Shown piece after piece: positions 1 through 64,000 of a DNA stretch of 64,000 bases (position 1 is its first letter; each line of letters begins with the position of its first letter). Made by a program: the position numbers and the translations under genes. Below the pieces are notes generated by a model. The model made no database searches and was not told the DNA's origin. It saw only the letters and a list, made by a program, of their open reading frames with translations. Source of the stretch: Vibrio fortis (lineage in GTDB: Bacteria; Pseudomonadota; Gammaproteobacteria; Enterobacterales; Vibrionaceae). Location: the NCBI RefSeq assembly GCF_000695685.1, contig NZ_JFFR01000028.1:62001-126000 (forward strand). The letters are read 5' to 3'.

Positions 1-199
1 TCTTCTTGTTGCTAACGGTGAAGAAATCACTGTTGGTGCACCTCTTGTTGAAGGTGGTAAGGTTACTGCGGAAGTAGTACAACACGGTCGTGGCGATAAA
101 GTTAAAATCGTTAAGTTCCGTCGTCGTAAGCACTCTCGTAAGCAAGCTGGCCACCGTCAGTGGTTCACTGAAGTGAAAATCACTGGCATTAACGCTTAA
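1..199 (+). CDS. rplU: 50S ribosomal protein L21, C-terminal part
   Basis: The reading frame is open from the left edge (first full codon at base 2) to TAA at 197-199 and gives the last 65 residues of ribosomal protein L21. The basic stretch [15 protein letters not shown] followed by TEVKITGI is the rRNA-binding C-terminal end typical of L21. The start lies outside the window. The gene sits 19 bp before rpmA, the usual rplU-rpmA pair, with an AGGAGAG ribosome-binding site between them, so the two are very probably co-transcribed. Only the C-terminal half is visible. Confidence 0.96.
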
Positions 200-218
200 G
201 TTATAGGAGAGTTTAACA

Positions 219-476
219 ATGGCACACAAAAAAGCTGGCGGTTCTACTCGTAACGGCCGCGATTCAGAAAGCAAACGTCTTGGTGTAAAGCGTTTCGGTG
301 GTGAATCTGTTCTTGCAGGTAACATCATCGTTCGTCAACGTGGTACTAAGTTCCACGCTGGTACTAACGTAGGTATCGGTAAAGACCACACTCTTTTCGC
401 TCTTACTGAAGGTAAAGTGAAATTTGAAGTGAAAGGTCCTAAAAACCGTAAATTCGTTAGCATCGATTCTGAGTAA
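219..476 (+). CDS. rpmA: 50S ribosomal protein L27
   Basis: Ribosomal protein L27 (85 residues, the normal bacterial length) reaches with its N-terminal tail into the peptidyl transferase centre. The start [16 protein letters not shown] is the family signature; there is no cleavable N-terminal extension of the Firmicutes type. The ATG follows AGGAGAG at a good distance and lies 19 bp after rplU. A Rho-independent terminator follows at about 505-529, which ends the rplU-rpmA transcript before obgE. Codon use is strongly biased, as expected for a highly expressed gene. Confidence 0.98.
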
Positions 477-504
477 TTTCTCAGTCTCAAGATGAATTTA
501 AAAG

Positions 505-529
505 CCCTGCCGTTAGGCGGGGTTTTTTA
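505..529 (+). terminator. Rho-independent terminator of rplU-rpmA
   Basis: A 7-bp GC-rich stem (CCCTGCC / GGCGGGG with one G-U pair) with a GTTA loop is followed by six T residues, 28 bp after the rpmA stop. The 200 bases that follow, up to obgE, hold no other gene; they are AT-rich and probably contain the obgE promoter. Confidence 0.85.
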
Positions 530-645
530 TTTATAGTGAGATTAAAAATTAAAGCGAGAATAAAAAAGCAGGCGCTCTTGTTACGTGTACAGCAAAGAAC
601 CCCTCCTTATTTGTTCCTTAGTTGCAGATAGACCCTAGATCTTAG

Positions 646-1884
<1,239 letters not shown>

Positions 1885-1900
1885 TTGAGCCAATTAAGTA

Positions 1901-1929
1901 AAAACCGCAATTAATATTGCGGTTTTTTT
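1901..1929 (+). terminator. Rho-independent terminator after obgE
   Basis: Perfect 11-bp inverted repeat AAAACCGCAAT / ATTGCGGTTTT with a TAAT loop and a run of T, 16 bp after the obgE stop. Confidence 0.88.
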
Positions 1930-2007
1930 GTATCTAAATCATGAATCGATGATGATGAATCAGGCAAAATTTACCTCTTAAGTATTAACGCCAATGGGAA
2001 GGAAATC

Positions 2008-2775
2008 ATGGCATCAAAACAACGAGCGATATCAAGGTTGGTCGCTCAATCTGGACAAATGTTATTAGCACACGGTGCCGAGAGCACCTTAGTGGGAGAC
2101 ATCATGCGTCGCATAGGCATTGCGTGTGGTGTTGATGAGGTGGAAGTTGCTCTGTCCGCCAATGCGCTAGTGGTTACGACAGTTATGGGTGATCACTGTA
2201 TCACCACCACTCGAAGCTGTGCTGATCGCGGTATCAATATGCGGGTGATCACAGATATCCAGCGTATTTGCATCATGATGGAAAAAGGAATTCTGGATTC
2301 TGACCTAGCCCAGAGGAAGATTAATGAAATCAGCCCTGAGCGCTATAATCGCTGGCTAGTCGTGGTGATGATAGGGTTATCTTGTGCTTCATTTAGCCGT
2401 TTAGCTGGGGGCGATTGGCATGTATTTATGATGACTTTTATCGCGTCTGCTTGCGGCATGGTTGTTCGCCAAGAGATCGGTCATCGACACTTTAACCCTC
2501 TTCTGAATTTTGCCGTTACGGCCTTCGTGACCACGGCTATTTCCGCTCAAGCTGTCCTGTTTGATATCGGTGGCCAACCAACTATCGTCATGGCTTCTTC
2601 GGTATTGATGCTGGTACCCGGCTTTCCTTTGATTAACTCAGTTGCCGATATGCTTAAAGGCCACATCAATATGGGACTTGCTCGCTTTACGATGGCGAGT
2701 TTACTGACGCTGGCGACCAGCCTTGGCATTGTGGCTGCAATGAGCTTGTCTGGTGTATGGGGGTGGGCTGGATAA
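2008..2775 (+). CDS. yjjP: YjjP-type half of ThrE-like exporter
   Basis: Membrane protein of the ThrE/YjjP family (DUF1212), 255 residues. The N-terminal half is soluble and carries the family core AHGAESTLVGDIMRRIG near residue 25; about five hydrophobic segments follow from residue 118 onward. In E. coli, YjjP and YjjB together export succinate; related one-chain ThrE proteins export threonine and serine. The next gene, yjjB, starts inside the stop codon (TAATG), so the two are translated together and probably form one transporter. The ATG at 2008 has GGAAGGAAA upstream. The family is secure; the substrate in this organism is inferred only. Confidence 0.9.
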   Translation: MASKQRAISRLVAQSGQMLLAHGAESTLVGDIMRRIGIACGVDEVEVALSANALVVTTVMGDHCITTTRSCADRGINMRVITDIQRICIMMEKGILDSDLAQRKINEISPERYNRWLVVVMIGLSCASFSRLAGGDWHVFMMTFIASACGMVVRQEIGHRHFNPLLNFAVTAFVTTAISAQAVLFDIGGQPTIVMASSVLMLVPGFPLINSVADMLKGHINMGLARFTMASLLTLATSLGIVAAMSLSGVWGWAG

Positions 2776-3242
2776 TGTTAGAGTTATTATTTGGTTTAGC
2801 TAATGATATGTTTTTTGCGGCCATTCCTGCCGTTGGTTTTGCGCTAGTATTCAATGTTCCGCAGCGAGCACTTGTTTATTGCGCGCTGGGTGGAGCCATT
2901 GGCCACGGGAGTCGCTATTTAATGATGCACTTCGGTGTACCTATCGAGTGGGCGACCTTCTTTGCTGCAACCCTTGTCGGCATGATAGGTGTCCATTGGT
3001 CGCACAAACTGCTGGCTCACCCTAAGGTGTTTACGGTTGCTGCTCTCATCCCAATGGTTCCGGGTGTCTTTGCTTTTAAGGCGATGATTGCCATGGTTGA
3101 GATTAACAATATGGGCTATACGCCAGAGCTAGTGGCTATGTTGATGGAGAACTTCCTCAAAGCGATGTTTATAATCGCGGGGTTAGCGATTGGCTTAGCA
3201 GTGCCTGGGCTGTTATTCTACCGCCGTAGACCTATCGTTTAG
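2775..3242 (+). CDS. yjjB: YjjB-type half of ThrE-like exporter
   Basis: Second half of the two-part ThrE-like transporter (DUF3815), about 155 residues with four or five hydrophobic segments and little else. The frame is open from 2757, but I choose ATG 2775, which overlaps the yjjP stop by one base (TAATG), a common translational-coupling layout, and gives MLELLFGLANDMFFAAIPAVGF like other YjjB proteins. Conserved features include LIPMVPG near the middle and MIAMVEI. The gene ends 38 bp before folA, so read-through into folA is possible; I see no terminator between them. Confidence 0.9.
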   Translation: MLELLFGLANDMFFAAIPAVGFALVFNVPQRALVYCALGGAIGHGSRYLMMHFGVPIEWATFFAATLVGMIGVHWSHKLLAHPKVFTVAALIPMVPGVFAFKAMIAMVEINNMGYTPELVAMLMENFLKAMFIIAGLAIGLAVPGLLFYRRRPIV

Positions 3243-3280
3243 CAAACATTAACCCAATTCAGAGTAGGACCTCAGTAGAT

Positions 3281-3760
3281 ATGATCATCAGTATGATAGC
3301 GGCAATGGCAGACAATCGTGTTATTGGTAAAGACAATCAAATGCCTTGGCACCTTCCCGCTGACTTTGCGTGGTTTAAACGTTCGACAATGGGTAAACCG
3401 ATTGTTATGGGACGTAAAACTTATGACTCTATTGGCCGTCCGTTACCTGGCCGCTTGAACATCGTGGTGAGCCGTGATGAAACCTTGGAAATTGATGGTG
3501 TCACTATGGCGACTTCTGTTGAGCAAGCTTTAGAGTTGGTCGGTGATGTGGAAGAGGTGATGATCATTGGTGGTGGCTCTATCTATGCGCATTGCCTACC
3601 AAAAGCAGATAAACTGTACCTCACTTATATTGATTTAGCTGTCGATGGCGATACTCAATTCCCAGATTGGGGAGAGGGTTGGACGCAAAGCTATTCAGAA
3701 ACATTTAAGGCAGATGACAAGAACAAGCATGATATGGAGTTTGTGATTCTCGAGCGCTAA
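3281..3760 (+). CDS. folA: Dihydrofolate reductase
   Basis: Reduces dihydrofolate to tetrahydrofolate with NADPH; target of trimethoprim. The 159-residue length equals that of E. coli FolA. Visible family motifs: MIISMIAAMADNRVIG at the start, the substrate loop MPWHLPADFAWFK with the catalytic acid Asp in LPAD, the cofactor motif GRKTYDSIGRPLPGR, and IIGGGSIY. All key residues look intact, so this is an ordinary housekeeping enzyme, not a resistant variant by obvious signs. It is convergent with apaH, with a hairpin between. Confidence 0.98.
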   Translation: MIISMIAAMADNRVIGKDNQMPWHLPADFAWFKRSTMGKPIVMGRKTYDSIGRPLPGRLNIVVSRDETLEIDGVTMATSVEQALELVGDVEEVMIIGGGSIYAHCLPKADKLYLTYIDLAVDGDTQFPDWGEGWTQSYSETFKADDKNKHDMEFVILER

Positions 3761-3779
3761 GGTCTAAAGTGTGTAAATG

Positions 3780-3810
3780 CTTGCGCTATCTCACCAGTAG
3801 CGCAAGTTTC
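3780..3810 (+). terminator. Hairpin between convergent folA and apaH
   Basis: Perfect 9-bp inverted repeat CTTGCGCTA / TAGCGCAAG followed by TTTCT. The T run is short, so the terminator is weaker than others in the window. It most likely ends folA. Confidence 0.6.
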
Positions 3811-3824
3811 TCGTATCTCGTTTT

Positions 3825-4628
3825 TTATAGCGCTCTCTGTGTGAAGAATTTCTTATCTTCCCAGCGCAAGATGGTGAGCTCTCCCCCCCATACACACCCG
3901 GTATCCAAGCCAATGACATCCTTGCCTTGATAACCTTCCAGTGCCGCCCAGTGGCCAAACAGTACCGTTTTATCGAGCTGTTTACGCTGTGGTAGGTTAA
4001 ACCAAGGAATAAACTGGTTATCTGATACCTCTTTTGGTGGGAGTTTACATCCCATATCCAAACGCCCATCTGGGAAGCAAAAACGCATGCGGGTAAAGCT
4101 GTTAATGGCATAGCGGTAGCGTTCGATTTTTTCTAAATCCTTGCTCCAGAGATCGGGAGTGTTGCTGTACATATTCTCGATCAGCCACGGCCATTTGTCT
4201 GACTGGAGGAGTTTGCTTATCTTGTCGCTCTCTTTACGAGCGCGCTTTAGGCTCCATTGAGGTGAAATACCAGCATGAGCCATCACAAATTCATCGTGCT
4301 CTTGCATTAGTGGCTGTTGTCGCAACCAGCTCAGTAGCTCTTCTCTATCTGATGCGTCTAGAATCGGTTGAGTCTTGTCTTTCGCTTTAGCTGGGAATAA
4401 GCCTTGAGACACAGCAAGTAAATGTAAGTCATGGTTACCTAACACCACCTTTGCAGAGCTGCCAAGATCGCGGATATATCTCAGTGTTTCTAATGACTTG
4501 GGTCCACGAGCGACCAAGTCTCCCGCCACCCATAAGGTGTCTGTGCTCAGGTTGAATTGGATCTGTTCAAGAAGCTGCTCAAATTCATCAAAGCAGCCTT
4601 GGATATCTCCGACAATATAATTCGGCAC
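3825..4628 (-). CDS. apaH: Bis(5'-nucleosyl)-tetraphosphatase, symmetrical
   Basis: Splits diadenosine tetraphosphate (Ap4A) into two ADP and can also remove Np4 caps from RNA. Length is 267 residues against about 280 in E. coli. Calcineurin-type metallophosphatase motifs are clear: GDIQGC near residue 7, GDLVARGP near 37, GNHDLHLLA near 64, and HAGI near 117. The start ATG at 4628 gives MPNYIVGDIQGCFDEF, as in the family. It is the last gene of the minus-strand apaG-apaH pair, 30 bp after apaG. Confidence 0.96.
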   Translation of the reverse strand: MPNYIVGDIQGCFDEFEQLLEQIQFNLSTDTLWVAGDLVARGPKSLETLRYIRDLGSSAKVVLGNHDLHLLAVSQGLFPAKAKDKTQPILDASDREELLSWLRQQPLMQEHDEFVMAHAGISPQWSLKRARKESDKISKLLQSDKWPWLIENMYSNTPDLWSKDLEKIERYRYAINSFTRMRFCFPDGRLDMGCKLPPKEVSDNQFIPWFNLPQRKQLDKTVLFGHWAALEGYQGKDVIGLDTGCVWGGELTILRWEDKKFFTQRAL

Positions 4629-4658
4629 GTTATTTCCTGTTAAATCAATAGGGGAGGG

Positions 4659-5039
4659 TTAGTTAAGGATATTAGGGATAGCCAAGCGAAACGGTTCAAT
4701 CTCAGCAATAAATTCTGCCCCTTTACTGTCGGTCATGACGTAATGTCCTTGCATCACACCAACAGGGGTCTCGATGACAGTCCCACTGGTGTAAGTGTAT
4801 TCGTCACTGGACTCAATCACTGGTTGCTGACCAACGACACCATCTCCCTCAATAGAGAGTTGTTTTCCGTTAGAGTCGGTGATCAACCATCGTCTAGAGA
4901 GCAGTTGAACGGTCTCTTGGCTGAGGTTTTTGATTGTAATGATGTAGGCGAAGACGTAGCGGTTCTTAGTCGGCTCTGATTGGTCTTCTATGTATTTAGA
5001 GTGGACTTGGCACTTAATACAAGGCGTTGATACATCCAT
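4659..5039 (-). CDS. apaG: ApaG protein
   Basis: Small protein (126 residues) with an FnIII-like beta sandwich; the ApaG fold is also found in eukaryotic F-box proteins and its biochemical role in bacteria is not settled. Family landmarks: [24 protein letters not shown], and the glycine/proline turn GVVGQQPVI followed by Y-TSG and GVMQGHYVM. It lies between rsmA and apaH as in E. coli, but here a strong terminator-like hairpin (5081-5118) separates it from rsmA, so apaGH may depend on read-through or its own promoter. Confidence 0.95.
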
Positions 5040-5080
5040 ATTCGCACCTTTTTGTTATCGTTCAATCTAGAGTATTACAT

Positions 5081-5118
5081 AAAAAAGAGGCTCCTAACCG
5101 TAGCTAGGAGCCTTTTTA
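5081..5118 (-). terminator. Terminator between rsmA and apaG
   Basis: A perfect 9-bp stem (AGGCTCCTA / TAGGAGCCT) with flanking A and T runs lies directly after the rsmA stop (5120) and 42 bp before the apaG start. On the minus strand the hairpin is followed by CTTTTTT. It would end or reduce transcription from lptD-surA-pdxA-rsmA into apaGH. Confidence 0.82.
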
Positions 5119-5119
5119 T

Positions 5120-5935
5120 TTATTTTGTCGCGTTGTGGTTATCGTATAACCAGTTCGCCATATCCACGAATTGCACCAGAGTGAGGTTTTCTGGACGCAT
5201 GCTCGGGTTGATATCCAACTCTTCCAGAACTTCTTTGCTGATCAAAGATTTGTAGCAATTGCGGACCGTTTTACGACGTTGGTTAAAGCCTTCACGACAT
5301 ACGCGGTCTAACCACTTCAGGTCTTTAGCTGGGTATGGAAGCTCTTCATATGGCTGAAGACGAACCACTGCCGAATCTACTTTCGGTGGCGGAACGAACG
5401 CTGTTGGTGGTACTTCAAGTACAGGCGTTACTTTACAGTAGTACTGAGCCATAACCGTCAAACGGCCGTAAGCTTTGCTACCTGGTCCCGCTGCTAGACG
5501 GTTTACCACTTCTTTCTGAAGCATAAAGTGCATGTCTTTAATGTCTTTATGGAACTCAAAAAGGTGGAACATTAACGGCGTAGAAATGTTGTACGGTAGG
5601 TTACCGAAGATACGCAGTTTGTTGTTTGGCTTAACGAGCTGATCAAAGTCGAACTTCATCGCATCGCCTTCGTGGATCGTCAGCTTATCCGCCAGGTCTG
5701 GATGAGTGCGTAGGCGCTCTGCTAGATCTCTATCGAGCTCAATCACGGTGAATTTATCAACCAGTTTGCCAACTGGCTCTGTAATTGCACCTAGACCTGG
5801 GCCAATTTCTACTAGGTTTTGGCCTGGTAGTGGGTTAATGCTCGATACGATCCCGTCAATAATATACGGATCGTTTAGGAAGTTTTGACCAAAACGTTTA
5901 CGCGCTTTGTGCCCTAAGTGGACATCATTTCTCAT
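5120..5935 (-). CDS. rsmA: 16S rRNA adenine dimethyltransferase
   Basis: Dimethylates two adjacent adenines in the loop of helix 45 of 16S rRNA, a late step in small-subunit maturation; loss gives kasugamycin resistance (ksgA). Length is 271 residues, as usual. Motifs: [12 protein letters not shown] at the start, the SAM loop [13 protein letters not shown] near 43, and the adenine-binding NLPYNIST near 115. Its ATG overlaps the pdxA stop (ATGA), so it is translationally coupled to pdxA. Last gene before the hairpin at 5081-5118. Confidence 0.97.
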
Positions 5936-6921
5936 TGCTTTTTCTCTACTAATTCAATGGCGTGCGTGAGCGCTGTTCTAAAGCTCCCTGTATCAGCTTG
6001 GCCTTTCCCTGCCAAATCTAAGGCGGTGCCATGATCGACCGATGTACGAATAAATGGCAAGCCAAGCGTGATATTCACTGAGCGACCAAAGCCTTTGTAT
6101 TTTAGTACAGGCAGAACTTGGTCGTGATACATACCTAAAACAGCATCTGCATCTTGCAAATATTTTTCATTGAAAATGGTGTCTGCTGGTAATGGACCAA
6201 TCAGGTTTATGCCATCTTCTCGGCGAATTTTTTCGAGCGTTGGAGTGATGGTTTCAATTTCTTCACGTCCTAAACAGCCATCTTCGCCGGCATGTGGGTT
6301 TAGTCCACATACATAAATGTTAGGTTTCTCAATCGCAAATTTCTCAACGAGATCTCTATTTAGAATTTCGATGATTTGCGCAAGTCTGTCTTCGGTGACG
6401 GCTTGGGAAACATAGGCTAAAGGAATATGCGTTGTGACAAGTGCAACACGTAATCCTTCAGTTGCCAACATCATTACAACTAATGGTGTGTTGGACTTCT
6501 CAGCAAAGAACTCAGTGTGACCGCTAAAAGCGACCCCAGCACGGTTAATCACTCCCTTATGAACAGGGCCGGTGACAATAGCATCAAATTCATTATTCAT
6601 ACAGCCTATTGCGGCAGTTTCTAATGTATTTAATACATAATGACCATTAGCTTCGTTGAGCGTGCCAGCAATTGTGGGTTCTGCCATTGGAATATGGTTA
6701 ACCACTAAGGTTCCGGCTTGCTGAGGTTGAGGTGCATCGTCACTTTTGTAGTCGAGTAGCTCAACATCTAAATTGAGGAGCTTTGCACGCTCAGCCAGCA
6801 TTTGTTTATCTGCACACACCACTAATTGATGTGGCCAGCTCTCTTGAGATAGAGCCAGTACTAAATCTGGACCGATACCGGCAGGTTCACCCGCCGTTAC
6901 CGCAATTCTTCTAGTTGTCAT
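5932..6921 (-). CDS. pdxA: 4-hydroxythreonine-4-phosphate dehydrogenase
   Basis: NAD-dependent enzyme of de novo pyridoxal phosphate synthesis; its unstable product condenses with deoxyxylulose phosphate through PdxJ. The frame is open to a TTG at 6936, but the first ATG (6921) gives [19 protein letters not shown], the family start, with GAGGAAG just upstream; length is then 329 residues. Visible motifs: [22 protein letters not shown] (metal-binding His), [10 protein letters not shown] (metal-binding His) and [12 protein letters not shown]. It overlaps the end of surA by 11 bases and rsmA by 4, so surA-pdxA-rsmA are tightly coupled. Confidence 0.96.
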
Positions 6922-8206
6922 CTTGCTCTTCCTCAACCATCTCTACAAAAGCACTTGCGCGAATCTCTTGTAGCCAAGCGCCAGCCTCTTCATTGAACTT
7001 ACGGTTGAATAGAATCTGGTAAGCCTTGTTTTTAAGTGCTGAATCCGTGCGGTCTACTTCGCGGCGGTCAAGAACTTCAACAATGTGCCAGCCGTGAACG
7101 GTTTTAAATGGTGCACTGATATCGCCTTCTGGAAGGGTCTCAACTTGGTGTTTAAACTCTGGTACATACAGGTCTGGAGTCTGGTAGCCCAGTTCGCCGT
7201 TTTGAACTGCTGAGCCCGGGTCTTGGCTATATTGCTGTGCCAATTCACCAAAGGTCGCTTCACCTGCTTGCACGCGACTCGTGATGTCGAGTAGTAGTTC
7301 TTGCGCACCTTCATCGCTCAAGATAACCGTTGGCTTTACTAGGATGTGTCGCGCATTTACTTCGGTAACTGCAACAGTTTCAAGACCTTTCACATCTTCG
7401 ATTTTTAGAATATGGAAGCCTACACCACTTCGGAACGGGCCAATGATGCTGCCTTTATTCTGAAGTTTGATTTGGTCTGCAAAGATTGTTGGCATCTCTT
7501 CTTTACGCATCCAACCCCAATCACCGCCTTGCAGTGCTTTAGGACCTTTTGAGTAAGTGTAGGCCATGGTGCTGAAATCTTTGCCTGAGTTCAGTTCTTC
7601 AACAAGCTCATTGGCTTGTGCTTCTAGCTCTTCTTTGGTCTGGTCATCGTTAAAACGAAGCTGGATGTGGCCAATTTTGTATTGAACCGTTGCATTGGTT
7701 TCTTGCGCTAGGATGTCTGCTAGGTTGTCGACTTCCGCTGGTAGGATATTGATTCGACGACGTACCAGAGCGTTTCGTGCTTCGCTCGCGGCAATCTCTT
7801 TTCTTACCTGTTCGCGGAACGCGTTGTAGCTCAGACCTTCTTCAGCGACAGAAGCGGTAAGTTGTTCTACGGTCTGATTGTTGTCTTTAGCGATGCCAGC
7901 GATAGCTTGATCAAGGCGGCTATCATCGATACGTACACCAATGCGTTCTGCTTCTTGAGTTTGAATGGTGTCGATGATCAGCTTCTCTAATACCTGATCC
8001 TTTAGCACTTCTTGAGAAGGCAATGTTTGTCCGCTTTTCTTAGCATTAGCACGCAGTGTTTTCATCGAGGTGTCGATGTCACTTTGTAGGATAACGCCTT
8101 CGTTTACGATGACTTTTACTTTGTCTAGCTCAACAGGAGCTGCGTGGCTTACTGAAAAAGTACAAGCCGTAGCAAGCGCGATTAGTGTGTGTTTCCACAG
8201 TGTCAT
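6911..8206 (-). CDS. surA: Periplasmic chaperone/peptidyl-prolyl isomerase SurA
   Basis: Escorts unfolded outer-membrane proteins, including LptD, across the periplasm to the BAM complex. Length 431 residues (E. coli 428). A signal peptide at about 1-22 ends SVSHA with cleavage before APVELD. Then come the N-terminal chaperone module ([12 protein letters not shown] and so on) and two parvulin PPIase domains at about 170-270 and 285-380, with the repeated pattern ARHILVKP and GGDWGWM / GELGYQ. It lies 45 bp after lptD on the same strand, the usual lptD-surA order, linking a chaperone with its client. Confidence 0.97.
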
Positions 8207-8251
8207 GTGTTGTCCTTTCTATTTATCGGTTAAACACCAATAAACTCTAAA

Positions 8252-10600
8252 TTAGTTATTTAAGAAGAATGGGCGGCCATACTCTAATGAGTTACCAGAG
8301 CTATCAAAGCCAGAGGTATTTGAGCCTGTGCCTGCTGCTGTACCAAAACCAACAATACCGAAGTTGATACTAAAGTTATTTTCATAAACAGGGTCTGAGT
8401 TTAGATCTGAGTAACCGCCACCTGACCAGCTTCTCAATTCGTTGCTGTAGGTGACACCTACGTACCAACAGTCATCTTTGTAACGCAGGTTAGCGAGCCA
8501 CTCGATAGCAATGTTTTCATTCATATCGTGGTAGTACTGGGCGCTAGCGTACCATTTTGGAGAAAACTGATAGCCTGTCACTAAGCCTGCTTGAGAAATA
8601 CCATCACGGGTGATCTCATCAATATTAGTGATGGTGTCGCCTACATTGTCTTCAATGTATTCACGGGTAACATAGCGATAGTTGGCTTGTACGAAGCCGT
8701 TCTCATCAATCCGGTATTCAACCGTGCTGTTAGCCAGTTGCATGTCGCCATCGTCGATGTCGTATTGAACGCCGCCATGGTAGAAGAGGTAGTCATCGTA
8801 GTTGAAATCGATCTCGACAGCCCATGATGAGTAGCTCGTTTGTCCCTCTTCATCAGATGAAGCGCCCGGGTTCTTGGTATTTCTATCGATGAAGAAAATC
8901 TGACCAAAAGAGATGTTGAGTCGTTCTTTGTATTCATCATCAAAGAAACGCGAAGACGCACCATAGCTTAGCTGGTTTGCTGCAGCGATACGGTCAACGC
9001 CACTATATTTACGGCTACGGAACAGGCCATAGTAGTCGGTTTGTAATAGAGTGGTATCGTATAAACCGATTTCGCTTTGATCTTGCTTAGGTACGTATAA
9101 ATATTGAACCTGCGGCTCGAGAGTCTGAGTATATCCAGTCAGATAAGTCGTATCACGCTCAAGAATAATACCAGCATGAGTTCGAAACTCTGGGATCACT
9201 CGACTCGCTGTATCAGAAAGTTCTGGATTAGCCGCAAGGATAGTGCTGTCTAAATCTTGGTCATAGTAAGTACCGAGCAATCGGGCTTCCGTTGTCCAAG
9301 AACCCCAAGTGGTACTCAGTGGCACCTTAATTCCAGGTTCTACATGGACGCGAGTTGCAGACGGCTTGCTGTCTGAGTCTGTGTCAAAGCGCGAGATGTG
9401 ACTGATCACATCCATCTCGACCGTATCCCAAATCAGAGGAGCGTAATAGTTGAATTTTAGCTGTGGCATTACGCGGTATGGTTGGTTCTCAGTTTCAGTT
9501 AAGACCTGAAAATCGCGTACAGCTAAAGATGCGTCCCAATTTAGTGCACGATAAGCGACTTCACCAGACTGCATTAATTGACCGTCTTCACGGTTACCTA
9601 TACTAGAATCGACATCCGTAAAGTAATCAACATCACTTACCTTTGAGTAATCAACGTCAAACTTCCAAGCTTCTTTGTAGATACCATTAAACTCAAACTG
9701 GCCACCCCATCGACTGCCTTTCTCTTTGAATTTGCTATCGTTATCTAAATACTCAAATGTGACCGTACTCTGACCAAACTGGCTTAAATGGCGGAATTCA
9801 TTATTTAGCTGAGTACCACGCTCAGACATGTATTTCGCTGTGGTTTGAAGGTCGTAATTCGGAGCAATGTTCCAGTAAAACGGGATTTCAGTTTCGAAAC
9901 CATCGCTTGAGCCGTAAGAAAATGTTGGGTAAAGGAAACCGGTTTTACGACTCTCACCTACTGGAACCGTTAGGTATGGTAGGTAGAAAATGGGAACGTC
10001 TAATACTTCGAAGCGAGGGTTAATGAAGGTCGCACTCTCTTCGTCTTGGTCAAGCTCGATATTGGAAGCTTTTAGGCGCCAAGACTTGTCACCTGGAGGA
10101 CAAGAGGTGATCGTACCATCTTCCAACTCGTAAACAGCTTTACCTGTGCGAGCAATGTATCTTGCATCACCACGGCCAGACTCACACAGCATCTGATACT
10201 GAGTATTTTCCAGCTCAAACTCATTGGTAGTGAGGTTGTTGGTCACTTTATCTGATGTGGCTTTGAACTGTCCGTCATTGAAAGTTACATTCCCCTCTGC
10301 GACAACAATATTCTCTTGCTGGTGTAAGGTAACCGTCTCGGCTTCAATGGTTTTGATGCCTTGAGTCACTTTTACAGACCCCGAGTAACTTGCTTTCTCA
10401 CCGTTAACGGCTTCTAGGCGATCGGCCTCGACGTATGCCGGTGCATTAAGGTCTGAATCTTCAGATGATGCGATCAAACATTGATCTGTAGAGGGCATTT
10501 CCTGCACACTATCATCAATTGTTGTTTCAGCTTGAGTTGTCGGCACAAATAACGCAGAGCTGATCGATGCGGCTAACAAGGTGCGGGAGAAACATTGCAT
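8252..10600 (-). CDS. lptD: LPS-assembly outer-membrane protein LptD
   Basis: Beta-barrel that inserts lipopolysaccharide into the outer leaflet together with the lipoprotein LptE. Length 782 residues (E. coli 784). A signal peptide (about 1-24, ending TTQA) precedes an OstA/LptA-like periplasmic jellyroll (about 55-190) and a C-terminal barrel. The mature chain has four clear Cys positions: C41, one in MLCESG, one in TSCPPG and one in DDCWYVGV near the C-terminus. E. coli has a CC pair at that last site; here only one Cys is seen, which still allows one inter-domain disulfide. First gene of the minus-strand unit; divergent from djlA. Confidence 0.96.
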
Positions 10601-10749
10601 GAAGTTGAACTATCCTGTGTCACTAGAAGGAGGGTTGATCTAGTATCAATCCAATTAATAAAGCTTTGTCCTTATGATAAAGGAAATCTTAGCATTCAGC
10701 ACCATAAGACAGCAGTACTCGAATAAAATTCATAGATAGAGAACACATA

Positions 10750-11604
10750 ATGCAAATATTTGGCAAAATTTTGGGCGCTTTTTTTGGTTTCTTGTTTGGC
10801 GGACCTTTAGGCCTAATTTTTGGTCTATTTCTTGGTCATCAATTTGATAAAGCGCGCCGTTTGAATCAGTCAGGCTTTAACACTTCGGGGTTTGGTAGTG
10901 GGCCAAGTCAGGCTGAGAAGCAGCAAGAGTTCTTTAAAGCGGCATTCGCGGTTATGGGACATGTTGCTAAGGCGAAAGGTCAGGTGACACGTGAAGAGAT
11001 CCAATTAGCATCCACAATGATGGAGCGTATGAATCTTCATGGTGAGCAGCGTATAGCCGCTCAGAATGCGTTCCGTGATGGTAAAGAGAGTGATTTCCCA
11101 CTAAAAGAAACGTTGGAGCGCGTTAAGGTTTCATCGGGTGGCCGCTTTGATTTGCTGCAGTTTTTCCTTGAACTCCAAGTATCAGCAGCGTTTGCTGATG
11201 GCAGCTTGCACCCTAGTGAACGCCAAGTTTTACATAAGATAGCTCAAGGCCTTGGCTTTTCATCGGAGCAGCTAGAGCGCCGTCTACAAATGCAAGAAGC
11301 GGCTTTTCGTTTTCAACAGCAAGGTGGCAGCTTTGGCGGTGGCCACCATCAAGGACAGTCTTCCGGCTGGCAGCAGGCGACTCAACAAGATCAACTGGCG
11401 GATGCTTTTAAGGTACTCGGTGTGAGTGAGTCGGCAGATGGTAAAGCGGTGAAGAAAGCCTACCGTAAGTTAATGAATGAGCACCATCCAGACAAGCTTA
11501 TGGCAAAGGGCTTACCACCAGAAATGATGAACGTTGCGAAAGAGAAATCTCAGGAAATTCAAAACGCTTACGATCTAATTAAGAAGGTCAAAGGCTTCAA
11601 ATAA
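10750..11604 (+). CDS. djlA: Co-chaperone DjlA
   Basis: Membrane-anchored DnaJ-like co-chaperone that stimulates DnaK ATPase and is linked to envelope stress and Rcs signalling in E. coli. Length 284 residues. A glycine-rich transmembrane segment at about 7-30 (GAFFGFLFGGPLGLIFG) is followed by a TerB-like helical domain (about 45-165), a Gln/Gly-rich linker (about 185-215) and a C-terminal J domain with the essential HPD in EHHPDKLM near residue 258. Divergent from lptD with 149 bp between; no other feature seen there beyond likely promoters. Confidence 0.96.
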   Translation: MQIFGKILGAFFGFLFGGPLGLIFGLFLGHQFDKARRLNQSGFNTSGFGSGPSQAEKQQEFFKAAFAVMGHVAKAKGQVTREEIQLASTMMERMNLHGEQRIAAQNAFRDGKESDFPLKETLERVKVSSGGRFDLLQFFLELQVSAAFADGSLHPSERQVLHKIAQGLGFSSEQLERRLQMQEAAFRFQQQGGSFGGGHHQGQSSGWQQATQQDQLADAFKVLGVSESADGKAVKKAYRKLMNEHHPDKLMAKGLPPEMMNVAKEKSQEIQNAYDLIKKVKGFK

Positions 11605-11613
11605 TATCAGTAG

Positions 11614-11643
11614 AGTCGCTCATTACAGCGGCTCTTTTTTTGT
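11614..11643 (+). terminator. Rho-independent terminator after djlA
   Basis: Stem GAGTCGCT / AGCGGCTC (one G-U) with a CATTAC loop and eight T residues. It ends only 15 bases before the next ATG, so the downstream gene would receive mainly read-through unless it has a promoter inside djlA. Confidence 0.8.
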
Positions 11644-11657
11644 TTAAAGGAATAGAT

Positions 11658-12203
11658 ATGACAGTTGGGTATCAAGATGTTTTGGCGTTCTGGTTTGACG
11701 AATTAAGCCCTCGAGATTGGTTCAATGGTGGCAAGGAAATCGATCAGCTGATAATAGAGCGCTTTGCTGAGCTACATTCTGCGGCAGTACAAGGCGAATT
11801 GTATACATGGCGTGAAAGCGCGTTAGGTCGTCTGGCAGAAATCATAGTGTTAGACCAGTTTTCAAGAAATATTGGTCGCGATACGCCACAAGCATTCTCC
11901 GCGGACCCAATGGCGTTAGTCCTAGCCCAAGAAGCGGTGGCTGGTGGTTACGATCACCAACTCAGCGAACAACAGAAAAGCTTTTTATACATGCCTTATA
12001 TGCACAGTGAGTCGTTGATGATTCATGAGAAGGCGGTCGAGCTGTTTAGTCAAACTGGGTTGGAACATAACCTCGATTTTGAGTTTAAACATAAGGTGAT
12101 CATTGAAAAGTTTGGTCGCTATCCACACCGTAATCAAGTGCTTGGACGCGTTTCAACAGAAGAAGAACTGGCATTTTTACAGCAACCAGACTCTAGTTTC
12201 TAA
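11658..12203 (+). CDS. DUF924 family protein
   Basis: A 181-residue soluble protein of the DUF924 family, an all-helical TPR-like fold of unknown function. The recognisable family pattern is VLAFWFDELSPRDWFNGGKEID at the start (given here in outline: F-W-F, W-F), then EIIVLDQFSRNIGRDTPQAFS, YMPYMHSESL and FGRYPHRNQVLGR. The open frame extends to a TTG at 11640, but ATG 11658 has AAAGGAA at the right distance. Starts just after the djlA terminator. No function can be assigned. Confidence 0.85.
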   Translation: MTVGYQDVLAFWFDELSPRDWFNGGKEIDQLIIERFAELHSAAVQGELYTWRESALGRLAEIIVLDQFSRNIGRDTPQAFSADPMALVLAQEAVAGGYDHQLSEQQKSFLYMPYMHSESLMIHEKAVELFSQTGLEHNLDFEFKHKVIIEKFGRYPHRNQVLGRVSTEEELAFLQQPDSSF

Positions 12204-12225
12204 CACGCCCTAATTATTCATAAAA

Positions 12226-12257
12226 TCAAGAGTAAGCTGTGGGTGGCTTACTCTTGA
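12226..12257. terminator. Hairpin between convergent DUF924 and DUF547 genes
   Basis: Perfect 12-bp inverted repeat TCAAGAGTAAGC / GCTTACTCTTGA with an 8-base loop. On the minus strand it is followed by TTTTA, on the plus strand by ACCTT, so it would serve the minus-strand gene better. Confidence 0.65.
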
Positions 12258-12278
12258 ACCTTATTGAGTGCAATCAAG

Positions 12279-13061
12279 TTACTTTGCTTGGTTGAGCGCC
12301 CAATCATACTCGTAATCGATGTTTTTCACGTTTGATAGCGGTTGAGTGCGATACTGATTGAGGTGTTCGACGAGTTGCTCCTGAGTACCAAAATCGGCGA
12401 TAAACCAGTCATAAATTGAAGAGAGTTGTAATTTATTCTTTTGCACCAAAACCCCTTTGTCACTGTTCACAAACTCACGAGCAGCCTGTTCCAGTAGTGC
12501 TTCGGTGTTTTCAGCAGTGAAAGCTTGAGTTTGAAGGTTAGGGCAACCTAAGCTGGCACAGTTGACGGCGTAATGTGTTCTAGGGTCTTGCCAAATTGGG
12601 CGTAAAATTCGGTGCTCAATATCGTTCAGTGTCAGTGCTTTACTATTAATGGTAACGACTTCGTCTCCCCACGGACCAAAACTAAACAAACCGCCGAGTT
12701 TGGTGATCGATTTGACTGGATAAGCATCTAAGATTAGCTCCACAGTGATCGCATTGTAGAGATTTACCCAGTAGGCATATTGCTCCGCTTGAGAGAATTG
12801 TCGAGGGTCAGTGTTGGCGAGTTGTTCAATATACTGCTTCAGCTGTGAGCGATCATTAGAGCTAACGGCTTGGTAGCGGATGAGATGGTTTTGTCCGTCG
12901 ATAACAATATAGTTATCAAGAAACTGCTGCCAAGTAGCGTGAGAAATGGTGCCACTGTTTGACTCATTACTTTGATCCCAATATGACCATAGGTCTGATT
13001 TTGGCGCTGAAAAAGTCAATGAAGAAAAGAGTAGGCTAATAACTAGAAGTAGGTTTTTCAT
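12279..13061 (-). CDS. Exported DUF547 family protein
   Basis: A 260-residue protein with a signal peptide (MKNLLLVISLLFSSLTFSA, cleavage before PKSDLW). It belongs to the DUF547 family, seen by YWVNLYNAITVELILDAYP, the ITKLGGLFSFGPWGD segment and the Cys/His core HYAVNCASLGCPNL. The fold is thought to be papain-like/transglutaminase-like in some analyses, but no activity is established. I choose ATG 13061, which has AGGGAGA upstream, over ATG 13082. Probably periplasmic. Convergent with the DUF924 gene. Confidence 0.83.
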   Translation of the reverse strand: MKNLLLVISLLFSSLTFSAPKSDLWSYWDQSNESNSGTISHATWQQFLDNYIVIDGQNHLIRYQAVSSNDRSQLKQYIEQLANTDPRQFSQAEQYAYWVNLYNAITVELILDAYPVKSITKLGGLFSFGPWGDEVVTINSKALTLNDIEHRILRPIWQDPRTHYAVNCASLGCPNLQTQAFTAENTEALLEQAAREFVNSDKGVLVQKNKLQLSSIYDWFIADFGTQEQLVEHLNQYRTQPLSNVKNIDYEYDWALNQAK

Positions 13062-13140
13062 AAATGTTCTCCCTAATGACATCTATAAGACCTTGGCTAT
13101 CCATACTTTCTTTCAACTTTTGTTAGCTTAAAGCCTAGGC

Positions 13141-13168
13141 ATAAAAAAAGGCTGACCTAAGCCAACCT
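13141..13168 (-). terminator. Terminator of the leuABCD operon
   Basis: On the minus strand a 10-bp stem (AAAGGTTGGC / GTCAGCCTTT, two wobble pairs) with a short loop is followed by a run of T. It lies about 40 bp after the leuD stop. Confidence 0.8.
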
Positions 13169-13207
13169 TTTGAGTGTTATCAGCAGATTCTAGCTTGCGT
13201 TAAGGTG

Positions 13208-13810
13208 TTACTTTAGAAAGCTAGGGATGTTTGCTTCATACGCAGAAATTTTCTCTTCGTGCTGTAGCGTTAAACCAATGTTATCTAAGCCATTTAGCAG
13301 ACAATGACGACGGAATTCGTCAATCTCAAAAGAGTACTCTTTGCCGTTAGCACGAACCACGTTTGCTTCCAGGTCTACTTCAACTTCAGCACCTTCATTC
13401 GCTTCAACGAACTGGAAGATTTCATCGACTTCTTGCTCAGTTAGGCGTACTGGCACCATCTGGTTATTGATGGAGTTACCATAGAAAATGTCGGCAAAGC
13501 TCGGTGCGATCATCGCTTTGATACCGTAATCCGCTAGTGCCCAAGGCGCGTGTTCACGTGATGAACCACAACCGAAGTTTTCACGAGCCAACAAAATAGA
13601 AGCGCCTTGGTAACGTGGTGCGTTCATTACAAACTCTGGGTTTGGTTGCTGACCAGCGTCATCTAGGAAACGCCAGTCATGGAAAAGGTGTTTACCAAAG
13701 CCCAAGCGAGATACTTTTTGTAGGAACTGCTTTGGAATGATGGCATCGGTATCAACGTTCGCAGCATCTAGAGGAACGACTAAACCAGTGTGTTGTTTGA
13801 AACCTGACAT
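13208..13810 (-). CDS. leuD: 3-isopropylmalate dehydratase small subunit
   Basis: Small subunit of isopropylmalate isomerase; with LeuC it converts 2- to 3-isopropylmalate in leucine synthesis. Length 200 residues, as in E. coli. Motifs: [13 protein letters not shown] near the start, and the swivel-domain sequence [18 protein letters not shown]. It follows leuC by 15 bp and ends the leuABCD operon; a terminator follows. Confidence 0.97.
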
Positions 13811-13825
13811 GTTAAATCCTCTAAA

Positions 13826-15238
13826 TTAAAGTTCACGAATATCGACGAAGTGGCCAGCGATCGCAGCAGCAGCGGCCATTGCCGGGCTAACTAAGTGTGT
13901 ACGACCATCACGGCCTTGGCGACCTTCGAAGTTACGGTTAGACGTTGATGCACAACGCTCTTGAGGACCTAAGCGGTCATTGTTCATTGCAAGACACATT
14001 GAACAACCAGGTAGACGCCATTCAAAGCCAGCTTCTTTAAAGATTACATCCAGCCCTTCAGCTTCAGCTTGCGCTTTAACTTGTTCAGACCCAGGAACGA
14101 TCAAAGCCTGTACATGAGATGCGACTTTGCGACCTTTCGCTACAGCTGCTGCAGCGCGCATGTCTTCGATGCGAGAGTTAGTACAAGAACCCACGAATAC
14201 TTTATCTACGTTGTAGTCAGATAGAGACTTGCCTGCTTCTAAGCCCATGTAAGCCAATGCTTTTTCAGCCGATGCTTTTTCAACAGGGTCAGAGAAGCTG
14301 TCTGGCGATGGGATAGGAGTATCAACCGAGATAACCTGGCCTGGGTTAGTACCCCAAGTCACTTGCGGTTTGATATCTGCAGCATTTAGTGTAACAACCG
14401 CATCAAACTCTGCGTCGTCATCGGTTTTCAGTGTGTTCCAGTACTCAACAGCCGCGTCAAAATCATCACCTTGTGGCGAGAATTTACGGCCCTTGATGTA
14501 TTCGTATGTGGTTTCGTCAGGAGCGATAAGACCCGCTTTGGCACCTAGTTCGATAGCCATGTTACAAACCGTCATACGACCTTCCATCGTAAGATCGGTA
14601 ATGGCTTCACCACAGAACTCAACAACATAGCCTGTACCGCCAGCAGCCGTTGTTTCACCGATGATCGCCAATACGATATCTTTAGCGGTAATGCCTGGAG
14701 CGACTTTGCCTTTTACTTCGATTTTCATGGTCTTAGCGCGCGCTTGTTTTAGCGTTTGAGTTGCTAGCACGTGCTCTACTTCTGAAGTACCGATACCAAA
14801 GGCTAGTGAACCAAATGCGCCGTGTGTCGCTGTGTGCGAGTCACCACAAACGATGGTCATACCCGGTAGCGTAATACCAAGTTCAGGACCCATTACGTGC
14901 ACAATACCTTGGTATTTGTGGTTCAAATCGTAAAGTGTAACGCCAAACTCTTCACAGTTTTTCGATAGAGTTTCCATCTGGATACGAGCCATCTCACCTG
15001 ATGCATTGATGTCTTTGGTTTGAGTCGAAACGTTGTGATCCATAGTCGCGAAAGTCTTACCAACTTGGCGAACTTTACGTCCCTTTTCACGAAGGCCATC
15101 AAAGGCTTGCGGTGATGTTACTTCGTGTACTAGGTGGCGATCGATGTATAGGATTGGGTTTTCACCCTCAGCTGCAACGGCAACGTGCGCGTCGTAGACT
15201 TTTTCGTATAAGGTTTTGGCTTGCTGGTTTGTAGACAT
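13826..15238 (-). CDS. leuC: 3-isopropylmalate dehydratase large subunit
   Basis: Large, aconitase-like subunit that carries the 4Fe-4S cluster. Length 470 residues. Cluster ligands are in VGSCTNSR and in CSMCLAMN near residue 410; [12 protein letters not shown] and the start [10 protein letters not shown] are family signatures. Third gene of the leucine operon, 99 bp after leuB; that gap holds two hairpins (15254-15306). Confidence 0.97.
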
Positions 15239-15253
15239 AGCTTGTTCTTCCTT

Positions 15254-15306
15254 GGGAGCATTAATCCCAGTACTTATTTCAGCTCACCGCTTTGCAGTCA
15301 GTGAGC
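15254..15306 (-). other. Intercistronic hairpins between leuB and leuC
   Basis: Two inverted repeats fill the leuB-leuC gap: GCTCAC / GTGAGC (15282-15287 with 15301-15306) and TGGGA / TCCCA (15254-15270). Neither is followed by a T run, so they are not terminators; they may stabilise the mRNA or mark a processing site. Confidence 0.5.
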
Positions 15307-15337
15307 CGATATTGTTCTTATAGAGTGTTACGTGATC

Positions 15338-16438
<1,101 letters not shown>

Positions 16439-16479
16439 TTAATTTCTTCGTGCTTGGAGGAGCGTTAATTTGTTTCCTA

Positions 16480-16500
16480 GCTCTCCTATATTAAGAGAGC
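16480..16500 (-). other. Intercistronic hairpin between leuA and leuB
   Basis: Inverted repeat GCTCTC / GAGAGC with a 9-base AT-rich loop in the leuA-leuB gap, without a T run. Possible mRNA-stability element. Confidence 0.4.
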
Positions 16501-16516
16501 CAGAGAGTGATTCTGT

Positions 16517-18064
16517 TTATACGGTTTCGATTCGTTGCTGTTTCATTTCAGCAATCGTGTCTGCACGTTGAATGCTATTGATAACATGCAGTAGCGCTTG
16601 GCCAGATGCTTCTACGATATCGGTTGAAACGCCGGTACCGTGGTATTTGCGACCTTTGTAGTTAGCGATGATGTCGGCTTGACCCAAGCCATCTTCACCT
16701 TCACCTTTTGCCGTTAGGTCGAACTTGTCTAGTACGATTTCGTAGCCAGTCAAACGGTAGATACATTGGTATAGCGCATCAACAGGGCCATTACCGACTG
16801 CCGCTTCACACTTCTCTTCATCACCACATTGCAGCTTGATGCTGGTGGTCGACATAACACTGCCAGATTGAACACTTAGGTAGTTCAACTTGTAGAAGTC
16901 ATCTTCGTCGCGAAGGTTTGCGAAGTGCATCAAAGCTTCTAAGTCGTAATCGAATACTTGGCCCTTGCGGTCTGCTAGCTTCAAGAAATCTTCGTACAAT
17001 GAATCTAGGTTGTACTCGTTTTCTTGGTAACCCATCGCATCCATGTGGCTCTTAACGGCTGCACGGCCACTGCGGCTGGTTAGGTTTAGCGCTTTATCTT
17101 TAAGACCAATCGACTCTGGAGTCATGATCTCATAGGTATTTTTGTTCTTAAGCATGCCGTCTTGGTGGATACCTGAAGAGTGGCTAAAGGCGTTCGCACC
17201 GACAATGGCTTTGTTGTCTTGGATTGGCATGTGGCATAGCTGGCTCACTAGTTTACTGGTGCGGTGGATCTCTTCATGTTTAAGACCTGTATGAACACCT
17301 AGTAACTCTTGGCGTGTCTTGATGATCATTGCGATCTCTTCAAGAGAACAGTTACCCGCACGCTCACCAATACCATTGATAGTACCTTCGACCTGACGAG
17401 CACCCGCTTGAACCGCAGCAATAGAGTTTGCGACTGACATACCTAGATCATCGTGACAGTGAACAGAGATGATTGCTTTGTCGATGTTTGGTACACGGTT
17501 GAACAATGTTTGGATAATGCCACCGAACTCATTTGGCACTGTGTAGCCCACTGTGTCTGGAATGTTGATGGTTTTCGCGCCTGCATCAATCGCGGCTTCT
17601 ACCATGCGACATAGGTTGTCAATTGGCGTACGACCTGCATCTTCACAAGAGAATTCAACATCATCAGTGTAGTTACGAGCGTGTTTTACCGCTTTAACAC
17701 CCATCTCAACCACGTCGTCGTAGCTGCGACGAAGTTTGTCTTGCACGTGAACTGTAGAAGTTGAGATAAAGGTATGAATACGAAATGCTTCAGCAACTTT
17801 TAAAGCCTCCGCAGCTGCATCAATATCTTTGGCAACGGCACGAGAAAGGGCACAAATACGGCTGTTTTTGATGTTCTTTGCGATGGTTTGCACTGATTCA
17901 AAATCACCCGGAGATGAAACTGGGAAACCAGCCTCGATAACGTCCACACCGAGTCTTTCAAGTGCATAAGCAATTTGTAACTTCTCTTTTACTGTCAGGC
18001 TTGCAGCTAGTGCCTGCTCGCCGTCTCGTAAAGTCGTATCAAAAATTATCACTTGATCGTTCAT
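16517..18064 (-). CDS. leuA: 2-isopropylmalate synthase
   Basis: First committed enzyme of leucine synthesis: condenses acetyl-CoA with 2-oxoisovalerate. Length 515 residues. TIM-barrel motifs: [17 protein letters not shown], the metal-binding [13 protein letters not shown] and [15 protein letters not shown]. The C-terminal regulatory domain (about 390-515) for leucine feedback inhibition is complete. It is the first structural gene of the operon; upstream lie the attenuator (18147-18172) and the leader peptide gene (18201-18263). AGGAAG precedes the ATG at 18064. Confidence 0.98.
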
Positions 18065-18146
18065 GGGTGCTTCCTTATATCGATATCGTATCGATTGCTA
18101 TCCAAAATATTATTGAGAATGATGTTCTTTTAATGAGCTTAGTTAC

Positions 18147-18172
18147 AAAAAAACCCGCTTAGCGCGGGTTTT
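18147..18172 (-). terminator. Attenuator of the leu operon
   Basis: On the minus strand AAAACCCGC / GCGGGTTTT with a 5-base loop is followed by a T run. It lies after the leader peptide gene and 83 bp before leuA, so it can stop transcription before the structural genes. Its 5' arm (minus-strand ACCCGCG) can also pair, with one bulge, with CGCGTGGGT at 18203-18211, which overlaps the last leader codons; that pairing would be the antiterminator. Confidence 0.85.
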
Positions 18173-18200
18173 AATATTTGTGCAGTTCTTGACCCACAAC

Positions 18201-18263
18201 TTACCCACGCGATTGGTTCACGATAAGGAGAAGTTTCAGCAGTCGAGAAAAAGAAAACGTCAT
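18201..18263 (-). CDS. leuL: leu operon leader peptide
   Basis: A 20-residue reading frame from ATG 18263 to TAA 18201 with the product MTFSFSRLLKLLLIVNQSRG. Five leucine codons in a six-codon stretch (CTG CTG AAA CTT CTC CTT) are followed by Ile and Val. It lies about 20 bases after the predicted transcription start and directly before the attenuator, the layout of ribosome-mediated attenuation known for leu operons in enterobacteria. Stalling at Leu codons would leave the last codons (18203-18211) free for antiterminator pairing; finishing translation would mask them. The ribosome-binding site is weak. Too short for usual gene callers. Confidence 0.85.
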   Translation of the reverse strand: MTFSFSRLLKLLLIVNQSRG

Positions 18264-18297
18264 GGCACAAATATCCGTAAATAAACTGTTAACACCA

Positions 18298-18326
18298 TAT
18301 TTACCGTAATTTATTCTGAGCGTCAA
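18298..18326 (-). promoter_or_regulatory. Predicted leu operon promoter
   Basis: On the minus strand TTGACG (18321-18326) is separated by 17 bases from TAAATA (18298-18303). The -35 is good, the -10 only fair. Transcription would begin near 18290, about 25 bases before the leader ATG, which fits an attenuation leader. Confidence 0.55.
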
Positions 18327-18388
18327 ACGTGAAAATCCAATATCGGCGTGCATTGTGAGCTTTTTCATTTTGTTTGTGCTGTTTTTTG

Positions 18389-18418
18389 TTTGCTTATTGG
18401 TGTTTTGTTTTGCTTATT
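18389..18418. repeat. Direct repeat in T-tract region upstream of leu promoter
   Basis: TTTGCTTATT occurs twice, at 18389-18398 and 18409-18418, exactly 20 bp apart, inside a region (18361-18420) with many T tracts on the plus strand. It lies about 65-95 bp upstream of the leu -35 box. The spacing puts both copies on nearly the same DNA face. It may bind an activator such as LeuO or Lrp or simply give curved DNA. The rest of 18330-18530 shows nothing clear. Confidence 0.4.
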
Positions 18419-18531
18419 TGCTTTCGGGTTGCGCGGTTAGTTTATCGTTTGCATGATGTTTAGGTTATAACTTTGTACTAAATCTTTTTTACCGAGTGAA
18501 TGACGGGAAAATAATTCAGGCTCAAATTTAA

Positions 18532-18547
18532 TTAATCACTTGATTAA
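18532..18547. promoter_or_regulatory. Upstream TetR-type operator
   Basis: TTAATC-ACTT-GATTAA, a 16-bp inverted repeat with the same half-sites and spacer length as the core of the operator at 18584-18621. The centres of the two are 63 bp apart, six helical turns. Likely second site for the adjacent TetR protein. Confidence 0.6.
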
Positions 18548-18583
18548 ATAGTGAGTAATTATTCTTCACCACCTGTTGGAATA

Positions 18584-18621
18584 TCACCCTATAATTAATC
18601 GTGTGATTAATTATAGGGTGA
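18584..18621. promoter_or_regulatory. TetR-type operator over the tetR promoter
   Basis: Perfect 17-bp inverted repeat: TCACCCTATAATTAATC, a GTGT spacer, then GATTAATTATAGGGTGA. It contains a perfect TATAAT -10 box (18590-18595) and ends 7 bases before the tetR start codon. A bound repressor would block RNA polymerase. Strong candidate for autoregulation of the tetR-RND operon. Confidence 0.75.
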
Positions 18622-18628
18622 CTATAGA

Positions 18629-19279
18629 GTGGGACGAAAAGTTGGACGACCGCAGAAGAATCGAGAGGTTCGGCAACTCTTGATTGAACATGCCCGGGAT
18701 CTGTTTGTCGTGCAGCCTTATGACAAGGTATCAACTCGGCTCGTCGCTGAGAGGGCTGGTGTGAACATTGCGATGATTCGCTACTACTTTGGCAATAAGG
18801 CGGGTCTGTTTGAAGCAATGTTGCGTGAGACTCTGCGGCCAATGCAACTGCAGATGCAAAAGCTCATTGATGAGAGTAACCACGATAACTTTCTCGATCT
18901 TATGCGCACCTACTATAAAGAGATGGCTAAGGTACCAAAGTTCCCTCGCTTAGTGACTCAGGTGATGAATATGCCCCCCTCAGAGGTTCAGCGAGAGCTG
19001 CTTGAGAAGGTGTTTATTGATATCGCTAAACCTGCCCAAGATGTGATATTTGAGAAGCTGATTGACCATGGTGTGCTGAGAAAAGATATGGATCCTAAGT
19101 TATGTCGGATTTCGTATATCAGCTTAATGGTATTTCCTTTTATCGCACCACCACCACTGCTGGCGCTGCATGGCATTGAGTTAAATGAAGACTTTCTTAA
19201 CCGTCTGATTGAACACAATATTCAACTAATGAGTGAGGGCTTTGTAAATCCAACAAGCTCCTCAAAACTTCAGGACTAA
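18629..19279 (+). CDS. TetR-family transcriptional regulator
   Basis: A 216-residue TetR-type repressor. The helix-turn-helix lies at about 25-60: STRLVAERAGVNIAMIRYYFG followed by NKAGLFEAML (given in two parts). The C-terminal ligand domain has no recognisable signature. The start is GTG 18629, giving MGRKVGRPQKN, an N-terminal basic arm common in this family. It is 5 bp before a membrane fusion protein and an RND pump, so it is most likely their local repressor, released by a pump substrate. Two operator-like palindromes precede it. Confidence 0.92.
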   Translation: MGRKVGRPQKNREVRQLLIEHARDLFVVQPYDKVSTRLVAERAGVNIAMIRYYFGNKAGLFEAMLRETLRPMQLQMQKLIDESNHDNFLDLMRTYYKEMAKVPKFPRLVTQVMNMPPSEVQRELLEKVFIDIAKPAQDVIFEKLIDHGVLRKDMDPKLCRISYISLMVFPFIAPPPLLALHGIELNEDFLNRLIEHNIQLMSEGFVNPTSSSKLQD

Positions 19280-19284
19280 ACAGA

Positions 19285-20610
19285 ATGAAAATAGGGAAAA
19301 AGTGGCTGTTCTTTCCAGCATTAGCGATAGGTATTGTCGGCTTAGTTGTGGCGATTAACTTCAAGCCAGACCTTCCAACCAAACCTGCTGGCGATCGAGC
19401 CCGCTTGGTAGAGGTGCAAGAACTAGAGCTTCAGTCTATGGCTCCTTTAGCGATTGGTTTTGGCAAAGTGGTGCCTAAAGTTGAGTGGAAAGCGATCGCG
19501 GAAGTTACAGGTAAGATCGTCTATCGTCACCCTGAATTAGAGAAGGGAAAAGTGATCCCTGCTGGTACCGAGGTGCTCAAGATTGATCCTCTCGACTATG
19601 AACTCAAATTGACGCAAGCTCAGGCCGACCTTAAATCTTCTCAAACCTCTTTGGCTAAGTTGAATCAAGAAGAGCAGAACCTAAACCAAACATTAAAGAT
19701 CGAGAAAAACCGTTTGGTGATCAGTAATAAAGAGCTTAAGCGTAAACAAGATCTTCGCAAGAAAGGTTTAACCTCTCAGTCTGATGTCGATCTGCAAGAG
19801 CAGAGTGCGCTTTCGCAGCGCAAACTGGTACTCGATATAGAGAACCAAATCGCGTTAATGCCAGACGAGAAGAGAGTCGCTGAGGCGGTGATCAAAGTGA
19901 ATGTTTCTAAGGTAAGGGAAGCAGAGCGATCTTTGGAAAAAACCACCATTACTCTGCCAAAAGCAATGCGTATCGCTCAGGTTGATATAGAGACCAACCA
20001 AGTGGTCAATCTTCAACAAACCATGTTCATTGCTCACGGTATTGATGTGATGGAGGTCGAAGCGCAGCTTTCAATTCACGATATGCAGACATTGGCTTCG
20101 AGCTTAGGTGAATTCACCCGTGATGAGTCTGGTATTCCTAATACCGACACCTCAGAAATCTCCGCCACTATTGAACTTAATAGCGGTAACTTGAATGCTG
20201 CGTGGCCTGCGCGGGTGGCACGTATCAGTGAAACCGTTGATGAAAACCAAGCAACAGCGGGTGTGATATTAGAAATTAAGCAAGACTACGCACAACTTGA
20301 GCCAAGTAGTCTGCCACCTTTAGTAAACGGCATGTTCGTTAAAGCCCTGATTGAAGGTGCATCTAACCTTGCTTGGGTTGTACCAGAGCGAGCACTGCAT
20401 GGCGATACCCTTTACTTAATGGATAGCGAGCAGCGCTTAAGTATGGTTCAGGTGGAAGTTCTGTATCGCCGTGATAATCAGGTCGTGGTTCGTGGAGATC
20501 TCAAACAGGGTGACAAGCTGATCCTCAATGATGTACTTCCCGCTATAGAGGGAATGCTACTGAGAGAGACCGGTGATGACTCGACCTCGATGCAGGAGAG
20601 CGATTCATGA
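19285..20610 (+). CDS. RND efflux periplasmic adaptor (membrane fusion protein)
   Basis: Periplasmic adaptor of a tripartite efflux pump, 441 residues. An N-terminal hydrophobic anchor (about 7-27, FFPALAIGIVGLVVAINF) lacks a lipobox Cys, so it stays a signal anchor. Then come a lipoyl half, a long coiled-coil hairpin (about 110-225, rich in Leu, Gln, Glu and Lys) and beta-barrel/membrane-proximal domains. The ATG follows the tetR stop by 5 bp and the stop overlaps the pump gene (ATGA). Works with the RND pump next door; an outer-membrane channel gene is absent, so TolC from elsewhere is probably shared. Confidence 0.9.
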   Translation: MKIGKKWLFFPALAIGIVGLVVAINFKPDLPTKPAGDRARLVEVQELELQSMAPLAIGFGKVVPKVEWKAIAEVTGKIVYRHPELEKGKVIPAGTEVLKIDPLDYELKLTQAQADLKSSQTSLAKLNQEEQNLNQTLKIEKNRLVISNKELKRKQDLRKKGLTSQSDVDLQEQSALSQRKLVLDIENQIALMPDEKRVAEAVIKVNVSKVREAERSLEKTTITLPKAMRIAQVDIETNQVVNLQQTMFIAHGIDVMEVEAQLSIHDMQTLASSLGEFTRDESGIPNTDTSEISATIELNSGNLNAAWPARVARISETVDENQATAGVILEIKQDYAQLEPSSLPPLVNGMFVKALIEGASNLAWVVPERALHGDTLYLMDSEQRLSMVQVEVLYRRDNQVVVRGDLKQGDKLILNDVLPAIEGMLLRETGDDSTSMQESDS

Positions 20611-23600
20611 TTAAGTTTTTCTCTCGACACCCAACAGCAGCCAATCTGCTCATGTTGGGGTTGTTGGTGCTGGGTTTGAGCTCGCTCTCCAACATTAAGC
20701 GAGAAACCTTTCCTGAGTACGATCCTCCATACATCATGGCGGGCATTGTTTACCCTGGCGCTTCACCACAAGAGGTGGAGGAGAGCTTATGTATTCGTAT
20801 GGAAGACGCCGTTGATGGTTTGGCGAATATCGAAGAAACCCAGTGTGAAGCCATTGAAGGTAGTGCGCGACTGATCCTCAAGCTCAATGAGAAAGCGGAT
20901 ATTGGCCGTATGCTGGTGGACGTACAGACTCAGATTGATTCGATTAACGACTTCCCTTCAGAGATTGAATCCCCAGTTGTTCAAGAGCTTGATTGGAATG
21001 AGCCCGTGGTTGATGTGGCAATCACTGCAGATACTACATGGCCCGAACTCAAAGCCTATGCTGAGCAGTTAAAGCGTACCATGAAGCTCGACTATGATGT
21101 CTCGCTGGTAGAAGTCAGTGGCTTTTCTGATCATCAATATCGTGTTGAGCTGGATACCCAAGCAATTCGTCAATTGGGGTTAACGGTTAATGACATCGCA
21201 GAGCAGATTGGGCGTCAGAACGTTAAGCTGCCAAGTGGTAATGTTGAAACACCTGACAAGAACTTTCTGATCCGTTTTGATGAGCGTCGAGTGACTCCAC
21301 TAGAACTCGAAAGCATCGTGGTTGGCTCGGCGCCTAACGGTTCTGTGATTCGCTTGCGAGACATTGCAGTCATCACAGACCGATTTGAACTGGATGAGCA
21401 AAAGGTACTGTTTGATGGAAAGCCATCGGCTCTGCTTAAAGTTAGTAAGAACAAAGAAGATGATGCGCTGCGTATCAAAGAGCGCGTGACTCAATTTGTA
21501 GAAGACCAAAGTGCGATAGCTCCTGATGGCGTAACGCTGCAAATGACCAATGACCTCTCTTCTGTATTGTGGGACCGTCTGACTATGATGGTGCGTAACG
21601 GTTGGCAAGGGATCGTGTTGGTGTTTGCGACGATGTGGTTGTTCTTCAGTTTACGTTACTCATTCTGGGTTGCCGCAGGCCTGCCGGTTGCCTTTCTAGG
21701 TGGCCTGTTCTTGATGGCGAACCTTGGGTTATCTATCAACATCATGTCGCTTGTTGGTTTGTTGATGGCCATCGGTATCATGATGGATGACGCCATCGTG
21801 ATCGCTGAATCGATAGCCTCACATCTCGATCGGGGGCAGAAGGTCGATGATGCTGTCTACAACGGGGTGAAAAAAGTTCTGCCTGGCGTGCTCTCCTCGT
21901 TCTTAACGACTGTGTGTATTTTTGGCAGTCTGTTGTTCTTAGACGGTGAGATGGGGGCGGTGCTTAAAGCGGTACCTCAAGTCTTGATCTTAGTACTCTC
22001 GTTGAGCTTGATTGAAGCCTTCTTGATTCTGCCCAACCACCTATCGCACTCGCTGCATAAAGAGAAACAAGAGAAACCGGCGCTACGCTTTAAAGTTGTG
22101 CTATTGGAAAAATTTGAAAACTTCCGTAATACCACTTTGATGAGCATGGTGGAGCGCGTTGTCTCGTTTCGATATGCCTTTATGGGAGGCGTAGTGAGTT
22201 TGCTGCTCCTTGCTATCGCTTTGATTGCAGGTGGTATCGTTAAATTCCAGCCTTTCCCTGAATTGGATGGCGACATTGCTGAGGCTCGCGTGATTTTGCC
22301 GCCGGGTGCATCGCTAGCGCAAACTGAACGAGTCGTGGAGCATATAGTCTCTTCTGCTGAGCGTTTGAACGTGCAATGGAGTGATGAAGTTGAGGGTGGT
22401 AACACCTTAGTTGAGCACATTACCAGTCAGTTTAATGCCAATGCGGATGCCAATGAATCAGGTCCACATTTAGCGACGGTGCGTTTGGACTTGCGTGGAG
22501 CTGAGAGCAGAAACACGGTCATCGATGACTTTATTGATGCTTGGCGTGATGACGTGGGTGAATTGGCCGATCCGATTTCTCTGGTGTTCAAGCAGCCGAC
22601 GGTGGGACCGGGTGGGCGAGCGATTGAAATTCGAGCCAAACATGATGATCTGCAAGCGCTGAAAGCGGCTTCGATTGATATCCAAGAGTATTTGAACCAG
22701 TTTGATGGTGTGCATGGCGTGCTTGATGACATGCGAATGGGTAAAGAGGAGATCTTAGTTAAGCTAAGACCGGGGGCGGAGACATACAACGTCAACGGAC
22801 AGATGATCGCGTCTCAACTGCGTGCTGCGTTCTTTGGTCAAACTGCGGATGAGATTCAGGTGGGTGTTGAGAACATCTCAATCGAAGTGCGTTTGGACAA
22901 GCAGCAAGCGGGCGATGTACAGCAGCTGGCTAACTTCCCAATCATTACCTCAGACGGTAGCCAGATTCCTCTAGCGACATTAGCGACGCTCGATTTTCAG
23001 CGAAACTATGTGCGAATCCAGCGTATTGATGGCCTGCGCACCATCAGTATCTTCGGTGATGTGAACAATAAAAAAGCCAGCTCGTCGGCCATCTTGGCGC
23101 AGTTCCAGCGCGATGAAGCGCCTAAGTTGCTAAAGAAATACCCTGGACTGCGTTTTGATTTTGAGGGTGAGGCGAAAGATGCGGCGAAGACTGGTGCCTC
23201 TATGGGTAAGGGCTTCTTACTGGGTTTGTTTGGCGTCTTTACCATATTGAGTTATCAGTTCCGCAGTTACCTAGAACCTTTCGTGGTGATGCTGGCGATA
23301 CCTTTAGCCTTTATCGGTGTTGTGGTCGGGCACTGGCTGTTGGGGCACTCCCTGAGTATGCCGAGTATGATGGGCTTTGTTTCATTAGCTGGGATCGTGG
23401 TTAACGACTCGATACTCTTGGTGCAATACATCCGGCACCATGTGGATGAGGGAGATAGCGTGCATGACTCTGTAGTGAAAGCGAGTCGTGAACGTTTCCG
23501 TGCCGTGTTCTTAACTTCGATGACTACTGCGGCAGGTCTGTTGCCACTACTCACTGAAACCAGCTTGCAGGCTCAGGTCATACAGCCGCTAGTGATCTCG

Positions 23601-23714
23601 ATTGTGTTTGGTATCTTCGCTTCGACATTACTTGTGTTGTTTATGATCCCTGCAGCCTACGCGATTTTGGCTGATTTTGGATTGGTTAAGAAGCATGAGC
23701 CCCTCACTGTTTAG
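20607..23714 (+). CDS. RND efflux pump, inner-membrane transporter
   Basis: Proton-driven RND transporter, 1035 residues, AcrB/MexB-like layout with 12 membrane segments and two large periplasmic loops (about 35-330 and 560-860). The proton-relay region is seen as GIMMDDAIVIAESI in segment 4, and the second half has SLAGIVVNDSILLVQYI. The N-terminal FFSRHPTAANLLMLGLLVLG and KRETFPEY match the subgroup close to the uncharacterised RND pumps of Vibrio and Pseudomonas rather than AcrB itself. Substrate unknown: drugs, bile acids or fatty acids are possible. Translationally coupled to the adaptor; a terminator follows. Confidence 0.93.
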   Translation: MIKFFSRHPTAANLLMLGLLVLGLSSLSNIKRETFPEYDPPYIMAGIVYPGASPQEVEESLCIRMEDAVDGLANIEETQCEAIEGSARLILKLNEKADIGRMLVDVQTQIDSINDFPSEIESPVVQELDWNEPVVDVAITADTTWPELKAYAEQLKRTMKLDYDVSLVEVSGFSDHQYRVELDTQAIRQLGLTVNDIAEQIGRQNVKLPSGNVETPDKNFLIRFDERRVTPLELESIVVGSAPNGSVIRLRDIAVITDRFELDEQKVLFDGKPSALLKVSKNKEDDALRIKERVTQFVEDQSAIAPDGVTLQMTNDLSSVLWDRLTMMVRNGWQGIVLVFATMWLFFSLRYSFWVAAGLPVAFLGGLFLMANLGLSINIMSLVGLLMAIGIMMDDAIVIAESIASHLDRGQKVDDAVYNGVKKVLPGVLSSFLTTVCIFGSLLFLDGEMGAVLKAVPQVLILVLSLSLIEAFLILPNHLSHSLHKEKQEKPALRFKVVLLEKFENFRNTTLMSMVERVVSFRYAFMGGVVSLLLLAIALIAGGIVKFQPFPELDGDIAEARVILPPGASLAQTERVVEHIVSSAERLNVQWSDEVEGGNTLVEHITSQFNANADANESGPHLATVRLDLRGAESRNTVIDDFIDAWRDDVGELADPISLVFKQPTVGPGGRAIEIRAKHDDLQALKAASIDIQEYLNQFDGVHGVLDDMRMGKEEILVKLRPGAETYNVNGQMIASQLRAAFFGQTADEIQVGVENISIEVRLDKQQAGDVQQLANFPIITSDGSQIPLATLATLDFQRNYVRIQRIDGLRTISIFGDVNNKKASSSAILAQFQRDEAPKLLKKYPGLRFDFEGEAKDAAKTGASMGKGFLLGLFGVFTILSYQFRSYLEPFVVMLAIPLAFIGVVVGHWLLGHSLSMPSMMGFVSLAGIVVNDSILLVQYIRHHVDEGDSVHDSVVKASRERFRAVFLTSMTTAAGLLPLLTETSLQAQVIQPLVISIVFGIFASTLLVLFMIPAAYAILADFGLVKKHEPLTV

Positions 23715-23733
23715 TTAGTAGGGCGTGAACATC

Positions 23734-23760
23734 AAAAGCGGCGTTTGAGCCGCTTTTCTT
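23734..23760 (+). terminator. Terminator of the tetR-RND operon
   Basis: Perfect 9-bp stem AAAAGCGGC / GCCGCTTTT followed by CTTTT, 20 bp after the RND stop. Confidence 0.82.
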
Positions 23761-23894
23761 TTGCCTACAATTCACTGCAATGATGAATCAGCATCTGGAT
23801 GAAATGTTCATTTTTTATCCGCAAAATCGTCACCATATTGTCATTTCCAACTTCTAACGTAATCCCAAAGCAATGATAAGAGCTGAGGGAACAC

Positions 23895-24419
23895 ATGAGA
23901 ACGATAGAACCAATTGTCCGCTGGGATGTGGCATTTTCTATGTTTTGCTTGAAGAGTCGATATAGCAAGCAAACCGCGCAGATCAGTAAAGCCATTTCCC
24001 ATACTGGGGACGGGCACCTATACCTTTTGTTTGCAATAGCTGCACTGTTCTTAGATGAGCAAAGCGGCAAGGCGTTTCTTATGGTGGGTTTGGTGGCATT
24101 TGCCATTGAGCTCCCTATCTATTGGCTTGCAAAAAATACTATCAAGCGCCGTCGTCCTGCTGAGTTTTCCTCTTTCCTACATTCTTACATCGTGCCTTCA
24201 GATAAATACAGCCTGCCCTCGGGGCATTCGGCCGCAGCTTTTGTTATGGCCACCGTCATTGGGCACTTTTATCCGCAGGTTTACTTATTGAGCCTAGTTT
24301 GGGCAGGTCTGATCGCTGGTTCACGTATCTTGCTGGGGGTTCACTTTCTTACCGATGTGCTGATCGGTGCGGCACTTGGTATTGCTTGCGCGAATCTTGC
24401 GCTCAATGGACTGCTTTAG
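23895..24419 (+). CDS. PAP2-family membrane phosphatase
   Basis: A 174-residue membrane protein of the type 2 phosphatidic acid phosphatase family. All three catalytic motifs are present: KNTIKRRRP (K-x6-RP), PSGHSAA and SRILLGVHFLTD (SR-x5-H-x3-D). About four or five membrane segments. Such enzymes remove phosphate from lipid phosphates (phosphatidate, phosphatidylglycerol phosphate, undecaprenyl pyrophosphate) or sometimes other substrates. 47 bp before a glycosyltransferase gene, so probably co-transcribed, which hints at glycolipid or lipid-carrier chemistry. Substrate not known. Confidence 0.9.
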   Translation: MRTIEPIVRWDVAFSMFCLKSRYSKQTAQISKAISHTGDGHLYLLFAIAALFLDEQSGKAFLMVGLVAFAIELPIYWLAKNTIKRRRPAEFSSFLHSYIVPSDKYSLPSGHSAAAFVMATVIGHFYPQVYLLSLVWAGLIAGSRILLGVHFLTDVLIGAALGIACANLALNGLL

Positions 24420-24466
24420 TTTTACAGATACTTCCTCCAATTCGAGAGTCTAAAAAAGGACCGAAT

Positions 24467-25531
24467 ATGAAAATACTCTATGGTGTACAAGGCACTGGCA
24501 ACGGTCATATTGCGCGTGCTCGTGCAATGGCGAACGCTCTGAAAGCGAAGAATGTGGATGTTGACTTCTTATTCTCTGGTCGTGACGGGGATAAGTATTT
24601 TTCGATGGAAGCATTTGGTGATTACCAAACTCGCCATGGTTTAACCTTCTTCAGTGAGCAGGGGCAAGTGAAGTATGGCAAAACCTTCCTCAAGAATAGC
24701 CTGCTGCGTTTTCGTCGTGAAATCGCTGAATTGGATCTCTCGCATTACGACTTGGTCTTGAATGACTTTGAGCCAGTGTCGGCCTGGGCGGCTAAAAAAC
24801 AAAAGGTACCGTGTATCGGTATTAGCCATCAGAATGCGTTTCGCTTCGATGTGCCCAAGAAGGGGGGGAACTGGATAGAGCACTCAGTGATACAGCACTT
24901 CGCTCCGACGGAGCACTATATTGGATTGCACTGGTATCATTTTGAACAGCCAATCTTACCCCCGATTGTTCATACTTTGTCTGGCCGTGAAAAAGCGTCA
25001 TGTGCAGAAGGGAGCACAGACTTCAGCCTAGTTTATCTGCCGTTTGAAGATTTGGATGATGTGACGGATCTTTTGATTAAGTTCATCTCGCATCAGTTTG
25101 TCTGCTATCACCCAGATATCATCGAGCAGCGCACTGTTGAGAATATCGTATTCAAGCCACTCAGCCATGATGGTTTCCAAATTGACCTTCATGCATGCTC
25201 TGGCGTGATTGCCAATGGTGGCTTTGAGTTGCCCTCCGAAGCGATGACTTTAGGAAAGAAGTTACTACTTAAACCTCTTGCTGGCCAATTCGAGCAACAG
25301 AGTAATGTGGCAACTCTAGAGGCTTTAGGTTTGGCTCAGATGATGAGCTTCCTTGACCCTGCAGCCTTGCGCAGTTGGCTAGGAGAGAAACAAGCGGAAA
25401 TGGTCTCTTATCCAGACGTGGCGAGTGCGATCGTTGAGTGGATTTTGGCGAAAGATTGGCACTGTCAGGAGCAACTAAGAAGGCAGTTATGGGAGAAGGT
25501 CGACTTCCCTAGTTACGCTTCTATCACTTGA
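24467..25531 (+). CDS. GT-B glycosyltransferase family protein (MJ1255/VC2487 type)
   Basis: A 354-residue protein resembling the MJ1255/VC2487 family, a GT-B fold distantly like MurG. The N-terminal Rossmann half starts YGVQGTGNGHIARARAMANAL; the C-terminal half has the donor-binding pattern VIANGGFELPSEAMTLGKK and PLAGQFEQQSNV. No membrane segment. ATG 24467 (AAAAAGGA upstream) is chosen over an open frame from 24299 that overlaps the PAP2 gene. With the PAP2 phosphatase it may act on a lipid-linked substrate, but donor and acceptor are unknown. Confidence 0.82.
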   Translation: MKILYGVQGTGNGHIARARAMANALKAKNVDVDFLFSGRDGDKYFSMEAFGDYQTRHGLTFFSEQGQVKYGKTFLKNSLLRFRREIAELDLSHYDLVLNDFEPVSAWAAKKQKVPCIGISHQNAFRFDVPKKGGNWIEHSVIQHFAPTEHYIGLHWYHFEQPILPPIVHTLSGREKASCAEGSTDFSLVYLPFEDLDDVTDLLIKFISHQFVCYHPDIIEQRTVENIVFKPLSHDGFQIDLHACSGVIANGGFELPSEAMTLGKKLLLKPLAGQFEQQSNVATLEALGLAQMMSFLDPAALRSWLGEKQAEMVSYPDVASAIVEWILAKDWHCQEQLRRQLWEKVDFPSYASIT

Positions 25532-25877
25532 TTCATAGGTGAGGTTTTTGAATGCCTTGCACTATCAATTCATTGGCTCAATCATTTGTAACAAATGTAA
25601 CTGAATGATTGAGCTGTCAAATAAGTCGTAAGAAAATCCCAAAATGCGCCATTTTATGTTTTTTTATAAATCCATAAGTGCATGATATTAAATTAATAAT
25701 TATTCATTGAGGTAAAATAAAATTATTCTTTATCAATCTTGTTGGTAGCGTTCGATTGATTGGTTAATAGTAGATGTTATCCGAAACACATCGGCCAGAT
25801 AAATATAAGAACTAGTGGTTATCTATTCCCACACTATTACAAATTTAACGCTGTCATACCGACAAGAGGCAACTTGA
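25532..25877. other. AT-rich leuO upstream region
   Basis: 346 bases without a gene. The first part holds the nested inverted repeat at 25576-25614; the middle (25650-25760) is very AT-rich with short A and T tracts, typical of H-NS-bound LysR-gene promoters such as that of leuO. I cannot fix a promoter by eye. Confidence 0.6.
25576..25614. repeat. Nested inverted repeat upstream of leuO
   Basis: An outer perfect 11-bp repeat GCTCAATCATT / AATGATTGAGC encloses a second one, CATTTG-TAA-CAAATG (25583-25597). The outer and inner hairpins share bases and exclude each other. There is no T run, so it is a poor terminator for the glycosyltransferase gene; it may be an operator for leuO. Confidence 0.6.
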
Positions 25878-26837
25878 ATGTTAGAGAAAAAAGACGCAAT
25901 GAGTGCTATTGCAAGCTACAGAATGGAAAGCACACTTCGTGGAGTAGACCTAAACCTATTGACTGTTTTTGATGCTGTAATGCAAGAGCAAAACATTACC
26001 CGTGCAGCGCACAACTTGGGTATGTCTCAGCCTGCAGTAAGTAATGCTGTAGCACGTCTAAAAGTGATGTTTAACGACGAGCTATTTATGCGTCAGGGTC
26101 GTGGTATTCAACCGACTCAACGTGCACGTCAACTGTTTGGTCCAATCCGCCAAGCACTGCAACTAGTACGCAATGAACTACCAAGTTCTGTATTCTCTCC
26201 AGAGTCGTCTTCTCGTCTATTCAAGTTGGCGATCTGCAGCCCTTGTGACATGCGTTTTGCACCTAAGATCATGTCGACTATCAATGAGCTTGCACCAAGT
26301 GTTCAACTACACATGGACGCTGAGTTCGACCGTCAACTGTCTGAGCGCATGCGCTACCAAGAGATCGACTTCGTTATCGATTACGCTCGCTTCGATGAGC
26401 AAGGCTTCTCAAGCACAGAGATCTTCCAAGATGAGCTAGTGGTTGTTGCTTCAGCTTCACACCCACGTATCAACGGTTCAGTAACGGCGGCTGAGCTTCT
26501 AGAAGAGAAGCACGCGAAACTGTCTCGCATTCACGGTCAGCGCAGCTTCTCTGAGCAAGCATACCGCGACCTAGACTGCACGCCTTACTATGAAGGAACT
26601 AGCCTAAGCAACGTGCTATACGTTGTTGGTCAATCTGAACTTGTAACGATTGCACCTCGTTGGATGGTTGAGCATGCAGCAAATAAAGAGCAGCTACAGA
26701 TTCTAGATTTCCCATTCGATAATGCGGCAATCTCAGGCTTCCTAAGCTGGCACGAATCAAGCGAGAAAGACAAAGGACACATTTGGTTACGAGATCAACT
26801 AATGATGATCTGTGGCGAAGTTGTAGCACTTAACTAA
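25878..26837 (+). CDS. leuO: LysR-type regulator LeuO
   Basis: LysR-family DNA-binding regulator, 319 residues. Winged HTH at about 25-85: RGVDLNLLTVFDAVMQEQN, then ITRAAHNLGMSQPAVSNAVARLK-type recognition region (described in outline). The effector domain follows. LeuO counteracts H-NS silencing in enterobacteria and in Vibrio responds to ToxR and acid/bile signals and acts on biofilm and stress genes. Here it lies in a branched-chain amino acid block between leu and ilvIH as in E. coli. ATG 25878 has GAGG 10 bases upstream. A terminator follows. Confidence 0.93.
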   Translation: MLEKKDAMSAIASYRMESTLRGVDLNLLTVFDAVMQEQNITRAAHNLGMSQPAVSNAVARLKVMFNDELFMRQGRGIQPTQRARQLFGPIRQALQLVRNELPSSVFSPESSSRLFKLAICSPCDMRFAPKIMSTINELAPSVQLHMDAEFDRQLSERMRYQEIDFVIDYARFDEQGFSSTEIFQDELVVVASASHPRINGSVTAAELLEEKHAKLSRIHGQRSFSEQAYRDLDCTPYYEGTSLSNVLYVVGQSELVTIAPRWMVEHAANKEQLQILDFPFDNAAISGFLSWHESSEKDKGHIWLRDQLMMICGEVVALN

Positions 26838-26858
26838 TCGCTGAAAACCTTGATTTAT

Positions 26859-26896
26859 AAGCCCTGAGCTAGTTTGTTAGTTCGGGGCTTTTTTGT
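26859..26896 (+). terminator. Terminator after leuO
   Basis: A 13-bp stem (AAGCCCTGAGCTA / TAGTTCGGGGCTT, wobbles included) with a GTTTGT loop and a run of T, 21 bp after the leuO stop. Confidence 0.85.
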
Positions 26897-27010
26897 ACCA
26901 GAACGCCGAACTTCGTTCATTTTTTAGAGTTAAGTTTACTATTACTGATAACTTTGAGCTCCATCAGTTGCCTTTTCCATGATCAGAGGTACACTTGTGC
27001 GCTCAAAAAA

Positions 27011-27026
27011 GCTTACAGGTGTAAGC
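27011..27026. promoter_or_regulatory. Palindrome upstream of acyl-CoA ligase gene
   Basis: GCTTACA-GG-TGTAAGC, a perfect 7+2+7 palindrome ending 13 bases before the ATG at 27040. Candidate operator or 5'UTR hairpin that partly masks the ribosome-binding site. It does not match the FadR operator I know. Confidence 0.5.
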
Positions 27027-27039
27027 CAAAGGTAAAGAG

Positions 27040-28848
27040 ATGGCCAATTTAGATTTTCATATCGTAAAACGACTTCGCGAGCAGATTGCTCAGGGCGGCA
27101 ACCGCACGGCTTTAAAGCATAAAGTTAATGATGTTTGGCAAGGCATTAGCTGGCAGCAATTTGGTGAACAGATTGATCAGCTGTCACTCGCACTATTGGC
27201 TCAAGGACTGAGAATCCAAGACAAGATCGGTATCTACTCAAATAACATGCCTCAATGGACTGTGGCAGACTTTGCAGCCCTGCAAGCTCGTCTTGTAACT
27301 GTGCCGATTTACCCAACGAACACTGCGGCGCAGTCTTCCTACATTATTCAAAACGCAGACGTTAAAGTGCTTTTTGTTGGCGAACAGCCACAGTTTGATG
27401 CAGCAATCAGCCTATTTGACGAATGTGAGCAGCTTGAAATCATCGTTGCGATGTCAGATGACATTGATACTCAAGGCTATGACTTTGCTATCTCTTGGCA
27501 AGAGTTCATCGAGCGCGGTCAACAGGCTCAGCAAACGGAATTGGACGTTCGTCTTGCTGATGCGAATATGGATGATCTGCTTACTCTTATCTATACCTCT
27601 GGTACGACTGGCCAACCGAAAGGTGTAATGCTGGACTACGCTAACATCGGCTCTCAACTAGAAGGCCATGACGAGCGCTTAAGCCTAAGCAAAGATGATG
27701 TTTCCCTCTGTTTCTTACCGCTATCTCACGTATTTGAACGCGCATGGACTTTCTATGTCCTTTATAAAGGCGCAACTAACTGTTACCTGCAAGACACAAT
27801 GCAGGTGCGTGATGCTCTAAGCGATGTGAAGCCAACCGTAATGTGTGCGGTTCCACGTTTCTACGAGAAGATCTTCTCAGCCATCCACGAGAAAGTATCC
27901 AAAGCACCACTGATTCGTAAGGTCCTCTTTACTTGGGCTGTTAACATGGGCGCTAAATTGGCAGCTTGTCATCAAGAGGGTCGGACACCTTCTCTAATGT
28001 TGAAGAAGAGCCATGCATTAGCAGATAAATTGGTGTTATCTAAGCTACGCGCTCTACTTGGTGGAAACATCAACTTTATGCCATGTGGTGGTGCGAAGCT
28101 TGATGAAACTATCGGTCGCTTTTTCCACGCAATTGGCATCAATGTGAAGCTTGGTTATGGCATGACAGAAACCACAGCAACGGTTTCATGTTGGGACGAT
28201 CGCTGTTTCAACCCGGACTCAATCGGTATGTCTATGCCGGGCGCGGAAGTAAAAATTGGCGAACAGAACGAAATCTTAGTTCGTGGCCCAATGGTGATGC
28301 GCGGCTACTATAAAATGCCAGAAGAAACAGCTAAGACTTTTGACGAGCACGGTTTCTTGAAAACGGGTGATGCGGGTCACTTCGATGAGAACGGTAACCT
28401 ATTCATTACCGACCGTATTAAAGAGCTGATGAAAACCTCTGGCGGTAAATACATTGCCCCACAAGTGGTTGAAGGTGCTATCGGTAAAGACCACTTTATT
28501 GAGCAGATTGCCGTGATTGCTGATACTCGTAAATTTGTTTCTGCATTGATCGTCCCTTGTTATGACTCTCTGGAAGAGTACGCGAAAGAGCTCAACATCA
28601 AGTACCACGACCGTGTTGAGTTGATTAAGCATCACCAGATTGTTGAGATGCTAGAAAAACGCGTTAATGACCTTCAACAAGAGCTGGCTAAGTTTGAGCA
28701 AGTGAAGAAATTCAAACTGTTACCAAAAGCCTTCTCTATGGATGCTGGTGAACTGACACCGACTCAGAAACTGCGTCGTAAAGTGATTAACGATAAGTAT
28801 CAAGACGAAATCGAAGAAATGTACACTGAAAAGCCGAAAGATAAGTAA
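27040..28848 (+). CDS. Long-chain acyl-CoA synthetase (AMP-forming)
   Basis: AMP-forming fatty acid:CoA ligase, 602 residues, closer to the FadD15/eukaryotic ACSBG type than to classical FadD. Motifs: P-loop [13 protein letters not shown] near 185, the linker [12 protein letters not shown] near 370, [21 protein letters not shown] (in outline) near 445, and catalytic Lys region [11 protein letters not shown]. No signal or membrane segment. Has its own terminator. Lies between leuO and ilvI, a conserved Vibrio order. Activity on long-chain fatty acids is inferred from family. Confidence 0.92.
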
Positions 28849-28877
28849 TTTTATCTAAGTTAACTTTTTAGTTGTTT

Positions 28878-28923
28878 AAAAATCCCCCTAGTCGTACATG
28901 GTGACGATTAGGGGGATTTTTTA
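28878..28923 (+). terminator. Terminator after acyl-CoA ligase gene
   Basis: Long inverted repeat AAAATCCCCCTAGTCGT / ACGATTAGGGGGATTTT with one mismatch, an 8-base loop and a run of T, 30 bp after the stop. Confidence 0.88.
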
Positions 28924-29016
28924 CGTCACGACATCAGGTAAATGTGCGTGAGAGCACATCTAGAGCGTGGTATTCACACTGAAAAAAGATGGATTGTGAA
29001 ATATTTAGAGTTTTTT

Positions 29017-29028
29017 TAGTAGCTACTA
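29017..29028. promoter_or_regulatory. Palindrome in the ilvI upstream region
   Basis: TAGTAG-CTACTA, a perfect 12-bp palindrome about 280 bp before ilvI, preceded by seven T. Candidate regulator site (for example Lrp or a LysR protein). The 457-bp gap 28849-29305 otherwise holds the terminator, a small hairpin ATGTGC/GCACAT near 28945 and the leader candidate at 29134-29226. Confidence 0.35.
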
Positions 29029-29133
29029 TTGGTGAATTGTTCTGCTTTGAAAGTTCTGGGTGGTGTTAGATGAGGTTTTCTTTCTAAAACATGGTTATAT
29101 CGAATTATTGACTGTAGAAGGGTGTTAGACCCG

Positions 29134-29226
29134 ATGATAATAAAACGTTACAGTTGTTTCGTACCACTGCTTATTGTTATCACGACGAGCAGTCATAGCC
29201 GAAAAAGTGGAAGTATTTCGAATTAG
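29134..29226 (+). CDS. Candidate ilvIH leader peptide
   Basis: A 30-residue frame from ATG 29134 to TAG 29224-29226 containing [13 protein letters not shown]: five branched-chain codons in a row (CTG CTT ATT GTT ATC) then two Thr, 9 of 30 residues being Ile, Leu or Val. It ends 79 bp before ilvI. Between them a hairpin ACCAG-CCTTC / GAAGG-CTGGT (about 29255-29293) abuts the ilvI ribosome-binding site but has no T run. AGAAGGG lies a little far upstream of the ATG. Alternatively GATAAT at 29136-29141 is a -10 box and there is no peptide. Weak but suggestive. Confidence 0.35.
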
Positions 29227-29305
29227 GCTACGAATAAGACCTAGACTATGTAAAAACCAGCCCCTTCGGCTTACCCAACTGAAGGAAACTGGTAAGGAGA
29301 GCAAT

Positions 29306-31045
29306 ATGACAACTAAGCCAGAGTGCGCCCAATTATCCGGCGCGGAAATGGTAGTTCAGTCCCTAATTGAAGAAGGGGTTGAGCAGATCTTTGGTTATCC
29401 AGGCGGTTCCGTTTTGGATATCTACGATGCCCTACACGCAAAAACAGACAAGATTAAACACGTATTAGTGCGCCACGAGCAAGCAGCGACGCATATGGCC
29501 GATGGCTACACGCGTTCAACTGGTAAGCCTGGTGTAGTACTAGTATGTTCAGGTCCTGGCGCGACTAATACCGTAACGGGTATTGCGACAGCGTACATGG
29601 ACTCGATTCCAATGATCGTTATTTCGGGTAACGTACCGAACAACTTGATTGGTAATGACGCATTCCAAGAGTGTGATATCGTAGGTGTATCTCGTCCAAT
29701 CGTAAAACACAGCTTCTTAGTAAAGAAAGCTGAAGACATCCCAGAGATCGTAAAAAAGGCCTTTTATATTTCGACCACAGGTCGACCTGGCCCAGTTGTG
29801 ATTGACCTTCCTAAAGATGTACTTAATCCACAAATTAAGCTGCCGTACGAATACCCAGAAACGATCAAAATGCGTTCGTACAACCCAACGGTAACAGGCC
29901 ACAAAGGACAAATTAAGAAAGCACTTAAGGCACTTCTAGAAGCGAAGAAGCCGGTTCTTTATGTTGGTGGTGGTGCGGTTATCTCGGAAGCTGATAAACA
30001 GTTGCTTAAGCTTGCCGAGGCACTAAATCTACCTGTTGTTAGTACACTTATGGGATTGGGTGCCTTCCCGGGCACGCATAAAAACTCGCTAGGCATGCTT
30101 GGTATGCACGGCTTATACGAAGCCAATATGGCAATGCATAACGCAGACCTTATTTTTGGTGTTGGTGTTCGTTTTGATGATCGTACGACCAATAACCTAG
30201 AGAAGTACTGTCCAAACGCGAAGATCATGCACATCGATATCGATCCATCATCGATCTCTAAGAACGTGAAAGTGGATCTACCGATCGTAGGCTCTGCTGA
30301 GCGCGTGCTTGAGAGCATGGTGAACCTGCTTATTGAGCAAGGTGGAACCAACGATGCAGAAGCCTTGGATGCATGGTGGGCAGAAATTAAAGTATGGCAA
30401 GACCGTAAGTGTCTCGCTTACGATAAATCGCCTGAGCGCATCAAACCTCAACAGGTTATCGAAACTCTACACAAAGTGACCAATGGCGATGCGTATGTTG
30501 CTTCTGATGTTGGTCAGCACCAAATGTTTGCCGCGCTTTACTATCCATTTAATAAACCACGCCGTTGGATCAATTCTGGTGGCCTTGGCACCATGGGCTT
30601 TGGTTTACCTGCGGGTATGGGCGTTAAGTTCGCTAAACCGGATGAAGAAGTGGTCGTTGTAACAGGCGATGGCAGTATTCAGATGAATATCCAAGAGCTG
30701 TCAACGGCACTGCAATACAACATCCCGGTGAAGATCATTAATTTGAATAACCGTTTCTTAGGCATGGTAAAACAGTGGCAAGACATTGTTTACCAAGGTC
30801 GTCACTCAAACTCATACATGGACTCTGTGCCAGACTTTGCGGCTATCGCGGAAGCGTATGGTCACGTAGGTATGCGTATCTCTTCTCCTGATGAACTTGA
30901 ATCAGGCTTAGAGAAAGCACTGGCAATGAAAGACCGCCTGGTATTCGTCGACATTAGTGTTGATGATACAGAGCACGTATACCCAATGCAGATTAAAGGC
31001 GAGGGTATGGATAACATGTGGCTAAGCAAAACGGAGAGAACATAG
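29306..31045 (+). CDS. ilvI: Acetolactate synthase III, large subunit
   Basis: ThDP-dependent catalytic subunit of acetohydroxyacid synthase, first common step of valine, leucine and isoleucine synthesis. Length 579 residues from ATG 29306, which has GTAAGGAGAG upstream; an open frame from a TTG at 29174 is rejected. Motifs: catalytic Glu in [16 protein letters not shown] region, and ThDP motif [14 protein letters not shown] to INLNN near 460-490. The small subunit ilvH starts 1 bp after its stop. Resembles the valine-sensitive IlvIH isozyme by neighbour leuO. Confidence 0.95.
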
Positions 31046-31046
31046 T

Positions 31047-31541
31047 ATGAGACACATTATTTCGCTATTAATGGAAAACCAACCAGGTGCCTTGTCTCGA
31101 GTGGTTGGCTTGTTTTCTCAACGTGGTTACAACATTGAATCGCTGAACGTGTCGCCGACAGATGATCCGACGCTTTCACGTCTGAACGTAACGACCAACT
31201 CAGATGAGATGCAACTAGAGCAGATCCAGAAGCAACTGCATAAGCTGATTGATGTGCTTAAAGTTCAAGAAGTATCAGAGCTTGATCATATTGAGCGTGA
31301 GCTACTAATGGTTAAGGTTCGCGCGAGCGGTTTTGCGCGTGCAGAGGTTAAACGTACTGCTGATATCTTCCGTGGTCAGATCGTTGACGTAACCGCCTCT
31401 CAATACACAGTGCAGATGGCAGGCACCAGTGAGAAGCTCGATGCGTTTATTCAAGCATTATCAGAAGTAACGGAAGTGCTTGAAGTGGCACGCAGCGGCG
31501 TGGTTGGTATTGCTCGAGGAGAGCGCTCTCTAAAAGCTTAA
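31047..31541 (+). CDS. ilvH: Acetolactate synthase III, small regulatory subunit
   Basis: Regulatory subunit (164 residues; E. coli 163) that binds valine and activates IlvI. The N-terminal ACT domain starts RHIISLLMENQPGALSRVVG, with GYNIESLNVSPT and SRLNV; the second ACT-like domain follows from about 80. The stop of ilvI (TAG) and the ATG are one base apart, so synthesis is coupled. A terminator follows at 31558. Confidence 0.96.
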   Translation: MRHIISLLMENQPGALSRVVGLFSQRGYNIESLNVSPTDDPTLSRLNVTTNSDEMQLEQIQKQLHKLIDVLKVQEVSELDHIERELLMVKVRASGFARAEVKRTADIFRGQIVDVTASQYTVQMAGTSEKLDAFIQALSEVTEVLEVARSGVVGIARGERSLKA

Positions 31542-31557
31542 GAAAATTGTATGATAG

Positions 31558-31584
31558 AAAGCCGCATTAAGTGCGGCTTTTTTA
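31558..31584 (+). terminator. Terminator of ilvIH
   Basis: Perfect 9-bp stem AAAGCCGCA / TGCGGCTTT, a TTAAG loop and a T run, 16 bp after ilvH. Confidence 0.9.
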
Positions 31585-31644
31585 TTTTGTTAATTTATAA
31601 CAATGATATAATTCTCGCCATATTTACCCTATTTTGAGCAATTA

Positions 31645-33528
31645 ATGAGAAATAAAAAAACAATCGCCACGCTTCTCGTTATTTGCGTCACCTTTTGTGC
31701 AGCTATCGCTCTGTACTACCAGCAACGCTATCAAGACGTCAAAAAGCAGAGTTATCAACGCACTGCAAAACAGGCTCTTCATCAACTTGTGTACGCCGAG
31801 CGCGACTACAATGTGTTGAAAGACCAATTGGTCTCTATGATGCAACTACTCAGCCACAGTCAAAGCTTGGTTGATTTTGCGACATCTCCTTCTGTTGAAA
31901 ATAAGAACCTGCTGGAAGAGGTTTGGCAGTCGGTACTGGTCAATCAAAGATGGTATACCCAGATTCATCTGTTGGATATTGATGGCCATGAGAAGGTCAG
32001 AGTCAATTACTCCTCAAGAACAGGTGTTGTTACGCTGCCGAACGAGCTCCAAGATAAATCCAATTACGGTTATTTTCACTATGCGCAGACCCTGGATGCT
32101 GAAGAGATTGGCGGGTGGGGTATTGAGCTGGAATCCGAATATGGTGAGCTGACTTATCCATATACTCCCGTATTGAGAGTGATCACGCCTGTACAAACAC
32201 CAGAGCGTCGCGTCGGCTACTTAGTGATAAACCTCGATGTATGGGGATTAGCGTCACGCTTAAACTTCTCTCCTGATTTTGATTTTCGTGCTGAAGTGGT
32301 GAACCAATATGGTTACTACATTGCGAGCCAAAACAAGAGCAAGCTGTTTGGTGATTCGATCCCTGAGCGTAAAGGGTTCAACCTTTCACAAATTGCCCCA
32401 AAAACTTGGCAGGCGATCTCTTCTGAACGCATGGGTTACATGTTTGAAGACGGCAATCTATTTGCCTTCAACACCGTTGATCTTGCGCAGAAACAAAAGA
32501 TGCACTTAGTGATTCAGTTGAGCTCAGAGCAGTTATTAGAGAGAGCGGAGCGCGATCTCAATGACTTAGCGCAAGAGCAGTTGATCGTGTTCTTCACCGT
32601 AATGGTGTTTGCCTTCCCGCTGGCTTATCTCGTGACGCATTATCAAAGGCGCAGTCTAGAGAGCAAATTGGCTCGAGCAGCGCTGAATGGTATGTCTGCG
32701 GTGATGATCTCTGATAAACATCACCGCACCATCATGACCAACAATGAGTTTGAGAACATGACTGGTTACAGCAAGTCGCAGGTTGATGGTAAAAACGCCC
32801 TGCAGCTGCTGCTAGAGAATAGCGAACAACTTCATACTGCAGAAACCATCTGGACACATCTCGAAGAGAATGATTTGTGGGAAGGTGAGGTGAGCTGCAA
32901 GAGCAAACTTCGAATCCCTTTCACTGCGATCATGCGAGTGCAAGCCGTGAAGAGTAATTCAGGTAAAGTGAGCTACTACATCACGTCGCTGGTGGACATT
33001 ACGGTGCGTAAAGAGTTAGAAGTACGATTGCGTATTCTCAGTGAGCGAGATTCGTTGAGTAAATTATGGAATCGTCGCAAATTTGAAGAGCAGTTGGCGC
33101 AGTATTCACGAATGGTGGAGCGTTTCCCTAACGAATCTCAAGTGTGCTTAGCGTTGATCGACATCGATAACTTCAAACGCATTAATGATGAACTCGGCCA
33201 TGACGAGGGCGATCGCGTGATTGCTAGAGTGGCTGCGATCCTTCAAGAAAGCTTGAGAACCACAGACTTTGTCGCGCGTGTTGGCGGTGAAGAGTTTGCT
33301 ATCTTAATGCCTCATACTTCGTTAGCAGAAGCGAGAAGAGTGTTGGATCGCCTACGCATTGAAGTACAACTCTCTGGCGGAACGAAAGTGACGGTCAGTA
33401 TCGGCTATACCGATCTTACTGGTAACAGCACCCACTCCTATAAGTGTGCGGATATTGGTCTTTATGAATCTAAGTCCTCTGGTCGCAACACCATCTCTAT
33501 CTGTACAAGTCAGGCGGACGTTGCCTAG
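31645..33528 (+). CDS. Membrane sensor diguanylate cyclase (Cache-PAS-GGDEF)
   Basis: Makes cyclic di-GMP from two GTP. 627 residues: a membrane segment at about 7-24, a large periplasmic sensor (about 25-305, double-Cache-like by size and by FSPDFDFRAEVVNQYGYYIAS), a second segment at about 312-332, a PAS domain at about 345-455 (MISDKHHRTIMTNNEFENMTGYS in outline) and a GGDEF domain at about 470-620. The active site is GGEEF near 547, intact, and RTTD five residues before it is a complete inhibitory I-site. No EAL domain. Stands alone between ilvH and a small ORF; signal unknown. Confidence 0.93.
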   Translation: MRNKKTIATLLVICVTFCAAIALYYQQRYQDVKKQSYQRTAKQALHQLVYAERDYNVLKDQLVSMMQLLSHSQSLVDFATSPSVENKNLLEEVWQSVLVNQRWYTQIHLLDIDGHEKVRVNYSSRTGVVTLPNELQDKSNYGYFHYAQTLDAEEIGGWGIELESEYGELTYPYTPVLRVITPVQTPERRVGYLVINLDVWGLASRLNFSPDFDFRAEVVNQYGYYIASQNKSKLFGDSIPERKGFNLSQIAPKTWQAISSERMGYMFEDGNLFAFNTVDLAQKQKMHLVIQLSSEQLLERAERDLNDLAQEQLIVFFTVMVFAFPLAYLVTHYQRRSLESKLARAALNGMSAVMISDKHHRTIMTNNEFENMTGYSKSQVDGKNALQLLLENSEQLHTAETIWTHLEENDLWEGEVSCKSKLRIPFTAIMRVQAVKSNSGKVSYYITSLVDITVRKELEVRLRILSERDSLSKLWNRRKFEEQLAQYSRMVERFPNESQVCLALIDIDNFKRINDELGHDEGDRVIARVAAILQESLRTTDFVARVGGEEFAILMPHTSLAEARRVLDRLRIEVQLSGGTKVTVSIGYTDLTGNSTHSYKCADIGLYESKSSGRNTISICTSQADVA

Positions 33529-33838
33529 TTTGCATCTTGGGCTTGAGTTTGAACATCGGTAAAAAATAGAACCAATCTGTCTTATCTTTGAGAGATGCCC
33601 GTCACAATATTTGTACGATTAGACTAAAGTCTAATTTGTGCGCAAATTTGAACTAAACTGAACAATAAGTAAACTACCTTGCTTCGTAGAGTTAGTGTTG
33701 CACTGACTCTTTTTGAGAAGCCAGATCTCAAAAAGGGATGACAAAGTTAACTTAATTCAACTGCTCAGTTTCATCGACTTTTATCAGCAGAATTAGGTTA
33801 GCAGGAGCAAGAGTTAGGGATTCATACTATCTGGTGAA
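33529..33838. other. Intergenic region with tandem hairpins
   Basis: 310 bases between the diguanylate cyclase and a 47-residue ORF. It contains a perfect palindrome TTAGACT-AA-AGTCTAA near 33617-33632, the terminator at 33688-33714 and a second hairpin CTTTTTGAGA / TCTCAAAAAG at 33709-33735. No protein frame of note. It may encode a small RNA or be a long 3'/5' UTR. Confidence 0.5.
33688..33714 (+). terminator. Rho-independent terminator, possibly of a small RNA
   Basis: A 10-bp stem AGAGTTAGTG / CACTGACTCT (one G-U) with a TTG loop and five T. It lies 160 bp after the diguanylate cyclase stop, unusually far for that gene's own terminator. Confidence 0.7.
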
Positions 33839-33982
33839 ATGAGGCGTGGTATGTTTGTCGATTTTTTAGTGAGATTGACCATCGGCACACTAGTGATTCT
33901 TGGTTTTAAACTCAGTGCACTGTATTTTTTGCCTATGGTGTTACTGCTCAATACTCATCATAAAGAGTTCTTTGGGTGGTAA
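33839..33982 (+). CDS. Small hydrophobic protein of 47 residues
   Basis: An ORF from ATG 33839 (or ATG 33851, which has GAGG 7 bases upstream) to TAA 33980-33982. The product begins MRRGMFVDFLVRLTIG and has one or two hydrophobic stretches (TLVILGFKLSALYFLPMVLLL in outline) with a polar end NTHHKEFFGW, so it is probably a single-pass or hairpin inner-membrane protein. A strong terminator follows 2 bp after the stop, which supports a real transcription unit. Below the length cut-off of most gene finders. I do not recognise a family. Confidence 0.6.
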   Translation: MRRGMFVDFLVRLTIGTLVILGFKLSALYFLPMVLLLNTHHKEFFGW

Positions 33983-33984
33983 AC

Positions 33985-34013
33985 AAAAAACGGAGCATTA
34001 GGCTCCGTTTTTT
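33985..34013. terminator. Bidirectional terminator
   Basis: Perfect 12-bp inverted repeat AAAAAACGGAGC / GCTCCGTTTTTT with loop ATTAG between the small ORF and the convergent GntR-family gene; works on both strands. Confidence 0.92.
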
Positions 34014-34042
34014 ACTTACTGAGATACTTAAACTACATAAAA

Positions 34043-34702
34043 CTACGCAGCTTCAATCACTCGTTCAATGCGCCTCATTGAGCCCATTAAATGTTGGTCA
34101 AGTAGCTCTGTCGCTTGCTCAGCATTCTTTGCTAGTACCAGTTTCATGATCATTTCATGCTCATCAATGTTAAACAGCTCGTCTGACTCTTGATCGTCTG
34201 CTAATGCTAAGAAACGATAACGTTTCACCTGATTGATCAAATCACTGAAGAACTCGAACATGTTCTTTGAATCTGCACCTTCTAAAAGTGCCACGTGGAA
34301 CTGCTGATGGCGCTCTTCCCACTCTGCACTATTAAACTCTTCTGCTGTGTTGTTCACACGAGAAAGCTTGTGGTACGAAGTAAGAACTTCTAGTTCCCAG
34401 CTTTCATCACCGGTAGCGATTGCTTTTTTCAGCAGAACAGAAGAAACCACACGTAGGCTTTCGTATAAGTCGTTAAGTTCTTTCTTAGAGACTGGGGCTA
34501 CCCAACAGCCTTTTTGAGGCTCAAGCTGTACATACTTGCTCCAAGAAAGCTGAACGAGAGCTTCACGAATTGGTGAAGCGCCGACGTTGTATTTCTGTTT
34601 TAGATCAGCCACAACCAGTTTCTGGCCTGGGCGCAATTCACCATTAAGAATATCTTGGCGAATCATCTTTGATACTTTGTCGGTGAGAGTAGGGCTAGAC
34701 AT
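34043..34702 (-). CDS. GntR-family regulator, FCD (FadR-C) subfamily
   Basis: A 219-residue transcription factor. Winged HTH at about 5-70: KVSKMIRQDILNGELRPGQKL... with GASPIREALVQLS as the recognition part. The C-terminal FCD domain (about 80-210) shows the usual metal/ligand His positions in EERHQQFHVALLEG and EHEMIMKLVLAKNAEQATELL (outline), so it probably binds a carboxylate. Not next to any obvious metabolic operon; convergent with the small ORF, and pykF lies upstream on the same strand behind a terminator. Targets unknown; resembles CsiR/GlaR-type proteins in layout. Confidence 0.88.
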   Translation of the reverse strand: MSSPTLTDKVSKMIRQDILNGELRPGQKLVVADLKQKYNVGASPIREALVQLSWSKYVQLEPQKGCWVAPVSKKELNDLYESLRVVSSVLLKKAIATGDESWELEVLTSYHKLSRVNNTAEEFNSAEWEERHQQFHVALLEGADSKNMFEFFSDLINQVKRYRFLALADDQESDELFNIDEHEMIMKLVLAKNAEQATELLDQHLMGSMRRIERVIEAA

Positions 34703-34833
34703 TGTGCAACCTCATGTAATTTGAATTCTTGGCCTGCTAATTCAAATGACCTAAGGCGGGAATTAACAGTACGCAGTTCTATTGTTAATTTGATAATACA
34801 GCGTACTGATTATTAGAGCAAGATGTAATATAT

Positions 34834-34862
34834 AAAAAAAGAGGGCCGAAGCCCTCTTTTTT
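34834..34862 (-). terminator. Terminator of pykF
   Basis: AAAAAAAGAGGGC / GCCCTCTTTTTT with a tetraloop that reads TTCG on the minus strand, a very stable terminator, 29 bp after the pykF stop. Confidence 0.92.
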
Positions 34863-34890
34863 ATTTAACTGATGATTAAATTCGTCAGTC

Positions 34891-36303
34891 TTATAGAACG
34901 TGTACAGAAGCTGTGTTCGTAGTGCCTGAAGCTACTAGAGCACCAGAAACCATAACTACGATGTCGCCTTTGCTACCGAACTCAGCGTTAAGAGCGTACT
35001 CTTTACCCATTTGGTAGAAAGCGTCAGTGCTGTCGATAGAATCAACAAGAACAGGGCGAACACCTTTAGTAAGAACTAGTTGTGCAGCTGTCTTCTTGTT
35101 TGTTGTTAGTGCGATGATGTTTGCAGTTGGGAAGTACTTACGTACAGAACGTGCAGACTTACCACCTTCAGTAGCAACGATGATTAGTGGAGCAGCTAGC
35201 TTCTCAGCTGTGTCTACCGCACCTTTACATACTGCTTCAGTGATGCGTAGGCGTGGGCTGTCTAGACGAGAACCTAGTTCAGCTTTAAGAGCGCTGTCAG
35301 TACGGTTCGCGATTTGAGCCATGATAGTTACTGCTTCAACTGGGTATTTACCTTTCGCAGTTTCACCAGAAAGCATTACAGCATCAGTACCGTCCATGAT
35401 TGCGTTCGCAACGTCACCCGCTTCTGCACGAGTTGGACGTGGGTTGTTGATCATAGAATCAAGCATTTGAGTTGCTGTGATAACCATCTTACGTGCACGG
35501 TTACACTTCTCGATCATCATCTTCTGAGCGAAGATTACTTCTTCAGCTGGGATCTCAACACCTAGGTCACCACGAGCAACCATGATACCGTCAGAAAGCT
35601 CTAGGATTTCGTCGAAGTTATCAACACCTTCTTGGTTCTCAATCTTAGAGATGATGTGGATGTCGCTGCCGCCGTTCGCGTCTAGGATCTCACGGATCTC
35701 TTTAACGTCAGATGCTTTACGGATGAAAGAAGCTGCTACGAAGTCAACGCCTTGCTCACAACCAAACTTAAGGTCGTTCTTATCTTTTTCAGATAGAGCT
35801 GGAAGTTGAACAGAAACGCCAGGAAGGTTAACACCTTTGTTTTCGCCTAGTGCACCGTTGTTAAGAACTTTACACTTAACTTCAGTTTCAGTAGTAGAGA
35901 TAACTTCCATTTCGATTAGGCCGTCATCTACAAGGATAGTGTTACCAACGTTTAGGTCAGCTGCGAAACCAGCGTAAGTTACCGCTACAGTCTCTTTGTT
36001 ACCTACAACTGAAGTGTCAGTTGTGAAAGTGAATTCTTGACCAGCTACTAGATCTACGTCGTTGCCGCCTTCTAGCTTGATAGTACGGATTTCTGGGCCT
36101 TTAGTATCAAGAAGGATAGCCAGTTGCTTACCTACTTTGTCCATTACTTCGCGGAAGTTCGCAATACGAGTGCCGTGCTCTTCGTAGTCACCGTGAGAGA
36201 AGTTAAGACGCATAACGTTCATGCCTGCGTTTACTAGTTCAGTTAGCTTCTCTACAGATTCAGTTTTAGGGCCAATCGTACATACGATTTTGGTCTTTTT
36301 CAT
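34891..36303 (-). CDS. pykF: Pyruvate kinase I
   Basis: Converts phosphoenolpyruvate and ADP to pyruvate and ATP. The 470-residue length equals E. coli PykF (the PykA type is longer). Motifs: [30 protein letters not shown], catalytic Lys/Glu region [18 protein letters not shown] and [18 protein letters not shown]. Highly biased codon use, so strongly expressed. Divergent from the DeoR-type gene across 430 bp. Confidence 0.97.
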
Positions 36304-36733
36304 GGAAGGTACTCTCCGGTAAGTTTTGTTACAAATTGAAATTTATCTGTTTTCTGAAGCGGCCTACCCATTTCGTCAGCATTTTGTGCCTGCTGCGATA
36401 ATAGAGGGACTTATCAATTGCCCTTCAGAGTTGTAAGTCTTTCATCAATTTTAGTCATTTTATGACCAAATGATTTTGATTCAACATCGGTTTTCTGTGA
36501 CTTACCCCAATATATCAGGTGAAAGTTGCAGAAAAATAACGGTCATTTTTGTAATTTTTTTTCTTTTCGGGTGCGGATTCTACCACCGAATGAATTCAAT
36601 ATCACTGCTTAACAATTGTCTTAGGACAAGGTTTTAGCGCTATTTATTAATTTTTTGGATCGAAATAAATGGACTAAATGGTTTCGTTGTAACTATAATA
36701 TCTTTCATATCGAAACTTATGGTTCATTTTTAA
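36304..36733. other. Long divergent intergenic region pykF / deoR-type gene
   Basis: 430 bases without a gene. AT-rich. Visible structure: the small inverted repeat GTCAT-TTT-ATGAC near 36455-36467 and T tracts around 36556-36566. It must carry the pykF promoter (minus) and the regulator's promoter (plus), but I cannot place either with confidence, and I see no clear Cra site. Confidence 0.5.
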
Positions 36734-37504
36734 ATGTCGAAACGAAACACTCAGCTCAGAAGACACGCAATTTCTAATCTAGTTAACGAGAAAGGCGAGG
36801 TTAGTGTTGATGAATTGTCCGCTAAGTTTGAAACCTCGGAAGTCACAATTAGAAAGGATTTGGCGTCTTTAGAGAAAAATGGTCAGCTTTTGCGCCGATA
36901 TGGCGGTGCTGTTTCATTGCCGAAAGAAGTTGTGAACGATGAGATAGGCAAAAAAGTTTCGACTCGAAAGCTTTCATTGGCAAAAGCTGCTGCAGACCTA
37001 ATTCGTGACCATAACCGCATTGTGATCGACAGCGGTAGCACAACAGGTGCTCTGATCGAACAGCTAAATAGTAAGCGTGGTTTGGTCGTGATGACCAACT
37101 CGTTGCATGTTGCTAACGCTCTAAATGAACTAGAAAGCGAGCCGACTCTGCTAATGACGGGCGGAACCTGGGATACACACTCAGATTCGTTCCAAGGTCA
37201 GGTCGCAGAATCAGTACTGCGTGCTTATGACTTTGACCAACTGTTTATTGGCGCTGACGGTATCGACCTTGAAAGAGGTACCACAACATTTAATGAACTA
37301 GTCGGACTGAGTAAGGTCATGGCTGAAGTATCTCGTGAAGTTGTGGTGATGGTTGAATCAGAGAAAGTAGGTCGCAAAATCCCAAATCTTGAGCTGTCTT
37401 GGGAGCACATCGATGTCTTGATCACTGATACCGAACTGGCAGAAGAAGCCAAACAGAGTATCGAGTCTCAAGGGGTGCGTGTGATTCTCACCGAGCCAGT
37501 ATAG
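36734..37504 (+). CDS. DeoR/GlpR-family regulator upstream of glmS
   Basis: A 256-residue DeoR-type repressor. HTH at about 6-57: RRHAISNLVNEKGEVSVDEL with FETSEVTIRKDLASLEK and RRYGGA. The C-terminal sugar-phosphate isomerase-like sensor domain shows IDSGSTTGALIEQL, MTNSLHVANAL and IGADGIDLERGTTTFN. Such proteins usually bind phosphorylated sugars. glmS follows 109 bp later on the same strand, so control of glucosamine-6-phosphate synthesis is the best guess. No GlmS ribozyme is present, so a protein regulator here makes sense. Confidence 0.9.
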   Translation: MSKRNTQLRRHAISNLVNEKGEVSVDELSAKFETSEVTIRKDLASLEKNGQLLRRYGGAVSLPKEVVNDEIGKKVSTRKLSLAKAAADLIRDHNRIVIDSGSTTGALIEQLNSKRGLVVMTNSLHVANALNELESEPTLLMTGGTWDTHSDSFQGQVAESVLRAYDFDQLFIGADGIDLERGTTTFNELVGLSKVMAEVSREVVVMVESEKVGRKIPNLELSWEHIDVLITDTELAEEAKQSIESQGVRVILTEPV

Positions 37505-37613
37505 AAACTAAATTTAAAATTTATGCATTTAACTTCCTATAATAGATCTCTATGAGACATGGCCTTTGCTTGCTGCCAGATAGGAATAACTAAAAAATTG
37601 ATGGAGTAACATT

Positions 37614-39446
37614 ATGTGTGGAATTGTTGGTGCAGTAGCACAACGTGACGTAGCAGAAATTCTAGTAGAGGGCCTACGCCGTCTTGAGTACCGTGGTTAC
37701 GACTCTGCAGGTGTCGCGGTTGTGGATAGCGAATCCAACCTAACTCGTGTACGTCGTCTAGGTAAAGTACAAGAGTTGGCTGATGCAGTTGAAGCGCAAC
37801 AGGTAATCGGTGGTACAGGTATCGCTCATACACGTTGGGCAACGCACGGTGAACCTTCTGAAGCGAACGCGCACCCACACATGTCTGGCGATATTGCAGT
37901 TGTTCACAACGGCATCATCGAAAACCACGAAGAGCTACGCACGCTTCTTCAAGGTCGTGGCTATGAGTTCACGTCTCAAACGGATACCGAAGTTATTGCT
38001 CACCTAGTTGAGTGGGAACTGCGCACGTCTGAGACGCTAGTTGAAGCTCTACAAAAGACAGCGAAGCAACTTGATGGCGCTTACGGCACAGTAGCGGTGG
38101 ATCGTAAAGATCCTTCACGCATTGTTGTTGCTCGTTCTGGTAGCCCAATCGTAATCGGCTTTGGTGTTGGCGAAAACTTCCTAGCATCTGACCAACTAGC
38201 ACTACTTAGCGTGACACGTCGCTTTATGTACCTAGAAGAGGGCGATGTAGCTGAAGTAACTCGTCGTGAAGTTAACGTATTTGATGCAAGCGGTGAGCCT
38301 GTTGAGCGTGAAATCGTTGAATCTAACGCAGAGCATGATGCAGGTGACAAAGGCAAATACCGTCACTTCATGCAGAAAGAGATCTTTGAGCAGCCAACTG
38401 CACTGATCAATACAATGGAAGGTCGTATTTCAGATACAGCTGTTATCACCAATGCAATCGGTGTTAAAGCTGAAGAGATCCTAAGCAAAGTAGAGCACGT
38501 TCAGATCATTGCATGTGGTACTTCTTACAACTCAGGTATGGCGGCACGCTACTGGTTTGAGTCTCTAGCGGGCGTAAGCTGTGATGTAGAGATCGCATCT
38601 GAGTTCCGTTACCGTGACTTCGTTGTTCGTCCAAACAGCCTGCTTGTGACGCTTTCTCAATCTGGTGAGACGGCAGATACGCTAGCAGCACTTCGCCTTG
38701 CGAAAGAGAAAGGTTACATGTCAGCGATGACTATCTGTAACGTAGCGGGTTCTTCACTGGTTCGTGAATCTGATTTTGCGTTCATGACTCGTGCAGGTAC
38801 AGAGATCGGTGTAGCTTCAACAAAAGCATTTACTACGCAGCTTGCAGCAATGCTAATGATGGTAACGTCAATTGGCCGTCTACAAGGTCGTATCGATGAA
38901 GCGAAAGAGACTGAAATCGTTCAAGCACTTCACCAGCTGCCTACAGACATCGAGAAAGCACTGGCGTTTGATAAAGAGATTGAAGCATTAGCGACAGATT
39001 TTGCAGACAAGCACCACACACTATTCCTAGGTCGTGGCGAGTACTACCCAATTGCAATGGAAGCGTCTCTAAAACTGAAAGAGATCTCTTACATCCACGC
39101 TGAAGCATACGCTGCAGGTGAGCTTAAGCACGGCCCTCTAGCTCTGATTGACGCAGATATGCCAGTAGTGGTTATTGCACCAAGCAACGATCTACTAGAG
39201 AAGCTGAAGTCGAACGTAGAAGAAGTACGAGCACGTGGCGGCCTACTTTATGTATTTGCGGATGAAGCAGCTGGCTTTGAAAGCGATGAGAATATGAAGA
39301 TCATCAAGATGCCTCACGTGAGCGAAGTAACTGCACCTATCTACTACACGGTTCCAATGCAGCTACTGTCTTACCACGTAGCGCTAATCAAAGGTACTGA
39401 CGTTGACCAACCTCGTAACCTAGCGAAAGCGGTAACGGTAGAGTAA
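37614..39446 (+). CDS. glmS: Glutamine--fructose-6-phosphate aminotransferase
   Basis: Makes glucosamine 6-phosphate, first step of UDP-GlcNAc, peptidoglycan and LPS synthesis. Length 610 residues (E. coli 609). N-terminal glutaminase with catalytic Cys2 ([12 protein letters not shown]), then two SIS isomerase domains with [28 protein letters not shown] and the C-terminal [11 protein letters not shown] 37614 has GGAG upstream. Unlike E. coli it is not behind glmU; it follows a DeoR-type gene. Confidence 0.98.
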
Positions 39447-39471
39447 GTTAACTTGCCCCAGTAAATAGACG

Positions 39472-39499
39472 AAAGCCCATCATGATGATGGGCTTTTTT
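39472..39499. terminator. Terminator between glmS and TRAP gene
   Basis: Perfect stem AAAGCCCATCA / TGATGGGCTTT-type repeat with a short loop and six T on the plus strand, 25 bp after glmS. Confidence 0.88.
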
Positions 39500-39521
39500 G
39501 TTTTTCAGTATTGAGCCTTTG

Positions 39522-40598
39522 TTACTCGTGGTTGAGGTAGGCCTTGGTTGAGATGTTGGTCCACGCTCGCACTTTCTTTGCGTAGTTAGCTTGAGAGTCG
39601 ATGATTTTCTTCGCTAACGGATCTTTCGCAGCTTGCTCAGCAAGCAGCTCATCTGTGGCAGTACGCATGGTTTGGAGCACTTCTGGCGGGAAGTCACGAA
39701 CCTTAATATCAGGGTAGTCAGATTGCATGGTTGCCCAGCTGCTAGCATTGGCATCGAGCGCTTGGGTATACATATCGAAGGCTGCCACTCGGAAAGATGT
39801 TTCTAGAATGAGCTGAAGGTCTTTTGGTAGCTTATCCCAAGTCTTTTTGTTCACTAAGAACTGAGTCTCTGATCCCGGCTCATGCCAAGCTGTGTAGTAG
39901 TAAGGTGCAATCTTTTGAAAGCCCATACGCAGATCAAAGGCAGGGCCAACCCATTCGAGCGCATCAATCGTGCCACGCTCCAGAGAAGTGTAGAGCTCAC
40001 CTGGTGCAATATTGGTTGGCTTCGCACCAACCTTAGCGAACACTTCACCAGCAAAGCCTGGAATGCGCATCTTCAAGCCTTTAAGGTCATCGATTGAGTT
40101 GATCTCTTTCTTAAACCAGCCACCCATCTGAATATCAGAGTTACCACCTGGGAACGAGAGTAGGTTATGTGGCGCGTACACCTCCTGCATCAGCTCCATG
40201 CCACCGCCTTGGTAAAACCATGCGTATTGCTCGGTAGTCATCATGCCAAATGGCATTGAAGAGAAGTAGAGCGTATTTGGCACCTTACCTTTCCAGTAGT
40301 AAGAGCTTGAGTGTCCTAAATCGTATTGCCCCGACTTCACCATATCGAACACCCCAAGCGGTGCTTTGTGCTTATTGGCTGAGTCGATACGGATCTGCAG
40401 TCGACCGTTAGACATTTCATTAGCTAACTTAGCCATGTTCTTGCTGGCGTCACCGAGGATTGGGGTATTTGGTCCCCATGTCTCAGCGAGTTTTAAGCGA
40501 TATACTTTTTCTGCGGCCTGTGCTGAGAGTGAAACGGTTGCGAGCAGCGCCACTGAAGCTGCTTTGATTAGGAGGAGGATTTTGTTTCGAGTCGTCAT
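39522..40598 (-). CDS. TRAP transporter solute-binding protein, DctP type
   Basis: Periplasmic binding protein of a TRAP transporter, 358 residues. ATG 40598 (GGGAAC upstream) is preferred to ATG 40622. Signal peptide at about 1-29 ends SLSAQAA. DctP-type landmarks: LAETWGPNTPILGDASKNMA, LKGLKMRIPGFAGEV, the ligand-arginine region MRIPG, and EWVGPAFDLRMG. No DctQ or DctM membrane subunits are next to it, so it is an orphan that must use permease parts encoded elsewhere or act as a sensor. Tryptophan-rich GGWFKKEI fits the subgroup that binds 2-oxo acids or similar, but this is a guess. Confidence 0.9.
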   Translation of the reverse strand: MTTRNKILLLIKAASVALLATVSLSAQAAEKVYRLKLAETWGPNTPILGDASKNMAKLANEMSNGRLQIRIDSANKHKAPLGVFDMVKSGQYDLGHSSSYYWKGKVPNTLYFSSMPFGMMTTEQYAWFYQGGGMELMQEVYAPHNLLSFPGGNSDIQMGGWFKKEINSIDDLKGLKMRIPGFAGEVFAKVGAKPTNIAPGELYTSLERGTIDALEWVGPAFDLRMGFQKIAPYYYTAWHEPGSETQFLVNKKTWDKLPKDLQLILETSFRVAAFDMYTQALDANASSWATMQSDYPDIKVRDFPPEVLQTMRTATDELLAEQAAKDPLAKKIIDSQANYAKKVRAWTNISTKAYLNHE

Positions 40599-40645
40599 GA
40601 GGTTCCCATTATCGGCTGTCATTATTATAGGTTTAACTTAGATTC

Positions 40646-40659
40646 CCGAGTTATCTCGG
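40646..40659. promoter_or_regulatory. Inverted repeat upstream of TRAP gene
   Basis: CCGAG-TTAT-CTCGG, 48 bp upstream of the TRAP start codon; could be an operator or a 5'UTR hairpin. Confidence 0.45.
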
Positions 40660-40852
40660 TAAGGTCAATCAAGCTCATGTGATGAGAAGAGAGCGGTGAC
40701 AGTCGTTTCGTTCAGGTTTAAGTTAGGTATGAAGATGTTTGGGGGAGATATATCTCTCTTATGCAGAAAGATATTCTGATAGAAGGTGGGAAGTAGGGAA
40801 GATATCGTTATTGCTTAATTGATATGCTAATCACAGAACGATAGCGTCAACA

Positions 40853-40878
40853 AATAAGCCAGCACATACATGCTGGCC
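40853..40878 (-). terminator. Terminator of the sulfhydrylase gene
   Basis: Perfect 7-bp stem GCCAGCA / TGCTGGC; on the minus strand followed by TTATTTGTT. Moderate T run. Confidence 0.65.
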
Positions 40879-40908
40879 TATGGTGTTGTTTGCTATAGAT
40901 ACGTAGTG

Positions 40909-42177
40909 TTAAGCGTTTAATGCTTGTTCTAGGTCGGCAAGAATATCGTCGATATGCTCGATACCAACAGATAGACGAATCATCTCTGGAGATACACCTG
41001 CTTGTTTCTGTTCTTGCTCACTTAACTGACGGTGAGTGGTTGAAGCTGGGTGACATGCTAGCGACTTAGCATCACCAATATTCACCAGGCGCTTAAAGAT
41101 CTGCAGTGCGTCATAGAAGCGAACTCCAGCTTCATAGCCATCCTTGAGGCCAAAAGACAAAATAGCGGAAGGTTTGCCCTGCATGTATTTCTCTGCCAGT
41201 GGGTAGAACTCTGAGTCTGGCAAACCTGCATAACTTACCCAGCTCACTTTATCATGCTGCTTGAGGTACTCAGCAACCTTGAGGGCATTTTCAGTGTGAC
41301 GTTCCATACGCAGTGATAAGGTCTCTAAGCCTTGCATCAGCATAAAGGAATTCATTGGTGAAAGTGCTGAACCCGTATTGCGCAGCGGTACTGTACGCGC
41401 TCGGCCGATAAAGGCAGCTTCACCAAAGGCTTCGGTGTATACCACGCCATGGTAAGACGGTTCGGGTTGGTTGAATACTGGGAAGCGATCTTTATGCTCC
41501 GCCCATGGGAATTTTCCTGAGTCGACAATGACGCCACCTAGAGTAGTACCGTGGCCGCCAACGTATTTCGTTAATGAATGCACAACAATGTCCGCGCCAA
41601 AATCGATAGGTTTGCATAGCACTGGAGTTGCAACTGTGTTATCAACGATGACAGGAACACCTTGGGCATGAGCAAGTTCGGCAACACGCTCTAGGTCGAT
41701 GATATTACCTGCAGGGTTACCAATACTTTCACAGTAAACCGCCTTGGTGTTCTCATCGATGAGCTCAGCTAAGCTTTCAGGTTTGTCGTCTTTGGCAAAG
41801 CGTACTTCAATGCCTTGGTTTGGCAGCATGTGTGCAAACAGGGTGTAAGTGCCACCGTATAGCTGAGGGGTAGAAACAATGTTGTCGCCCATTTGCGCCA
41901 AGGTCTGAATTGCGTAGTTGATCGCAGCACTACCCGCACTCACCACTAAGCCAGCAATACCACCTTCAAGCGCTGCCATTCGTTTTTCCAACACATCATT
42001 AGTTGGGTTCATGATGCGGGTATAGATGTTACCTGGAACTTCGAGATTAAAGAGGTCGGCACCATGCTGAGCATCATCAAACTCGTAAGCTACTGTTTGA
42101 TAGATAGGCGTAGCGACAGATTTGGTTGTTGGGTCTGTCTCGTAACCAAAGTGGATCGAGAGAGTTTCGTCTTTCAT
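40909..42177 (-). CDS. metY: O-acetylhomoserine sulfhydrylase
   Basis: PLP enzyme of the Cys/Met metabolism family, 422 residues, typical length for O-acetylhomoserine aminocarboxypropyltransferase (MetY), which makes homocysteine (or cysteine analogues) from O-acetylhomoserine and sulfide. Motifs: [20 protein letters not shown] at the start, [29 protein letters not shown], and the PLP lysine in [17 protein letters not shown]. Longer than MetB/MetC (about 390). No MetJ box seen upstream. A MetZ or related activity cannot be excluded. Confidence 0.87.
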
Positions 42178-42422
42178 GTGTCTTCCCTGAACAGTTGATT
42201 GAATTGTGACCTTTCATAGTGCCGCCTTTTCAAACAAAAAAACGCAAATCAAGTCACAGGTAAGTGATTGAATACACCGTGCTGTGAAGAAGTATTGAGG
42301 AAACTGACTCAAAGGTGCTGCAAATTGGAAGGTGCAACATTTGGAGCAAGGGATAGAAAAATTGTGCAGTTCAGAAAAGTAAAAAGCCAGAGCAGCATGA
42401 ACTGTTCTGGCTTTTCTAAATT

Positions 42423-42498
42423 TGGTGGCCCCTCCCAGATTTGAACTGGGGACCGAACGATTATGAGTCGTGCGCTCTAACCACTGAGCTAAGGGGCC
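42423..42498 (-). tRNA. tRNA-Ile2 (anticodon CAU, lysidine-modified)
   Basis: A complete 76-base cloverleaf on the minus strand with encoded CCA. Acceptor GGCCCCT / AGGGGCC, D arm GCTC / GAGC, anticodon loop CTCATAA, T arm CCCAG-TTCAAAT-CTGGG. The acceptor and D-arm match E. coli ileX/ileY rather than tRNA-Met, so the CAU anticodon is most likely changed by TilS to read AUA. Bases 27 and 43 read C and U and do not pair, where E. coli has G-U. It lies 163 bp after... on the same strand as, and upstream-distal to, the rpoD terminator; it is a separate unit. Confidence 0.95.
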
Positions 42499-42596
42499 GT
42501 AGGGCAATGATTATAGGGGATGCAATGGGTGGTGTCTAGCCACTAAAGGGGGCAATTGCGCTTAGTTCTTAGCCACTTAAATCATATAGATACAAA

Positions 42597-42620
42597 AAAG
42601 GTGAGCTAAAGCTCACCTTT
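42597..42620 (-). terminator. Terminator of the rpsU-yqeY-dnaG-rpoD operon
   Basis: Perfect 10-bp stem AAAGGTGAGC / GCTCACCTTT with a 4-base loop; on the minus strand followed by TTTTTTGTA. 41 bp after the rpoD stop. Confidence 0.88.
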
Positions 42621-42660
42621 CTTCTTATATGCTTAAAAGCTAGTCAAATCTCGTGAGAGA

Positions 42661-44511
42661 TTACTCGTCTAGGAAACTACGTAGAGTTTCAGAACGGCTT
42701 GGGTGACGCAGCTTACGTAGCGCTTTTGCTTCGATCTGACGGATACGTTCACGAGTTACGTCGAACTGCTTACCAACCTCTTCAAGAGTGTGGTCAGTGT
42801 TCATGTCGATACCAAAACGCATACGAAGAACTTTTGCTTCACGAGGTGTTAGGCCTGCTAGAACGTCTTTAGTTGCACCGCGTAGGCTAGTTGCCGTTGC
42901 AGAGTCTAGAGGCAGTTCTAGAGTCGTATCCTCGATGAAGTCACCTAGATGCGAATCTTCGTCGTCACCGATTGGTGTCTCCATTGAGATAGGCTCTTTA
43001 GCGATCTTCAGTACTTTACGGATCTTGTCTTCCGGCATTTGCATGCGCTCAGCCAACTCTTCCGGTAGTGGCTCACGACCCATCTCTTGTAGCATTTGAC
43101 GAGAGATACGGTTTAGTTTGTTGATCGTTTCGATCATGTGAACCGGAATACGGATAGTACGAGCTTGGTCGGCAATCGAACGAGTGATTGCTTGACGGAT
43201 CCACCATGTAGCGTAAGTCGAGAACTTGTAACCACGGCGGTATTCAAACTTATCAACCGCTTTCATCAGACCGATGTTACCTTCTTGGATTAGATCCAGG
43301 AATTGCAGACCACGGTTGGTGTACTTCTTAGCAATCGAGATTACTAGACGTAAGTTCGCTTCAACCATCTCTTTCTTCGCACGGCGAGCTTTTGCTTCAC
43401 CGATAGACATACGACGGCTGATGTCTTTAATGCTTTGTACTGTTAGTGACGTCTCTTTCTCGATCATATCCAGTTTCTGGATAGAGCGGCGGATTTCACT
43501 TTCGTTACGTTTGATCTTCTCTGCATATGGCTTGTCTGAAGCAAGTACTTCATCTAACCATGCTTCGCTAGATTCGTTGCCTGTGAATAGGGCAATGAAA
43601 GATTTCTTCGGCATTTTGCCGTACTCAACTGTTTGGCGCATGATTAGGCGCTCTTGAGTACGTACACGATCCATTGAAGTGCGAAGTTCATTAACTAGGT
43701 AATCGAACTGTTTTGGCGTTAGGCGGAACTCTTTGAACACGTCTTGCATCATGGTTGTTGCAAGAACAGCTTTCGGGCTTTCTGCGCCGTATTCGTTGAT
43801 CGCTAGCTGACGATTTTGGAAGCTTGTGCGAAGTGCAGTGAATTTCTCAAGAGCAAGCTCAGGGTCGATACCTGTATCTTCTTCTTCCTCTTCAGAATCG
43901 TCTTCTTCGTCTACGTCTTCAGCATCTTCATCGTCAAGATCAGATTCTGCCAGCTCAGAACCGATATGCGTCGCTGTTGGTGCTGCAGTACCATCGTCAT
44001 CTGGGTCAACGAAACCGCTAATCAGATCGGTAAGGCGCAGCTCTTCAGCTTGAACTTTGTCAAACTGTTCTAAGATGTATGGGATAGTGCCAGGGTATTC
44101 AGCAACAGAAAGCTGAACTTGGTTGATACCATCTTCGATACGCTTAGCAATATCGATTTCGCCTTCACGAGTCAGCAGCTCAACAGTACCCATCTCACGC
44201 ATGTACATACGTACTGGGTCAGTTGTACGGCCGATCTCGTTTTCTACGCTTGAAAGCGCAGCTGCTGCCGCTTCGGCTGCATCTTCATCTGTGATGGTAT
44301 CGTCATCATTTAGGGCTAGATCATCGGCATCAGGTGCGGTTTCTACAACCTTGATACCCATGTCGTTAATCATCTGAATGATGTCTTCTACCTGTTCAGA
44401 ATCAACAATTTCTGCAGGTAGGTGGTCGTTTACTTCGGCGTAGGTCAGATAGCCTTGTTCCTTGCCTTTAATAACAAGTAATTTTAGCTGTGACTGCGGA
44501 TTTTGATCCAT
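42661..44511 (-). CDS. rpoD: RNA polymerase primary sigma factor (sigma-70)
   Basis: Housekeeping sigma factor, 616 residues (E. coli 613). Order: region 1.1 (about 1-80), region 1.2 ([21 protein letters not shown] in outline), an acidic non-conserved insert with [20 protein letters not shown] near 190-215, region 2 with the -10 recognition helix [15 protein letters not shown], region 3 and region 4 with [20 protein letters not shown] for the -35. Last gene of the macromolecular synthesis operon, 99 bp after dnaG. Confidence 0.98.
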
Positions 44512-44610
44512 AGATGATATCCAACTTCAGGTCTGGTGAAGGACGTTGCATTTTTAAATGCAAACCATAAATGTTAACAAATTTTATCAATGCTGACTAA
44601 TCAATCAGGG

Positions 44611-46362
44611 TTACGCTTTTAAATCTAGCATCAAGGCTAGCAGCTCCCTTTTTTCTTCGGCTGATAAACCGACACTTCTTGCTTTGGCCTGCAGGTTTTC
44701 AATTTGCTTTTCTACGCACTGGGCAAGAATATTGTCCAATGAGTCTAAGAATATATCTTCTTGATTGTCATCATCGAGGGGGATTTCCCAGCTCGCGAGA
44801 CGAGACAGAAGTGCCTCATGTTTACTGTGTCGCCAGTACTCTAATAACTGGCCGGTGTTGATATGGGGGTTAGTATGGCATTTATCAAGTACCTCAACGA
44901 ATAAACTTAAACCAGGTAGTGGTAAGTCTCGAACACTCGATAAATCCGGTACCATATCAGCATAGCTCGGATTTTGTAGAAGCAAAGCGATCACTTCTCG
45001 CATAGGGGTGCGTTTAAGCTCTTTATGCGGTTGCGGACTAGAGCTCTTGTTATGAACTCTAGCTCGTCTTAGCTGATTATCAAACCCAGTGCGTTCATCC
45101 AGTAACTTTTCGAGCAGTTCTTGGAAGTAGCTATCAGGAATTTTATTGATCAGTGCACTGGCATGGGCTCTCAACGCCGATTTACCTTCAGTTGTTCCAA
45201 GGTTTAATTGATGAATTTCAATCAAGTTGTCGAACAAGTAAGTAGAAAGTGGCGTTGCGTTTTGAACCAGTTGTTCAAAGGCTTCTTTGCCGTGCTGTCT
45301 AATATAGCTGTCTGGGTCTTCGCCATCTGGCAAGAACAGAAACTTCAGGGTATTACCCGTCTTTAAATACTCAAGTGCATTTTCCAGTGCGCGCCAAGCG
45401 GCTTCTTTACCCGCTCTGTCACCATCATAACAACACACAACCGTGTGGGTTTGACGGAACAGCATCTGGATATGATCACCGGTTGTCGAAGTGCCTAACG
45501 AGGCGACGGAATAATCTACGCCATATTGCGCTAGTGCGACAACATCCATGTAACCTTCAACCACCAAGACTTGAGGTGGCTCACGGTAAGCCTGTAAGAC
45601 TTCGTAAAGACCGTATAGCTCTTTGCCTTTATGGAAGATCGGAGTCTCAGGGGAGTTGAGGTACTTTGGTGTTCCATCTTCAAGAACACGGCCACCAAAA
45701 CCAATCACTCGACCACGACGATCGCGAATCGGGAACATGATGCGTCCACGAAAACGGTCGTATCGGTTACCCTTGTCGTTTTCGATTAACATGCCGCCCG
45801 TGACCAGCATGTCCTGCGCTTCTTTTTGCTGACCGAAATTCTTACGAACTAAATCCCACTCATCGGCGACGTAACCAATCCCAAACTTCTGTACGATTTC
45901 GCCTGACAGACCTCGATTCTTGAGGTAATCAATCGCGGGCTTGCTCGCTGATAGCTTGAGTTGTGAGCGGTAGAATTGGCTAATACCACCCATCAAGTCA
46001 TATAGGTTACGCTTTTGCTCCGTGTTGGCACGCGGCTGAGTTGAAATGGCACCGCTGCGCTGCTCTCGAGGGACTTCTAAGCCAAGAAAGCTCGCAAGCT
46101 CTTCAATGGCCTCAACAAACTCGAGGCGTTCGAACTCCATAATGAAGTCGATGGCATTACCGTGTACGCCGCAACCAAAACAGTGATAGAACTGCTTTTC
46201 TTGGCTTACGCTAAAAGAGGGAGTTTTTTCGTTGTGAAACGGACAACAAGCACTGTAGTTTTTGCCCTTTTTCTTAAGTTTTACGCGTGCGTCAATGATG
46301 TCGACGATATCGAGACGCGCGAGGAGGTCATCAATGAAACTACGTGGGATAATTCCAGCCAT
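44611..46362 (-). CDS. dnaG: DNA primase
   Basis: Makes RNA primers at the replication fork with DnaB. 583 residues. N-terminal CHC2 zinc domain (SACCPFHNEKTPSFSVS and FYHCFGCG, zinc ligands Cys-His-Cys-Cys at about 40-64), TOPRIM core with VVEGYMDVVALAQ and YDGDRAGKEAAWRAL, and a C-terminal DnaB-binding helical domain (about 440-583). Third gene of rpsU-yqeY-dnaG-rpoD, 116 bp after yqeY; a hairpin lies in that gap. Confidence 0.97.
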   Translation of the reverse strand: MAGIIPRSFIDDLLARLDIVDIIDARVKLKKKGKNYSACCPFHNEKTPSFSVSQEKQFYHCFGCGVHGNAIDFIMEFERLEFVEAIEELASFLGLEVPREQRSGAISTQPRANTEQKRNLYDLMGGISQFYRSQLKLSASKPAIDYLKNRGLSGEIVQKFGIGYVADEWDLVRKNFGQQKEAQDMLVTGGMLIENDKGNRYDRFRGRIMFPIRDRRGRVIGFGGRVLEDGTPKYLNSPETPIFHKGKELYGLYEVLQAYREPPQVLVVEGYMDVVALAQYGVDYSVASLGTSTTGDHIQMLFRQTHTVVCCYDGDRAGKEAAWRALENALEYLKTGNTLKFLFLPDGEDPDSYIRQHGKEAFEQLVQNATPLSTYLFDNLIEIHQLNLGTTEGKSALRAHASALINKIPDSYFQELLEKLLDERTGFDNQLRRARVHNKSSSPQPHKELKRTPMREVIALLLQNPSYADMVPDLSSVRDLPLPGLSLFVEVLDKCHTNPHINTGQLLEYWRHSKHEALLSRLASWEIPLDDDNQEDIFLDSLDNILAQCVEKQIENLQAKARSVGLSAEEKRELLALMLDLKA

Positions 46363-46428
46363 AAAACCTTAGAAAAATGCACTAACTGAGAGTGATGATA
46401 ATAGTTTGAATAGGTAGCAGATACAAAC

Positions 46429-46459
46429 AAGCCGTGCGTTCCATAGGATTGCACGGCTT
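46429..46459 (-). terminator. Internal hairpin between yqeY and dnaG
   Basis: Perfect 9-bp inverted repeat AAGCCGTGC / GCACGGCTT with a 13-base loop; on the minus strand it is followed by GTTTGT. In E. coli a partial terminator lies between rpsU and dnaG and lowers primase synthesis; this one, after yqeY, probably does the same job. Confidence 0.65.
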
Positions 46460-46478
46460 GTTGCAATTTGATTTGGGA

Positions 46479-46922
46479 TTAAGCGAGTTTAGAACGAACT
46501 AAACCACTAACTTTACCCATATCTGCACGCCCTTGAATTTGTGGTTTCAAGATAGCCATTACTTTACCCATGTCTTGCATGCCCGCAGGTTGAGCTTCTG
46601 CAATTGCGCTATCTAGTAGTGCAATCACTTCTTCTTCAGTAAGCGGTTGAGGCATAAAGCCTTCAAGTACAGCAATTTCTGCTTGTTCCACGTCAGCAAG
46701 ATCTTGACGACCAGCCGATTCATATTGAGCAACAGAATCGCGACGCTGTTTAACCATCTTAACTAGAACAGCAAGGATGTCGTCGTCGTTCAGAGTGATC
46801 TGTTCGTCAACTTCACGTTGCTTAATAGCTGAAAGAGCTAAACGGATAGTGCCAAGGCGCGGTTTGTCCTTGGCTTTCATCGCTAATTTTTGCTCTTCTT
46901 TGAGTTGTTCAATAAGAGCCAT
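46479..46922 (-). CDS. yqeY: GatB/YqeY domain protein
   Basis: A 147-residue protein equal to the tail domain of amidotransferase subunit GatB and called YqeY. The start MALIEQLKEEQKLAMKAKDKPRLGTIRLALSAIK (in outline) and MGKVMAILKPQIQGRADMG near 115 are family patterns. It may bind tRNA or aminoacyl-tRNA; no firm function. Sits between rpsU and dnaG, 25 bp after rpsU, an order known from Vibrio and relatives but absent in E. coli. Confidence 0.92.
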   Translation of the reverse strand: MALIEQLKEEQKLAMKAKDKPRLGTIRLALSAIKQREVDEQITLNDDDILAVLVKMVKQRRDSVAQYESAGRQDLADVEQAEIAVLEGFMPQPLTEEEVIALLDSAIAEAQPAGMQDMGKVMAILKPQIQGRADMGKVSGLVRSKLA

Positions 46923-46947
46923 AACTCAGTCCTTATGGATTAAGTTA

Positions 46948-47163
46948 TTAGTACAGGCGAACGCGACGTGCGTTTTCGCGAGCTAGCTTCTTAGCGTGAC
47001 GCTTTTGAGCTGCTGCTTTAGCGCGTTTGCGAACTGTAGTTGGTTTTTCATAGTGCTCACGACGACGCACTTCAGAAAGGATACCTGCTTTTTCGCAAGA
47101 GCGCTTGAAACGACGTAGTGCAACGTCGAACGGTTCGTTTTCACGTACTTTAACTACTGGCAT
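46948..47163 (-). CDS. rpsU: 30S ribosomal protein S21
   Basis: Small basic ribosomal protein (71 residues, as in E. coli) of the 30S platform, needed for efficient initiation. Sequence runs [20 protein letters not shown] to [14 protein letters not shown]. First gene of the macromolecular synthesis operon; the ATG follows AGGTGAAAGG. Its 5' region holds a long imperfect hairpin (47195-47240). Divergent from tsaD. Confidence 0.98.
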
Positions 47164-47194
47164 ATGCCTTTCACCTCAGGGGTTATTCGTTAAC

Positions 47195-47240
47195 GCTGGT
47201 AACTTAGTGAACTGAACTTAAATATTCAGTCTTAACCAGC
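47195..47240 (-). promoter_or_regulatory. Imperfect hairpin in the rpsU leader
   Basis: GCTGGT / ACCAGC outer arms (47195-47200, 47235-47240) and ACTGAA / TTCAGT inner arms (47211-47216, 47225-47230) form one long interrupted stem about 35 bp before the rpsU start. Could be an autoregulatory leader of S21 or just the promoter region; it also lies upstream of tsaD. Confidence 0.45.
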
Positions 47241-47392
47241 TTGATCAAAAATGGTGCGGAATTTTAATCCGATCACAGTGGCTTTGTAAAGCACTTTGTC
47301 GATTATAGTCTGTACAATATTTGTTTGCTGAGCTTAGGCAGGGTAATATTGCGCTAATTTCCCATTAAAGATGAAAGCGTGCCGAGAAAATT

Positions 47393-48412
47393 ATGCGCAT
47401 TATTGGTATTGAAACCTCTTGTGATGAAACAGGAATCGCAATTTATGATGATGAGCAAGGTCTGCTTTCTCATCAACTCTACAGCCAGGTAAAACTGCAT
47501 GCCGATTACGGTGGTGTTGTTCCTGAGCTGGCATCACGTGATCACGTGAAGAAAACCATTCCACTTATTAAAGCAGCTCTCAAAGAAGCAAACTTAACCT
47601 CTAAAGATATTGATGGCGTAGCTTACACAGCGGGCCCTGGTCTAGTTGGTGCTTTGCTTGTTGGTGCTACGATCGGCCGCAGTATTGCTTATGCATGGGG
47701 TGTGCCTGCAGTGCCAGTTCACCACATGGAAGGTCACCTGCTTGCTCCTATGCTAGAAGATAACCCACCACCGTTCCCATTTGTGGCGCTGCTGGTATCG
47801 GGTGGTCACACTATGATGGTTGAAGTAAAAGGTATTGGTGAGTATCGAATCCTGGGTGAGTCGATTGATGATGCAGCTGGTGAAGCCTTCGATAAAACCG
47901 CCAAGTTAATGGGTTTAGATTACCCTGGTGGTCCATTACTTTCTCGCTTGGCAGAAAAGGGTACGCCGGGTCGCTTTAAGTTCCCGCGCCCAATGACTGA
48001 CCGTCCGGGTCTAGATATGAGTTTCTCAGGCCTAAAAACCTTTGCAGCTAATACCATTCGTGACAACGACGATAGCGAACAGACTCGCGCAGATATCGCA
48101 TACGCATTCCAAGAGGCGGTTTGTGGCACCTTGGTAATCAAGTGTAAGCGTGCCTTGGCTGAGACAGGCATGAAACGTATAGTAATTGCTGGTGGTGTGA
48201 GTGCAAACAAGCAGTTACGAGCAGAACTTGAAGCGCTGGCGAAGAAGATTGGTGGTGAGGTTTATTACCCTCGCACTGAGTTTTGTACTGATAACGGTGC
48301 AATGATCGCTTATGCAGGTATGCAGCGTCTTAAGAACGGTGAGGTGGCTGATCTTTCTGTTCAAGCGACACCACGCTGGCCTATCGATCAGCTTGAGCCA
48401 ATTGCTGAGTAA
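47393..48412 (+). CDS. tsaD: tRNA N6-adenosine threonylcarbamoyltransferase TsaD
   Basis: Transfers the threonylcarbamoyl group to A37 of ANN-decoding tRNAs, with TsaB and TsaE. 339 residues. Kae1/TsaD signs: [20 protein letters not shown], metal-binding histidines in [23 protein letters not shown], and [13 protein letters not shown] with the metal Asp. Divergent from rpsU, a widely conserved gene neighbourhood. A terminator follows. Confidence 0.98.
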
Positions 48413-48428
48413 TCGAATCTGAATAATT

Positions 48429-48458
48429 AAACGGTCGCTGAAGTAGCGGCCGTTTTTA
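48429..48458 (+). terminator. Terminator after tsaD
   Basis: Stem AAACGGTCGCT / AGCGGCCGTTT (one G-U) with a GAAGT loop and a T run, 17 bp after tsaD. Confidence 0.88.
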
Positions 48459-48476
48459 TATGACTTAGGGAAGAAA

Positions 48477-49295
48477 ATGAACAATTTCACTATTGAAAAC
48501 CAAAACATGGCGTACCTAGATGAAGGGCAAGGGCCTGTATTAGTGTTTGGTCACAGCTACCTATGGGATAGTGCAATGTGGCAACCTCAGGTAGAGGCAC
48601 TGAAATCTAAGTACCGTTGTATTGTTCCTGAGCTTTGGTCTCACGGCCAATCTGATGCAGCGCCAAGCTCAATGCGCACGCTAAAAGACTATGCTCAACA
48701 TGTTTTGGCACTGTTGGATCATTTGGGTGTTGAGGAGTTCTCAATTGTTGGCCTATCGGTGGGCGGCATGTGGGGTACAGAGCTGGTGGAGTTGGCGCCG
48801 TCTCGTGTGAAAACTCTAGTACTTATGGATACCTTTGTTGGCCTAGAGCCGGAAGTGGCACACGCTAAGTATTTCTCGATGCTAGATACCATCGCACAAA
48901 CAAAGATGGTTCCACCACCGATTGTTGAAGCGGTTGTTCCTTTGTTCTTTGCTAATCAAGCAGAGCAAAATAGCCCGGAGCTAGTGAAAGGTTTCACAGA
49001 ATTTCTATCTCAATTAAATGGTGAACATGCAGAACAGGTCGCACGCATTGGGCGCATCGTGTTCGGACGCCGCGATATGATTGAATCGATTGAGAAGTTT
49101 GCTCTGCCAGTCTTGGTTGCCGTAGGTCAAGAAGACAAACCGCGCCCAGTATTGGAATCTTACTTAATGCATGATTGCATCGCAGGTAGCGAGCTGGCTG
49201 TGATCCCTAATGCAGGTCATATTAGTAGCTTAGAACAGCCTGAGTTTGTAAATGAGATGCTTGCGAGCTTCCTAGATAAACATCTATTGGTGTAG
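48477..49295 (+). CDS. Alpha/beta hydrolase
   Basis: A 272-residue cytoplasmic alpha/beta-hydrolase. Visible catalytic set: nucleophile Ser94 in VGLSVGGMWG, acid Asp in VAVGQEDKPRP near 222 and His in NAGHISSLEQP near 249; oxyanion FGHSYLWDSAMW. Family includes esterases, lactonases (for example enol-lactonase-like) and haloperoxidases; the substrate cannot be told. Short gap (64 bp) after tsaD but with a terminator in it. Convergent with plsY. Confidence 0.88.
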   Translation: MNNFTIENQNMAYLDEGQGPVLVFGHSYLWDSAMWQPQVEALKSKYRCIVPELWSHGQSDAAPSSMRTLKDYAQHVLALLDHLGVEEFSIVGLSVGGMWGTELVELAPSRVKTLVLMDTFVGLEPEVAHAKYFSMLDTIAQTKMVPPPIVEAVVPLFFANQAEQNSPELVKGFTEFLSQLNGEHAEQVARIGRIVFGRRDMIESIEKFALPVLVAVGQEDKPRPVLESYLMHDCIAGSELAVIPNAGHISSLEQPEFVNEMLASFLDKHLLV

Positions 49296-49318
49296 TTGAA
49301 TCACCAATGAAATGATGA

Positions 49319-49358
49319 AAAATCGGCGCAATCTATATCGATTATGCCGATTTTTTTT
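49319..49358. terminator. Bidirectional terminator between hydrolase and plsY
   Basis: Interrupted stem AAAATCGGC ... GCCGATTTT with eight T on the plus strand; its right arm overlaps the last plsY codons. Confidence 0.82.
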
Positions 49359-49938
49359 GTCCTAATTTTGGCTCACTGCCGTCGAGTAATCGGCGAATAT
49401 TTTGATGATGGCGCAGCACGATCAAGCAGCACAACATGGCAACAGGAAGTGTGTATTGTGGTTTTACCATCCACGCATAAAACGGAGTGACTAACACGGT
49501 GACAATCGCAGCCAAAGATGAGTAACGGAAAAGAAAAGCGACCAGTAGCCAAGTGCCCATAATCATACCGGTAAGGTCAAGACCAATAGGCGCGATGGCA
49601 CCCAAGGCAGTCGCAACGCCCTTGCCACCCTTAAAGTGGAAGAAGATTGGGTACATGTGGCCCAAACAAGCGGCAATCGCGACAACACCCAGAATGATAG
49701 GGTCAATATCGAGGAAGTAACCAAGCCAGACAGGAATAGTCCCTTTTAGCATGTCACACAGGAGCACAGAAGCTGCAGCGGCTTTGCCACCGATACGCAA
49801 TACATTAGTAGCACCGGGATTATTTGAACCCACGGTTCTAGGATCGGGCAGACGCGCGACTCGGCATATCAAGACCGCACTTGAGATTGAACCTAATAGA
49901 TAGGCTGCAATGATCATAATGAGTGCCAATGGAGTCAT
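49342..49938 (-). CDS. plsY: Acyl-phosphate glycerol-3-phosphate acyltransferase
   Basis: Inner-membrane enzyme that adds the first acyl chain to glycerol 3-phosphate using acyl-phosphate from PlsX. 198 residues with about five membrane segments. Motifs: [26 protein letters not shown] and LLRHHQNI-like end ([10 protein letters not shown]). The frame is open to 50067, but ATG 49938 (AAGGAC upstream) gives the family-length protein. Divergent from folB by 122 bp. Confidence 0.95.
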
Positions 49939-50060
49939 GTCTGTCCTTAATGGTGCGAAAATAATGCTCAATCCAAGAGTAATTGATATCATATCCTGAA
50001 TTAGGCAAATAATACGTTTTTTTCCCATTTTTGGGTATCCGACCTCTAAAAGGACAACTA

Positions 50061-50420
50061 ATGGCACTGGATAAAGTTTTCATCGAACAGTTAGAAGTAA
50101 TCACAACAATTGGTGTGTATGACTGGGAACAAGAAATTAAGCAAAAGCTAGTGCTTGATATAGAGATGGCTCACGACAACCGTCCAGCAGGTAAAAGTGA
50201 TGACGTGGTCGATGCTTTAGATTATTCAAAGGTGAGCACGGCGGTGCTTGAGCACATTGAAAATGGTCGCTTCCTATTGGTTGAGCGTGTCGCAGAAGAG
50301 ATCGCTGAGTTGATCATGACGCAATTCTCAGTGCCATGGATCAAGATCCGTCTGGCGAAGCCGGGCGCAGTGCCTCAAGCGAAAGCTGTAGGTGTGGTCA
50401 TCGAACGAGGCCAAGCATGA
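50061..50420 (+). CDS. folB: Dihydroneopterin aldolase
   Basis: Cleaves dihydroneopterin to 6-hydroxymethyl-dihydropterin and glycolaldehyde in folate synthesis. 119 residues from ATG 50061 (AAAGGAC upstream); the open frame from 50031 is rejected. Motifs: [19 protein letters not shown], catalytic Tyr/Lys region, DALDYSKV and [12 protein letters not shown], with the end RLAKPGAV. Its stop overlaps folK (ATGA). Confidence 0.96.
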
Positions 50421-50899
50421 CCATTGCTTATGTCGGGGTCGGCACCAATATCGACCGTGACAAACATGCCAAGGCCGCTTGGCTAGAGCTGCAATCTTTG
50501 GGGAGCAATCTGCGTTGCTCCTCGATTTATCACTGTGAACCGGTGGGGTTTGATAGCCACCCGTTCTATAACTTCGTGATTGAGCTCGATACTTTGTTGT
50601 CATTGACCGAATTTTCACAACAGCTGCGTAAAATTGAGTTTAAATACGGGCGCGCGAAGGATGCCCATAAGTTGCAAGACCGCAATTTAGATCTCGATAT
50701 CGTGTTGTTTGGTGATGTGGTTTCTTCTCAAAAACCTCAACTTCCTCGCAGTGATATCTTTAAATATCCTTTTGTCACACAACCACTATATGATCTCTGT
50801 CCTGCTCGGGTAATCCCCCAGGATGGACGAACCGTCAGTGAAATATGGCAGAAAATGGAGCAGCTAGACTCCCTCTCTGTTGTAGATATAGAACTATAA
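50417..50899 (+). CDS. folK: 6-hydroxymethyl-dihydropterin pyrophosphokinase
   Basis: Moves pyrophosphate from ATP to 6-hydroxymethyl-dihydropterin, next step after FolB. 160 residues, starting [13 protein letters not shown] at the folB stop. The ATP/Mg loop [11 protein letters not shown] keeps the Arg and both Asp equal to E. coli R92, D95 and D97. The loop residue equal to E. coli W89 is Leu here ([12 protein letters not shown]), and the equal of R88 is Lys, so this is a divergent FolK; a second folK (pcnB-folK type) probably exists elsewhere on the chromosome. Confidence 0.9.
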
Positions 50900-50915
50900 A
50901 TTTATAAGGTTAGAA

Positions 50916-51719
50916 ATGAGTTATTTTGAAGCGTTTATTTTGGCGTTGGTGCAAGGCTTTACCGAATTTTTGCCGATCTCAAGCTCTGCACACTTGATCC
51001 TTCCTTCAGCTGTACTTGGCTGGGAAGACCAAGGTTTGGCATTTGATGTGGCGGTACACGTTGGTACATTGGCGGCAGTAGTTATCTATTTCCGCAAAGA
51101 GGTTATCTCACTACTGAATGCGTTTTTTGGTTCAGTGTTCAAAGGTGATCGAAGCAAAGAAGCGAAACTGGCTTGGATGATCATCTTGGCGACTATTCCT
51201 GCTTGTGTGTTTGGCCTGTTGATGAAAGACATCATTGAGCTTTACCTGCGTAGCGCGTGGGTTATCGCGACCACGACCATCGTGTTTGGTTTGTTGTTGT
51301 GGTGGGTAGATAAGAACTCAGCACTGCGTGACGATGAGTATCAAGCAGGCTGGAAGAAGGCGCTATTCATTGGTTTGGCGCAAGCGATGGCGATGATCCC
51401 AGGTACGTCTCGCTCTGGCGCAACTATTACTGCAGCGCTGTACCTTGGTTTTACTCGTGAAGCGGCAGCTCGTTTCTCTTTCTTAATGTCGATTCCTATT
51501 ATCACGCTAGCGGGCGGCTACTTAGGCCTTAAGCTAGTCACTAGCGGTGATCCAATCCACGTTGGTACTTTGTTGACGGGTATTGTGGTCTCTTTCATCA
51601 GCGCTTATATCTGCATTCACTTCTTCTTGAAGTTAATCTCTCGCATGGGTATGACGCCATTTGTTATCTACCGCTTGATTCTAGGTTGTGGTCTGTTTGC
51701 TTTCTTGATGATGCAATAA
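50916..51719 (+). CDS. uppP: Undecaprenyl-diphosphate phosphatase UppP
   Basis: Recycles the lipid carrier for cell-wall synthesis by removing phosphate from undecaprenyl pyrophosphate; overproduction gives bacitracin resistance (bacA). 267 residues, about eight membrane segments. Motifs: [20 protein letters not shown] with the catalytic Glu, [11 protein letters not shown], and [12 protein letters not shown]. 16 bp after folK, so co-transcribed. Not of the PAP2 family. Confidence 0.97.
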
Positions 51720-51745
51720 GCCCCAACTCAAACTTCAAAACGCAC

Positions 51746-51775
51746 AAAGCCCGCGGATTCAGCGGGCTTTGTTGT
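51746..51775. terminator. Terminator between uppP and cca
   Basis: Perfect 9-bp stem AAAGCCCGC / GCGGGCTTT with a 7-base loop and TTGTTG after; 26 bp after uppP. Confidence 0.85.
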
Positions 51776-51803
51776 TTAAATCAATGATACAAGTTAGCTA
51801 CTT

Positions 51804-53063
51804 TTAAGCGGTAGCTAGCGCGCTCTCAATAGCCTGAATACGACGCTTCTCTTGCTCATCACGAATATCTTTACCTTTAAAACCATCGGCAATCACGGCT
51901 TTAACATCGACCCCTAATGCAGCTTGATACGCTGCTTCAAAGCGAGGCTTTTGTGGATAAGGATCAGACTCTAATCCTTTTCTTCCGGCATGATCTGCTT
52001 GGCAACACAGCAAGATGTCATTGAGTCTCTCAGGTTTACGCCACACATCAAATTTGTTGAGGATCTTTAGGAAGGTGGATGGCTTGAGCTCACCTGCACG
52101 ATGGATGTTGGAGTGCTGTTCACAGACAAGCAACGCTAAATCACGAAATTCATTCGGCACACGTACTCGTTCACATAGGGATTTGATCAGCTTGAGACCC
52201 GTATGACAGTGCATCTTATGGCTTGGCCACTCACTTGGCGGAGTAACGCCTTTACCAAGATCATGAACTTGGGCTGCAAAACGAACAGGCAGTGAAGTGC
52301 TTAATAGTGCTGCTTGCTGAGCAACCATCAAGGTGTGAATACCAGTGTCGATCTCAGGGTGCCACTTTTCAGGCTGCGGGACGCCAAATAGCGCATCCAA
52401 TTCTGGGAGTACCACGGCTAGGGCACCGCATTCTCTTAAGGTTGATAAGAAGATCTCAGGGTGTGGTGTGCTCAGTGATTTGTGCCACTCTTGCCAGACT
52501 CGTTCTGCTGTTAGATGTTCTAATTCACCAGACTCAACGATACGTTGCATCATCTCCAGTGTTTCTGGCGCAATAGTAAAGTCCAAGTGATGAAGCTTGG
52601 CGGCGAAACGAGCCACACGCAGCACGCGCAGTGGATCTTCGACAAAGGCGTCTGAGACGTGTCTTAGAACGCGGTTCTCTAGGTCTTGTTGACCATGATA
52701 GGGGTCGTAGAGTGTACCTTGTTCATCTTGTGCGATAGCGTTGATGGTTAGGTCGCGACGCATGAGATCTTCTTCGAGGGTAACGTCAGGTGCAAAATAG
52801 CACTCAAAACCTGTATAGCCAGAGCCAGACTTTTTCTCAGTTCGTGCTAGTGCGTGCTCTTCTTTAGTTTTTGGGTGTAAGAAAACTGGAAACTCTTTAC
52901 CAACGGCGGTAAACCCAAGTTCTTCCATCTGCTGCGGCGTACTGCCGACGACAACCCAATCTTTGTCGTAGCTCGCAATTTCCAGTAATTGGTCGCGTAC
53001 TGCACCACCTACTAAATATCTGTTTAGGCTCTGGTGTATTGGTAAGCCATCGTAGTTTTGCAA
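51804..53063 (-). CDS. cca: CCA-adding tRNA nucleotidyltransferase with HD domain
   Basis: Adds or repairs the tRNA 3' CCA end. About 419 residues. Motifs: nucleotidyltransferase core [12 protein letters not shown] with [19 protein letters not shown], and [15 protein letters not shown]-terminal HD phosphohydrolase domain with [10 protein letters not shown]. There is no ATG near the family start; TTG at 53063 with GAGGTG 4 bases upstream is the best choice, giving 15 residues before YLVGG where E. coli has about 3. An earlier TTG (53111) lacks a ribosome site. Confidence 0.92.
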
Positions 53064-53147
53064 CTTATCACCTCGAAATCTTTTATCACTGCTGGACTTT
53101 ATGGCGAGCAATGGTAATTTCCATTTATCGTAATTATAGGGCAGCCC

Positions 53148-54800
53148 ATGTATAAGGAATATTTTGGCTTCGTAGAGATGCCATTCTCGATTGTACCAAA
53201 TTCTCGCTACTTGTTTTTAAGTCAGCGTCATCAGGAAGCAATGCAGAACCTGCAAGCTGGACTGGGTGATGGTGGTGGCTTTGCCATGCTGACAGGTGAA
53301 GTGGGAACTGGCAAAACGACCGTTGCTAAGGCGATGCTGGCATCTTTGGATAACCAAACTCAAGCTGGCCTTATACTGAATCCGACATTCTCTAACATTG
53401 AGCTGCTCGAAGCGGTGTGTGATGAGTTTGAGATTGATTACCCAGAACAGGCTTCACTCAAGCAGTTGAGCCAGGCTATTCATAGTTTCTTGTTGGACAG
53501 CCATGAGCAGGGGATTCAAACTCTGCTGGTGATTGATGAAGCGCAGCATCTCGCCGCTGATGTATTGGAGCAGCTGCGCCTTCTGACCAACTTAGAGACA
53601 GACAGCCGTAAATTATTGAAAGTGCTACTGGTGGGGCAACCCGAGCTGCAGCAACATTTGCAAACCAATCAACTTCGACAGCTAGCACAACGTATCACAG
53701 GGCGTTATCACCTGTTGCCTCTCAACGCCCAAGAGGCGGGTAAGTACATTGCGTTTAGACTGGAGACAGCGGGTGCACAGCAGATGCTGTTCTCTAATCG
53801 CGCAGTGAAATCTATCGCTCAATACACCCATGGTATACCGAGATTGATTAACCTTGTGTGTGACAAAGCTCTTCAATTGAGCTTTCATCAAGGCGAAAAA
53901 ACACCATCTCAAATCACCGTTGAGCAAGCGTGTCAGCAGATCATGTCGTTCCAAGCTGAGGTGTATCAAGCGCCTGTTAAACAGCCGTCGGCAGTTTGGC
54001 CGAAGCTGGTGCAGTACAGCGCGTTGAGCGTGCTAGGCTTAGGACTCGCTTGGGGGACGTTTACGTACCTACCGCAAAACATCGACAAGTGGCTTGTCAA
54101 TGACCAGATGGCGTCTGACCTTGAACCTCAAATTAAAACGGCGATGCAGGCTCCTATAGAGATTCAAGCTGAAACAACAGCCCCTCTGCTGCCTGAACAT
54201 ATTGCTCAACAACTCACGCAGGGCACAAGTCGAGCTTCTGCTATCCAAGACCTGTATCAGTTGTGGGGTTATCAATCTTCACTTCGAGATGGCTTATGTT
54301 TGAGTGAACCACAGAGTGTGTTTGTGTGTGTTGAAGGGCAAGCGACACTGCGTGAACTGATTCAACTCAACTCACCAGTAGTATTAAACCTGACCTTTGA
54401 GGAACAGTCTTATCATGCAGTGCTGTATGGCCTTTCTGACAAGTCGGTTGAATTATTAGTGAATCAATCTTTAGTTCAAATACCGGTTTCAGCATTAGAA
54501 GCCTTGTGGCAGGGCGATTATGTTGCGATATGGAAACAACCTCTGAGAGAGACCCTTAGAGAGGGGGATTCCGGAGAAGCGGTCGCATTGCTTGATCTGC
54601 TACTGTCTGAAGCATTAGGAGAAAATGTAACGGGACAAGAGCTGTTCGATGACGAGCTAAAGCGTAAGGTTGAAGCATTTCAGATCTGGCAAGGAATGTC
54701 AGTCGATGGCATTGCAGGAAAAAGAACGCTTGCGCGCCTACAACGAATCGCTCAGTTAGATTCCCCTATCCTGACGAGCATTAATGAGGAGAGAGGGTAA
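53148..54800 (+). CDS. gspA: GspA/ExeA, type II secretion assembly ATPase
   Basis: Inner-membrane ATPase that helps insert the type II secretin ring through peptidoglycan (ExeA of Aeromonas). 550 residues: AAA+ domain with Walker [10 protein letters not shown] at 50-58 and Walker [10 protein letters not shown] near 128, a membrane segment at about 287-309, a middle peptidase C39-like region and a C-terminal peptidoglycan-binding domain at about 465-535 ([11 protein letters not shown]-like: [16 protein letters not shown]). Its stop overlaps gspB (TAATG). The core gsp operon (C to N) is not in this window. Confidence 0.93.
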
Positions 54801-55729
54801 TGTCTCGAACAATGAGCCGTTTACAAAAATCGGAAATGCCCGGGTTCCAGCAGCACGTCGTGTCGACTCAAGCTCCTAAGTTGCGTTCGCATCGCGGCGC
54901 ATCAATCGCGATGAGCCTATTGATCTTATTGGTACCATCGCTACTCGTTGCGGGAGGCTTGCTTTATCAAGAGCGAACCTCTAAAGAGCAAGAGAGTGCA
55001 GTTGCACTAACTGAGTCAGTAAGTGTGGTCGCGGCGGTCACGCCAGAGTCGACTCCTGCTCAAGAAGCCCCACAACTCGACGCTGAGTTGGTCGTGAGTA
55101 ACGCAGATTCTGAGCTGTTTAGCATTCGCCCTGCACCTCGGGTGGGCGAATTGAAAACTCTGCCTCGTCAAATGCACTATGCATCGGTTAACGCTGAAAC
55201 GGTTAACAGTGATGAGCGAGAGACTCAAGTATCGAACAAACAAGACGATTCTGCACTGGCTCAGGTTGATTCCGAGAGTGAACCGCAACAATCGCCTGCT
55301 GAATCAAGCAAGCCACAAGTGAAGCAAAGCTCTAGTAGTGCAGGCAATGAAGCGATGGAAGGTGACCTGTTACAAGGACTGGATCTTACCGAGCTGTCTC
55401 CTGAGTTAGCCCTCAAGATTGAGTCGATTCTTGATAACAGTGATTCACCGTCTGAGGTGGACATTGACCAATACCGACCTCAGCCGACTGTGCAGTTGGA
55501 GTCGCATACTCAGAGCTTAAGCGGCCGTTTACCAAGCCTGAACCTGCAAACGCATATGTACTCAAGCAGTGCAGAGAGGCGCTGGGTTAAAATCAATGAC
55601 AAAGAGGTGGCACAAGGGGACTGGATAACTCCTGAAGTGCAGCTAATAGAAGTGAAGCCGCAATCTATTGTGGTGGAGTTTGAAGAGCAGGCTATCGAAA
55701 TCCCAGCGCTTTATGAGTGGCAAGGTTGA
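54800..55729 (+). CDS. gspB: GspB/ExeB, type II secretion assembly protein
   Basis: Partner of GspA. 309 residues: cytoplasmic N-terminus, one membrane segment at about 36-54 (AMSLLILLVPSLLVAGGLLY), a long low-complexity Ser/Gln/Glu periplasmic linker (about 60-225) and a C-terminal T2SSB domain (about 235-305, ending VKPQSIVVEFEEQAIEIPALYEW in outline). Translationally coupled to gspA. Together they open peptidoglycan for the secretin. Confidence 0.92.
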   Translation: MSRTMSRLQKSEMPGFQQHVVSTQAPKLRSHRGASIAMSLLILLVPSLLVAGGLLYQERTSKEQESAVALTESVSVVAAVTPESTPAQEAPQLDAELVVSNADSELFSIRPAPRVGELKTLPRQMHYASVNAETVNSDERETQVSNKQDDSALAQVDSESEPQQSPAESSKPQVKQSSSSAGNEAMEGDLLQGLDLTELSPELALKIESILDNSDSPSEVDIDQYRPQPTVQLESHTQSLSGRLPSLNLQTHMYSSSAERRWVKINDKEVAQGDWITPEVQLIEVKPQSIVVEFEEQAIEIPALYEWQG

Positions 55730-55758
55730 TCGCTGAGGCGATTGAACATTAGAAAAAC

Positions 55759-55788
55759 AAAAAGGAGCACATGAGTGCTCCTTTTTTG
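55759..55788. terminator. Terminator between gspB and the SH3-domain gene
   Basis: Perfect 11-bp stem AAAAGGAGCAC / GTGCTCCTTTT with loop ATGA and extra T; serves the convergent genes. Confidence 0.9.
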
Positions 55789-55799
55789 ATTTGTTGCGA

Positions 55800-56411
55800 T
55801 TACGCCCAACCGTTTGGTGATTTTCTCTTACGCGGGATTAGGTGCGGAAGAATCAGACCAAACAACAGACCTAGGCCTGCGACACCGCCGCCGTACATGA
55901 AGTACTTCAGCAGTAGGTCATCTTTTTGCGTGTCTAACTTAGCGCGTAGTTCGCGGTTTTCAGTTTGAACGCTTGTCAGCTGTTGGCTGATTTCGCTGTA
56001 GTTCTGCTCTAGCTCAGAAATTTGAGTGTTGCGAGAATCAAGAGAGCTGATTAGGCCCGCTTTTTCACTATCTGCGCTTTGACGTGCGTTAGCCAGCTTA
56101 GCTTTCACTTCTGCTAGTTCTTTTTCTAGCTTAGGCATGCGCAGTGCCATGCTCTCTTGAGAAGTGACAAACTTGCTCTCAACCCAGCCTTTACGGCCAC
56201 GGTTGTCTTGAATTTGGGTATAACCAGTTTGCTTATTTGCTTGTAGGAATGTGATTTTTTGACCGGCATCGACACTACCAATAATACGGTAGCTATTGTT
56301 TGGGCCAGAGTGCATATAAGTAAATAGTTTATCAGCAATATAACGGTCTTGTGCAAACGCAGCTGGGGCTGCAAGCATTGCGAACAAAACGAAGCTAATC
56401 AGTTTTTTCAC
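55800..56411 (-). CDS. SH3-domain and anchor protein (YgiM type)
   Basis: A 203-residue envelope protein: signal peptide (about 1-23, ending AAPAAFA), a bacterial SH3 domain at about 25-90 (YMHSGPNNSYRIIGSVDAG, GRKGWVESKFV), a coiled coil at about 100-170 (rich in Leu, Glu and Lys) and a C-terminal membrane anchor (about 175-195, GGGVAGLGLLFGLILP) followed by a basic tail. This is the TIGR04211/YgiM layout. The start is GTG 56411 with AAGGGA upstream; a frame open to TTG 56447 adds no family sequence. Function unknown; binding to murein is possible. YgiM in E. coli also lies beside ygiF and cca. Confidence 0.85.
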   Translation of the reverse strand: MKKLISFVLFAMLAAPAAFAQDRYIADKLFTYMHSGPNNSYRIIGSVDAGQKITFLQANKQTGYTQIQDNRGRKGWVESKFVTSQESMALRMPKLEKELAEVKAKLANARQSADSEKAGLISSLDSRNTQISELEQNYSEISQQLTSVQTENRELRAKLDTQKDDLLLKYFMYGGGVAGLGLLFGLILPHLIPRKRKSPNGWA

Positions 56412-56501
56412 AGTAAATCCCTTAACGATTTCAATTGGGGTGGGCAATAAGTCAGCCTCAGTTAGCAGATAGTATTTAGTTTCTCGGTAGGGTGCAACAA
56501 A

Positions 56502-56526
56502 GAAGGGAGGCTGAGCCTCCCTTTCT
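56502..56526 (-). terminator. Terminator of the phosphate transporter unit
   Basis: Perfect stem AAAGGGAGGC / GCCTCCCTT-type with a TGA loop; on the minus strand followed by CTTTGTT. About 90 bp after the pit stop. Confidence 0.8.
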
Positions 56527-56614
56527 GTGTATTTGAGTCAATAATGACATGAGATTTACATATCGTTACTGAAACTCACAATTTTCTGACGTGCATTCAG
56601 CCCCTGAAATAGGG

Positions 56615-57877
56615 TTAGCCGATGAACATACCTTGAATTGCGTAGAAGAATACAACCGCAAGCAGTGCACCTGCTGGCAGTGTTACAATCCAAGAAGCAA
56701 CGATGTTACGTACTACACCAAGGTTTAGAGCTGCGATACCGCGAGCGAAACCAACACCCAATACAGCACCAACAAGTGTTTGTGTTGTTGAGATTGGTAG
56801 ACCAGTACCAGAAGCAAGAACTACGGTACATGCTGTTGCTAGTTGAGCTGCAAAACCACGGCTTGGTGTTAGCTCTGTAATACCAGTACCAACTGTTGCC
56901 ATTACTTTATGGCCAAGTGTTGCAAGACCAACAACGATACCAAAACCACCTAGAGGTAGAATCCACCATGCGATGGTGCTCTTACCTGTGATTTCACCCA
57001 TGTGTTCAACTGTTGATACAACAGCAGACAGTGGACCAATCGCGTTAGCTACGTCGTTTGAACCGTGAGCAAATGCCATCGCACACGCTGTGATAACCAT
57101 AAGAACAGAGAAGATACCTTCTACGCCAGCAAAGCTGTGGTCTTCTTCGCGGTTAGCGAATTTCTTCTGGATGTATAGGTAGCCACCAACCATAACAATC
57201 GCAGAAACACCAGCAGCCCAAACCCAAGCTTCAGTGTTGCTTAGGTGAAGACCAACGTGCTTTAGGCCTTTCTTGATTGTTACTAGCGCGATCACCATTG
57301 TTGTGATGAACATGTACACAGGAACAAAACGCTTAGCGTTGAACAGTGGGTTCTCAGTATCAAAGATCAGACGCTGAGCACTTACGAAGATAACGTAAGC
57401 AAAGAAGCCAGAGATAACAGGCGTAATGATCCAGCTACCTACGATACCTTGAACGCTGCCCCAGTCCACCGCTTCAGTACCAACAGACACACAAGCGAAA
57501 CCGATGATAGCACCGATAATTGAGTGCGTTGTTGAAACAGGCCAGCCCATGTAAGAAGCAAGTAGTAGCCATGTACCAGCAGCAAGTAGTGCTGACATCA
57601 TGCCGAATACAAGTACGTCAGGTTGGTGTGCAAATAGAGATGTCTCGATAACACCTTTACGGATAGTATCGGTAACTTCACCGCCAGCAAGATAAGCACC
57701 AGCAAATTCAAAGATCATTGCGATAATGATCGCTTGTTTAACGGTTAGAGCTTTTGAGCCTACTGAAGTGCCCATTGCGTTCGCAACGTCATTCGCACCA
57801 ATACCAATAGCCATCAAGAAACCGAAAGCTGCTGCAATAAGAATCAGGACAGTGCCGTAGTTAGCAAGGATATCCAT
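56615..57877 (-). CDS. pit: Low-affinity inorganic phosphate transporter
   Basis: Metal-phosphate/proton symporter of the PiT family, 420 residues from ATG 57877 (the open frame to 57952 is rejected). The family duplication signature is seen twice: GIGANDVANAMGTSVGSKALT near 30 and AHGSNDVANAIGPLSA near 285. About ten membrane segments. 129 bp after the DUF47 gene; the two are a usual pair, DUF47 being the PhoU-like control partner. Gene symbol by family only. Confidence 0.93.
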   Translation of the reverse strand: MDILANYGTVLILIAAAFGFLMAIGIGANDVANAMGTSVGSKALTVKQAIIIAMIFEFAGAYLAGGEVTDTIRKGVIETSLFAHQPDVLVFGMMSALLAAGTWLLLASYMGWPVSTTHSIIGAIIGFACVSVGTEAVDWGSVQGIVGSWIITPVISGFFAYVIFVSAQRLIFDTENPLFNAKRFVPVYMFITTMVIALVTIKKGLKHVGLHLSNTEAWVWAAGVSAIVMVGGYLYIQKKFANREEDHSFAGVEGIFSVLMVITACAMAFAHGSNDVANAIGPLSAVVSTVEHMGEITGKSTIAWWILPLGGFGIVVGLATLGHKVMATVGTGITELTPSRGFAAQLATACTVVLASGTGLPISTTQTLVGAVLGVGFARGIAALNLGVVRNIVASWIVTLPAGALLAVVFFYAIQGMFIG

Positions 57878-58006
57878 CGTAATACCTAGTTGTTTGATAA
57901 CAAGCGGAGCAAATTTAGACGCAAAAAACCGCTCAACGAGAGAAATACTCAACGCATAAGTGGTTTTGGTTAAAAAGTGCTCTTCGTTATATAGTTAACG
58001 TTTGAT

Positions 58007-58687
58007 TTAAGATCGAGAAAGCATTACTTCAAGACGAGCGCCAACACGCTGCGCTTGGTCTGCAATACCACCGACCCATTCAAGAATCTTGTATAAGAAC
58101 ATGATGTCGACAGGGTTTAGATCTGCTTCAATTGCCATTAGTTGTTGGCGTAGTTCGATCTGCATCGCGTCTGTATCATCTTCGATTACATCTAATTGAT
58201 GAATCATCTCAGCAACGAGTGTTACTTCACGGCCTTTAAAGCCAGTCTCAAGTAATTCATCTAGTTCATTGATTACGTTTTGTGCTTGGTTCGCTGCATC
58301 TAGGCAACGTTTAACGTAAGCGATGAAATTCTCTTGTAGAGGAGCAGGAATGACAAGCTGACGACCGTAAACGCGGCCAGCGATGTCTTTCGCTAGGTTT
58401 GCAAGTTTGTCTTGCTGAGTTAATAGCTCCAACATATCGGTGCGATCAACCGGCATAAACAAACCGCGAGGAAGTTTAAGGCGGATTTCACGTTTTAGTA
58501 CGTCTGCTTCTTTTTCAAGATGAGAAATCTGCGCACGAATTTCAGCTGCCTTTTCCCAGTCACCCTTTGAAGATACTTCAAAGAAGTTAACTAGGTGAGA
58601 ACAACATTCGTTCACACACACAACGTGACGTTGCAAAGGTTTAATTGGGGACTTTGCAAATAACCCCATAATTGTATTTACTGGCAT
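58007..58687 (-). CDS. DUF47 (PhoU-like) phosphate transport regulator
   Basis: A 226-residue all-helical protein of TIGR00153/DUF47, related to PhoU. Repeated helical pattern with acidic metal-binding motifs: LVNFFEVSSKGDWEKAAE, ISHLEKEADVLKREIR and IHQLDVIEDDTDAMQIELR. It lies directly upstream of pit on the same strand and most likely controls that transporter. No membrane segment. Confidence 0.92.
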   Translation of the reverse strand: MPVNTIMGLFAKSPIKPLQRHVVCVNECCSHLVNFFEVSSKGDWEKAAEIRAQISHLEKEADVLKREIRLKLPRGLFMPVDRTDMLELLTQQDKLANLAKDIAGRVYGRQLVIPAPLQENFIAYVKRCLDAANQAQNVINELDELLETGFKGREVTLVAEMIHQLDVIEDDTDAMQIELRQQLMAIEADLNPVDIMFLYKILEWVGGIADQAQRVGARLEVMLSRS

Positions 58688-58895
58688 GGTTGTCCAACCT
58701 AATAAATAATAACCTTAAAAAAAACATACACCATGTTCGTGGTGAAATGTTAAGCGATGGCTATAAAGTCGCGCATGTTAACCTAATCAATCTCTCATTA
58801 AAACTGTTTTAGATCATCATATGGGCGATATTTCTGACTTGCCGAGTTCTAAAATTGGCAATATCCTGTTCCTATCTTCCCAGAAAGGTATAACT

Positions 58896-60413
58896 ATGGA
58901 AACCGAGATAGAACTGAAGTTTTTTGTTTCTCCTGAATTTTCAGAGACTTTACGCAATAAAATTGCTGAAACGAAGGTACTTCAGCACAGTTGTCGAGAG
59001 CTAGGTAACATCTACTTTGATACGCCGGACAACTGGCTACGTGAGCACGATACTGGCTTGCGCATTCGACGCTTTGATGACGTATTTGTACAAACTGTAA
59101 AAACAGCGGGTCGTGTGGTTGCAGGTTTACACCAGAGACCAGAGTACAATGCGGAGCACGATAGCAATCAACCGAATCTATCTCTTCACCCTGGCGATAT
59201 TTGGCCAGACGGTAAGGATATCGAGACACTGCAATCTGAACTGATTCCTCTCTTTTCGACGAACTTCACTCGCGAACAATGGCTGGTGGGGATGCCTGAT
59301 GGCAGTCAGATTGAGGTGGCGTTTGACCAAGGCTTTGTTGAGTCTGGTGACAAACAAGAGCCAATCTGTGAGGTTGAGTTAGAGCTTAAATCTGGACAGG
59401 CCGATGCACTATTCACACTGTCGCGACAGTTCTGTGAACAGGGCGGGATGCGTTTGGGCAATCTGAGCAAAGCAGCAAAAGGCTATCGCTTGGCGCAGGG
59501 TTACCAAGGTGATGAAGTTAAACCTTTGGCGTTGGTGGATACTGATAAGCACGACACGGTTGAATCTTGCTTTATTCAGTCACTAGAACATGCTCTATCT
59601 CACTGGCACTACCATGAGCAGATCTTCACTGAGCGCCAGTCAATTGAAGCACTGCATGAGATCAGCCACTCTCTGAGCTTTATCCGTCAAACATTTACTA
59701 TTTATGGTGGCATTGTCCCGCGTCGTGCGAGCGCGATCCTCCGCCAAGAGCTTAAATGGTTAGAGCAAGAACTAGAGTGGCTTAAGAGCTACGACCATCT
59801 AGAAGACTTGCTAGAAGATAAAGGCCACGTTTTACGTAAGCTAGATGCTCGTAAGTTCTTGGTTGCTGAACTTAAAGAGATGCAAGAGCAGCTTCCAGAT
59901 CGTGAAGAACTACTCACTCTTTTGAGCTCTGCGCGTTATACAGGTTTGCTGCTTGATTTGAGCCGTTGGATCCTATCGCGCGGTTGGCAGCCATTCCTTG
60001 ATGATAAAGCGCGTGAACAAATGGCTCGTGGCATTGAGTGGTTCTCGGTTAAGCAATTAGATCGCACTTGGGCTGAGCTAATGGAAGCTTTCCCGCCTGA
60101 ACGTGTCATGACCAGCCAAGCTTACATCGATCAGCAGTACCGCCTAATGCGCAACCTATATTCAGGTGTTGGGTTTGCCAGCTTGTATGATGCTGATGAA
60201 CGTAACAGCTTCCGTCTACCGTGGGCAGATATGATCCAAGGCATTGATGACCTATTGATGCTAAGAACGCTTGCCCCGTTAACTGACAAGTTAGAGGGTG
60301 ATGAGAAGGATCAACTGGAGCGTTGGTTGGCTCGCCAAGAGGTGTCTATCCTGCATGCGATGGAGCAGACGCGTCAGATCAGCGTTGAAGTTGAGCCATA
60401 CTGGCAAGACTAA
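58896..60413 (+). CDS. ygiF: Inorganic triphosphatase, CYTH-CHAD protein
   Basis: 505 residues; the open frame begins at 58821, but ATG 58896 gives METEIELKFFV with the ExExK motif of the CYTH triphosphatase tunnel. CYTH at about 1-200 (RIRRF, KTAGR, EVELELKSG); CHAD, a helical, histidine-rich polyphosphate-binding domain, at about 215-500 (HALSHWHYHEQIF, HEISHSLSFIRQ). E. coli YgiF splits inorganic triphosphate. Near pit and DUF47, which suits a phosphate-handling role. Divergent from DUF47. Confidence 0.9.
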   Translation: METEIELKFFVSPEFSETLRNKIAETKVLQHSCRELGNIYFDTPDNWLREHDTGLRIRRFDDVFVQTVKTAGRVVAGLHQRPEYNAEHDSNQPNLSLHPGDIWPDGKDIETLQSELIPLFSTNFTREQWLVGMPDGSQIEVAFDQGFVESGDKQEPICEVELELKSGQADALFTLSRQFCEQGGMRLGNLSKAAKGYRLAQGYQGDEVKPLALVDTDKHDTVESCFIQSLEHALSHWHYHEQIFTERQSIEALHEISHSLSFIRQTFTIYGGIVPRRASAILRQELKWLEQELEWLKSYDHLEDLLEDKGHVLRKLDARKFLVAELKEMQEQLPDREELLTLLSSARYTGLLLDLSRWILSRGWQPFLDDKAREQMARGIEWFSVKQLDRTWAELMEAFPPERVMTSQAYIDQQYRLMRNLYSGVGFASLYDADERNSFRLPWADMIQGIDDLLMLRTLAPLTDKLEGDEKDQLERWLARQEVSILHAMEQTRQISVEVEPYWQD

Positions 60414-60433
60414 TAAAAACCAAATAGAACATG

Positions 60434-60462
60434 AAAATAGGGCATTGTGCCCTATTTTTTTA
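60434..60462. terminator. Terminator between ygiF and channel gene
   Basis: Perfect stem AAATAGGGCA / TGCCCTATTT with a TTG loop and T run; right part overlaps the end of the channel gene. Confidence 0.85.
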
Positions 60463-61201
60463 TCTGCTGTTCTAGCTTATCTAACCGTTCAAGGATCTGT
60501 TGCTGTTGTTCCAGAATAAGGTCGAGCTTTTTGTCCTTGTTCTCCAGCTTCTGATTCTGTAAATCGGTCGGTTCTGTGATTAGTGAAGTCACTAATCCTG
60601 AGATCATACCGAATACACCCACACCACAAATGATCACTAAAGAGGCAACCAATTTTCCTGAGTTTGTCACTGGGTAGTGATCGCCATAGCCTACGGTACT
60701 AATCGTCACAAACGCCCACCACAATGCGTCGTGGCCAGTGGTAATGTTCGCCCCTGGCTGTTTATGCTCAAGCAGCAGAATCGTGCCAGCACCAATGGTG
60801 AGCAATAGCACTAGCAATAAAATGATGGAGGCGAGTGTGGTTTCTTTGCGATTGCGAAACAGCTCTCTAAAAATACGTTTGCTTGAGCGTAAAACCAAAA
60901 TAACCCGTAATATCTGAAAGATACGTGCGAAGCGTAGTGGTTCTATCATCGGGATACTGGCAAGGAAATCTATCCAGTGGATCTTTAAATATGATGTTTT
61001 ACTTTCCGCTCGAAATAGATCAATAGTGAGCTGCAGAAGAAAAACACTACAGATTACAAAATCGAGGCCGATAAGAACTTGTTTAGATTCGTTATCGATA
61101 GGTGCGAACAATAAGCCAGAGATCACAAATAACGCTAAGAAAGAGAGAATCAGTGATAATAAGCTCATTGGCTTGGGTGTGTCTTTGGTACTATCTAACA
61201 T
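60452..61201 (-). CDS. Voltage-gated-like potassium channel
   Basis: A 249-residue ion channel of the 6-TM type: about four voltage-sensor segments (positive fourth segment [20 protein letters not shown]), then segment 5, pore helix with the selectivity filter TVGYGD near 172, and segment 6. A short cytoplasmic coiled coil at the end ([18 protein letters not shown]) probably drives tetramer formation. No RCK domain. Convergent with ygiF, divergent from the chemoreceptor. Confidence 0.9.
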
Positions 61202-61299
61202 TCATACGAAGCTCGAAATAAATCGCAATCTTTAGCAAATCGTTGCTATTGCGCGGATATGGAAGCGTCCAATATATAAGACTTAATGGAGAACTGACA

Positions 61300-62556
61300 A
61301 TGACCAAACTGTCATTCAAGCCGTGGGAAAGGGTAATCTCTGACGTTCGTCTCGTTCCAAAAATGATCATGCTGATGGTATTCAGTACCATTTTGATCAT
61401 TGCCAAGCAATTGTGGGATGCAAGCACATTCTATGATTCACTGCTTGCAGCAACGAACAACGCGCAAGTAGCACAAGAGCACTACGAAACGTACCTAGTA
61501 CAAGTGGCTTGGCAAACTGGCTTGATGATTGTGGTGTTTGTGGTTCTTCTGATGGCAGCGGCACGTGTAATGCTGCGCCAGACTCAGTATCTGAGTGAAG
61601 CCATTAAAACGATGGCGGATAAAAATCTGTCAGTGCCAATCCATATGGACTGTAAAGATGAGTACGGTGATGTTGCTCGTGAACTAGAGAAAACTCGCGT
61701 CCAACTGAATGACATGATTAAAACGCAAGTGGCTTCATCTGATGAATTGTTTGCACTGACCGAGGTGATGACGATCAGTATGTCAGAAACCAAAGAGTCA
61801 GCGCAGGAAGAGTTCAACGAGATAGATCAGCTAGCGACTGCAATGAGTGAGATGACGTCAACGGTTCAAACGGTGGCTGAGCACGCACAGAATGCCTCTT
61901 CTCTCACAGAGCAAGCATCAGGCCAAGCCCTGACGGGTCAAAAGTTTGTACAAGGCTCTGTGTCTAAGATGAGTGAGCTCTCGACTGATATCGCAGCATC
62001 AGCGGCGGCGGTAAACCAAGTTGAAGAGCGTGTAGACTCAATTGGAAGCGTAGTGGGTACTATCCAAGGTATTTCTGAGCAGACTAACCTTTTGGCATTG
62101 AACGCAGCAATCGAAGCTGCACGTGCTGGTGAGGCAGGTCGTGGCTTTGCGGTTGTTGCTGATGAAGTGCGCAACCTAGCGCAACGCACTCAACAAGCCA
62201 CGGTCGAAATTCAAGATATGATCACTCATCTGCAAACCAGTGCAAACTCAGCGGTTGAGTTGATGGAGAAGAGTGTTGTCGAAGCAGCTGAAGGCGTTGA
62301 TTTGGTCACCAACGCCGGCTCAGAGCTTGATGGCATCGTGAGCCAAGTAAATCAAATCAATGATATGAATTTCCAAATCGCGACAGCGGCAGGTCAGCAG
62401 AGCAGCGTTGCAGAAGAGATGAATGTGAATCTAACCAATGTTCGCGAACTGGTAGAAGCATCGGTCACTGTGGTTGGTGAGCTTCTTGAGACCTCACAAA
62501 TCATGCAAACCAATGCTGAAGAGCTGGATGGTAAGATCAAGCAATTCAAGGTCTAA
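61300..62556 (+). CDS. Methyl-accepting chemotaxis protein without a large sensor
   Basis: 418 residues from ATG 61300 (TGGAGAA upstream). Two membrane segments (about 21-39 and 66-88) with only about 25 residues between them, then HAMP (about 88-140) and a cytoplasmic signalling hairpin (about 150-418) whose tip GISEQTNLLALNAAIEAARA and GEAGRGFAVVADEVRNLAQR is highly conserved. No ligand domain, so it may sense through membrane, redox or a partner protein. No CheR-tether pentapeptide at the C-terminus (ends IKQFKV). A terminator follows. Confidence 0.92.
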   Translation: MTKLSFKPWERVISDVRLVPKMIMLMVFSTILIIAKQLWDASTFYDSLLAATNNAQVAQEHYETYLVQVAWQTGLMIVVFVVLLMAAARVMLRQTQYLSEAIKTMADKNLSVPIHMDCKDEYGDVARELEKTRVQLNDMIKTQVASSDELFALTEVMTISMSETKESAQEEFNEIDQLATAMSEMTSTVQTVAEHAQNASSLTEQASGQALTGQKFVQGSVSKMSELSTDIAASAAAVNQVEERVDSIGSVVGTIQGISEQTNLLALNAAIEAARAGEAGRGFAVVADEVRNLAQRTQQATVEIQDMITHLQTSANSAVELMEKSVVEAAEGVDLVTNAGSELDGIVSQVNQINDMNFQIATAAGQQSSVAEEMNVNLTNVRELVEASVTVVGELLETSQIMQTNAEELDGKIKQFKV

Positions 62557-62594
62557 GTAGGCTTTACACGCTTAGGTTTTGTTTCTAATCCGAT

Positions 62595-62628
62595 AAAACG
62601 CCCACATTCCAGATGTGGGCGTTTTTTA
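62595..62628 (+). terminator. Terminator after chemoreceptor gene
   Basis: Perfect 13-bp stem AAAACGCCCACAT / ATGTGGGCGTTTT and a T run, 39 bp after the stop. Confidence 0.92.
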
Positions 62629-62686
62629 TTGGCTTAAGTTTGATATAAATAGAGACAGTATGCGCTTAGTCAAACAAGGAAGAAAA

Positions 62687-64000
62687 ATGCAATTGCCTGC
62701 TTCACTTACTCAGCACTCTCAATCGGCTTTAGAAAACCTGCTTGAACATCAAGGCGAAGCGATTTCGACTTGGTCTCCTCAATATCAAGAGCAACTTAAC
62801 TACGTTTTAGGGCTGAGCAGTTTTGTCGGCGATTGCTTGCAACGTGACAGTGAGTTAGCAAAAGTGCTGCCTTCAATGCTTGAGTGTGAAGAGCGTGCCG
62901 AAGGCTATCGAGAGAGGTTGGCAGCCCTGCTGGTTGAATGCCAAGATGAGATGAGCGGCCAGCGGGTGTTGCGTCAGTTTCGTAATCGCGAAATGTCTTA
63001 TATCGCTTGGCGTGATTTTACCGCGTCTTGGCCTCTAGAGCAGAGTCTTAGCCACCTTTCAATGCTCGCAGAGGCCATGATCTTTGAAACCTATCAGTGG
63101 CAATACAACATCTGTTGCCAAGAGTGGGGCACGCCTTGTAATGCGCAGGGAGAAGCTCAACCTATGCTGATCATCGGCATGGGCAAGCTAGGCGGTGGTG
63201 AGTTGAACTTCTCTTCAGATATCGACCTTATTTTTACCTACCCTGAGAATGGCGAGACACAAGGTGCACGCCGCAGTATCGCTAATGCGCAGTTTTTCAC
63301 GCGCCTTGGACAGCGCATTATCAAGGCGCTCGACCAACAAACCTTTGATGGCTTTTGCTACCGCGTTGACATGCGACTACGCCCATTTGGTGAAAGCGGT
63401 CCATTGGTCATGAGTTACGCTGCGCTAGAAGATTACTATCAAGAGCAAGGGCGTGATTGGGAGCGCTATGCCATGGTGAAAGCTCGGGTCATGGGGAGTG
63501 AGATGTACCCTGAGTATCAAGAGCTGCGCCAAATGCTGCGTCCGTTTGTGTTCCGTCGTTATATTGATTTCAGTGCTATTCAATCTTTGCGTCGAATGAA
63601 ATCGATGATCAGCAGCGAGGTTCGTCGTCGCGGCTTATCCAACAATATTAAGCTTGGCCCTGGTGGAATTCGTGAAGTGGAATTTATTGCGCAGGTCTTT
63701 CAACTGATTCGTGGTGGGCGTGAACCAAGCCTGCGAGACCGTGGCCTATTGAACACCCTCGAAGCCATCGATAGCTTGAAGCTTTTAGAGTCAGGTGAAG
63801 TTGCACACCTCAGAGACGCCTACCTATTCCTTCGCCGTTTAGAGAACCTACTGCAAGCGATGGCCGACAAGCAGACTCAAACCCTGCCTGATAATGAGCA
63901 AGAGCAGCTCCAACTGGCGGTAGCGATGCAGTTTGAAAGCTGGCAGGCACTGATTGATGAGACCCGTCAGCACATGGCCAATGTTCATGTGGTGTTTGAA
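62687..64000 (+). CDS. glnE: Glutamine synthetase adenylyltransferase, N-terminal part
   Basis: The frame from ATG 62687 (AAGGAAG upstream) stays open to the right edge, giving 438 residues, about half of GlnE (E. coli 946). GlnE attaches AMP to glutamine synthetase when nitrogen is plentiful and removes it when scarce. The deadenylylation nucleotidyltransferase domain is seen as [16 protein letters not shown] near 168, with [16 protein letters not shown] and [17 protein letters not shown]. The C-terminal half lies outside the window. Confidence 0.96.

Follow-up and report, generated by a model that had tools for sequence, protein, structure and literature searches.

The leuABCD operon of Vibrio fortis is in all likelihood preceded by a ribosome-mediated transcription attenuator responding to charged leucine tRNA, as judged from the anatomy of the region and from comparison with relatives. 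We use "the window" for the whole stretch of DNA analyzed, 64,000 nucleotides in length. An earlier note on this DNA had read the region as a leucine attenuator, a reading that gained support from the conservation of the Leu codons and the terminator in 29 relatives and from a covariance model of the element, termed R1, which matches 224 of the 227 genus genomes searched. The attenuator is an ordinary, well-conserved member of a long-known kind, and it settles the likely control of leuABCD in the genus. The features of the region, all on the minus strand, are as follows:

18321-18326, minus strand: -35 hexamer TTGACG (TTGAC[GC] in 30/30 sequences)
18298-18303, minus strand: -10 hexamer TAAATA with CGG directly 5', spaced 17 nt from the -35 hexamer
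18201-18263, minus strand: putative leader peptide ORF, 20 aa, MTFSFSRLLKLLLIVNQSRG, stop codon TAA at 18203-18201
18225-18242, minus strand: regulatory codons CTG CTG AAA CTT CTC CTT (five Leu)
18231-18235, minus strand: protector 5' outer arm AACUU, partner AAGUU at 18202-18198
18218-18228, minus strand: protector 5' inner arm, with CCU (18228-18226) pairing GGG (18206-18204) and CGUGA (18222-18218) pairing UCGCG (18212-18208)
18203-18210, minus strand: region 2, antiterminator 5' arm GCGUGGGU, 8/8 pairs with region 3
18178-18199, minus strand: hairpin UUGUG...CACAA between regions 2 and 3, 5 pairs in the window
18162-18169, minus strand: region 3, 5' terminator arm ACCCGCGC, common to antiterminator and terminator
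18147-18172, minus strand: intrinsic terminator AAAACCCGC-GCTAA-GCGGGTTTT plus TTT
16517-18064, minus strand: leuA, 2-isopropylmalate synthase, first gene of the operon (NF002084, 975.6 bits, cut-off 748)
15338-16429, minus strand: leuB (TIGR00169, 542.5 bits, cut-off 353.2)
13826-15238, minus strand: leuC (TIGR00170, 879.7 bits, cut-off 560.25)
13208-13810, minus strand: leuD (TIGR00171, 326.6 bits, cut-off 116.25)

The genes leuA, leuB, leuC and leuD are consecutive on one strand, each scoring above the cut-off of its NCBIfam model, and 82 nt lie between the end of the terminator and the leuA ATG (18064). Within this interval, at 18079-18095, we noticed the near-palindrome ATCGATACGATATCGAT, which is also found in L004 and L006 and is broken in other relatives; it is probably non-functional. 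The upstream neighbor of the leader is a divergent TetR-type regulator gene. It belongs to a divergent cluster (18629-23714, plus strand) that also encodes an HlyD-type membrane-fusion protein and a large protein resembling, by eye, an RND efflux transporter. Farther along the same window as leuABCD (29174-31541, plus strand), two ORFs resemble by eye ilvI and ilvH of acetolactate synthase.

For the comparison, relatives were searched with the first 55 residues of LeuA, giving matches in 58 of 61 genomes, and the loci are the best 30 of these 58, the window's own included. The resulting alignment (A2) has 30 rows with 24 distinct leader-to-terminator sequences and 45 invariant columns. Two entries, L001 and L005, correspond to the locus of the window itself; of these, L005 was excluded, and L001 represents the window in the shuffle and promoter analyses. 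The duplicates L004, L006, L007, L008, L009 and L011 were left out of a further alignment (A3) and of R1, and L027, which ends within the T-run in A2, is whole in A3.

The 20-codon ORF with five Leu in six codons that had been pointed out from the sequence is present at 18263-18201 on the minus strand. By chance, an ORF of 8-45 codons holding five or more Leu among six codons arises in 14 of 5,000 dinucleotide shuffles of the 564-nt intergenic region; the strong evidence for the leader is its conservation rather than this figure. All 30 sequences, the window and its 29 relatives, encode an LLxLLLIV leader (in the form LQLSLLLIV in L031) that starts about 174-205 nt 5' of leuA, with an ATG start codon in 29/30 rows and GTG in one. 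Leu9, Leu11, Leu12 and Leu13 are CTN codons in every row and Leu8 is in 29/30, with a variable third base; all four CTN codons are used at Leu8, Leu9 and Leu11. Codon 10, which separates the Leu blocks, varies among Lys, Ser, Asn, Gly, Arg and Asp. The identity of the Leu codons is thus under selection, and the leader is very probably translated, even if its Shine-Dalgarno sequence, ACGGAU, looks weak by eye. Leu12 is CTC in 29/30 rows, and CTC is the rarest Leu codon of the window (8.5% of 1,581 Leu codons in 39 mechanically chosen ORFs); we draw no conclusion from this, because Leu12 also lies inside the protector stem.

A promoter-like -35/-10 pair was likewise claimed earlier, and the sigma70-like pair in question (TTGACG-17-TAAATA, 18326-18298) takes a form that recurs in all 30 sequences. 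The pattern search, with a pattern fitted to the very upstream sequences then searched, recovered in each of them TTGAC[GC] and, 17 nt farther on (18 nt for L023), a -10 element of the form CGGTA...T, which reads TACTAAT in 20/30 rows. The window's own pair has 8 of 12 matches and stays under the cut-off of 9 of a generic promoter scan, and the promoter-like site of L023 stands about 110 nt 5' of the leader start, farther than in the other rows. Transcription start downstream of 18263 would contradict an attenuator; the conserved promoter is instead found 5' of the leader ORF, and from its spacing the start would be expected near 18290.

The terminator before leuA, previously described as a textbook one, is present: a 9-bp stem with a 5-nt loop occupies 18172-18150, with seven T at 18153-18147. 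A simple terminator scan returned only the plus-strand copy of this symmetric stem, and we think that the minus-strand terminator is absent from the scan because T residues are consumed where A-U pairs lengthen the stem. Upstream of it, GCGUGGGU (18210-18203) is complementary to ACCCGCGC (18169-18162) over 8 bp. The pairing of the last leader codons with the 5' terminator arm had been placed at 18203-18211; the 8 bp are real, but the exact arm is 18210-18203, which takes in the third base of the Ser codon, the two final codons and the opening base of the stop codon (18203). Region 3 can pair with either region 2 or the 3' terminator arm, so the two folds have one arm in common and are mutually exclusive. 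Six pairs form an antiterminator core that is intact in 30/30 rows, and the two outer pairs are found in part of the rows only.

Two further elements, missing from the earlier note, are a predicted protector stem, which would complete the classical layout, and a hairpin that separates arm 2 from arm 3. The outer protector stem AACUU/AAGUU joins Leu-codon bases to the stop-codon region, and its five pairs are present in nine of the ten rows that make up the window's clade. In the other 20 rows, an outer protector displaced by one base (AGCCU/AGGCU type) is complete in 8 and retains at least 4 of 5 pairs in 16; L019 and L025 have one pair of it left.

On this anatomy, RNA polymerase would start near 18290, followed by a ribosome translating the 20 codons of the leader. 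When leucine abounds, this ribosome would reach the UAA stop codon and cover region 2, leaving region 3 to pair with region 4, so that the terminator would end the transcript at about 18147. When leucine is short, it would instead stall on the Leu codons with the protector stem opened and region 2 free; region 2 would then pair with region 3, no terminator would form and leuABCD would be transcribed.

We modeled the effect of the ribosome by keeping 28 nt unpaired (the first P-site base with the 12 nt upstream and the 15 nt downstream of it) and by folding nascent RNA that ends just after region 3 with each codon in turn in the A site. In these nascent folds the window's antiterminator has a probability of 0.96-0.98 with Leu codons in the A site, 0.98 at Ile14, 0.97 at Val15 and 0.00 from Asn16 to the stop. 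The antiterminator had been said to be masked once the leader is fully translated, and the model bears this out, with a probability of 0.00 at the stop codon of the window and 0.000 in all 30 rows; this zero arises because the modeled ribosome covers region 2. The lowest value at any Leu codon is at least 0.9 in 27/30 rows of the same nascent model, the exceptions being L019 (0.64), L029 (0.81) and L027, in which two extra Leu codons outside the cluster give 0.01 and 0.00 and the cluster itself at least 0.95. For the full-length transcript of the window at equilibrium, the terminator is favored in every state except a stall at Leu11, where the antiterminator reaches 0.68 (0.11 or less at the other four Leu codons). 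Since equilibrium favors the terminator, the switch must act during transcription. Classical attenuators do act during transcription, and this outcome is thus the expected one. Finally, the protector stem is conserved over the rows, yet in the window the antiterminator is the preferred fold of ribosome-free nascent RNA (0.91 versus 0.05 for the protector), which suggests that, under this model, the protector is weak in the window's clade.

The modeled values at Ile14 and Val15 bear on a broader specificity, in which the leader would sense all three branched-chain amino acids, with ribosomes stalled at its Ile-Val codons likewise allowing the antiterminator to form. We regard this as possible but unlikely. 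The ATC GTG codons are invariant in 30/30 rows, as such a role would have it, but the same bases build the invariant protector stem CGUG/CGCG, which could explain their invariance alone; the window has five Leu codons but a single codon each for Ile and Val, and in some rows a ribosome at Val fails to protect the antiterminator (0.06 in L025 and 0.15 in L029). Quite doubtful, to us, is the full combination in which the element would be a compact Vibrionaceae variant of the leu attenuator outside public thresholds, with an invariant Leu-Leu-Leu-Ile-Val run that would read the whole branched-chain pool, an antiterminator arm overlapping the stop codon and, in the window's clade, a leader that would default to read-through when untranslated.

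In the alignment, the structure combining terminator, protector and middle hairpin has standard pairs in 93.1% of cells, versus 33-62% after displacing the 3' partners by 1-3 columns, a control biased toward this structure because it was derived from the aligned rows themselves. The terminator state shows 10 double-change cells against a shuffled mean of 4.3, a number reached by none of 500 shuffles, and its covariation score was reached by 4/500; 9 of the 10 cells fall at one terminator pair, where A-U and G-C replace each other. Two of the five measures for the terminator state are not above shuffles, namely double-change pairs (319/500) and further pair types (497/500). For the antiterminator helix with the middle hairpin, covariation does not exceed that of shuffles (1 double-change cell versus a mean of 1.9) and the paired percentage was equalled by 144/500. 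The antiterminator lacks independent covariation support because its core columns are nearly invariant. An alignment had been proposed as a check on the attenuator: it upheld the synonymous third-base changes in the Leu codons and yielded double changes in the terminator, but antiterminator covariation stayed within the range of shuffles.

In 4/30 rows (L016, L017, L018 and L031) the stop codon has moved upstream, right after LLLIVT, and the downstream UCGCGCGGGU is retained. Because UCGCGCGGGU outlasts the moved stop, the last leader codons appear conserved for RNA pairing and not for the peptide. These four loci amount to a natural separation of peptide constraint from RNA constraint. Their retention of UCGCGCGGGU is also what one would see if the region were a riboswitch or a protein-binding leader with the peptide unused. 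That is very improbable, however, given that start codon, frame and Leu codons are kept through synonymous third-base changes and that no other Rfam family reaches its threshold within 17000-19500.

The distribution of the attenuator was followed with R1, the covariance model built from 24 of the 30 sequences. Its 224 genus matches have E-values of 1e-5 or better, one of them, in G220, being weak (E 2.3e-6, in a genome 80% complete). The three genomes in which R1 found no match are G026 and G154 (1.0 and 1.1 Mb) and G141 (79% complete, 1,370 contigs), and G026 has no LeuA match either. In the 26 genomes compared, out of 36 genus genomes with LeuA, the R1 match ends 51-82 nt 5' of leuA on the same strand. 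Among named loci, two vibrios score 142 and 130 bits (the former being V. tubiashii L032, whose LeuA start is 95% identical to that of the window), two Photobacterium 80 and 71, six enterobacterial loci (L039-L043 and L070) 32-55, three Aeromonas 31-37 and Thalassotalea 28. As the wrong strand of the same loci gives up to 28.6 bits, the score in Thalassotalea does not rise above background and those of Aeromonas do so only slightly. ORFs with at least 4 Leu in six codons occur ahead of leuA in all 14 named loci, a loose criterion that more distant loci satisfy as well. In a sample of the order, R1 matches at least once at E 0.001 in 109/197 genomes, but many of these matches are weak and are probably terminators hit by chance.

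Within the window, weak R1 matches at 382-528 (plus strand) and 31554-31670 (minus strand) look by eye like ordinary gene-end terminators and were rejected as candidates; two matches at 51651-51773 and 60991-61084 are weaker still. R1 can land on stems of that kind, and a strong terminator is present ahead of leuA. That the stem there is a plain terminator shielding leuABCD from upstream transcription beside a coincidental Leu-rich ORF is nevertheless extremely improbable, as the upstream gene is divergent, a promoter-like pair stands 5' of the ORF, and conservation extends jointly to the ORF, its Leu codons and the antiterminator arm.

A possible leuA leader of another type was observed in many other gammaproteobacteria, where a frame ending Leu-Leu-Pro-stop lies within a conserved hairpin of the CTGCCC-TGAG-GGGCAG type, with the stop codon in the loop and no T-run directly 3'. 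This frame end occurs in 12 of 67 loci (L045-L111), namely L049, L051, L053, L056, L059, L061, L064, L067, L072, L084, L100 and L104. An 18-nt pattern made from them gave 14 matches in 274 class-level genomes, whereas its reversal gave 3. On the leuA strand, 11 of these 14 matches are located some 110-200 nt 5' of the gene, one of them, in L154, having the same frame as L084. The frame is also seen at about position 1500 of L151 and of L153-L162. Rfam yielded no family at threshold in any of the 12 loci, and a literature search found nothing on a Leu-Leu-Pro-stop leuA leader. The frame could be a leucine-responsive leader of another build. TnaC is known for arrest at Pro-stop, and a similar arrest may perhaps take place here.

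As for known systems, leu attenuators were reportedly described by Vitreschak et al. in 2004 in several gammaproteobacteria, Vibrio among them, and the Vibrio attenuator was probably already predicted in that work. The excerpts returned by our literature search contained no description of a Vibrio leu attenuator, which is not proof of absence. For Shewanella leuA, the text of PMC2659441 describes an attenuator with a Leu-rich leader peptide, terminator and antiterminator, in which leader codons together with half of the antiterminator form an anti-antiterminator, and cites Vitreschak et al. 2004 for it. By that description, the mechanism in this other genus is the same as the one proposed for the window.

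In the window's own genome, the R1 search of the order sample gave one other match (32.2 bits), on an attenuator-like leader ahead of an ilvG-like acetolactate synthase gene (L149:1891-1989, minus strand; contig C1:56390-56488), in which, by eye, an ORF rich in mixed Ile, Val and Leu codons is followed by a terminator; its operon differs from leuABCD. Rfam Rev39_5p_UTR is under threshold at this leader (32.5 of 88 bits).

The Leu_leader family of Rfam (RF00512), suggested earlier as a check, was the right family to consult, but it gives 22.4 bits on the window's leader, under its gathering threshold of 50. All 16 loci of the genus and Photobacterium that were put to Rfam fall under the cut-off too (25.8-43.3 bits), as do both Aeromonas loci, and the positive controls reach 126.9 bits (Citrobacter) and 105.2 (Cedecea). 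Above the cut-off, RF00512 was found in 0/118 genus genomes, in 1/14 named control genomes (E. coli being among three with any match) and in 5/119 genomes of a sample of the order. Similarly, the window's leader peptide matches no Pfam or NCBIfam family, whereas the Citrobacter peptide matches in both libraries. There is accordingly a gap in coverage: Rfam, Pfam and NCBIfam models recognize enterobacterial leaders and miss the element of 224/227 genus genomes, and pipelines relying on public models would presumably leave both the leader gene and the RNA switch unannotated. Extending these models would be a simple gain, the biology itself being unsurprising.

Compared with the enterobacterial leu attenuator (RF00512; PF08054; NF007397/NF011328), the element of the window has the same operon, a leader with Leu codons, the same predicted logic of protector, antiterminator and terminator and the same position, and RF00512 matches it over the same span, although below threshold. 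It differs in that its leader has 20 codons instead of 28 and reads LLxLLLIV...SRG instead of GLLLLNA..., and its 117 nt stand against 148 model positions of RF00512. The two are very probably homologous.
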